Source of the DNA: Gemmatimonadaceae bacterium
GTDB lineage: Bacteria > Gemmatimonadota > Gemmatimonadetes > Gemmatimonadales > Gemmatimonadaceae
Length of the DNA: 36,489 nucleotides
NCBI GenBank assembly: GCA_035533015.1
Contig: DATLUQ010000014.1
Location: 1-36,489 of the forward strand
Direction: 5' to 3'
In this document: positions 1 through 36,489 of the stretch, piece after piece
Numbering within the stretch: the stretch's first letter is position 1
How the letters are laid out: the number at the start of each line of letters is the position of its first letter
Made by a program: the position numbers and the translations under genes
The notes under the pieces: model-generated
The model's input: the letters and a program-made list of their open reading frames with translations, nothing else
Told to the model about the DNA's origin: nothing
The model's database searches: none

Positions 1-1
1 C

Positions 2-1990
2 GCAGAACACTCGATCACGCAGACGGGGCTCGCCGTCGGCACGCCGACTTACATGAGCCCCGAGCAAGCCGTTGGCGCGCAGGACGTGGACGGGCGGAGC
101 GACATCTACAGCCTGGGCTGCGTGGTGTACGAGATGCTGGCTGGACAGCCGCCGTTTCACGGGTCCTCGCTGCGCGAATTGCTGGCCCGCCACGCGATCG
201 CGGTGGTTCCGAGCGTTCGGGTCCTTCGGTCGGGCGTGGAGCCGCACGTGGACGACGCTTTGATAAGAGCGCTGGCCAAAGATCCGGCGGAGCGGTTCGC
301 CACGGCGCAGGAGTTCGCCACCGCGCTCTCGGTGCCAGGCGCATCGACGAGAGCCGCGCGTGACGCCACGTCCCAGGAGGGGTTCTGGGCCCGGGTACGA
401 TCGGTGTTCGCCAGCCCGCCCCCTGCGGTTGGCCGCCCGTCGAATCCGCCGGTCGAGGCCAGGGGCGAGGCACGGAACGCACCGGCGTCTCCCGCGCCCA
501 CGGTTCGTGGCGGCGTAGCCGCCCAGATGCTGCAGAGCATCCCATCGCCCATTGGCGTGACGACGCCGATCATGACTACGCCCTCGGGTCGCGTGCCCAT
601 CGACTCGCTGGCGGTACTTCCGTTCAGCAGTCCGAGCGAGGATCCGGACAGCGAATACCTGAGCGACGGGATCACCGAGAGCATCATGAACAAGCTCGCG
701 GGCGTTTCCGGGCTGCGAGTGGTGCCGCGGTCGGTGGTGTTTCGCTACAAGGGCACGGCGATGGATCCGTCGGCCGTCGCGCACGAGGTGAATGCGCGCG
801 CTGTGGTGAGCGGCCGCATCCTCCATCGCGGCGATACGCTGATCATCAAGGCAGAGCTGGTGGACGCCGTCACCGAGTCGCAACTCTGGGGCGAACAGTA
901 CAACCGTACGATGTCGGACATCTTCGTGGTGCAGGAGGAGATGGCGGGCGAGATCACCCGATCGCTCCAGCTGAAATTGAGCGGTGACGAACACCGGGGG
1001 CTGGCAAAGCGCTTCACGGAGAGTACCGAGGCCTACCAGGCGTACCTGCGGGGGCGGCACCACTGGAACAAGCGGACGGTGGCCGGGCTGGAGCAGGCCC
1101 TCGCACACTTCCAGCGAGCGATCGACCTCGACCCGACCTATGCACTGGCCTACACGGGGCTGGCCGATACGTACAACATTCTCGGCTACTACAACGACCT
1201 CCGGCCGCACGATGCCTATCCGAAAGGCAGGGCCGCGGTGTTGCGCGCTCTGGAGATCGACCCGTCGCTGGCGGAGGCGCACGCATCGATGGGATACGTG
1301 CAGGTGTTCTACGACTATGACTGGCCCGGCGCTGCCAGAAGCTTTCGGCGGGCCCTGGATCTCAATCCAAAATATGCCACGACCCATCAGTGGTACGCGT
1401 GGTACTTGTTCGCCGTCGACCGGTTCGACGACGCCTTGTCGGCGTTGTTGCAAGCCCAGCAACTCGACCCGTTGTCACTGATCATCAACGACCATCTCGG
1501 GTATGCGCTCCTCCTGGCGGGCAAGCCCGAGGAGGCGCTGGCGCACCTCGAGAAGACGAGGGGGCTCGATCCGTCGTTCCCGTGGACGTACTGGCGGCTG
1601 GGGAACGTGTTGTTCGCGATGGGACGGTTCGACGAGGCGATCGCCGCGTTCAGGTCGGTCGTGCAGATGACGAATGGCGGCGTTGCGTTGGGCTACGTCG
1701 GGCACGCATACGCCGCTGCCGGTCGGAACGACGAAGCGCAGGAAGTGGTCGCCAGGCTCGTCGAGCTGTCCCGCACCCGGTATGTGTCGCCGCTCGAGTT
1801 CGCGCTGGTGTACGCCGGACTCGGGCGGACGGAGGACGCGATCGCATCGCTCCAGAGGGCGTACGATGACCGGGTGAGCGACTTCGCGCGGGTGAAGCTG
1901 CTCCCGTGGCCCGACGCGGTACGCAAGCATCCGGGATTCGCCGCCCTTCTCGCCAAGCTCGGCGGGAACCGCTTGTCCTCCACCCCGTAG
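2..1990 (+). CDS. Ser/Thr protein kinase with TolB-like domain and TPR repeats (5' end outside window)
   Basis: The reading frame is already open at base 2 and ends with TAG at 1988-1990, so only the last 662 residues are visible. The first residues give the end of a Hanks-type kinase activation segment (GTPTYMSPEQA, about residues 14-24), followed by kinase subdomains IX-XI (DIYSLGCVVYEML) to about residue 110. A Pro/Ala-rich linker follows. Residues about 200-330 (LAVLPFSS, then YLSDGITESI) look like the TolB/CadC-type domain often fused to kinases or regulators. From about 340 to the end there are tandem TPR-like helices (ALAYTGLADTYNILG and similar). Such kinase-TolB-TPR proteins are common in Acidobacteriota and Gemmatimonadota and are thought to be signalling proteins; the substrate is unknown. 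The ATP-binding lobe and catalytic loop lie upstream and cannot be checked. No membrane segment is evident in the linker. Confidence 0.9.
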   Translation, partial: AEHSITQTGLAVGTPTYMSPEQAVGAQDVDGRSDIYSLGCVVYEMLAGQPPFHGSSLRELLARHAIAVVPSVRVLRSGVEPHVDDALIRALAKDPAERFATAQEFATALSVPGASTRAARDATSQEGFWARVRSVFASPPPAVGRPSNPPVEARGEARNAPASPAPTVRGGVAAQMLQSIPSPIGVTTPIMTTPSGRVPIDSLAVLPFSSPSEDPDSEYLSDGITESIMNKLAGVSGLRVVPRSVVFRYKGTAMDPSAVAHEVNARAVVSGRILHRGDTLIIKAELVDAVTESQLWGEQYNRTMSDIFVVQEEMAGEITRSLQLKLSGDEHRGLAKRFTESTEAYQAYLRGRHHWNKRTVAGLEQALAHFQRAIDLDPTYALAYTGLADTYNILGYYNDLRPHDAYPKGRAAVLRALEIDPSLAEAHASMGYVQVFYDYDWPGAARSFRRALDLNPKYATTHQWYAWYLFAVDRFDDALSALLQAQQLDPLSLIINDHLGYALLLAGKPEEALAHLEKTRGLDPSFPWTYWRLGNVLFAMGRFDEAIAAFRSVVQMTNGGVALGYVGHAYAAAGRNDEAQEVVARLVELSRTRYVSPLEFALVYAGLGRTEDAIASLQRAYDDRVSDFARVKLLPWPDAVRKHPGFAALLAKLGGNRLSSTP

Positions 1991-2129
1991 CGCACGGATC
2001 GCACCGCGAACGAGGCGGCCGGTCGTCGGCGCTACGTGGTGCCGAAGGCAGCGCGCGGCGGTGCAGCCGCCTCGGCAGCGGCGAGGCGCCCCTGCTCGAG
2101 CACGCCGCCCAAGGCGAAGAATCCGTGGA
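1991..2129. other. Convergent intergenic region with two GC-rich hairpins
   Basis: This gap lies between the kinase gene (+) and coxG (-). It holds a hairpin with stem GGCGG/CCGCC (2057-2061 with 2067-2071) and an overlapping perfect 7-bp stem CGCCTCG/CGAGGCG (2068-2074 with 2082-2088, loop 7). The two share bases and would be mutually exclusive. Placement between convergent genes fits a bidirectional transcription end, but neither stem is followed by a T-run, so intrinsic termination is uncertain. A 33-codon frame on the minus strand also covers this DNA. Confidence 0.35.
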
Positions 2130-2133
2130 TCAT
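2032..2133 (-). CDS. Possible 33-aa microprotein coupled to coxG
   Basis: An ATG at 2133-2131 overlaps the coxG stop as ATGA, the same arrangement as most adjacent gene pairs in this window. It opens a 33-codon frame starting MIHGFFALGGVLEQG and ending with TAG at 2034-2032. The product is Ala-rich after residue 15 and has no recognisable domain. The coding sequence contains the hairpins at 2057-2088, so this DNA may be a terminator rather than a gene. No homologue is known to me, and a chance frame in GC-rich DNA is quite possible. Confidence 0.2.
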   Translation of the reverse strand: MIHGFFALGGVLEQGRLAAAEAAAPPRAAFGTT

Positions 2134-2609
2134 TGCGTCTTTCCCCGTGCTCGGCTGCGCGGGCCGCGCTTCACGTGGGCGGCAAACTTGCTCCAGAACG
2201 CGGCGCTGATGCGCTCGACGGTTCCGCCGAGCATCCGCGCCCCGACGTTGGCGACGGTGCCGTGCAGGTCCGCCGCCACCGCCCAGTCGAGGCGTGTGGA
2301 GTCCGGCGCGAGCGAAACCAGCGTTGCGGTGCACCTGGCCCGGGCGGCCGACCCTGGCGCTTCCCCCCTCACCGACAGTTGCGCGCTCGCGGGTGGTTCG
2401 AGGTCGGACAACTCCACGTGCAGCGTGAAACGAAGCTTGACGCTTCCCACGCCGAGCCGCGCGATCACTTCGAAGTGCGTGTCGTCGGCCACGCTGACGG
2501 TCTCCACGTCGGGCGAGCACGACGCCACATACTGGTGGTCCATCAGCCGCTCCCACACCACGTGGACCGGCGCGGCAATCGCCTGCTCGCCGGCGAGTTC
2601 GAGGCGCAC
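2130..2609 (-). CDS. coxG: CoxG-like SRPBCC protein (CO dehydrogenase subunit G family)
   Basis: A 159-aa protein of the CoxG family (SRPBCC/START-like fold). In Oligotropha, CoxG helps attach CO dehydrogenase to the membrane; related proteins accompany many form II enzymes. The characteristic opening is visible, with AIAAPVHVVWERLMD followed by ASCSPDVETV and, later, LDWAVAADLHGTVANVGARML. I chose GTG 2609-2607 as the start because the stop of coxM forms TAGGGGG, which doubles as a Shine-Dalgarno sequence 6 bases upstream, and because the protein then begins RLELAGEQ as expected. The frame stays open further upstream, but that part overlaps coxM and looks non-native. It is the last confident gene of the cox-like operon. 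No membrane segment is visible, so any membrane attachment would be peripheral. Confidence 0.88.
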   Translation of the reverse strand: MRLELAGEQAIAAPVHVVWERLMDHQYVASCSPDVETVSVADDTHFEVIARLGVGSVKLRFTLHVELSDLEPPASAQLSVRGEAPGSAARARCTATLVSLAPDSTRLDWAVAADLHGTVANVGARMLGGTVERISAAFWSKFAAHVKRGPRSRARGKTQ

Positions 2610-2619
2610 GATCGGCCCC

Positions 2620-3477
2620 CTACGACGCTCGGTCGATTGCGCGGAGAAGGGCGCGGCGCGCAGCCACCGTGGCGAGGTGGAGACGGTATTCAGCCGAGGC
2701 GTGGATATCGCCATTCGCACGCACGCCGGTGGCCGTGGCACGGGCCGCGCGGCTCACGGCTTCCGTGCCGCCGTCGGTTCCCACGATCTGATCCGCAGCG
2801 TTACTCAGGAAGGGCGTGTCGGCGAGCCCGGCAAAGGCCAGTCGTGCGGCGACGACCTTGCCCTTGGCGCGTGCCACGACCGCAGCGGCCCCGACCAGCG
2901 AGTAGCCCGACGCCGCTTGCTCGAAAGACTCATATGCCGTTCCGGTTCCCTTCGTGGTGACCGGCACGTGAATCTCGATCAGGAGTTCGCTCGGTTTCAT
3001 CGCGGTCTCGAACGGCCCGCGGAAGAACGCGTGCGCCGCGACGGTGCGCACCGCACGAGCGGATCGGAGTACGAAGGTCGCGCCGAGGGCCAGCATCGCC
3101 GCCGGCATGTCGGCGGCCGGGTCGGCGTGGGCGAGCCCGCCGCCGATGGTGCCCACGTTGCGCAGCTGCAGGTCCCCGATGTGGGAGGCGACCTCGGCAA
3201 GGAGCGGCACGTTCTTCGACAACAGCTTCGATTCGAGCACCTCGCGATACGTCGTGGCGGCGCCGATGCGCACCCCGCTTCCTTTTCCGCGGGCGATCCC
3301 CCGCAGCGCGTCGAGGTGCGCGATGTCGACCAGCCGCTTGGGCTGCGCGAGGCGGAACCGGAGCAGGGGGATGAGGCTCTGGCCCCCGCAGATCACCTTG
3401 GTGTTCTTCGCGCCGACGGCCTTGAGGGCGTCGGCAAGAGACCGCGCACGCGTGTATTCGAAGGCGGCGGGAATCAT
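2620..3477 (-). CDS. coxM: CO dehydrogenase-like medium subunit, FAD-binding (CoxM)
   Basis: A 285-aa flavoprotein subunit of the xanthine oxidase/CO dehydrogenase family, of the usual length. It carries the two FAD-contact motifs of CoxM: an AGGHS-type loop seen here as CGGQSLIPLLRFRL, and TIGGGLAHADPAADMPA. The C-terminal CO-dehydrogenase flavoprotein domain follows (AFAGLADTPF and onward). In the family, electrons pass from the molybdenum centre through the CoxS iron-sulfur clusters to this FAD and then to a quinone or another acceptor. The start at ATG 3477-3475 overlaps the coxL stop as ATGA and gives the expected N-terminus MIPAAFEY; longer starts would run deep into coxL. The stop is 10 bases ahead of the coxG start, so the genes are almost certainly co-transcribed. 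Confidence 0.95.
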   Translation of the reverse strand: MIPAAFEYTRARSLADALKAVGAKNTKVICGGQSLIPLLRFRLAQPKRLVDIAHLDALRGIARGKGSGVRIGAATTYREVLESKLLSKNVPLLAEVASHIGDLQLRNVGTIGGGLAHADPAADMPAAMLALGATFVLRSARAVRTVAAHAFFRGPFETAMKPSELLIEIHVPVTTKGTGTAYESFEQAASGYSLVGAAAVVARAKGKVVAARLAFAGLADTPFLSNAADQIVGTDGGTEAVSRAARATATGVRANGDIHASAEYRLHLATVAARRALLRAIDRAS

Positions 3478-5831
3478 GGGCGGGCTCCTTTCGTGGCCGC
3501 CTGGATGGCCGCCCAGACCCGGGCCGGCGTGAGCGGCTTGTCGATGTGCGTGATGCCGAGTGGCGAAAGCGCGTCGCACACGGCGCCGACGACGGCCGGT
3601 ACGGACGCGATGGTGCCCGTTTCACCCACGCCCTTGACGCCGAGCGGGTTCACCGTGGTCGGCGTGACGGTATGCGCGACCTCGATGCGCGGCATCTGCG
3701 ACGCCTTGGGGACGGCGTAATCCATCATCGTGCCCGTCAGGAGCTGGCCGTCGTCGTCGTACACGGCCATCTCCTGGAGTGCTTCACCGATGCCCTGGAT
3801 CACGCCGCCATGTACCTGGCCCTCCACGATCATCGGGTTGATGATCGGACCGCAGTCGTCGACGGCGATGTACCGGAGCACTTTCACCTCGCCGGTCTCC
3901 ACATCCACCTCCACCACGCAGAGGTGCGTTCCGAACGGATACACGAAGTTTGGCGGGTCGAAGAACGCCGTGGCTTCGAGCCCCGGCTCGGTACCCACCG
4001 GCATGTTCCACGCGAGGTTGGCCATCAGGGCCAGTTCACCAAAACTCTTTGCCCGGTCCGGGGATCCGCGCACGACGAACCGGCCGTCCTTCCAGTCGAG
4101 ATTCTCTTCGGGCGCCTCCAAGAGGTGCGCGGCGATTTTCTTGGCCTTCGCCTTTACCCGCAGGGCAGCGATCTTCACGGCGCTTCCGCTGACCGCCGTC
4201 GTGCGGCTGCCGTACGTTCCCCACCCCTGGGGCGTGGTTTCAGTATCGCCCGCCACGATCTCGACGTTCTCGATTCCGATCCCGAACTCGTCGGCAACGA
4301 TCTGGGCGAACGTCGTCTCTTCACCCTGTCCGTGCGGCTTGGCTCCGATATACACCCGCGTGACACCGGTGGGATACACACGGACGATCGCGCTCTCGTA
4401 GAGCCCGCCGCCGAACCCCACCGCGCCGGCGACCTGCGAGGGGCCCAACCCGCAAATCTCGCAGTAGGTGGTGATGCCGAGGCCCAGATACCGGCCCTTC
4501 TTGCGGGCGGCCGTCTGCTCTGCGCGGAATGCCCGGTAGTCGAGCATTCCCAGCGCCTTGTTCAGCGCGCCCTGATAGTCGCCGGAGTCGTACGTGATGC
4601 CGGTCGCCACCGTGTACGGAAAGCTCTCCTTGGGGATCAGGTTCTTGCGTCGCACATCCACCGGATCCATGGCGAGCTGGTGCGCGAACTGGTCCACCAG
4701 TCGCTCGAGCATGTAGGTCGCTTCCGGACGGCCGGCCCCACGGTAGGCGTCCACCGGCGTGGTGGTCGTGTACACGCCCCGGACCACGCCCTTGATGTTC
4801 GGAATCATGTATGGTCCCGAGTACATCAGGCCGCTCAGGATGGTGGGGATCCCGGGCCCTGCAGTGGAGGCGTAGGCCCCAAGTCCCGCGTACACCCGGC
4901 AGCGCAGTCCGGTAATCTTGCCGTCCTTCGTGCCGCAGAGCTCGACGTGCTCCACGTGATCCCGGCCGTGGATGGTTGCCTTATAGTTCTCCGAGCGGTC
5001 TTCGGTCCACTTGACCGGCCGCTGGAGTTGCATCGCGGCGAAGCCCACCAGCGCCTCATCGGCATAGGCCGGGATCTTGCTGCCGAACGCGCCTCCCACC
5101 TCGGGAGCGATCACCCGGAGACGGTGCTCGGGCACCTTGAGCATGACCGAGCAGAGGAAGCGGTGGATGTGCGGATTCTGGCTCGTGACCCAGAGCGTGA
5201 GCTGTTCCGTGCTGGCATTGTAGGTGGCCACCGCGGCCCGGGGCTCCATCGCGGTGGGTTGCATGCGCTGATGGACGAGCCGCATCGCCACCTTCACTGG
5301 CGCTTCGGCGAACGCCTTGTCCGCGTCGCCGCCAGCGACGGTCCAAGTGAAGGCGACGTTCGACGCAATTTCCGAATGGAGTCGTGGTGCGCCGGGCTGC
5401 GTCGCCAACTCGGGATCGACGACAGCCGCCAGTGGTTCGTAGTCCACCGCGATGAGGTCGAGGGCGTCGCGCGCGGCTTCGCGCGTTTCCCCCACGACCA
5501 TCGCCACCCCGTCTCCCGCATAGCGCACCGTGTCCACGGCCAGCAGCGGGTGCGCCGGGATCTTGAGGTCGCAGTTTGGCACGTTCCACGCGCAGGGAAC
5601 CGGGTTCACCTTCTCCGCCACGTCCTTGCCGGTATACACCGCCACCACGCCGGGTGCCTTTCTGGCCTGGGCGACATCGACTTTCCGGATGCGCGCGTGC
5701 GCCCACGGACTGCGGAGGATAGCGGCGTGGAGTACCCCCGGGAGCTTGACGTCGTCGGTGTAGGTCGCGTGGCCGGTGATGAGTCGTGGGTCTTCCCGGC
5801 GCCTGACGCTGGACCCGATGAGTGTTCCCAT
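3474..5831 (-). CDS. coxL: Form II CO dehydrogenase-like molybdenum large subunit (CoxL)
   Basis: A 785-aa molybdenum hydroxylase large subunit with the aldehyde oxidase/xanthine dehydrogenase domain (N-terminal, beginning GSSVRRREDPRLITGHATYTDD) and the molybdopterin-binding domain after it. The active-site loop reads AYRGAGR at residues 362-368. This is the form II signature, in contrast to the AYxCSFR loop of form I enzymes whose CO oxidation is proven. The catalytic base is Glu737 in GVGETG. True CO oxidation therefore cannot be assumed: form II enzymes may act on aldehydes, purine-like or other small substrates. Gene order S-L-M is also the form II order (form I is M-S-L). The start ATG at 5831-5829 has a near-perfect ribosome site AAGGAGG at 5843-5837, overlapping the coxS stop. 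Confidence 0.96.
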   Translation of the reverse strand: MGTLIGSSVRRREDPRLITGHATYTDDVKLPGVLHAAILRSPWAHARIRKVDVAQARKAPGVVAVYTGKDVAEKVNPVPCAWNVPNCDLKIPAHPLLAVDTVRYAGDGVAMVVGETREAARDALDLIAVDYEPLAAVVDPELATQPGAPRLHSEIASNVAFTWTVAGGDADKAFAEAPVKVAMRLVHQRMQPTAMEPRAAVATYNASTEQLTLWVTSQNPHIHRFLCSVMLKVPEHRLRVIAPEVGGAFGSKIPAYADEALVGFAAMQLQRPVKWTEDRSENYKATIHGRDHVEHVELCGTKDGKITGLRCRVYAGLGAYASTAGPGIPTILSGLMYSGPYMIPNIKGVVRGVYTTTTPVDAYRGAGRPEATYMLERLVDQFAHQLAMDPVDVRRKNLIPKESFPYTVATGITYDSGDYQGALNKALGMLDYRAFRAEQTAARKKGRYLGLGITTYCEICGLGPSQVAGAVGFGGGLYESAIVRVYPTGVTRVYIGAKPHGQGEETTFAQIVADEFGIGIENVEIVAGDTETTPQGWGTYGSRTTAVSGSAVKIAALRVKAKAKKIAAHLLEAPEENLDWKDGRFVVRGSPDRAKSFGELALMANLAWNMPVGTEPGLEATAFFDPPNFVYPFGTHLCVVEVDVETGEVKVLRYIAVDDCGPIINPMIVEGQVHGGVIQGIGEALQEMAVYDDDGQLLTGTMMDYAVPKASQMPRIEVAHTVTPTTVNPLGVKGVGETGTIASVPAVVGAVCDALSPLGITHIDKPLTPARVWAAIQAATKGARP

Positions 5832-5842
5832 GTCTCCCTCCT

Positions 5843-6334
5843 TCAGGCCGACGCGCGGCCAGGCTTCGACGCACGGAGCGTCTCAGCGGCGGCGCGGATG
5901 GCGTCCACGATGTTCTGGTAACCGGTGCAGCGGCAGAGATTCCCGTCGATCGCGTGGCGGATCTCCGCCTCGGTCGGGTCGGGATTCGCCGCGAGGAGGT
6001 CCACGGCGGTCATGATCATGCCCGGCGTGCAGAACCCGCACTGCAATCCGTGCTTGTCCATGAACGCCTGCTGGACCGGGTGCAGCATTTCGGCGCCAAG
6101 GTGCTCGATGGTGGTGATCTCGCGCCCCTCCGCCTGAACCGCGAGCACCGCGCAACTCTTCACCGCACGTCCATCGAGGTGGACGGTGCACGCGCCGCAC
6201 TGGCTGGTGTCGCAACCCACGTGCGTGCCTGTGAGGCCGAGTTGGTCTCGGAGCACGTGGACGAGAAGGGCTCGCGGCTCCACGCGGACCGAACGAGCGA
6301 CACCGTTGACCTTGAGCGTGATGGACGCGACCAC
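5843..6334 (-). CDS. coxS: CO dehydrogenase-like small subunit, 2x[2Fe-2S] (CoxS)
   Basis: A 163-aa iron-sulfur subunit of the molybdenum hydroxylase. The plant-type ferredoxin cluster is bound by Cys41, Cys46, Cys49 and Cys61 ([11 protein letters not shown] with a later KSC). The second, four-helix cluster is bound by Cys99, Cys102, Cys134 and Cys136 (CGFC and CRC). All eight ligands are present. The start was set at GTG 6334-6332, with GGAGA 7 bases upstream, because the protein then opens with the family pattern SITLKVNG and has normal length; the frame runs 30 codons further upstream without family resemblance. It is the first gene of the cox-like operon and sits 104 bases from the divergent ABM-domain gene. 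Confidence 0.95.
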
Positions 6335-6391
6335 GAGAACTCTCCGCTCGGGTTTGCTGAGTCCGGCTCGCCATGCGGCGAATCCGAGACT

Positions 6392-6420
6392 AATATGCCG
6401 CGGGCTGAAACCACCCGCAA
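6392..6420 (-). promoter_or_regulatory. Candidate promoter of the cox operon (with overlapping divergent -10 box)
   Basis: On the minus strand TTGCGG (6420-6415) and CATATT (6397-6392) lie 17 bases apart, giving a plausible sigma-70-type promoter with a leader of about 50 bases before coxS. The same AT-rich patch reads TAATAT (6391-6396) on the plus strand and could serve as the -10 box of the divergent ABM gene, although no good plus-strand -35 is seen. An inverted repeat GCGGG/CCCGC (6400-6404 with 6414-6418) lies inside the spacer and could be an operator. The evidence is only sequence resemblance. Confidence 0.35.
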
Positions 6421-6438
6421 CCATTGTGGAGGACGTCG

Positions 6439-6774
6439 ATGATCACGCTGACCGCACGTTTCACCATACGCCCGGGCCGGATTCCAGCGGCCCTCAAGCT
6501 GGTGCATGCCGTGAAGGCGCAGTCCGATGCCGAACAGCCGGGCACGCTGCTTTACCTCGTGCATCGCGTCCTGGACAAGCATCACCAGCCCACGCGCGAG
6601 TTGTTGTTCTACGAATGCTACCGGGACCAGAAGGCGCTCGACACGCACTTGAAGTCGTCGACCTGGAAGGCGTTGACGCGACGGTGGGAGTCCTGCTTCG
6701 AGGGCACGCCGGCGGAGATCGCCGTCACGCCCCTCGATCGGATTGCCGGATTCGTCCACCTAGAGGCACCCTAG
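6439..6774 (+). CDS. Antibiotic biosynthesis monooxygenase (ABM)-domain protein
   Basis: A 111-aa single-domain protein of the ABM / dimeric alpha-beta barrel fold. It opens [12 protein letters not shown], has the pattern [21 protein letters not shown] around residues 60-80 (typical of YgiN/LsrG-like quinol or aldehyde-sugar monooxygenases), and ends in the expected beta strand. Members are small cofactor-free oxygenases or isomerases acting on quinones or reactive aldehydes, and the substrate cannot be told from sequence. The start ATG 6439 has GGAGG 6 bases upstream; an upstream in-frame ATG at 6424 lacks this. It is transcribed away from the cox-like operon and ends 21 bases from the converging ferritin-like gene. 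Confidence 0.85.
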
Positions 6775-6795
6775 TCCCCGAGTGCGCGGACCTGC

Positions 6796-7806
6796 TCAGC
6801 GGGCGTACTCGAAGCTCGGTCCCACCGTGGATCCGTCGGCGCGTCCGGTGGGAATCGCCATCAGGGCCTGGGCGCGGTACTTGAGCTCGTACATCTGCGG
6901 CGCGGCCTCCAGCAGCTGCTGCGGCTTCCCGTTGAACGCGCCGTGAAGGGTGCCCAACAGCGCGGTGTACCGGCGGTTGAATTCGACCATCAGGCGGTGG
7001 ACCTCCGGCTGCCGGCGGTACTGGCTGGCCCGCGGATTGGCGCGCATTGGGTAGCGCGCCGACCAGTCGATCGGGAGTTCGGCTCCGGTGGGCCCGCTCG
7101 CCGGGGAGTCGGAGCCAACGTATCGCCGCCCGGAGCGGATCTCGTTGAAACGAAAGTAATGCGCCAGCTCGTCCACCTGTCCGAACCGCTCATCACCGTC
7201 GAAAATCGTGTGGTCCAGCCCTTCTCCCTGCTCGGCGATCTCGGCGATGGCGCGCCGCGCGGAGGCGAGGTCGGTCACGCCGATCGGTTCCCCTCCACCC
7301 CCATAGTAGTACCGGCTTCCGGCGATCTGGAACCTCCGCTTGCCACTGAACAGCTTCTTCTCGCCGTACCTTCGCGTCAGCCGTTCGAGTCCGTCGGCGA
7401 TGGCTTCGTAGAACTGGCCGATGGTGTGGTAGCGGTTGGCCTGCGGCCTGGCGCCTGGCTTGGCCGGCCGCTCGATCCGGAGAAAGGTGTCGAGCGCCTC
7501 CGGACTGAAGGGAAGGAGCGAGACGAGAAAGGCGCGTTGACTGTGCGGCAGGTACGTCGGGTACTTCGGCACGAACTTCGGGTGGTCCACCTTGGGCTCA
7601 CCGCCCACGGAGTTGAGCAAGTTCGCGACCAGCGTCATGTGCAGCATCTCCTCCATGACCACCGCCCGGATGAGCGACACCGCAGCGGTGTTGGCGCCGT
7701 CGGGAATGGAGTACAGCGCGCACAGATAGGGAGGGATCGTCGCGTGCTCGAGTTCCAGCGCCCATTGCAGATGGCGCCACAGGTCCACTCGGTCGGTGAT
7801 AGGCAT
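6796..7806 (-). CDS. Stand-alone VioB/IDS-type ferritin-like diiron protein
   Basis: A 336-aa protein resembling the ferritin-like (iminophenyl-pyruvate dimer synthase) domain of VioB, RebD and StaD, here without the rest of those roughly 1000-aa enzymes. The opening LEHATIPPYLCALYSI and the later VDELAHYFRFNEI are typical. A complete four-helix diiron ligand set is readable: Glu20, Glu53 with His56 (EMLH), Glu134, and Glu213 with His216 (ELAH). Family members couple indole-pyruvate imines or perform other oxidative chemistry, but nothing else of the violacein or rebeccamycin pathway is nearby, so the reaction is unknown. It is the last gene of the four-gene redox module; its ATG lies 16 bases after the GMC gene, with GGGGA as ribosome site. 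No signal peptide is seen, so it should be cytoplasmic. Confidence 0.85.
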   Translation of the reverse strand: MPITDRVDLWRHLQWALELEHATIPPYLCALYSIPDGANTAAVSLIRAVVMEEMLHMTLVANLLNSVGGEPKVDHPKFVPKYPTYLPHSQRAFLVSLLPFSPEALDTFLRIERPAKPGARPQANRYHTIGQFYEAIADGLERLTRRYGEKKLFSGKRRFQIAGSRYYYGGGGEPIGVTDLASARRAIAEIAEQGEGLDHTIFDGDERFGQVDELAHYFRFNEIRSGRRYVGSDSPASGPTGAELPIDWSARYPMRANPRASQYRRQPEVHRLMVEFNRRYTALLGTLHGAFNGKPQQLLEAAPQMYELKYRAQALMAIPTGRADGSTVGPSFEYAR

Positions 7807-7822
7807 GGCGGCAATCCCCGGA

Positions 7823-9658
7823 TCAGCGGAGTTGGGTGAGCATATCTCTGGTGGACATCAGCGTCATGGCAAGCGCCGTGAGAGTCGGGTTCGCGGTGCC
7901 CGTGGTCGGCATGCTTCCGCAGCCCACGACGTAGAGATTCTCGTGATCCCAACTGCGTTGATTGCGATCGACGACGCTGTCGTTCCGGGTCGTTCCCATC
8001 CGGTGCGTCCCGATGTGATGGCCGGCGCCGATGAAATGCAGGAGATAATCCCGACCATCCTTCGCGCGGTACTGACGTTCATCGGGCAGGCCCGCCGGCG
8101 GAACGTAGAAGATGTCCTCCTCGGGAATTCCCATCCTCCGGTAGATCGCCTGCGACACTTTGATCGCCTCGACCATCGCCTGCCACGTGTAATCGGAGAG
8201 TCCGTAGTTGATGACGGGTCGGAAGCATCCCGCGGCATCCACGAACTCGCGCGAGATGGTCACGCGATTCCCCGGCTGGGGGAGCTGTTCGATGTCGAAT
8301 CCGATGCGGATCTGTCGCGGTAGCGTGTCGCCGAGCTGCTGGCGCAGCTTCTTGCCGAAGATATTCTTTCCCAGGCGGCCGGTTACGTCGCCGTCGGGCG
8401 GGAAGTCCACGACGTCCCATCCCCAGTTGCCGAGGTCCACGCGGAACGCCGCGAAGTCCTTGCGGAACGCGCCGTCACGAAGGCTCTCCACGCCGGACGT
8501 CTGACCCGGGCCCCGGAACATCCCCATCGACTGCGGGGCGAGCGCCCAGGTGAAAAAGAACGGATGGTCCATCAGGTTGCGCCCGACCTGATCGCTGGAA
8601 TTCGCCGCGTTGGACGCCAGCAGCAGTTTGGCGTTCTCCACCGCGTGGCCGGCGAGCACGTAGATCGTCGCCGTTGCCGTGTGCGCCGTCATCGGCCCGC
8701 CTTCCTGGTCGTACGTGAGGTACTCGACGCCGTCGATCCTCCCGTTGGAGGCGATGTGCAGCTTCGTGGCGACGGCCTGCGTGCGAAGCGTCACCATGCG
8801 GCGGTCGAGTTCGGCGATCGTCTTGAGCGACGAGTACTTGGCCTGGACCGGACAGATCGGGATGCAGCTTGCGTTGCCTTCGCATCGCAGTCCGATCTCC
8901 GGGCGGCCGAGGGCTCCCTTCGGGATGTACCCATGCCGGTCCACGCCGCCTACGCGCACCGTCCTCGTGCGGGGAATCGAGTTCCGGGCCTGCGCGAGAC
9001 TCGAGACCCTGACCGGATATTTGCGTCCAGCCAACTCGACGGTCAGCCCACGCGTCTTCCGCGCGATGACCTGGTCGCTGTAGCTCGGCGGGATTCGCTC
9101 CATGGGATAATCGTACCCCCTGGGGAACCACACACCGAGGTGTTCCTGATCGCGGCGGTTTGCGGCCACGCCAATGGACCACTCGGCTTCGCAGTAGTGA
9201 TCCTGCAGATCGTCGTAGGTGATCGGCCAGTCCACCCCGACGCCGTATTTCGTATTGAGCCGGAAGTCGTTGGGGAGGAATCGCGGCGTCGTGCCCAACC
9301 AATGGAGCGACGTCCCGCCCAGCGAGCGCAGGTACGTGGAGCCGAATCCCTGAGGTCCGCGCTCCACCTGGTAGCCTACGAGGTCGGGCGTTCCCTTTCG
9401 AATGCGCAGGATGTCGGTGGACAGCGGCGACGGAGCGCTCGCGTTCTGCGGATACGGGGAATTGGGTTCCTTGATCACGGCCGTGTAGTAGCTGTCCACG
9501 TAGGACCGGTAGCCGTCGTACGTGAGGCCCGAAGCGCGCCCGGCCTCGAGCATCAGGACGCGCTTGTGCTGCGCGCCAAGCTCCCGGGCCACGTGGGCGC
9601 CGATCGGACCCGAGCCAATGACGATCGCGTCGTAGTGTTCGCCGTCGTCGCTCGTCAC
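7823..9658 (-). CDS. GMC-family flavoprotein dehydrogenase with probable [3Fe-4S] motif
   Basis: A 611-aa glucose-methanol-choline oxidoreductase. The ADP-binding loop GSGPIG lies at residues 15-20 with the acidic LMLEAG following, and the C-terminal GMC domain ends with HHIGTHRMG and TGTANPTLTALA, which hold the catalytic His and Asn. Cys259, Cys265 and Cys269 (CEGNASCIPIC) match the C-x5-C-x3-C spacing of the [3Fe-4S] ligands known in FAD glucose dehydrogenase of Burkholderia cepacia, which places this protein with the GDH/FDH/sorbitol dehydrogenase large subunits rather than oxygen-using oxidases. The substrate is unknown. The start GTG 9658-9656 overlaps the stop of the small-subunit gene (GTGA), with GAGGG upstream; the open frame extends upstream into that gene but looks non-native there. 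No signal peptide is present. Confidence 0.93.
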   Translation of the reverse strand: MTSDDGEHYDAIVIGSGPIGAHVARELGAQHKRVLMLEAGRASGLTYDGYRSYVDSYYTAVIKEPNSPYPQNASAPSPLSTDILRIRKGTPDLVGYQVERGPQGFGSTYLRSLGGTSLHWLGTTPRFLPNDFRLNTKYGVGVDWPITYDDLQDHYCEAEWSIGVAANRRDQEHLGVWFPRGYDYPMERIPPSYSDQVIARKTRGLTVELAGRKYPVRVSSLAQARNSIPRTRTVRVGGVDRHGYIPKGALGRPEIGLRCEGNASCIPICPVQAKYSSLKTIAELDRRMVTLRTQAVATKLHIASNGRIDGVEYLTYDQEGGPMTAHTATATIYVLAGHAVENAKLLLASNAANSSDQVGRNLMDHPFFFTWALAPQSMGMFRGPGQTSGVESLRDGAFRKDFAAFRVDLGNWGWDVVDFPPDGDVTGRLGKNIFGKKLRQQLGDTLPRQIRIGFDIEQLPQPGNRVTISREFVDAAGCFRPVINYGLSDYTWQAMVEAIKVSQAIYRRMGIPEEDIFYVPPAGLPDERQYRAKDGRDYLLHFIGAGHHIGTHRMGTTRNDSVVDRNQRSWDHENLYVVGCGSMPTTGTANPTLTALAMTLMSTRDMLTQLR

Positions 9659-10197
9659 GGCTGCGTTCCCTCGGGAGGCAGCGCCCAGGAGCCGAAGCCA
9701 GGCTGCTTCGCCGCCGGTGGATGCGTGTGGAGGGCCTTCCAGACGAGCCCGCCGGTGTACGATTGGGGCGACACGACGAACGTGGTGTCGCCAGCCCATG
9801 CCCCGTGGGCGTTGCGCCACGTGGACGGGAGTTGGTTCCACATGCCCAGGTACCAGAGTGCGGCGAGGTTGCGGGCGATCGGCCCGAGCGCCGCGTCCTC
9901 GAATAGCTCGGTGGTCACCAGATCCTCGAGCAGCCGTTCGTCGCCCGCGCCCCGCGCGTTGATGTTCGCCCAGCGAGTGAGGAGCCGTCCGAAGAAGTCG
10001 GGGCCGATGATGGACGGAATGAGGTCGAAGTAGGTCTGCGTCATCCCCGTTCCGTGGAGTTCCGCAGCATCGAACCCGGTGATGAGCGCCGAGAGACCGA
10101 CGAACTGCGACATCGGCGTGCCGAGGTCGGGTGGGGGCGACGATTTCGGGGCGGCGGCTCTCTTCGCGGGCCTCCGGGACGACGGTCGTGGAGTCAC
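9655..10197 (-). CDS. Sorbitol/fructose dehydrogenase small-subunit-like protein (FAD-SLDH family)
   Basis: A 180-aa protein resembling the small subunits of membrane-bound FAD sugar dehydrogenases. Recognisable parts are FVGLSALITGFDAAEL near residues 32-47, LWYLGMWNQLP, and the C-terminal SYTGGLVWKALHTHPP followed by KQPGFGSWALPP. In fructose and glucose dehydrogenases this subunit is a chaperone or assembly partner of the GMC subunit and carries the Tat signal that exports the pair. Here the N-terminus (MTPRPSSRRPAKRAAAPKSS) is basic but lacks the hydrophobic stretch of a Tat signal, so the complex probably stays in the cytoplasm. The start is taken as GTG 10197-10195; an internal ATG at residue 29 (MSQFVGL) is a real alternative. 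Its stop overlaps the GMC start. Confidence 0.85.
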   Translation of the reverse strand: MTPRPSSRRPAKRAAAPKSSPPPDLGTPMSQFVGLSALITGFDAAELHGTGMTQTYFDLIPSIIGPDFFGRLLTRWANINARGAGDERLLEDLVTTELFEDAALGPIARNLAALWYLGMWNQLPSTWRNAHGAWAGDTTFVVSPQSYTGGLVWKALHTHPPAAKQPGFGSWALPPEGTQP

Positions 10198-10213
10198 GGG
10201 TTGCGTCCGGGGC

Positions 10214-11119
10214 CTAGAGGTCGGCGTAATAGGGCGTCGCTTCTGCGATGCACGTCGGGCTCGCGAAATGCTGGATGGCCGCCGCGCGTCGCGTGCCGAT
10301 CAACCGCAGCATGTCGTGTCGCATCGGGTGCTTGCTCTGGCCGAACTGCATCGCTACCGCATTGCTCGACGGCGGCACCATGTAGGTCTGATGCAGGCCG
10401 AAATAATTGCGGCGCGACGCCACGGGTCGGCGGGTGTTGTCGTCGTAGCTGATGTCGATCCACTCCGACATGTTGGACGCGATGCCCGTCAGGCCGGAGA
10501 GATCGACCTTCCCCTGGTAGATCGTCGGCTGAGCGCGGGTCGAATCGTAGCAGGTCCAGTTCCAGGTCGTGACTCCCGGAAGGTTCGGCGATGGTACCGT
10601 GTACTCGTATGGCGTGAGAAACTTGTTTTCGAAGTAACTCTGGCGACCGAACGCCACGGCGATGGGGTCGTCGCAGGCCACCCACAAACGGAAATTGCCG
10701 ACGCGTTTGGTCTGCTCGCCGAGGGTGAGGTAGTCGCTGAGGGACAGTCCTTGTGGCACGTTCTGTTCGATCTTCGTGGCGTAGCCGACGATGTTCAACT
10801 CGGTCTCGTTGAAGCCGGAGATGCCGGGGTTTCCCGGCTGGCCCGACCCGTACAGCGCGGCGGCGTTGAAGAAGTTGATGTTCACCGCACCCTTGTTCCC
10901 GCCAAAATCGTACGGGGTCATGCCGAATGGCTCGAGATAGGACCTCAGGAGCGGCAATTCCACGCTCCACCAGACCCAGATGGCCTGGATGCCGGCGTAG
11001 AAGAAGCCCTGGGCAGCGGGAACCTGGAGGGTGCCGCTGGTCTTCGACGTCACCTTGATCTTGGGGATCGTGACTTTGGTGGGCAGCGGTGGGAGAGGGC
11101 CAGGCTTCGGTGGTGCCAT
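10214..11119 (-). CDS. Unrecognised 301-aa protein, first gene of redox module (possibly acetoacetate decarboxylase-like fold)
   Basis: I do not firmly recognise this protein. It begins with a Pro/Lys-rich segment (MAPPKPGPLPPLPTKVTIPK), followed by a globular region rich in aromatic residues. Blocks that look conserved are NINFFNAAALYGSGQPG, GFNETELNIVGYATK, NFRLWVACDDPIAVAFGRQ and PNLPGVTTWNW. The order of a GFNE-type turn, a VACDDPIAVAFGR block and a following bulky hydrophobic segment is faintly like acetoacetate decarboxylase-fold proteins, but no catalytic Lys pair could be identified. No signal peptide or membrane segment is seen. The start at ATG 11119 has GAGG 7 bases upstream; the frame extends 30 codons upstream through the promoter region. 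Its stop is 16 bases before the small-subunit gene, so it leads the four-gene operon and is probably a functional partner of the dehydrogenase. Confidence 0.82.
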   Translation of the reverse strand: MAPPKPGPLPPLPTKVTIPKIKVTSKTSGTLQVPAAQGFFYAGIQAIWVWWSVELPLLRSYLEPFGMTPYDFGGNKGAVNINFFNAAALYGSGQPGNPGISGFNETELNIVGYATKIEQNVPQGLSLSDYLTLGEQTKRVGNFRLWVACDDPIAVAFGRQSYFENKFLTPYEYTVPSPNLPGVTTWNWTCYDSTRAQPTIYQGKVDLSGLTGIASNMSEWIDISYDDNTRRPVASRRNYFGLHQTYMVPPSSNAVAMQFGQSKHPMRHDMLRLIGTRRAAAIQHFASPTCIAEATPYYADL

Positions 11120-11180
11120 AATCAGACCTCGAACGTGCCAGGGGTGCGGAGCAGGCGTCATCAATTCCAGTGAACGGTGA

Positions 11181-11209
11181 CTTATAGCGTCCGGCCGAAG
11201 GAGGCGCAA
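11181..11209 (-). promoter_or_regulatory. Predicted promoter of the four-gene redox module
   Basis: On the minus strand TTGCGC (11209-11204) and TATAAG (11186-11181) are separated by exactly 17 bases. The -10 box matches the consensus at five of six positions. Transcription would start near 11174 and leave a leader of about 55 bases before the ATG at 11119. It is one of the better promoter candidates in the window. Confidence 0.5.
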
Positions 11210-11229
11210 GCACGCGCGATGGTGCGTGC
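11210..11229. repeat. Inverted repeat next to the redox-module promoter
   Basis: GCACGC (11210-11215) and GCGTGC (11224-11229) form a perfect 6-bp inverted repeat with an 8-base loop. It directly abuts the -35 box of the redox-module promoter and lies 25 bases downstream of the flippase-like gene stop. It could be an activator or repressor site for the module, or part of the end of the upstream transcript; there is no T-run. A second short hairpin (GGCGG/CCGCC) directly follows the flippase-like stop. Confidence 0.3.
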
Positions 11230-11253
11230 CGCGCGTATGCCGGCGGGAGCCGC

Positions 11254-12276
11254 CTATTCGAACTGGTCGGTCGGCAGGTCGAGCGGATTCACGGCCACGC
11301 CTGCAGCGCTCGGCGGTTCACCGGCATGGCGACGCCTCCGCAGGAATTCCGGCGCCATCACGATGCCGATGGCGGTGACGGGCAGGATCTGCTGCGCCTG
11401 GATGAGGAACGCCACGGCCACGGCGGCGTTCGAATCGAAGCCCAGCGCCGCGGCGGTGAGCGCATAGAAGACCTCGAACACGCCGACGTTGCCCGGGGTG
11501 GAGCGAATGGCGAATCCGACGTTCACGGCCAGCAGACAGGCGACGGTGCCCGTGAAGGTGATGGGGAAATGGACGGCGCGCGCCGTGAGCCCGTAGGTAG
11601 CGATCTGCAACGCCCACGCGCCCATGGACAGCAGCATCGCCGCGGCGAACCGCGGCACGGTGGAGACGCTCGCCAGGGTGTGCGTGAACCGGCGCGCGTA
11701 GGCCCGCAGTTTGCCGCGCCAGTTGGTCTCGTCCGTCGTCACGCGCTCCTCGGTCTTCTCGCGGCTGAGCAGGAAGAGCACGAAGAACCCCAACACGGCG
11801 AGCGCGGTGATGGCGAACGGGCGGAGTCCCGCGATGTGGTCGGGAAGCGGGAGCAACCAGATGCCGAGGACAAGCATCAGCACGTAGCCGATCACCTCGA
11901 ACAGCCGCTCGAGCGCGAACGTGGCGAGGATCTTCGCGCTGGGCACCCGCGTGGCGCGCGCCACGAAGATCACGCGGGCCGCTTCACCGCCGTTGGCCAC
12001 GAGGACGTTGTTGAGTCCGGCGCCGGCGAACGTGGCGCGCATGGCGAGCCAGAGCGAGTCGGCGCCCACGGGCCGCAGGAACACCCACCAACGCACGCCT
12101 TTGAGGACGAGCGAGGTGAGGTTCACCGCCGCTGCCAGGAGCAGTAGACTCGGCGACGCCGAGCGGAATGCACGCCATGTCTCGCCCCACTGCACCCGCG
12201 TGGCGAACAGCACGAGGAAGGCGGCGACAGCCACCCACATCGAGATTCGCAGGACGCGGATGACCTGGCGCTTCAT
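11254..12276 (-). CDS. YbhN/AglD-type flippase-like integral membrane protein
   Basis: A 340-aa multi-spanning protein of the lysylphosphatidylglycerol synthase TM region / UPF0104 family. About seven or eight hydrophobic helices are visible. The family signature near the C-terminus reads RSTPGNVGVFEVFYALT, corresponding to the usual PGGLGxxE motif. An earlier block ATFAGAGLNNVLVANGGEAAR holds the typical conserved N and GE. Members are linked to movement or modification of lipids across the cytoplasmic membrane, but most have no proven function. The ATG overlaps the deacetylase stop (ATGA). Being third after a glycosyltransferase and a deacetylase suggests a role in making or translocating a glycolipid or surface glycan. 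The last 30 residues are a hydrophilic tail. Confidence 0.88.
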   Translation of the reverse strand: MKRQVIRVLRISMWVAVAAFLVLFATRVQWGETWRAFRSASPSLLLLAAAVNLTSLVLKGVRWWVFLRPVGADSLWLAMRATFAGAGLNNVLVANGGEAARVIFVARATRVPSAKILATFALERLFEVIGYVLMLVLGIWLLPLPDHIAGLRPFAITALAVLGFFVLFLLSREKTEERVTTDETNWRGKLRAYARRFTHTLASVSTVPRFAAAMLLSMGAWALQIATYGLTARAVHFPITFTGTVACLLAVNVGFAIRSTPGNVGVFEVFYALTAAALGFDSNAAVAVAFLIQAQQILPVTAIGIVMAPEFLRRRRHAGEPPSAAGVAVNPLDLPTDQFE

Positions 12277-12968
12277 GCGGCGGGGACCGGTACGAACCGG
12301 TAGCCCCGGCCCTCGAGCGCAGAGAGCACTTGGGGTACTGCCTCCGCCGTCTGGCGCCGGTCACCCACCGGGTCGTAGCCGTCTCCGTCGTGCAGTAGGA
12401 GAATCGAACCGGGCCGCGCGCCGTCGACCGTGCGTTGGGCGATCACGTCGGCCCCCGGGCGGTCGGAGTCCCAGACGCCCAGCGACCATCCGATGACGCG
12501 CTCACCCAGCGAACGAGCGATGGAGTTGACCCACGGACTGCGAAAGCCATGCGGCGCACGGAACAGCGCGGGTCGTGCACCGCACGCCTGGGCGATGGCG
12601 TCTACGCCGCGCGTGAGATCGTCGCGCACGTAGGCGGGGCTCTTGAAGTGGAGTTTACGGTGGTAATAGCCGTGGTTGCCGACCGCGTGCCCATCGTCGC
12701 GGATGCGGCGCACGAGCGCCGGCCACCGTTCCGCATGGCGCCCCAGGATGAAGAAGGTGGCGTGCGCACCCGCGCGGGCCAGGGCGTCGAGAATTGGCGG
12801 GGTGGCCTCGGGGTTCGGACCGTCGTCGAATGTCAGCGCGACGACGCGCTCCCTCGTGGGGAGCCGGCCGAGCGCGGGCCCGAACAGGTAACTGTTCCGG
12901 TAGAAGGCTCCGTGCGCGGCGAGTCCCATGGCCACCGTGGCGCCGCCGAGCACTGCCGGCCCGTTCAT
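12273..12968 (-). CDS. Polysaccharide deacetylase (NodB domain)
   Basis: A 231-aa carbohydrate esterase 4 protein. An N-terminal hydrophobic segment (residues 5-20) may be a signal anchor, so the catalytic domain probably faces the periplasm. All NodB motifs are visible: TFDDGP with Asp48 (catalytic base) and Asp49 (metal), the metal histidines His99 and His103 (NHGYYH), RAPHGFRSP, a WSLGVWD strand, and LLLHDG near the end. The substrate is probably an N-acetylated sugar or glycolipid and cannot be specified. The start ATG 12968-12966 overlaps the stop of the glycosyltransferase as ATGA; the frame continues 23 codons upstream within that gene and was not used. Confidence 0.92.
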   Translation of the reverse strand: MNGPAVLGGATVAMGLAAHGAFYRNSYLFGPALGRLPTRERVVALTFDDGPNPEATPPILDALARAGAHATFFILGRHAERWPALVRRIRDDGHAVGNHGYYHRKLHFKSPAYVRDDLTRGVDAIAQACGARPALFRAPHGFRSPWVNSIARSLGERVIGWSLGVWDSDRPGADVIAQRTVDGARPGSILLLHDGDGYDPVGDRRQTAEAVPQVLSALEGRGYRFVPVPAA

Positions 12969-14173
12969 GGAACGACGGCGATGTGTCCGAGAATGGAGCG
13001 GTAGACGTCGAGCACCTGGCCGGCGACCCGGTCCCACCCGTAGGCCAGCGACTCCTCACGGCCGCGTTTCCCGAGCTGGGTCCGGAGGGCGGGATCATCG
13101 ATGAGGCGCACGATCGCGTCGGCCAGGGCGTCGTGGTCGCCGCACGGTACCATGAGCGCTTCGCGGCCGTTCTCCACGACGTCGCGGAAGCCGAGGATGT
13201 CGGAGCAGACGATTGGGGTCTCGCAGGCCATCGACTCGAGCAGCGTGATGCCGAATGACGCCTTCGTCGTGGGGCAGGCGTAGATCGAGCAGTTGGCGTA
13301 GTAGCTGGGCCGGCCCTCGAGCACGGCGCCCACGAACGTGATGTCCGGGTCGCCGCCGGCCAGTGCGCGGTAGTGGTCGCGGAGCGGGCCGTCGCCCACC
13401 ACGACCAACTGGGCCTCGCGGCCGAGCGCCTTCACCCGGCGGAAAGCGTGGATGAGCGTGTCGAGGCCGTTGCGCGGATCGAACCGTCCGAGGAACAGGA
13501 TCGACGGTACGTCGGTCCGGATCGTGGCGGGCCGCGGCGCGTCCGGCGTGAACACGTCGACGTCTATGCCGTTGGGAATGATCTTCCAGTCGGCCGTGAA
13601 GTAGCGGTTCAGCGCGACCGTGGTGGAGTGCGAGACGGCGATGGCCGCGCTCAGCTTGTCGAGCCGGCGCTGGAAGTACCGGTTGAACAGCGCGTAGGCC
13701 TTGGAATGGTCGAAATACGTATGGAAGGTGCCGACCACCGGGCAGTCTGCCTCATCGATGGCGAGCATGGGCAGCACGGGCGTGAGGGGCGAGTGGACGT
13801 GCACGATGTCGTACCGGCCTTCGCGAAGCACGCGACGCATGCGGCGCCGCAGCCCGATGCCGACCGTGATGCGGGCCTGCGATCCGTTGGACTGCACGGG
13901 CTGGCTGCGCCCGATGCGAATGACGTTGGGATGCTCCGCGGCCCCCGGAATGTGGGACGTGATGATGTCCACGTGGTGGCCGCGGCGTCGCGCCTCGCGG
14001 GCGAAGAAGTGCACGTGTTCGCACACCCCGCCCAGATGCGGATAGTAGTACTCCGTGACCAGCGCGATGCGAAACGTCCGATCATCCCGGGCTTCGGGTT
14101 GATCGGGCAGCTGCGGCATGGCCGGGTGCTGGGGGGCGCGGAGCGTCCTGCCCGCAAGGGTCAAGATCGGCAT
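12965..14173 (-). CDS. GT4-family glycosyltransferase (PimA-like)
   Basis: A GT-B fold glycosyltransferase of family 4, 402 aa from ATG 14173, with ATG 14119 (MPQLPDQP, 384 aa) as an equally possible start. The N-terminal Rossmann domain begins RIALVTEYYYPHLGGV, the linker holds HVHSPLTPVLP and TFHTYFDH, and the C-terminal domain has SILFLGRFDPRNGLDTLIHAF, typical of phosphatidylinositol mannosyltransferase and glycolipid transferases. In the donor-binding EX7E motif the first Glu is replaced by Ala305 (ASFGITLLE), while the second, Glu313, is kept. It likely adds a sugar to a lipid or glycan on the cytoplasmic membrane face. It is the first of three genes joined by ATGA overlaps with a deacetylase and a flippase-like protein. 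Confidence 0.92.
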   Translation of the reverse strand: MPILTLAGRTLRAPQHPAMPQLPDQPEARDDRTFRIALVTEYYYPHLGGVCEHVHFFAREARRRGHHVDIITSHIPGAAEHPNVIRIGRSQPVQSNGSQARITVGIGLRRRMRRVLREGRYDIVHVHSPLTPVLPMLAIDEADCPVVGTFHTYFDHSKAYALFNRYFQRRLDKLSAAIAVSHSTTVALNRYFTADWKIIPNGIDVDVFTPDAPRPATIRTDVPSILFLGRFDPRNGLDTLIHAFRRVKALGREAQLVVVGDGPLRDHYRALAGGDPDITFVGAVLEGRPSYYANCSIYACPTTKASFGITLLESMACETPIVCSDILGFRDVVENGREALMVPCGDHDALADAIVRLIDDPALRTQLGKRGREESLAYGWDRVAGQVLDVYRSILGHIAVVP

Positions 14174-14306
14174 GAAGGCGGAAATATACCATTCCCGGGG
14201 CACGGGGGTGTAGCGGCACCGCCCGGCGCTCGGGGAGCACCCGGCTCGGGCGCATGTATGACGGAGTCACCGGTCCGGGCGTTTCGCCCCACCCGGGAAT
14301 TCGGCA
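14174..14306. other. Intergenic region between purF and the GT4 operon: promoter-like box and hairpin
   Basis: On the minus strand TATATT (14189-14184) stands 10 bases before the ATG at 14173, with only a weak -35 (TACACC, 14212-14207). Transcription would begin almost at that ATG, giving a leaderless message, or leave a leader of about 58 bases if ATG 14119 is used. Near the purF end, GGGCG/CGCCC with loop TTT (14277-14289) forms a compact hairpin that could help end the long purine transcript, but no T-run follows on the minus strand. Confidence 0.35.
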
Positions 14307-15668
14307 TCAGTCGCGGCGGGCGTCCAGCGGCGCCGCCGTGGGGTAGTCGCCGGTGAAGCACGCGTCGCAGAATCCTTCGGGGCCGCCCGGTACGGCACCG
14401 AGCATGCCGTCGCGCGACAGATAGCCGAGGGAGTCCACCCCCAATTCGCGAGCGATCTCGGCCTGCGACAGGTTGGCCGCTATCAACTCCCGTCGGCTGG
14501 GCGTGTCGATGCCGTAGTAGCACGGGCCGGTGATCGGGGCCGAGCTGACGCGGAGATGCACTTCCTTCGCGCCGGCGGAGCGGATCATCGCCACCAGGCC
14601 GCGCGTGGTCGTGCCGCGCACGATGGAGTCGTCCACCATCACCACGCGCTTGCCCGCGATCACCTCGCGCACCGGGTTGTACTTGATCTTGACCTTGGCA
14701 TCGCGGCCCGCCTGCGTGGGCTGGATGAACGTGCGGCCCACATAGTGATTGCGGATGAGCGCCAGTTCGTACGGCAGCCCGCTCACCTCGGCAAAGCCGA
14801 GGGCCGCCGAGTTGGAGGAGTCGGGAACGCTGAATACGAGGTCGGCGTTCGGCGCCGGGTGCTCCTTGGCCAGTTGCCGTCCCAACTCGCGCCGCGCGCG
14901 GTCCACCGACCCCCCGAACACGCGGCTGTCGGGGCGCGCGAAATATACGTACTCGAATACGCACCGGCGCAACGGCATCGGCTCCAGTGCCTGGATGGCG
15001 TGGACGCCGGTGTCGTCGACGACGATGATCTCGCCGGGACCCACCTCGCGCTCGGCCACCGCCCCCACGATGTCGAGGGCGCAGGTCTCCGATGCGAACA
15101 CCACGGCGCCGTTGAGCCGGCCCATGACCAGCGGGCGCCAGCCGCGCGGATCGCGCGCCGCGATCAGCGTGTCGCCGATGGCCGCCACGAGGCTGTACGC
15201 ACCGTCGAGGCCGGTGAGCGCCTCGGCCATGCGCGCGGCCGGCGTGGGGGCCTGCGACTTGGCCAGCCGGTGCACGATCACTTCCGAATCGGCGTTGGTG
15301 GAGAAGATGGATCCCTGGGCTTCGAGCTCGGCCCGCACCTGGACCGCGTTCACGAGATTCCCGTTGTGCGCCAGCGCGATATGCCCGCCGCGGGAACGCA
15401 CGAAGATCGGCTGCGCGTTCTCGATGGTGGACGAGCCGGCCGTGCTGTACCGCGTGTGGCCGAGGGCCAGGTTGCCATGGAGCTGCTCCAGCTCGTGTCC
15501 CATGGTCTCGTTCATGGTGCCCATGGAGCGCACGAGTTGCCCCTGGCCGTGCGCGTCGAGTACCACCACCCCGACGGATTCCTGACCGCGGTGCTGGAGG
15601 GAATAGAGCCCCAACTGGGTGAGCCGGGCTGCGTCCGGGGTGCCACGAATACCGAAGATGCCGCACAT
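14307..15668 (-). CDS. purF: Amidophosphoribosyltransferase
   Basis: A 453-aa enzyme catalysing the first committed step of purine synthesis, PRPP plus glutamine to 5-phosphoribosylamine. The N-terminal nucleophile glutaminase begins MCGIFGI, so Cys2 becomes the catalytic N-terminus after Met removal; LQHRGQES and HNGNLVN follow. The PRPP loop reads VVMVDDSIVRGTTT. Four cysteines match the [4Fe-4S] ligands of Bacillus-type PurF: in RRCVFEYVYF, GPCYYGIDT and CDAC near the C-terminus. Unlike Bacillus PurF there is no propeptide, because no start codon precedes the Met in frame nearby. The gene begins 4 bases after the purL stop and is the last gene of the superoperon. Confidence 0.97.
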   Translation of the reverse strand: MCGIFGIRGTPDAARLTQLGLYSLQHRGQESVGVVVLDAHGQGQLVRSMGTMNETMGHELEQLHGNLALGHTRYSTAGSSTIENAQPIFVRSRGGHIALAHNGNLVNAVQVRAELEAQGSIFSTNADSEVIVHRLAKSQAPTPAARMAEALTGLDGAYSLVAAIGDTLIAARDPRGWRPLVMGRLNGAVVFASETCALDIVGAVAEREVGPGEIIVVDDTGVHAIQALEPMPLRRCVFEYVYFARPDSRVFGGSVDRARRELGRQLAKEHPAPNADLVFSVPDSSNSAALGFAEVSGLPYELALIRNHYVGRTFIQPTQAGRDAKVKIKYNPVREVIAGKRVVMVDDSIVRGTTTRGLVAMIRSAGAKEVHLRVSSAPITGPCYYGIDTPSRRELIAANLSQAEIARELGVDSLGYLSRDGMLGAVPGGPEGFCDACFTGDYPTAAPLDARRD

Positions 15669-15672
15669 GAAC

Positions 15673-17979
15673 TCAGGCCGCCGTAGTGACGGGGGAGTCG
15701 GAGACGGCGGAGGCCGCCCGCGACATGATACGAGGAATGGATTCGAAGTAGGCGTCGGCGAGCTGCACGATGGATGCCGCGAGATGCCGGTCGCCCGCCG
15801 TGATCTCGAGGTTCCCGCCGTTCTCCACGACGCCGATGTCCTGCGCCGGAACGCCGTGGCGGCGGGCCACCGCGAGCACGCCATCGGGATCGGGGGTGGA
15901 CACGATCACACGTCCCTGTGCCTCACCGAACAGCAGAGCGCGCAGGGGAAGGCCCGCCCACGCGGCGAGGTCGACACGGGCTCCGATTGGACGCTCCCGG
16001 TCCATGATGGCGCATTCGGCCAGGGCGACGGCGAGCCCGCCGTCGCTGCAGTCGTGCGCCGAACGGACGGCGCCGGCGGTGATCGTATCGAGCAGCGCTT
16101 CGATGAGCCGCCGTTCGGCGTCGAGATCGCAGGTCGGCGGCGCGCCGGCCACGACCCCGTGAATGGTCTGGAGGTATTCGCTCGCGCCGATCGACGCCGT
16201 GGGTTCGCCCAGCAGGACGATCCGGTCGCCGGCCTGTGCGAACGCCGCGCGGGTGATGTGGGACAGCGAATCGATGCGTCCGACCATCCCGACGACGGGC
16301 GTGGGGTAGATGGCGCCACGCGGGGTCTCATTGTACAGCGATACGTTGCCGCCGGTGACGGGGGTGCCGAGCGCCAAGCACGCTTCGGCCAAGCCAGCCA
16401 CCGCTTCGCGCAGTTGATAGTAGATGTCGGGTTTGCGCGGGTTCCCGAAGTTGAGGTTGTTGGTGATGGCCATGGGCCGGCCGCCGGTGCACGCGACGTT
16501 GCGTGCCGCCTCGGCCACGGCGATGCGCGCGCCGAGTCGGGGATCGAGGTACGTGTAGCGGCCGTTGCCGTCGGTCTTGACGGCCAGGGCACGGTCGGTG
16601 CCGCGCACGCGGAGCACGGCGGCATCCCCTCCTGGTCCGACCACCGTGTTGGTGCGCACCGTGGAATCGTACTGTCGGTAGACCCACGCCTTGCTCGCGA
16701 TCGTGGGGCTGCCCAGCAATCGGAGGAGCGTCCAGACGGGGTCCCGCTCCTCGGCGCGCTCGGGCAGGGCATTCACGTCGCGGGCCCGCAGGGCCGCGAT
16801 GGCCGGGCTCTCGACGGCATCCGGCGTATAGGTGGGGCAGTCGGTGACCAGGCGGTTGCCGGGGAACTCGGCCACCACGCGGTCGCCCTCGGTGACGCGG
16901 TATACCGGGTCCGCTATGACTTGGCCGATCACGGCCGCCGTGAGGTCCCACTTCTCGAGGATGGCGCGGACGGCGTCCTCGTGTCCCTGGCGGGCCACGA
17001 CGAGCATGCGCTCCTGCGACTCGCTGAGCAGAATCTCGTACGGCGTCATGTTGGGCTCGCGCACCGGTACCCGGGTCACGTCGATCGTCACGCCGACGTC
17101 GCCGCGCGCCGCCATCTCGGCCGACGACGACGTGAGGCCGGCGGCCCCCATGTCCTGGATGGCCACGATGTGGCCGCTGTGGATCAGTTCGAGACTGGCT
17201 TCGAGCAGCAGCTTCTCGGTGAACGGATCGCCCACCTGCACACGGGGGCGCTTGGCGTCGTTCGCCTCGGACAGGTCCTCGGACGCGAACGAGGCGCCAT
17301 GAATGCCGTCGCGCCCGGTGCGGGCGCCCACGGCGATGATCGGATTGCCGACTCCCTGAGCGACGGCAAGCATCAATTCCGATTCGCGGAGCAACCCCAC
17401 GCACATGGCGTTGACGATTGGATTTCCCTCATAGGCCGGATCGAACACGACCTCGCCAGCCACCGTCGGCACGCCCACGCAGTTGCCGTAGTCCCCGATC
17501 CCCTTGACGACGCCGCTGAACAGGTAGCGCACGCGGGGGGAGTCGAGGCTGCCGAACCGGAGCGAATTGAGCATCGCGATGGGGCGGGCGCCCATCGTGA
17601 ACACGTCGCGGAGAATGCCGCCCACCCCGGTGGCCGCGCCCTGGTACGGCTCCACCGCCGAGGGGTGGTTGTGCGATTCGATCTTGAACGCCACGGCCAG
17701 ACCGTCGCCGATGGCGATGACGCCCGCGTTCTCGCCGGGACCCTGCAGCACGTAGTCGGCCTTGGTGGGCAGGGTGCGGAGCAGGGGACGCGAGTGCTTG
17801 TAGGAGCAGTGCTCGCTCCACAGGGCGCTCACGATGCCAAGTTCGGTGAACGTCGGCTCGCGGCCGAGCATGTCGACGAGGCGGCGATACTCGTCCGCGG
17901 TGAGCCCGTGCTCGGCGATCAGCGCCGGCGTGATGGCCGGGTCGCCGGGGCGGGGTTGGACGGAACGCACGGAGGTCAC
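15673..17979 (-). CDS. purL: Phosphoribosylformylglycinamidine synthase subunit PurL (small type)
   Basis: A 768-aa subunit of the three-part FGAM synthase, which with PurQ and PurS converts FGAR, ATP and glutamine to FGAM in the fourth purine step. The N-terminal region has [21 protein letters not shown], with the catalytic His. [24 protein letters not shown] and [19 protein letters not shown] are standard PurL motifs, and the second AIRS-like half carries GGNVSLYNE and [14 protein letters not shown]. Its length matches the PurL that needs separate PurQ and PurS, both of which are encoded just upstream. The start GTG 17979-17977 overlaps the zinc-ribbon gene stop (GTGA). Confidence 0.97.
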
Positions 17980-18299
17980 TTGGTACGGCCCAGGAGTTCG
18001 AGAAGGTCGGTCACGACGTGGGTCAGGGGGCTCTTGGAGGCCTCACGCATCAGGTCCACTTCGCCGGCGTCGAACCAGGCGCCGTGGCACTCGGGACAGA
18101 TGTCGATCGTCACGCGTCCCTTGACGACCTCGCGCAGGTCGGCGCCGCACTTGGGGCATTTCATGTAGTGGGTATGGCGTTCGCGCGACACGCGATCGGC
18201 GTCGAGCCGGGCGCGCATCTGTGCTATCAGCTCGGCATTCTGGCGGGCGAAGTATTCGTCTTCGTTTCCCGTCGGATGTTCACCGGTATGGTGGGGCAT
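17976..18299 (-). CDS. TFIIB-type zinc-ribbon protein in purine operon
   Basis: A 107-aa protein. Residues 1-45 are charged and probably helical. A zinc ribbon of the zf-TFIIB family follows, with Cys48, Cys51, Cys68 and Cys71 in CPKCG and [13 protein letters not shown], and a short amphipathic tail ends the protein. The CHGxWFDxGE pattern is the hallmark of this small family, whose function is unknown. It sits between purQ and purL, two subunits of one enzyme, with a clear ribosome site AGGAG 6 bases before the ATG and a GTGA overlap into purL. It may be a factor that helps the FGAM synthase complex or senses zinc, but nothing in the sequence proves this. Confidence 0.88.
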
Positions 18300-18312
18300 C
18301 GTTTGCTCCTGG

Positions 18313-19005
18313 TCAGGCGGCCACGGCGGCCAACAGAGACTCGAACACTCCGAGGCCGTCGCGCGAGCCGAGTAGCGAGTTCACGGCGCGTTCCGGATGC
18401 GGCATCATGCCCAGCACGTTGCCCCCGGCATTCACGATCCCGGCGATGGCGCGCATCGACCCGTTGGGGCTCCACCATTCGTCGGCGTCGCCGCTGCTGC
18501 TCACGTACCGGAATACCACCTGGCCGTCGCCTTCGAGCCGGTCCAGCGTGGCGGCGTCGGCGGTGAAGCGGCCGTCTCCATGGGCGATGGGAATCGCGAG
18601 GCGTTGATCCTTGTCATAGCGGTTGGTGAACATCGTGGCTGCGTTCTCCACGCGGAGCGTGACCAGCTCGCAGACGAACTTGAGGCTCGCGTTGCGCAAC
18701 AGCGCTCCGGGAAGCAGGCCCGCTTCGCAGGCGATCTGGAACCCGTTGCAGATTCCGAGCACGGGCGCGCCGCGTTTGGCGTGGGCGACCACCTCCGCCA
18801 TGATCGGGCTGAAGCGCGCGATCGCACCGGGGCGCAGGTAGTCGCCGTAGCTGAATCCCCCGGGCAGGATCACGACGTCGGCATCGCGCAGATCGTGTTC
18901 CTTGTGCCAGAGGAACTCGGCTTCCTCCCCGACGGCCTCGACCACCGCGCGGTAGGCGTCGTAGTCGCAGTTGGACCCGGGAAAGGTGACGATGCCGAAC
19001 TTCAT
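18313..19005 (-). CDS. purQ: Phosphoribosylformylglycinamidine synthase subunit PurQ (glutaminase)
   Basis: A 230-aa class I glutamine amidotransferase that supplies ammonia to PurL. The nucleophile Cys86 lies in [10 protein letters not shown]. The oxyanion region is [17 protein letters not shown], and the His/Glu pair appears near the end in GMMPHPER. Length and motifs match stand-alone PurQ. The ATG 19005-19003 overlaps the purS stop as ATGA, and this start gives the expected N-terminus [14 protein letters not shown]. The frame is open upstream through purS, but that part is a shadow. Confidence 0.97.
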
Positions 19006-19271
19006 GCGGCGGCCCCCGCTCCCGTCACGGCGGCCACGTCGAAGTCTTCGGTGACCGGGTTGGCGAGCAAGCGCTCGCACATGCGCCGGGCTTCCGCCTC
19101 GGCCGCGGCGGCATCGGCGGCATCGAGTTCCACGATGAGATGGCGGCCCACGTGCACGTCGCGCACGCTGCCGAACCCGAGGGTGTGGAGAGCGTCGGTC
19201 ACGGCCTTGCCCTGGGGATCGAGGAGGCCTCGGCGGGGCGTGACGTGCAGGGAAACGCGAAAGCGGGTCAT
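19002..19271 (-). CDS. purS: Phosphoribosylformylglycinamidine synthase subunit PurS
   Basis: An 89-aa small subunit that bridges PurL and PurQ in the FGAM synthase complex. It has the PurS pattern: an opening strand [21 protein letters not shown], then [23 protein letters not shown], then a helix ending with [15 protein letters not shown]. The C-terminal ten residues are Ala/Gly-rich and extend slightly past the usual end. Start and stop are both ATGA overlaps, with pssA upstream and purQ downstream, which should favour balanced amounts of PurS and PurQ. Confidence 0.95.
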
Positions 19272-20209
19272 GCGGTGGGGGGCTCGGATGGAGGAGTGGG
19301 CGGGCGGACGGGGCGGGTCGGCGGCGGGCCGCCTTCCGGGCGCACGCGCCGGCGGCGCCGGCGGCGGTGCGGGGCGAGCGACGGATCATCGCCCACCGCC
19401 TCGCGCCTGGCAGAGTCAAACCCGTACGCCGATGAGAGCTCGCCGGTATGCGTGGTCGCGCCACCGCGGCGATCGAGAAGGCCCAGCCACGCGGCCCGAA
19501 CGATCCCGTACGCCACGTAGATCACGGCGGCCGGGAAGAAGAACTGGCTGGGCAGGAACACGAGCGCCGCGATCCCGCCCACGACGATCAGCAGCCCGAT
19601 CACGCCGCGCACGCTGCGCAGGCCGACGTTGGGCATGACGGGGTAGGGCACGTTGCTCACCATGAGGAAGCTCAGGGCGAGGATGATGTAGCGGAGCAGC
19701 ACGTGCCAGGGCAGGTCCGCTATTACCGTTTCTTGATAGAGCGGCGTCTGGCTGAACCAGTAGTACGTGGCCAGCGTCATGCCGGCGGCGGGGGTGGGGA
19801 GCCCCTGGAAATACGTCTTGGCGGTGCCCGCCTGCTCCACGTTGAAGCGGGCCAGCCGCAACACCGCGCAGGCGGTGAACAGAAAGCAGAAGAGCCACTC
19901 CCAGCTCTCCTGGTTGAACACCGCGAAGTACATGATCAGGGACGGGGCCACCCCGAACGTGATGGCGTCAACCAGCGAGTCCAGCTCCTCGCCGAACCGG
20001 CCGCCGGTATTCGTGGCGCGGGCCACCCGGCCATCGAGCATGTCGGCCACGCCGCCCAACACCACGTACCACCCGGCGCGATAGAATTCGCCGCGCGTGG
20101 CGGCAACGATGGCGAACATCCCGAAGAACAGGTTGAACAGCGTGAGCCCGCTCGGGAAGAGCACGACGGCGCGGCGGACTCTGGCATGGCGGGGGTCGGT
20201 GGGACTCAT
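19268..20209 (-). CDS. pssA: CDP-diacylglycerol--serine O-phosphatidyltransferase
   Basis: A 313-aa integral membrane enzyme that makes phosphatidylserine from CDP-diacylglycerol and serine. The CDP-alcohol phosphatidyltransferase motif is complete: Asp59-Gly60, Ala63-Arg64, Gly73, Asp77 and Asp81 ([23 protein letters not shown] without gaps in the metal and substrate ligands). Several hydrophobic helices follow. The last 60 or so residues form an unusual soluble tail with a run of seven arginines after HR and a Pro-rich end, not part of the enzyme fold; the tail is likely cytoplasmic. The ATG overlaps the psd stop and the stop overlaps purS, so lipid and purine genes are directly coupled. 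Confidence 0.95.
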
Positions 20210-20859
20210 GGGGTTGGCAACTCCGCGAGGACAGTGACGCCGGCCTGCGTCGTCTCACCCACGCGCACCTTCACGGCCGAGCGCAGGGGAAGGAACACGT
20301 CGACGCGCGAGCCGAAGCGGATGATCCCCATCCGCTCACCCTGCTGCGCAGCGGCGCCCAGTGTGCTGTACGTCACGATGCGTCGCGCGATGAGGCCCGC
20401 GATCTGGCGCATCATCACGCGCGTGCCCGTGTGGTCGATGCCCACCGACATCTGCTCGTTTTCGAGGCTCGCCTTCTCCGCCGCCGCATTCAGGAACTTG
20501 CCGGGGTTGTAGTGCAGGTAGTCGACGGTCCCGCTCACGGGATAGCGGTTCACGTGCACGTTGAAGACGCTCATGAAGATCGAGATGCGCAGCGCCGGCC
20601 CCCCCAGGTATGCCGGCTCGTTCACCTCGGTCACCTGCACCACTCGGCCGTCCGCCGGGGCGATCACCAGCGCGTCGCCGCGCGGACCGCGGCGCTCGGG
20701 GTCGCGAAAGAAATACGCCACCCACAGCGCGAGCAGCGTGAGCACGAAGGCAAGAAGCCAGACCGGCCAAGAGCGCCGGTTGAGCGCGACCGCGTAGGCC
20801 GCCGCCGCTATCACGGTGGCGAGGCCGATGAACGGGTAGCCTTCGCGCGCGAAGCTCAC
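20206..20859 (-). CDS. psd: Phosphatidylserine decarboxylase, PSD-A type
   Basis: A 217-aa proenzyme of the short, archaeal-type PSD family, making phosphatidylethanolamine from the PssA product. Two hydrophobic segments lie at the N-terminus (about residues 9-24 and 31-48). The core has [25 protein letters not shown] with the catalytic His, and the self-cleavage site FGSRVD, where Gly183-Ser184 is cut and Ser184 becomes the pyruvoyl group. The start GTG 20859-20857 overlaps the purC stop (GTGA) and gives [14 protein letters not shown], normal for the family; the open frame continues 40 codons upstream without family resemblance. Confidence 0.95.
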
Positions 20860-21782
20860 GAAAGCCCGTCGCGGTTGAGCGGGGCTCCGGTGATCCGGCG
20901 GAACGCGTCGAGGTACCGCTCGCTGGTCGCCTTCACGACTTCGGGGGGCAGCGGTGGGGGCGGCGCATCGCCGTTCCATCGACCCGCCCGGCGCTCGCCG
21001 TCCAGATAGTCACGCAGCGGCTGCTTGTCGAAGCTCGGCTGGCCGTGGCCGGGTTGATACTGGTCGGCGGGCCAGAACCGCGAACTGTCCGGAGTCAGGA
21101 CTTCGTCGATCAGCGTGATGCGGCCGCCCGCATCGCGCCCGAACTCGAACTTCGTGTCGGCGATGATGATTCCACGCTCGGCGGCGCGCTCCCGCCCCAT
21201 CTCGTACACGAGGCGGCTCAACCGCTCGATCTCGCCCGCCACCTCCGAGCCCAGTCGCCGGGCGACCTCGGCGGGCGTGATGTTCTCATCGTGGCCCGAC
21301 TCCGCCTTCGTGGCGGGGCTGAATACCGGCCGGTCGAACCGATCGGCTTCGCGGAGGCCCACGGGAAGCGGCTGGCCGGCCAGGGTGCCGCGCGCCTGGT
21401 ATTCCTTCCACGCCGAGCCCGAGAGGTAGCCGCGGATCACGCACTCGATGGGAAATACTTCGGTGCGGCGGCAGAGCATGGCCCGGCCGGCAATCGTACG
21501 GCGGTGCAGGGCGAGTGAGGGCACGAGGCGCACGATCTCGTCGGCGTCGGCCGACACCAGGTGGTGGTGCACGTGCCCCTCGAACTGGTGCAGCCACCAG
21601 GCGGTGATCTGCGTGAGCACGGCCCCCTTGAAGGGGATCGGCTCCTTCATCACGACGTCGAACGCGCTCACACGATCGGTGGCCACGATGAGCAGGTGCA
21701 GCGGATCGACCTCATACACCTCGCGTACCTTGCCGCGCCGCACGTGGCGCAAGGGGAGCGGAGCGAGCGCAACGATGCTCAT
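20856..21782 (-). CDS. purC: Phosphoribosylaminoimidazole-succinocarboxamide synthase
   Basis: A 308-aa SAICAR synthetase that joins CAIR and aspartate with ATP. It has the family blocks [52 protein letters not shown] and DTKFEFG followed by [15 protein letters not shown]. The length is nearer the eukaryotic/long bacterial type than the 240-aa E. coli type, because of the longer C-terminal part after QPSFDKQ. The ATG overlaps the purB stop and its own stop overlaps the psd GTG. Cytoplasmic. Confidence 0.97.
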
Positions 21783-23209
21783 ACCCGCACCTCCTCGCGC
21801 TCGGCCATCGCCGCGCCGCTGAGCAGCGGATCCACGACTTCCTTCAGGAACTCATCCACCTGCTCGCGGGCGCGCCCCGTGAAGCCGAGGGGATCGAGCA
21901 GGGCCGTCATCTCGGCGGCCGGCACCGGCCATCCGGGGGTCGCGGCAAGACGGTCGAGCATGTCGTTGCCGGAGGCGCCTTCCTTGATCGCCCGGGCGGC
22001 GGCGATGCTCGCCTTGCGGATGAACTCGTGCGCGTCCTGGCGGTCCAATCCCATCTGCACGGCACGGATGATCAGCGCTTCCGTGGCCATGAACGGCAGC
22101 TCTTCGCCCAGCCGGCGGGCAATGCGGGCCGGGTGTACCTCGAGACCGCTGACCACGTTCTCCATGAGCACGAGAATGGCGTCGACGGCGAGGAACGATT
22201 CGGGCAGTGTCAGCCGCCGGTTGGCGCTGTCGTCGAGCGTGCGCTCGAAGTACTGCACGCTGTGCGTCTGGTTGGCGTTGGGTTCGAGGCTGAGCACGAA
22301 CCGGGCGAGCGAGGCGATCCGCTCGCTGCGCATGGGATTCCGCTTGTACGCCATAGCCGACGAGCCGATCTGCTCCTCCTCGAACGGCTCCTCGATCTCG
22401 CCGTACGACTGAAGCATACGGAGGTCGCCGCTGAACTTGGCGGCACTGGCCGCGATCCCCGCCACCACGTCGAGCACCGCCGCGTCGAGCTTGCGCGTGT
22501 AGGTCTGGCCGGACACGGGAATCGAGAATCGGAAGCCGATCGCCGCGGTGACCTGGCGGTCGAGGTCACGCACCTTGGCGTGGTCGCCGGCGAACAACTG
22601 GAGGAACGAGGCTTGGGTGCCGGTGGTGCCCTTCACCCCGCGACAGGGGAGCGTGTCGCGACGATGGTCCAGTTCCGCCACGTCGAGCACGAGGTCCTGC
22701 ATCCAGAGCGTGGCGCGCTTTCCCACGGTGGTGGGCTGCGCGGGTTGGAGGTGGGTGGAGCCGAGGGTGGGCACATCGCGCCACTGGCGCGCGAACCCGG
22801 CCAGGGCCCGCAGCACCGCGAGGAGCTTGCCGCGCAGCAGGTCGAGGCCGTGCCGCATGAGGATGAGGTCGGCGTTGTCCGTCACGAAGGCGCTGGTGGC
22901 CCCAAGGTGGATGAACTTGCGGGCCGCCGGTGCCGCGTCGCCGAACGCATGCACGTGCGCCATCACGTCGTGGCGATAGCGTCGCTCGTACGCGGCCACG
23001 GCGTCGAAGTCGATGTCGTCGAGGTGGTCGCGCATCTGGGCGATCGCCTCGTCGGGAATCGGCACGCCGAGTGCCCGTTCGGCCTCCGCCAGGGCAAGCC
23101 AGAGCTGGCGCCAGAGCCCGTAGCGGGTGGCCGGCGACCAGAGTTGCAGCATGGCCCCCGAGGCGTAGCGCTCGGACAGCGGTGAGGCGTAGCGATCGTG
23201 CGTCGTCAT
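21779..23209 (-). CDS. purB: Adenylosuccinate lyase
   Basis: A 476-aa fumarase/aspartase superfamily enzyme that releases fumarate from SAICAR and from adenylosuccinate. The signature loop [15 protein letters not shown] carries the catalytic Ser and substrate-binding Lys/Asn. [16 protein letters not shown] and [16 protein letters not shown] contain the conserved His of the first and second regions. The length fits the longer, eukaryote-like PurB group. The ATG overlaps the htrA stop as ATGA, and the stop overlaps purC, the gene for the preceding pathway step. Confidence 0.97.
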
Positions 23210-24633
23210 CGAATCTCGAAGTCGGTCACATAATATGTACCCGACCGTTCCAGGTACATGCGGATCGGGCCGCGCCCCGCGAAACGGTTGAGAGCGCTCG
23301 AGGCGTCGTCGGCCGTCTTGATGTCGACGCTGTTGATGCGCACGATCACGTCGCCGCTCTGAATGCCGAGCTGCTGGGCCATGTTGTCGCTCACCTTGAG
23401 CACGAGGGCGCCCGCCTTGCTGCGCAGTCCGCGTTCGGCCTGGATGGCCGGCGTCACCGTGACCAACTCGAGCTGCCGGAGCACCTCGACCTTGGGGGCA
23501 TCCACCTCAGGGAGGTTCACCGTGTTCACCGTCGTGTCGAACTCGCGGTCGCCACGACGGACGTGTAGCCGCACGCTCTGGCCGACGCCGAGGTCGAGCA
23601 GGGCGCCTTCCCAGTCATACATGTTGTGGATGGTGCGGTCATTCTCCCGCACGATCACGTCCCCGGGCTTGAGCCCGGCGCGTTCGGCGGGCGAGCCCGG
23701 CACCACCGTGGCGATCACCGCGCGCTGGGCAATGGCCTCGCGCACGTTCTGGTTGTCCGGCACGCGCAGCTTGACGCCGATCCAGGGGCGGCGCACCTCG
23801 TGGTACTCCAGCAGATCCTCCACGTCGTGGCGCACACGATTGATCGGGATCGCGAAGCCAAGCCCCACCGACCCGCCGCTCGGTGTATAGATCGAGCTGT
23901 TCACGCCGATCACCTCGCCGTCGGCGTTGACCAGCGCGCCGCCGGAATTGCCGGGATTGATCGCGGCATCGGTCTGGATCATGTCGAAATAGGCGCCCGG
24001 GCCGTCGGCCCCGTACACCAGATTGCGTCCCGTGCCGCTGATCACGCCCACCGTGACACTGGGCTCCGGGTTGCCGAGCATGAATCCGTACGGATTCCCG
24101 ATGGCGATGGCCCACTCACCCACGATCACGTTGTCGGAATTGCCGAGTTTGGCCACGGGCAGGTTCTTGGCGTCGATCTTGATCACCGCCACGTCCTGCG
24201 TCTCATCCGTGCCGAGCACTTTGGCCGGGTACACGGCGCCGCTGGGGAGCATGACCGAAATGGTCCGGGCGCCCGCCACCACGTGCGCATTGGTCACGAT
24301 CACGCCATCGGGCCGAATCACCACGCCGGTGCCGAGGCCCGCCTCGGACCGCGACTGCGGGGCGCCGCCGAACATCCAATCGAACATGTCGGGCTGCACC
24401 TGCTGGACCTGCTCCGTCTGAACCGTGACCACGGCCGGCGAGACGAGCGCAACGGCGCGCGTGATGGCGGTCTGACGGCTGGCCGACACCGAATCCGTGC
24501 GGGCGGCGGTCAGGGCGGGCGCGTCGGCCGCCGTTTGAGCGGCGTAGGCAGACTGCGCGCCGACGGAATCACCCTTCGCCGAGCAGGCGGCGAGAGCGAA
24601 GAGGAGGAGGGCGATGGGGCGCGGGCGAATCAT
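23206..24633 (-). CDS. HtrA/DegQ-type serine protease, lipoprotein, two PDZ domains
   Basis: A 475-aa envelope protease of the DegP/HtrA family. A lipoprotein signal is visible at residues 1-17 (hydrophobic core, then LAAC with Cys17 as the lipid-attachment site), so it is probably tethered to a membrane on the outer side. The trypsin-like domain has the triad His in TNAHVV, Asp in TQDVAVIKID and Ser in NPGNSGGAL. Two PDZ domains follow (beginning near RRPWIGVKLRV and near PEVDAPKVEV), with VVPGSPAERAGLKPGDVI in the first. The start ATG 24633-24631 overlaps the upstream stop (ATGA); the frame extends 62 codons upstream in the neighbouring gene and was rejected. It degrades or refolds misfolded envelope proteins. 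Confidence 0.95.
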   Translation of the reverse strand: MIRPRPIALLLFALAACSAKGDSVGAQSAYAAQTAADAPALTAARTDSVSASRQTAITRAVALVSPAVVTVQTEQVQQVQPDMFDWMFGGAPQSRSEAGLGTGVVIRPDGVIVTNAHVVAGARTISVMLPSGAVYPAKVLGTDETQDVAVIKIDAKNLPVAKLGNSDNVIVGEWAIAIGNPYGFMLGNPEPSVTVGVISGTGRNLVYGADGPGAYFDMIQTDAAINPGNSGGALVNADGEVIGVNSSIYTPSGGSVGLGFAIPINRVRHDVEDLLEYHEVRRPWIGVKLRVPDNQNVREAIAQRAVIATVVPGSPAERAGLKPGDVIVRENDRTIHNMYDWEGALLDLGVGQSVRLHVRRGDREFDTTVNTVNLPEVDAPKVEVLRQLELVTVTPAIQAERGLRSKAGALVLKVSDNMAQQLGIQSGDVIVRINSVDIKTADDASSALNRFAGRGPIRMYLERSGTYYVTDFEIR

Positions 24634-25292
24634 AGGTCGGACCAGCTGGTGCGATGTTTGGATACGTCGTTGAGGAACTGGTCGATGCCGCGATCGGTGA
24701 GCGGGTGCAGGAGGAATGCCCGCAGCACATCGGGGGTGATCGCCACGCCATCGGCGCCGGCGAGCGCCGACTCCGACAACTGCTGGGCGGTGGTGGGCCG
24801 CACCGCCAGGATGTCGCATTCGGTGCGCGAGGCGTCGAACACCCGGCGCAGATCGCGCACCACCTCGGCTCCGCTGTGGCCAACGGCGTCGAGCTGGTCC
24901 AACGGCGTGATCACCGTCGAAGCACCGGCGCGCGCCGCGAGCAGCGCCTGCGCCGCGTTGAACACGAGCATCGCCGCGGTGCGAACGCCATCGGTCGAGA
25001 GTCGGTGCATGGCACCGAACGCTTCCTCCACCAGCGGAACCTGGACGATGATCTGATCCGACAGCCGAGCGAGGGCGCGGGCGTCACGGTAGATGTCCTC
25101 GCCGTTCACCGCGTGCACCGCCACGTAGACCGGAGTCGGCGTGACCGCGCAGATCTCTTCCACCCGGGCCCGGTCATCCTCTACGCCCAGCTCGCTGAGG
25201 AGCGCCGGCGTGGTCATCACGCCGTCGAGCAGCCCGTTGGCCGACGCCCACCGAATTTCGTCGAGGTCGGCCGTGGCGAGGAGGACCTTCAT
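24630..25292 (-). CDS. Transaldolase/FSA-family protein lacking canonical active-site residues
   Basis: A 220-aa TIM-barrel protein clearly related to fructose-6-phosphate aldolase/TalC (LDGVMTTPALLSELG near residues 22-36, TDGVRTAAMLVFNAAQALLAARAGAS, SGAEVVRDLRRVF). The residues that define catalysis are changed. The Schiff-base Lys85 of E. coli FSA falls on Gln84 (IIVQVP), Asp6 on Ala6 and Asn28 on Thr28. The phosphate-binding Arg134 and Ser166 positions read Gln and Arg. A normal transaldolase reaction is therefore unlikely, and it may be a binding protein or have other chemistry. This alignment was done by eye. The start ATG 25292-25290 overlaps the truA stop, and its own stop overlaps htrA, so it is firmly built into the operon. 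Confidence 0.88.
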   Translation of the reverse strand: MKVLLATADLDEIRWASANGLLDGVMTTPALLSELGVEDDRARVEEICAVTPTPVYVAVHAVNGEDIYRDARALARLSDQIIVQVPLVEEAFGAMHRLSTDGVRTAAMLVFNAAQALLAARAGASTVITPLDQLDAVGHSGAEVVRDLRRVFDASRTECDILAVRPTTAQQLSESALAGADGVAITPDVLRAFLLHPLTDRGIDQFLNDVSKHRTSWSDL

Positions 25293-26059
25293 GAGATGTA
25301 GAGATCGGAGGGGTACACGACGGCCTCCAGGAAGAGCGCGTGGGCCGGGGCGGGCGGCGACACCTGGCGGTTGTCCTGGGCCACGAGGAGGGCGGCCGCA
25401 TCTCCGCCCGGACGGTGGCCCGTGGCTATGTCCAGCATCGTGCCGACGAGGAATCTGACCATGTGATGAAGAAAGCGATTGGCTTCGATCTCGAATACCA
25501 CGCCGCCGGGGCGATCCCGCCATCGGGCGAGGCGAACCTCGCAGCGATGATCGTCGTCGGGTGGCGCAGTGCCCTGAACGGCAAACGCGCGGAAACAGTG
25601 GTCTCCCACCAGCTGCCGGCTGATCGCGTCGAGGGCGCCCCGATCGAGGGGGCGCCGGATCGCGAACTCCAACCGGCGGCGAAAGGGTGAGTCGGCTTCG
25701 TCATCCGTCCCGACGTAGTACCCGTACCGGCGCGCAACCGCGCTGTACCGGGCGTGAAAGTCGGCGCGCATCTCGTGCGCCGCGGCGACCCAGACGTCCG
25801 GTGGAAGCACCGCGTTGAGCGCCCGCCGAAGTTCCGACGGCTGCCACCGGTCGGGAACCCGCACCCCGGCCGCCTGGCCGCGGGCGTGCACCCCCGCATC
25901 GGTTCGACCCGCCCCGAGCACGCCCACCGGCGTGCCGCACAGGCGCTCGAGCGCTGCTTCCATCACCCCCTGAACGGTGCGCTGGTCGGGCTGCCGTTGC
26001 CAGCCGCTGAATCCCGAGCCGTCATAGTGCAACACGAGCTGCACAGTGCGCTCCGCCAT
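25289..26059 (-). CDS. truA: tRNA pseudouridine synthase A
   Basis: A 256-aa enzyme forming pseudouridine at positions 38-40 of tRNA anticodon stems. The catalytic Asp54 lies in GAGRTDAGVHARGQ. Other family blocks are HYDGSGFSGWQRQP near the N-terminus, ARYSAVARRYGYYV and RFLHHMVRFLVGTML. The start ATG 26059-26057 gives the usual MAERTVQLVLHYDG; an upstream in-frame ATG would run through the promoter region. It is the first gene of the twelve-gene minus-strand operon, and its stop overlaps the transaldolase-like gene as ATGA. Confidence 0.96.
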   Translation of the reverse strand: MAERTVQLVLHYDGSGFSGWQRQPDQRTVQGVMEAALERLCGTPVGVLGAGRTDAGVHARGQAAGVRVPDRWQPSELRRALNAVLPPDVWVAAAHEMRADFHARYSAVARRYGYYVGTDDEADSPFRRRLEFAIRRPLDRGALDAISRQLVGDHCFRAFAVQGTAPPDDDHRCEVRLARWRDRPGGVVFEIEANRFLHHMVRFLVGTMLDIATGHRPGGDAAALLVAQDNRQVSPPAPAHALFLEAVVYPSDLYIS

Positions 26060-26066
26060 TGCGAGA

Positions 26067-26094
26067 AACCTACGCCCATGGCGGGTGAAGTCAA
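26067..26094 (-). promoter_or_regulatory. Predicted promoter of the truA-to-purF superoperon, probably leaderless
   Basis: On the minus strand TTGACT (26094-26089, five of six consensus bases) and TAGGTT (26072-26067) are 16 bases apart. The predicted start of transcription falls at about 26060, right at the truA ATG (26059), so the message would be leaderless or nearly so. This would drive about 11.75 kb of genes. Confidence 0.4.
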
Positions 26095-26104
26095 GCAACT
26101 TGCA

Positions 26105-26123
26105 TGTGCACAACCGATTGACA
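26105..26123 (+). promoter_or_regulatory. Palindrome and -35 box between divergent truA and GAF-protein genes
   Basis: TGTGCACA (26105-26112) is a perfect 8-bp palindrome midway between the minus-strand -35 for truA and a perfect plus-strand TTGACA at 26118-26123. A good -10 is not seen at the right distance (TCACAT at 26141-26146 is weak). The location between two divergent promoters fits an operator acting on both genes, but an 8-bp palindrome also occurs by chance. Confidence 0.3.
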
Positions 26124-26195
26124 TTGCTCGACGTACGGGCTCACATTTCGCCTATTCGCGCCGCAATCTCACCCTCGTGGCGCCCGCCCCTCATC

Positions 26196-27497
26196 ATGCC
26201 GCCACGCACTCTTGCATCGCTCGCCTACGCGCTCAATACCGCGCCCGATCTGGACGCGGCCCTCGTCGCGCTCGCCGAGGGCCTCTCGGAACTCGACCGC
26301 CTGGCCTGCGTGGCGCTCGTCACCTACGACGCACGCCGCGCCTTGATGCGCGAGCGGCGGCTGGCGCGGCCCGACGGCGTGGATGTGGCGGTGATCGATA
26401 CCACCCTCGATCATCTGCCCACGCGTGAGCGTGTGGCCGTGACCAGCGGCGGCGTGTTCATCGATTTCGGCGATGCCTCGGTGGAGTTCGCCCGATTGCT
26501 CGGCTTGCCTGACATCGCCGACGGTGGCTATCTCGCGCTCAAGGGTCTGCACTTCGAGGGTGGGCTTTCGGGGATCCTCGTGCTTTTCGAGCCCCGCAAG
26601 ATCTTCGGCACGCGCACCAGTGAGCGGTTCCAGCCGGCGGTGGCGCTGTTCGAACTCGCGTACGCCCGGTTCCTGGAGGCGGACGCGCGACACGACGCCG
26701 TGCGCACGCTCGAGGACGTGACGCAGCGCGTGCACGGCGAGTACGAACGCAAGCTCGCGACCCTCGAGCAGCAACTGCTCAAAGCCACGGGGGAGTTCTC
26801 GTCGGACGGCGAGCGCGGGCGCACCGTGTCACTGGAGCGCGAGTTGGCACAGGTCCGGGAAGACGCCCGCCGGGCCAAACGGCGCTCCGATGCGGTGGAG
26901 GCCACGATCGGCTCGGCGGTGGAGCAGCTCGAGAAGGCGCACGTGGAGTTGCACCGACGCAGCGAGCAGCTGCGGCAGAAGACGCGCACGCTGTATCTCA
27001 TCGAACGCGTCCTCGCCCTCGACGCGTCCACCGACAACCCGCGCGAACTGGCAGAGGGATTGCTGTCCCTGGTCGGCGACGATATGAACGCCGAACGCTG
27101 CTCGCTCCTGCTACGGGCCCCCGGCGAGGATGCGCTGTACCTGGCCGCGGCCCGCGGCATCGCACCGAATGTACCGGAAGGCCGGCGGGTGTCCTTCGGC
27201 ACGGGCATCTCGGGCCACGTGGCCACGACGCGGGAGCCGCTGCTCGTGCAGGACGTGGGCGAATTCCGGGAACACCCGTTGCTGCGCGACGACTACTACA
27301 CCACCGGATCGTTCCTCAGCTTCCCCCTCGTCTACCACGATACGTTGATCGGCGTCGTGAACCTCACCAACCGCCGGATGGCGGGCATCTTCGTGGAAGA
27401 GGACGTGGAGCGCGTGCGCCTGCTGGGGCTCGTGATCGCGCTCGCGGCCAGCAACTCCCGTCTCCCGGAACGTCTCGTGGAGACACTGAGTGTCTAG
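26196..27497 (+). CDS. GAF-domain protein with central coiled coil
   Basis: A 433-aa soluble protein. Residues about 5-160 form a GAF-like alpha/beta domain (VALVTYDARRALM and GLSGILVLFEPRK). Residues about 165-270 are a charged heptad-rich coiled coil (KLATLEQQLLKATGEF onward, EQLEKAHVELHRRSEQLRQK). Residues about 272-430 are a clearer GAF domain with AERCSLLLRAPGEDALYLAAARGI, FGTGISGHVATTREPLLVQDV and LIGVVNLTNRR. No output domain such as a kinase or GGDEF is present, so it may regulate a partner. The start ATG 26196 gives MPPRTLASLAY; no ribosome site is seen, and the frame runs upstream past the promoter. Its stop overlaps the trpD start by 8 bases, so it leads the trpD transcript. Confidence 0.85.
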   Translation: MPPRTLASLAYALNTAPDLDAALVALAEGLSELDRLACVALVTYDARRALMRERRLARPDGVDVAVIDTTLDHLPTRERVAVTSGGVFIDFGDASVEFARLLGLPDIADGGYLALKGLHFEGGLSGILVLFEPRKIFGTRTSERFQPAVALFELAYARFLEADARHDAVRTLEDVTQRVHGEYERKLATLEQQLLKATGEFSSDGERGRTVSLERELAQVREDARRAKRRSDAVEATIGSAVEQLEKAHVELHRRSEQLRQKTRTLYLIERVLALDASTDNPRELAEGLLSLVGDDMNAERCSLLLRAPGEDALYLAAARGIAPNVPEGRRVSFGTGISGHVATTREPLLVQDVGEFREHPLLRDDYYTTGSFLSFPLVYHDTLIGVVNLTNRRMAGIFVEEDVERVRLLGLVIALAASNSRLPERLVETLSV

Positions 27498-28533
27498 CGG
27501 ACCCACACCCGATCCGCTCCACACCATCATCCGCCGCCTCGCCATGGCGAGCCCCGTGGCCCCGGCGGAGATCACGGCGGCGTTCGACCGCATCATGGCG
27601 GGCGAAGCGACGGCGGCCCAGGTGGCGGCGGTGCTCATGGGGCTCCGCGTGAAAGGCGAGACGGGCTCCGAAGTGGCCGCTGTGGTGCGCGCCCTGCAGG
27701 CCGTGATGGTGCCTCTCGCGGCAGATGACCCCGATACCCTCGTCGACACGTGCGGTACGGGTGGGGGCTCGGTGCAGACGTTCAATATCTCCACCGCGGC
27801 CGCGCTGCTGGCCGCCGGTGCGGGCGTGCGCATCGCCAAGCACGGCAACCGTTCGTTCACCACCCAATGCGGCAGCGCCGACGTGCTCGAAGCCCTCGGG
27901 GTCCGGATCGATGTTCCGGTGGCGGTCATGGAGCGCGCCCTGCGCGAGGCGGGCATCGTCTTCATGTTCGCGCCGCTCATGCATCCCGCCATGCGCCATG
28001 TGGGGCCGGTGCGCCGCGAGTTGGGGATTCCGACGGTCATGAACATCGTGGGACCGCTGGCCAATCCGGCGCGCGCCGGCCGGCAGGTGATCGGGGTAGG
28101 TGACGCCGATCGCGCGCCGCTGCTCGCCGGGGCGTTGGCCGAACTCGGCTCGCGCCACGCCATGGTGGTGCACGGCGAAGGGATGGACGAGATCTCGCCG
28201 CTCGGTCCCACCCGCGTACTCGAGATCCGCGATGGGACGATCGGTGAGTGGACGATCGATCCCCGGGCGCTGGGCTTCGCCGGCACTACGGCGGCGGAGT
28301 TGGCAGGAGGACCACCGGCGGCCAACGCCCACGCCATCCTGAGCGTGCTGCAGGGCAAGGGCTCAGCCGGCGCTACCGCCGCCGTGGTGCTGAACGCGGC
28401 TGCCGCGCTCTACGTCGGGGGCGCGGCTCCGTCGTATGAAGCGGCGGTCGGCAAGGCCCACGAGGCGCTCCGATTGAGAGCGGGGATCGACGCCCTGGAC
28501 CGGCTGCGCCGGGCGTTCGCCGCTCCGGTCTAG
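27490..28533 (+). CDS. trpD: Anthranilate phosphoribosyltransferase
   Basis: A 347-aa enzyme joining anthranilate to PRPP. It shows the family motifs VDTCGTGGGSVQTFNIST (PRPP binding), IAKHGNRS and TVMNIVGPLANPARAGRQVIGV. The start is GTG 27490-27492, 8 bases upstream of the end of the GAF-protein gene, with GGAG about 7 bases ahead. The stop TAG at 28531-28533 lies in a CTAG shared with the opposite lexA stop. The remaining trp genes resume at 29232, beyond lexA; trpE and trpG are not in this window. Confidence 0.97.
   Translation: MSSGPTPDPLHTIIRRLAMASPVAPAEITAAFDRIMAGEATAAQVAAVLMGLRVKGETGSEVAAVVRALQAVMVPLAADDPDTLVDTCGTGGGSVQTFNISTAAALLAAGAGVRIAKHGNRSFTTQCGSADVLEALGVRIDVPVAVMERALREAGIVFMFAPLMHPAMRHVGPVRRELGIPTVMNIVGPLANPARAGRQVIGVGDADRAPLLAGALAELGSRHAMVVHGEGMDEISPLGPTRVLEIRDGTIGEWTIDPRALGFAGTTAAELAGGPPAANAHAILSVLQGKGSAGATAAVVLNAAAALYVGGAAPSYEAAVGKAHEALRLRAGIDALDRLRRAFAAPV
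28530..28533. other. Palindromic CTAG forming stop codons of trpD (+) and lexA (-)
   Basis: The tetranucleotide CTAG reads TAG on both strands. It ends trpD as GTC-TAG on the plus strand (28531-28533) and lexA as TAC-TAG on the minus strand (28532-28530). The two convergent genes thus overlap by their stop codons, and no room for a terminator exists between them, so their transcripts must overlap at the 3' ends. Confidence 0.9.
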
Positions 28534-29138
28534 TAGCGGCGCATCACGCCAACCACGATTCCCTGGATGCGGATGTCGTTCTCGTTGACGTAGATGGGGG
28601 CCATGGTGTCGTTGGCCGGCTGCAGCCGCACGCGCCCGTCCCGCTCCCGATAGAACTTCTTGACCGTGGCAGCGGTGCCGTCGATGAGGGCGATCACCGT
28701 CTCGCCATTGTCGGCCCGCGGGCGCTCATTGACGACCACGAAGTCCCCATCGCGAATCTGCTCGTCGATCATGGAATTCCCGCGCACACGGAGCACGTAG
28801 TGATTGCCGCTTCGCGAGACGAGGGTCTCGGGCACGGTGATCGACTCTCCGGAGTCGAACGCCTCGATGGGTGAACCAGCCGCCACGGCGCCGAGGAGCG
28901 GCAGTTCGAGGGCCCGGGACACGGCATCCGAGGGCAGGATCTCGATGGCCCGGCTTTCGTTGTACGACCGCTTGATGTAGCCCTTCCGCTCCAGGTTCGT
29001 GAGGTGCTCGTGCACCGTGGCCAGCGAACTGAAGTGAAAGTTCTCCGCGATTTCTTCGAAACTGGGCGCATACCCGTGTTGTTCGGTATGGGCGGTCAGG
29101 TAGTTTAGTATTTCGCGCTGGCGTTTCGTGAGCGGCAT
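28530..29138 (-). CDS. lexA: LexA repressor (SOS regulator)
   Basis: A 202-aa self-cleaving repressor of DNA-damage genes. The N-terminal winged helix-turn-helix covers about residues 1-65 (LTKRQREILNYL, then SFEEIAENFHFSSLATVHEHL). The cleavage site is Ala87-Gly88 (GAVAAGSP). The peptidase dyad is Ser122 (GNSMIDEQIRDGD) and Lys160 (ATVKKF). All essential parts are intact. The ATG at 29138-29136 gives the normal N-terminus MPLTKRQREI; longer starts are not supported. It stands alone on the minus strand between trpD and trpC, so it must have its own promoter in the 93-base gap shared with trpC. Confidence 0.97.
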   Translation of the reverse strand: MPLTKRQREILNYLTAHTEQHGYAPSFEEIAENFHFSSLATVHEHLTNLERKGYIKRSYNESRAIEILPSDAVSRALELPLLGAVAAGSPIEAFDSGESITVPETLVSRSGNHYVLRVRGNSMIDEQIRDGDFVVVNERPRADNGETVIALIDGTAATVKKFYRERDGRVRLQPANDTMAPIYVNENDIRIQGIVVGVMRRY

Positions 29139-29231
29139 GCGGCCAATCCCGGTTGAACGGACGTGCGGGGAGGCCGATGCCACCCCGTCCCGAAGACCCA
29201 CCGAAAACAGCTTAACCGAACAGGAACCGAA
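29139..29231. promoter_or_regulatory. Divergent promoter region of lexA and trpC
   Basis: This 93-base gap must hold promoters for both genes. For lexA, TTGCAC (29238-29233) and TAAGCT (29215-29210) on the minus strand are 17 bases apart, each a partial consensus match. GAAC/GTTC elements recur here: TTGAAC near 29154, GAAC near 29218, and GGAAC with GTTCC at 29223-29242. They could mark LexA binding, as GAAC/GTTC half-sites occur in several LexA boxes, but none fits a known spacing. Confidence 0.3.
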
Positions 29232-29242
29232 GTGCAAGTTCC
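29223..29242. repeat. Inverted repeat GGAAC-N10-GTTCC over the trpC start
   Basis: GGAAC (29223-29227) and GTTCC (29238-29242) form a perfect 5-bp inverted repeat with a 10-base centre. It spans the trpC ribosome site (AGGA, 29222-29225) and GTG start (29232-29234) and overlaps the candidate lexA -35. It could be a LexA operator for autoregulation or a translational hairpin over the trpC start. It might also be chance, because the bases are constrained by coding. Confidence 0.25.
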
Positions 29243-30056
29243 CCGTTTCTGGTCCCCGCCAGCAGGTACGCTCGGCGCGATCGTCGAACAGACGACGCAA
29301 CGGGTTGCGGCGTTGCTCGCCCGGCGTTCGGAGTTGGAACGGGCCCTCGTGCAGTCGCCCGCCGCGGTGCCCTTCGGGGCCGCATTGCGCGGCCCCCAGA
29401 TCCGGGTGATTGCCGAGGTCAAGCGGCGGTCCCCCTCCCGGGGGACGATCAAGGTCGACCTCGACGCGGCGGTCCAGGCCGCGGCCTACGAGGCGGGGGG
29501 CGCGGCGGCCATTTCAGTGCTGACAGAGCCGGTGCACTTCGGGGGATCGAACGGGGATTTGCTCGCCGTACGCGCCCGAGTGGCGATTCCCGTACTCAAG
29601 AAGGACTTTCACCTCGATGCCGTCCAGTTGCTCGAAGCCCGTACCCTGGGGGCCGCAGCGGCATTGATCATCGCCCGCGCCATTCCGCCCGTGACCCTGC
29701 GTGGGCTCGTGGCGTATGCGGACGCGATCGGGCTCGAGACGCTGGTTGAAGTGCGCTCGGCCGATGAGTTGGACCGTGCCCTGGATGCCGGCGCCCGGGT
29801 GATCGGGGTCAACTGCCGGGACCTGGAGACGCTGGACGTGGATGCCGCGGTTGCCGAACGGGTGATGGAGCGGATGCCATCGGGCGTCGTGGGCATCTGG
29901 GAGAGCGGGATACTGACCGCCGCCGACGTGGCGCGGGCGGGCGCGGCGGGGGCCGACGCAGTGCTCGTGGGATCAGCCGTGTCGGCGGCGGCCGATCCGG
30001 CGGCGGCGGTACGCGCCCTCAGCTCGACGCCGCGGCGGGAGGGAGCGCGTGACTGA
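29232..30056 (+). CDS. trpC: Indole-3-glycerol phosphate synthase
   Basis: A 274-aa TIM-barrel enzyme closing CdRP to indole-3-glycerol phosphate. Catalytic and binding motifs are IAEVKRRSPSRG (catalytic Lys), VLKKDFHLDAVQLLEAR (Lys), LVEVRSADELDRAL (Glu) and GVNCRDLETLDVD (Asn). The start was set at GTG 29232, with AGGA 6 bases upstream, giving VQVPRFWSPPAGTLGAIVEQ, where the TLGAIVE opening is normal for the family. The frame is open further upstream through the lexA promoter and was rejected. It is the first gene of the second trp block; its stop lies 8 bases past the trpF start. Confidence 0.96.
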   Translation: MQVPRFWSPPAGTLGAIVEQTTQRVAALLARRSELERALVQSPAAVPFGAALRGPQIRVIAEVKRRSPSRGTIKVDLDAAVQAAAYEAGGAAAISVLTEPVHFGGSNGDLLAVRARVAIPVLKKDFHLDAVQLLEARTLGAAAALIIARAIPPVTLRGLVAYADAIGLETLVEVRSADELDRALDAGARVIGVNCRDLETLDVDAAVAERVMERMPSGVVGIWESGILTAADVARAGAAGADAVLVGSAVSAAADPAAAVRALSSTPRREGARD

Positions 30057-30702
30057 CATCAAGTTTTGCGGGATGACCCGCTCGGCCGACGCACGCCTGG
30101 CCTTCGAGTTGGGAGCCGCCTACATCGGGGTGGTGTTCGCGGGCGGGCCGCGGCGCCAGGACGACGCGGGAGCTGCCGCCATCTTCGCCGGCGTAGCGGC
30201 GTCGGGGGGACGCGTGGGCGTGTTCGGCGCCGAACCCCCCGGGGTGATCGCCGCGCGCGCGAAGGCCCTCGGTCTTCAGGCGGTTCAGTTGCACGGCGAT
30301 CCGCGGGCGGCCGACGTGCAGGCGATGCGCGCGGCGTGGCATGGCGAGGTCTGGGCGGTGCTTCGTGTGGCGGGCGCGGAACTCCCGGCGCACGCCGCCG
30401 AGTTGTTCCGTGCGGCCGACGCGGTCCTGCTCGACGCCAAGGTCGACGGCGCGCTGGGTGGCACTGGCGTGGCCCTTGCGTGGGACGAAATTGCTGGGGC
30501 GGTGGCGGAGTTGCGTGGCCGCGGGGCGCGGCTGGTCCTGGCCGGCGGTCTCCGGCCCGAGAACGTGGCGTCGGCGGTGCGGGCACTGCACCCCGACGTG
30601 GTCGATGTGTCGTCGGGAATCGAATCAACCGTGGGTATCAAGGATGCGGGGCGCATGCGTGCTTTCCGGGACGCCGTGCGATCCGCCGGGGCGGCGCGAT
30701 GA
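30049..30702 (+). CDS. trpF: Phosphoribosylanthranilate isomerase
   Basis: A 217-aa isomerase. It opens [11 protein letters not shown], with the catalytic Cys7, and has VQLHGD, a catalytic Asp in [16 protein letters not shown], and [13 protein letters not shown] followed by DVSSGIE at the phosphate site. The start GTG 30049 overlaps the end of trpC by 8 bases and has a purine-rich ribosome site (GGGAGG) about 6 bases upstream. Its stop overlaps trpB as ATGA. Confidence 0.96.
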
Positions 30703-31886
30703 GTGGAGAACAGGCGAGCGGGCGGTTTGGGGCATTCGGCGGGCGGTACGTGCCCGAAACCCTCATTCCGGCGCTGGACGAACTCGAAGCGGCATTCGAC
30801 GCGGCCATGGCCGACGCCGGATTCCACTTGGAACTTGACACCTTGCTGTCCGATTACGTCGGCCGGCCGTCGCCGCTGAGCGAAGCGCCGCGATTCTCGC
30901 AGCGCGTGGGGGCGCGCGTGCTGCTCAAACGCGAGGACCTGAACCACACCGGGGCGCACAAGATCAACAATACGGTCGGCCAGGCGCTCCTGGCCCGTCG
31001 CATGGGCAAGCAGCGCATCATCGCGGAGACCGGGGCCGGCCAGCACGGCGTGGCGACGGCCACCGTGTGCGCGCGGTTCGGTCTGGAGTGCGTGGTGTAC
31101 ATGGGCGAGGAGGACATGCGTCGCCAGTCGCTGAATGTGTACCGCATGCGGCTCATGGGAGCGGAGGTCGTTCCGGTGTCGGCCGGCACGCGTACGCTCA
31201 AGGATGCGACCACCGAAGCGATCCGCGACTGGGTGACCACCGTGCGCACGAGCCACTACATCATCGGTTCTGTCGTGGGGCCGGCCCCGTATCCGCGCAT
31301 GGTGCGCGACTTCCAGGCGGTGATCGGGCGGGAAGCGCGCGCCCAAGTACTGGGGCGCACGGGCCGGCTGCCCAAGACGGTCGTGGCGTGCGTGGGGGGT
31401 GGCTCCAACGCGATCGGTACGTTTCACGCCTTCGTCGACGACGCCGGTGTCGAGTTGGTTGGCGTCGAAGCGGCGGGTGAGGGGCTGGAGACCGGGCGGC
31501 ATTCGGCGTCGTTGTCCAAGGGTACGCCCGGAGTGCTTCACGGCACGATGAGCTATCTGCTGCAGGACGCCGCCGGCCAGGTGCACCCGGCGCATTCGAT
31601 CTCGGCAGGGCTGGACTATCCGGGGGTGGGACCGGAGCACGCGTTTCTCAAGGATTCGGGGCGAGCGACCTACGTTTCGGTGACCGACGCGCAGGCGCTC
31701 CGGGGGTTCGAATCGCTGGCCCAATTGGAGGGGATAATTCCGGCATTGGAGTCGGCGCACGCCGTGGCCTGGATAGAGACGCAGGTCGGCCGCTGGGCAC
31801 CGGATGACGTGGTCCTGCTGTGCGTCAGCGGACGGGGCGACAAGGATGTGGCGCAAGTAATGGAAATGGGTATCTTGGGACCGTGA
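30699..31886 (+). CDS. trpB: Tryptophan synthase beta subunit
   Basis: A 395-aa PLP enzyme joining indole and serine. The PLP Lys88 lies in [38 protein letters not shown] (PLP phosphate loop) and [11 protein letters not shown] are conserved, as expected for TrpB1 type. The ATG 30699 overlaps the trpF stop (ATGA). Its TGA overlaps the GTG of the HEAT-repeat gene rather than trpA, which is 3.2 kb further on; in most bacteria trpA follows directly. Confidence 0.98.
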
Positions 31887-33604
31887 CAGTACCGATTCAG
31901 CGAGACAGCACCGAACAGGTGGAGCTGCCGGACCTCCCGTTTCCCAAAGCTCCAGTTGAGGAGTTGTTGCGCACGTTCGTGAAGGCGGCCCGCGCTCACC
32001 AGTTGTACCTGCCCAACAATCCGATCTACAAGGCCGCCATCGACACCGTGCGCAACGCGTTCGCGCCGGTGTGGGCCGAGACGGATGACGTCGTGCTGAC
32101 GTTCACGGAGTTGGAGATCCAGTGGCACGGGCATCCGGTGCTGCAGGAGAGCACCAAGTCCGGCGACAGCCTCCCCTGGCTGTTCTACAAGGACGGGGTG
32201 CGCGAGATCACGATCACCAAGGGCTTCGAGCAGGACGAATTGGTGAAGCTGTTGACCATCCTGCAACGGGTGCGGAAGGCGTCGCCCGATGAGGACGATC
32301 TGCTGACCCTGCTCTGGGAGCAGGACTTCGTCCATCTCCATTACCGCTACATCGACCTCGGGTTGGACCCCGCCGACCCGCTGGCGGACGGGGGCGCGCC
32401 GCCGCGTCCGGTCTCGCCCGAAGAGGTGCGCACCGCAAACGCCGGCAATTCCGACGAGTTCACGGACGAGTCCATGGCGGGGCTCGTCAACATGGCCGAC
32501 TTCGATTCCACCCTGTACTTCCTGGACGACAAAGAGATCGAGTACCTGCAGTTCGAGATCGAACGGGAGTACGCCGCCGACCTGCGGCGGTCGGTGGCGT
32601 CCAGCCTGTTCGACATCTACGAATCGCAGCCCGACCCCGCCATCCGCGCCGAGGTGTGCGATCTGGTCGAGACGCTCATGATCTACATGCTGGCCGGCGG
32701 CCACCTGCGGACGGTTGCGTACCTGTTGCGCGAGTCGCAGGTCGCCGCGGAGCGGGCGCGCGAGATCACGCCGGAGCAGCGCGAACGTCTGGGCCAGATT
32801 CCGGCGCGGCTGAGCCATCCGGAACCCATCGGCCAGCTGCTGCAGGCGCTCGACGAGAGCACCGATCTGCCGCCGATCGACGAACTCACTGAGCTGTTCG
32901 AGCAGTTGCGCCCGACGGCCCTGGGGGCCCTGTTCTCGTGGATGGGGAGACTGCAGAACCTGCGGCTCGGCCCGCTGCTCGAGCAGGCAGCCGCTCGACT
33001 GACCGCAACCAACACCGCGGAACTGGTGAAGCTCATCCAGTCCGACGAGCGCGCGGTATCGCTGGAGGCGGTGCGTCGCTGCGGCGCGCTCAAGCTCCAG
33101 GCCGGCGTGGCGGCCATCGGACGAGTGATGGCCAACGCCGATCCCGAACTGCGGCTGGCCTGTGCCCAGGCGCTGGGGGAGATCGGCTCGGCTGGCGCCC
33201 TACAGACGCTGGAGCCATGGGTGGCGGCCGGCGACCGCGATACGCGGGTGCAGACGGTGAGAATGCTCGCGGCGCGAGGGTACCGCCCGGTGCAGGGGCG
33301 CGTCGAGGCCGCCGTCAAGGGCAAGGCGCTGCGCGACGCCGACCTCACCGAGAAGGTGGCGTTCTTCGAGGCGTACGGGCAGTTGAGCGGCGCTTCGGCG
33401 GTGCCGTACCTGGATGGGATCCTGAACGGCAAGGGATTCTTCGGCCGGCGTGATGACTCGGAAATTCGGGCGTGCGCGGCGATGGCGCTCGGTCGCATCA
33501 ACTCCCATGAGGCGGAGCAGGCGCTGCGCAAGGCAGGGTGGTCGGAGAAAGACGTCGTAGTGCGCAACGCGGTGAACAAGGCGTTACGCGGAGTGGGGGA
33601 ATGA
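31883..33604 (+). CDS. HEAT-repeat protein with N-terminal domain shared with the next gene
   Basis: A 573-aa soluble protein of unknown function. Residues about 26-130 form an alpha/beta domain ([20 protein letters not shown], later [10 protein letters not shown], then [11 protein letters not shown]) that resembles the N-terminal region of the next gene. Residues about 130-300 contain acidic segments and long helices. From about 370 to the end there are HEAT/PBS-lyase-type helical repeats ([58 protein letters not shown]), usually used to bind proteins. The start GTG 31883 overlaps the trpB stop (GTGA), and the stop overlaps the HD-GYP gene (ATGA), so it is coupled to tryptophan synthesis. 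Probable scaffold; no enzyme motif is seen. Confidence 0.87.
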
Positions 33605-35124
33605 CCGGCGATCCGTCGCGCGAGGCGCCCCCGCCGGGCGCGGGTTCCAGCCAGACGTTGGCCCGCGCCTCGATGCGGACGTCCACGTCGGCCTCGGACG
33701 GGGAGCGCAGCGAGGACTCGTTCATCCGCCGCACTGGGCGCGAGTTGGTACGCGACCTGTACGCTGCGCTGCGCGCCATGAAGCTCTACCCAGTGGAGAA
33801 CGCCGCGGTGCAGAAATCGCTCGCCGAGCTCACGGCGCGCTGTGGCGAACTGCTCAAGCCGGAGCAGGAGCTGCAGATCCGTGCCTCGGGAGAGTTCATC
33901 TTCATCAATTCGACGCGGTTGCGGATCGACCTCGACAACTACGCGAGCTTCAGCCGCGTCCTGTCGATCTTCCGCAGAAACGGCGTGGGCTCCGTGCAGG
34001 TGCACGAGGGAGCCCGTTCGCGGGATTGGATGATCCTGCTCTCGCTGCTACAGGCCGATTCGACCGACCCGCCGGACGAGCGCCTGCCGGAACTGTCAGC
34101 CAAGCTGGAGAGCGCCGGCGTCACGGCGCTCACGCTCGGCGGGCCCACGCAGCAGGCGAGCGGCGATGTCGAGCGGGCCAAGGAACGCGCCAAGCGGACG
34201 TATTCGCAGTCCGTCGTGGTGGCCAAGGACCTGATGACGTCGGTGCGCATGGGCAAGAGCCCGAACATCAAGAAGATCAAACGAGTCGTGCAGGGCATCG
34301 TGGACGAGATCCTCAACGAGGAGACGTCGCTCATCGGCCTGACGACGATCCGCGACTACGACGAATACACGTTCTCGCATTGCGTCAACGTCTGCATCTT
34401 CGCCGTGGCCATTGGCAAGCGCCTGGGGTTGAGCAAAGGGCAGCTCTACGACCTCGGACTCGCGGCGCTGTTCCACGATATCGGCAAGCAGCGCGTGCCG
34501 GCAGAGGTGCTCAACAAGTCAACCGGCCTCACCGACGACGAGTGGCGGGCCATTGCCGCCCATCCGTGGCTCGGCGTGCTGGCGCTGTTTCAGGTGCGCG
34601 GGCAGCAGGAGTTCCCGTACCGGTCGATGGTCGTGGCGATGGAGCACCATATGAAGGTCGACCTCACGGGGTATCCGCGGCCCATTCGTCCGCGCAAGAT
34701 GAGCATGTACAGCAAGATCGTTGCGGTGGCCGACGGTTTCGACGCCGCCACGTCCCGGCGGTCGTACCAGACCACGCCCCTGAACCCGGCGGCCGTCGTA
34801 CAGGAAATGCGCGACAATCCGCGCCGCGGCATGGACCCGGTGCTGGTGAAGGCATTCGTCAACCTCACGGGCATCTATCCCGTGGGCACGCTCGTCGTGC
34901 TCGACACGTATGAACTCGGCCTGGTGCACGCGGTCAGTCCACTGCAGGACATGCTGTCGCGCCCGATCGTGCGCGTGATCGGCGACGCGATGGGGAACCT
35001 GATGCACCCGGGAGAGTTGATCGATCTCGCCGAGCGCGACGCGGAAGGCACCTTCAGGCGCACGATCATCAGGACCGAGAACCCGGAGCGCTACGGAATT
35101 CGTGTCGGTGACTATTTCGTCTGA
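33601..35124 (+). CDS. HD-GYP-like phosphohydrolase with degenerate GYP motif
   Basis: A 507-aa protein. Residues 1-45 are a disordered Ser/Pro-rich segment. Residues about 48-150 are the domain shared with the HEAT-repeat gene (LVRDLYAALRAMKLYPVENA, RNGVGSVQVHEG). Residues about 255-420 are an HD-GYP domain: His260 in FSHCVNV, His292-Asp293 in HDIGK, then His349-His350 and GYP at 357-359. HD-GYP proteins hydrolyse cyclic di-GMP. In the motif HHExxDGxGYP the Glu is Met351 and the Gly after Asp354 is Leu355, while both His, the Asp and GYP are kept, so full activity is doubtful. There is no receiver or membrane domain. The ATG overlaps the HEAT-gene stop, and the 3' end overlaps trpA by 23 bases. 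Confidence 0.9.
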   Translation: MTGDPSREAPPPGAGSSQTLARASMRTSTSASDGERSEDSFIRRTGRELVRDLYAALRAMKLYPVENAAVQKSLAELTARCGELLKPEQELQIRASGEFIFINSTRLRIDLDNYASFSRVLSIFRRNGVGSVQVHEGARSRDWMILLSLLQADSTDPPDERLPELSAKLESAGVTALTLGGPTQQASGDVERAKERAKRTYSQSVVVAKDLMTSVRMGKSPNIKKIKRVVQGIVDEILNEETSLIGLTTIRDYDEYTFSHCVNVCIFAVAIGKRLGLSKGQLYDLGLAALFHDIGKQRVPAEVLNKSTGLTDDEWRAIAAHPWLGVLALFQVRGQQEFPYRSMVVAMEHHMKVDLTGYPRPIRPRKMSMYSKIVAVADGFDAATSRRSYQTTPLNPAAVVQEMRDNPRRGMDPVLVKAFVNLTGIYPVGTLVVLDTYELGLVHAVSPLQDMLSRPIVRVIGDAMGNLMHPGELIDLAERDAEGTFRRTIIRTENPERYGIRVGDYFV

Positions 35125-35893
35125 AGCCGTCGGCGCACGGTTCGCCGCGCTCGCCGCGCAGGGCCGCAAAGCCTTCGTGCCCTACGTGACCGCCGGCCAT
35201 CCCGACCGAGAGCGGTCGGTGGCGCTGCTCCAGGGTCTGGAAGCGGCGGGGGCCGACGTGCTCGAAGTGGGCGTGCCCTTCTCCGACCCCCTGGCCGATG
35301 GAGCGGTGATCCAGGCCAGTTCGCAGCGGGCGCTCACGCTGGGCGTCACCTACGACGCTGTGCTCGACATCATCGCACGCGCCCGCCTCTCAGTTCCCGT
35401 CGTCCTGTTCAGCTACCTGAACCCGATCCTGGCGGCCGGCCCCGATGCCCTGGAGCGGGCCGCGCAAGCGGGCGCGCACGGCATCCTCATCACCGATCTG
35501 CCCGTGGGCGCGGACCCGCAACTCGAACGATGGTTCGGCGCCGGGCCGCTCGCCTTCATCCGGCTGGTCGCGCCGACCACCCCGACCGACCGCATGCGTG
35601 AGATCACGACCCACGGCAGCGGCTTCGTGTATCTGATCAGCCGCCTCGGCGTGACCGGCGTGCGCAGCGACCTCCCACCGGAACTGCCCGAGACGGTGGC
35701 GCGACTGCGCGCGGTGACGTCGCTCCCCATCTACGTGGGGTTCGGCGTGTCCGGTCCGGAGCAGGCGGCGGCGGTGGCGCGGTTGGCCGACGGCGTCGTG
35801 GTGGGCAGCGCGATCGTGCGCGCGGCCGACGAGAGTGTCGACCGCGCGGTCGGGCTGGCCCGGTCGCTGCGGGCCGCCATCGACGCCATCTAG
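35102..35893 (+). CDS. trpA: Tryptophan synthase alpha subunit
   Basis: A 263-aa TIM-barrel subunit that splits indole-3-glycerol phosphate to indole for TrpB. Catalytic Glu55 and Asp66 lie in LEVGVPFSDPLADG, matching Glu49 and Asp60 of E. coli. Further motifs are AFVPYVTAGHPD, GILITDLPV and IYVGFGVSGPEQA. The start is GTG 35102, inside the end of the HD-GYP gene; GTG 35108 is an alternative two codons downstream. GGAG at about 35086 could serve as ribosome site. It is separated from trpB by the two inserted genes. Confidence 0.96.
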   Translation: MSVTISSEAVGARFAALAAQGRKAFVPYVTAGHPDRERSVALLQGLEAAGADVLEVGVPFSDPLADGAVIQASSQRALTLGVTYDAVLDIIARARLSVPVVLFSYLNPILAAGPDALERAAQAGAHGILITDLPVGADPQLERWFGAGPLAFIRLVAPTTPTDRMREITTHGSGFVYLISRLGVTGVRSDLPPELPETVARLRAVTSLPIYVGFGVSGPEQAAAVARLADGVVVGSAIVRAADESVDRAVGLARSLRAAIDAI

Positions 35894-35894
35894 C

Positions 35895-36489
35895 GTGGAG
35901 ACCTTTCTCCGGATCTACGCGCGCACGGTCGGCACGATCGGGATGATCGTGCTCGCCGTGGCCCTGTGGCTCGATCCGCGCTGGCTCACGCAGGGGCGTG
36001 GCATCGCCGTCATCGTCATCGGCGCCACGCTGTTGCGCGTCTACCAGATCCCGCTCACCAAGTACGGAGCGCTGAACCTGCTTGGCGTGCCGGCACTGGC
36101 CGGCACGATCATTCTCGGGGGTCCGGCCGCCGCCGCGGGTCTGTACGTCGGCGTGTTCATTGCCGACCGCGTGGTGCTGCGCAAGCCGCTGGAATCGGCC
36201 TGGATCAACGGGGGGCGCGAGGCGCTGGCCCTGTTGGCGTCCGTGGGGTTCTACGCCTGGGTTTCGCGCCTCACCGACGCCACGGGCACGGCGCTCACGG
36301 CCGACAGCCTTCCGCCGCTCGCGCTGTTCATCTTTGCCTACTTCCTGGCCAGCCGCGCGCTGCTCTATTTCACGCTCGTCTTCCGCGACAAGCTGCTCGA
36401 GGAAGAGAAGTCGTTGATCCTGCGGTACGAGGTGATCGGGTTCGGGGCGGGGGCGATCGCCGTCGCCGTCATCCTCGTCACGGTCAGCG
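35895..36489 (+). CDS. Multi-spanning membrane protein (3' end outside window)
   Basis: From GTG 35895, one base after the trpA stop, an uninterrupted frame runs to the window edge, giving 198 residues beginning METFLRIYARTVGTIG. Hydrophobic stretches at about residues 13-27, 37-50, 60-92, 107-124, 141-163 and 180-198 suggest six or seven membrane helices, with charged loops such as FRDKLLEEEKSLILR between the last two. I do not recognise the family. A membrane sensor region ahead of a cytoplasmic output domain beyond 36489 is possible, but this cannot be seen. No ribosome site is evident; an ATG at residue 17 is a less likely start. Confidence 0.7.
   Translation, partial: METFLRIYARTVGTIGMIVLAVALWLDPRWLTQGRGIAVIVIGATLLRVYQIPLTKYGALNLLGVPALAGTIILGGPAAAAGLYVGVFIADRVVLRKPLESAWINGGREALALLASVGFYAWVSRLTDATGTALTADSLPPLALFIFAYFLASRALLYFTLVFRDKLLEEEKSLILRYEVIGFGAGAIAVAVILVTVS

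Follow-up and report, generated by a model that had tools for sequence, protein, structure and literature searches.

At the sequence level, the window considered here, that is, the whole stretch of 36,489 nucleotides of the Gemmatimonadaceae contig DATLUQ010000014.1, carries at positions 6796-11119 a module of four co-linear open reading frames on the minus strand. These are flanked by a convergent gene for a protein with an ABM domain and, directly beyond it, by the genes of a molybdenum hydroxylase:

10214-11119, minus strand: P0001, ADC-like protein (301 aa, start ATG)
9655-10197, minus strand: P0002, small subunit of the FAD-SLDH/gamma type (180 aa, start GTG)
7823-9658, minus strand: P0003, GMC flavoprotein, catalytic subunit (611 aa, start GTG)
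6796-7806, minus strand: P0004, PF12902 ferritin-like (VioB-type) protein, predicted diiron protein (336 aa, start ATG)
6439-6774, plus strand: ABM-domain protein (PF03992, E 5e-10), convergent with P0004
2620-6424, minus strand: molybdenum hydroxylase made up of three subunits (for FAD, MoCo and 2Fe-2S), adjoining the ABM gene on its far side

P0001 and P0002 are separated by 16 bases, P0002 and P0003 overlap by 4 bases (GTGA), and P0003 and P0004 are again 16 bases apart; the positions, lengths, starts and spacings of the four genes are the same as those given in an earlier, sequence-only reading of this DNA. The promoter which that reading had placed ahead of the module stays unconfirmed, as a sigma-70 scan of positions 5500-12500 found 0 promoters with 0.7 expected, a result of little weight at 65% GC; there could be room for one in the 134 bases that separate P0001 from the preceding gene of the same strand, which ends at 11254. 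A role of the module as a defence system was rejected on the grounds that PADLOC matches none of the four proteins. Within its own genome the ferritin-like family is present as a single copy, together with one further GMC match that is weak and partial. Three further genomes of this genus lack the module, which is therefore accessory there. In a Gemmatimonadetes MAG locus (L024), the gene for the 2Fe-2S subunit of the molybdenum hydroxylase is found in an equal position (74-79% identity).

The assignment of P0003 to the GMC flavoproteins is secure, with Pfam matches to PF05199 (E 1.9e-23) and PF00732 (E 2.4e-8), and its best solved relatives are FAD-GDH (6a2u/8hdd, E 3e-67) and fructose dehydrogenase (7w2j, E 9e-51). 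It has been demonstrated that in the Burkholderia cepacia enzyme (BcGDH) Cys212, Cys218 and Cys222 ligate a 3Fe-4S cluster, and that Cys213 is disulfide-bonded to the small subunit (PMC6719666). C259, C265 and C269 of P0003 align with the three ligands, and Glu stands at the position of Cys213. The small subunit P0002 falls below the cut-off of the FAD-SLDH Pfam model (PF12318, E 0.09), which 12 of its 40 relatives match, with E values reaching 5e-4. Its single-chain AlphaFold model (pLDDT 86.5) superposes on the small subunit of fructose dehydrogenase with a Z of 9.9 over 123 residues, the next match having a Z of 2.3, so that the likeness to FAD-SLDH small subunits claimed from the sequence, sub-cut-off as it is, finds backing in the fold and in the relatives. 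Direct reading of P0002 shows zero cysteines, and no export signal was found in it.

The ferritin-like domain of P0004 is established by PF12902, with 222 bits against a cut-off of 22.3, and the protein also matches the ferritin-like protein of PDB 3hl1 (E 6e-27). In a profile alignment with bacterioferritin 1nf4 (E 9e-5), the diiron ligands of the latter fall on E20, E53 and H56. All 37 of the 37 relatives compared share these three residues as well as E112, E195 and H216. P0004 is thus predicted to possess a full set of diiron-type ligands, the invariance of which suggests catalysis by the family. Orthology with VioB was considered and rejected, as P0004 scores 23 bits with the TIGR04492 equivalog model, whose cut-off is 1250.

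As for P0001, the sequence-only reading had left it unrecognised, and neither alone nor as a profile does it match any entry of Pfam, NCBIfam or PDB. Its relatives and its fold place it instead in the acetoacetate decarboxylase (ADC) superfamily. Of the 19 family members, nine are recognised by PF06314, with E values down to 6.4e-5; P0001 itself is not one of them. With the AlphaFold model of P0001 (pLDDT 85, pTM 0.84), the best 24 of 24 Foldseek matches belong to the ADC superfamily (top E 6e-11), and VIA-align gives a Z of 18.9-20.6 for ADC structures and of 5.6 for the next other fold. Judged by this model, P0001 is a divergent enzyme of the ADC superfamily. K166, E105, E107, R144, D150 and E164 are invariant in 19 of 19 relatives, and hhalign sets K166 on the PK-motif lysine of Pfam-ADC proteins, an alignment of low probability made with a two-sequence template. 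The PK-motif lysine forms a Schiff base in ADC, MppR and SbADC, and K166 is a candidate for the same role. The fold and the invariant lysine therefore speak for a carbonyl enzyme accompanying the dehydrogenase, and a protein family without annotation gains a fold and a likely chemistry. Strong matches of this family away from the module are rare. On a Nocardia plasmid (L019, 6111-7834), a lone ADC-like gene overlaps that of a TauD/TfdA dioxygenase in a setting of glycosyltransferase genes, and neither a GMC nor a ferritin-like gene accompanies it.

The distribution of the gene set was examined by a scan with a GMC alignment over one genome per species (84,980 species), of which the best 80 loci were kept. 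Neighbours were counted from HMM and tblastn matches because greedy ORF calling in GC-rich loci gives shadow ORFs. The small subunit adjoins the GMC gene in 79 of the 80 best loci, the ferritin-like gene is present in 74 and the 301-aa family in 18 (HMM mapping), counts that are skewed to GMC-bearing loci, the query being the GMC and not the 301-aa family. In some branches, the small-subunit gene is placed downstream of the ferritin-like gene. Two more genomes from this bacterial family came up in a search with the 301-aa protein, to which their versions are 58% (G028) and 32% (G031) identical, and each has all four genes. The four genes also lie in identical order, with overlapping starts and stops, on a Ruegeria plasmid, and in a rearranged form on a Cupriavidus plasmid. 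The co-occurrence on which the sequence-only reading had built its four-gene module is thus real and found together elsewhere; the core of the module, however, consists of three genes (small subunit, GMC and ferritin-like), the 301-aa gene being an accessory in about one fifth of the loci. According to the record titles, the 80 loci span Gemmatimonadota, Acidobacteriota, Bacteroidota, Pseudomonadota, Actinomycetota, Verrucomicrobiota and Planctomycetota, and a Gloeothece plasmid adds the cyanobacteria, giving at least eight phyla. A gene set that recurs across phyla is more than chance, and the finding is more general than the earlier reading had supposed. The closest named relatives are Gemmatimonadetes MAGs (67% identity). 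When 298 genomes of the phylum were scanned with PF12902, eight strong matches (E < 1e-59) and several remoter ones were obtained; GMC sequence directly adjoins six of the eight strong matches, as seen in short stretches, and ABM genes are convergent with three. No description of this gene combination was found in the open-access library searched.

The ferritin-like gene is missing at 6 of the 80 loci. A streptomycete-type subclade (L007, L072, L087, L088 and L089) displays the order small-GMC-ADC without it and keeps the three cysteines, although the Fe-S motif next to them varies (GN to GH or GS) in four of these five loci. A Streptomyces plasmid likewise carries small-GMC-301aa, with no ferritin-like gene within the stretch examined. 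The diiron protein is therefore not indispensable in this subclade, where another acceptor would be needed.

The main finding emerges when this clade is set against its cytochrome-linked relatives. Plasmid GMC relatives of about 28-33% identity in Pantoea, Gluconobacter, Thioclava (two), Comamonas and Sphingomonas show the order small-GMC-cytochrome c, and each of the six cytochromes c bears three CxxCH motifs. By contrast, the order in the window clade is small-GMC-ferritin-like, as it is in a Methylobacterium relative of 38% identity. In a FastTree phylogeny of 102 GMCs, rooted on the six cytochrome-linked controls, 96 sequences form the window clade, with a support of 0.99, and the six controls group together (6/6). 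No open reading frame with two or more CxxCH was found in 1.32 Mb covering the 80 loci, and a Tat-like signal (an RR motif plus a hydrophobic core) was found in none of 82 small subunits and in four of the six controls; the threshold for the core was KD >=1.4, since a stricter value of 1.8 missed positive controls. The close relatives thus lack both a cytochrome c partner and export signals, in agreement with the cytoplasmic location proposed from the sequence. In the gene order, the PF12902 diiron protein occupies the position of the cytochrome. The three 3Fe-4S cysteines are kept in 95 of the 96 GMCs of the window clade, whereas the cysteine at the Cys213 position is absent from all 95 of the GMCs with three cysteines and present in four of six controls. 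These sequence features support a cytoplasmic complex, and the loss of the signal and of the disulfide cysteine, together with the retention of the cluster cysteines, fits one in which the wire would be retained and the acceptor changed.

Compared with the DET FAD sugar dehydrogenases (Burkholderia cepacia FAD-GDH, Gluconobacter fructose dehydrogenase and FAD-SLDH), the module shares a homologous GMC with three 3Fe-4S cysteines and the GGT..HW motif of the FAD region, a small subunit homologous by fold and the order small-GMC-partner. It differs from them in having the PF12902 diiron protein instead of a triheme cytochrome c, in lacking the Tat signal and the inter-subunit disulfide cysteine, and in the addition of the ADC-like and ABM genes. 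The type of dehydrogenase is itself known; what is new is an FAD/3Fe-4S complex of the sugar-dehydrogenase type with a diiron protein in the place of the cytochrome c. With regard to the ADC superfamily (ADC, MppR, the aldolase-dehydratase SbADC and Swit_4259), P0001 shares the whole-length fold (Z about 20) and the PK-motif lysine, yet it has only 10-15% identity, several insertions, a GMC dehydrogenase beside it and no Pfam match of its own. P0004 belongs to the same family as the VioB/RebD-type ferritin-like domain, with the full length of the ferritin domain and a flavoenzyme as partner gene, but it is a stand-alone protein of 336 aa and not a large VioB, and its partner is a GMC dehydrogenase and not an amino-acid oxidase. 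A precedent that works alike for the coupling of Fe-S to diiron centres is the Clostridium perfringens [FeFe] hydrogenase-rubrerythrin chimera, in which an Fe-S oxidoreductase is reported to be coupled to a ferritin-like diiron centre that reduces H2O2 (PMC11926857). The chimera differs in its unrelated oxidoreductase, its single fused chain and its use of hydrogen and not of a carbohydrate-like substrate.

Other branches of the module point to a further parallel. Where alphaproteobacterial and actinobacterial loci lack the ADC-like gene, the core lies amid genes for GH15, IolE-like, AP_endonuc_2 isomerase, MBL hydrolase and TPP enzymes, and the ADC-like (18) and IolE-like (14) genes show zero co-occurrence in the 80 loci (P 0.019, with the loci treated as unrelated). 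Isomerase/epimerase-family enzymes encoded beside the flavoenzyme GlycDH eliminate 3-keto-glycosides (PMC10628242). These GlycDH/AtOGE deglycosylation operons combine a flavoenzyme gene with two genes of the sugar phosphate isomerase/epimerase family, as does the ADC-less branch of the module; the window, in contrast, is without eliminase genes, PF01261 (sugar phosphate isomerase/epimerase) having no match among the genes scanned at 2620-15884, and that study mentions no ferritin-like gene. The ADC-like enzyme may, by analogy, act on a ketone made by the GMC, a role that TIM-barrel (IolE/AtOGE-like) enzymes probably fill in other branches.

The ABM-domain gene, which the sequence-only reading had overlooked, is probably an additional partner of the module. 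Its relatives adjoin the module at 13 of the 80 loci, as well as in G028, G115 and Ruegeria, and are also found there in Flavobacterium, among others. The convergent arrangement with the ferritin-like gene recurs in G028, G115 and a Gemmatimonadetes MAG, and the relatives in this position have 62 and 56% identity in G028 and the MAG, respectively. In two actinomycetes (L053/L056), the start of the ABM gene can overlap the stop codon of the ferritin-like gene (ATGA). An ABM-ferritin-like fusion in these actinomycetes was rejected, the two genes being in different frames with a possible overlap of 4 bases.

Various other genes accompany the module. Near it in about 31 loci lies a protein family that Pfam does not match. 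One of its members is annotated as a heme-binding protein, and in many Bacteroidota loci the genes of this family (L071, 11542-13065, and relatives) are downstream of the ferritin-like gene. A gene for a berberine-bridge-like FAD oxidase is a recurrent neighbour (L040, L043, L046, L048, L050, L051, L053, L056 and L032), and Dyp-type peroxidase genes are near the module in six loci (L020, L032, L051, L053, L056 and L059).

The architecture, that is, the gene set and its order, the clade, the cofactor residues, the fold and the lack of cytochrome genes and of signals, can be read in functional terms. We give an even chance to the proposal that the module encodes a cytoplasmic relative of the DET FAD sugar dehydrogenases, with a ferritin-like diiron protein, as the recipient of the electrons, instead of the triheme cytochrome c. 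On this basis we infer that the GMC subunit, held by the small subunit, would oxidise a sugar, a polyol or a related alcohol to a ketone or an aldehyde, and that the electrons would travel from the FAD to the 3Fe-4S cluster and from there to the diiron centre, where O2 (or peroxide) would be reduced, with water formed or a substrate oxygenated. In the window version, the lysine enzyme of the ADC type would process the carbonyl product via a Schiff base, by decarboxylation, elimination or retro-aldol cleavage. A broader version, which we put forward more tentatively and as somewhat short of an even chance, holds that these form a widespread class of soluble dehydrogenases coupled to O2, in which electrons pass from FAD via 3Fe-4S to the diiron centre. 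The diiron subunit, standing in for the cytochrome c, would make the complex a terminal oxidase or an oxygenase driven by sugar, and one branch would channel its ketone to the Schiff-base lysine enzyme.

There are three alternatives. The two enzymes might act in sequence, the diiron protein being an oxygenase or an oxidative coupling enzyme that works on the GMC product (or its H2O2) and takes no electrons directly from the GMC, an arrangement that we regard as rather unlikely. VioB and RebD act after the flavin oxidases VioA and RebO, and PF12902 is the VioB-type ferritin domain. Besides, Rhizobium, Gloeothece and Chryseobacterium keep the ferritin-like gene beside the GMC while other enzymes vary, and the overlap of the lone ADC-like gene with the TauD gene in Nocardia indicates that another iron oxygenase can adjoin an ADC-like enzyme. 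A sequential pathway, however, leaves without reason that the diiron gene lies exactly in the slot held in the sister complexes by the electron-accepting cytochrome, and that a 3Fe-4S wire, superfluous for a self-sufficient flavin oxidase, has been retained; the mere 23 bits of P0004 with the VioB model, whose cut-off is 1250, also count against it. Improbable in our estimate is a protective role, in which the GMC would be an oxidase that makes H2O2, and peroxide or iron would be cleared by the ferritin-like protein, joined in some loci by Dyp peroxidase and heme-binding proteins. Ferritin-like folds commonly detoxify peroxide, and the six loci with a Dyp-type peroxidase and the 31 or so with a heme-binding-type gene would agree with it, but the closest solved GMC relatives are dehydrogenases with 3Fe-4S clusters, the ferritin-like gene is kept (74/80) far more strictly than any peroxidase, and the window module has no peroxidase. 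Finally, a non-catalytic role in assembly, in which the ferritin-like protein gives iron to the 3Fe-4S GMC or stabilises it in the cytoplasm, would suit the strict pairing with the GMC and the cytoplasmic location, but it is very improbable given that the cytochrome-linked sisters with the same cluster manage without such a protein, that the complete and invariant diiron ligands suggest catalysis and that the Streptomyces subclade retains the cysteines without the ferritin-like gene.

The transfer of electrons to the diiron protein thus remains the preferred reading, and it hints at an unstudied electron route from sugar-like molecules to oxygen. FAD-GDH-type complexes serve in glucose sensors because their electrons exit via the cytochrome. 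If the proposal is true, a natural branch in which, across at least eight phyla, a diiron protein has displaced the cytochrome would reveal how FAD-GDH-type enzymes are rewired to O2. Sugars would there power the activation of oxygen in a new way, and the branch would also supply a family of soluble partners for engineering.

Further variation is seen in the catalytic subunit, as two tandem GMC genes are present in the module at L018, L026, L045, L052, L054 and L065, sometimes with two small subunits. The second copies fall in distinct branches of the tree and are therefore old paralogues, which may form heterodimers or catalyse successive steps. In fungi, PF12902 genes lie beside the lodA/lodB quinoprotein oxidase genes, a further pairing of PF12902 with an oxidase (PMC4417212).
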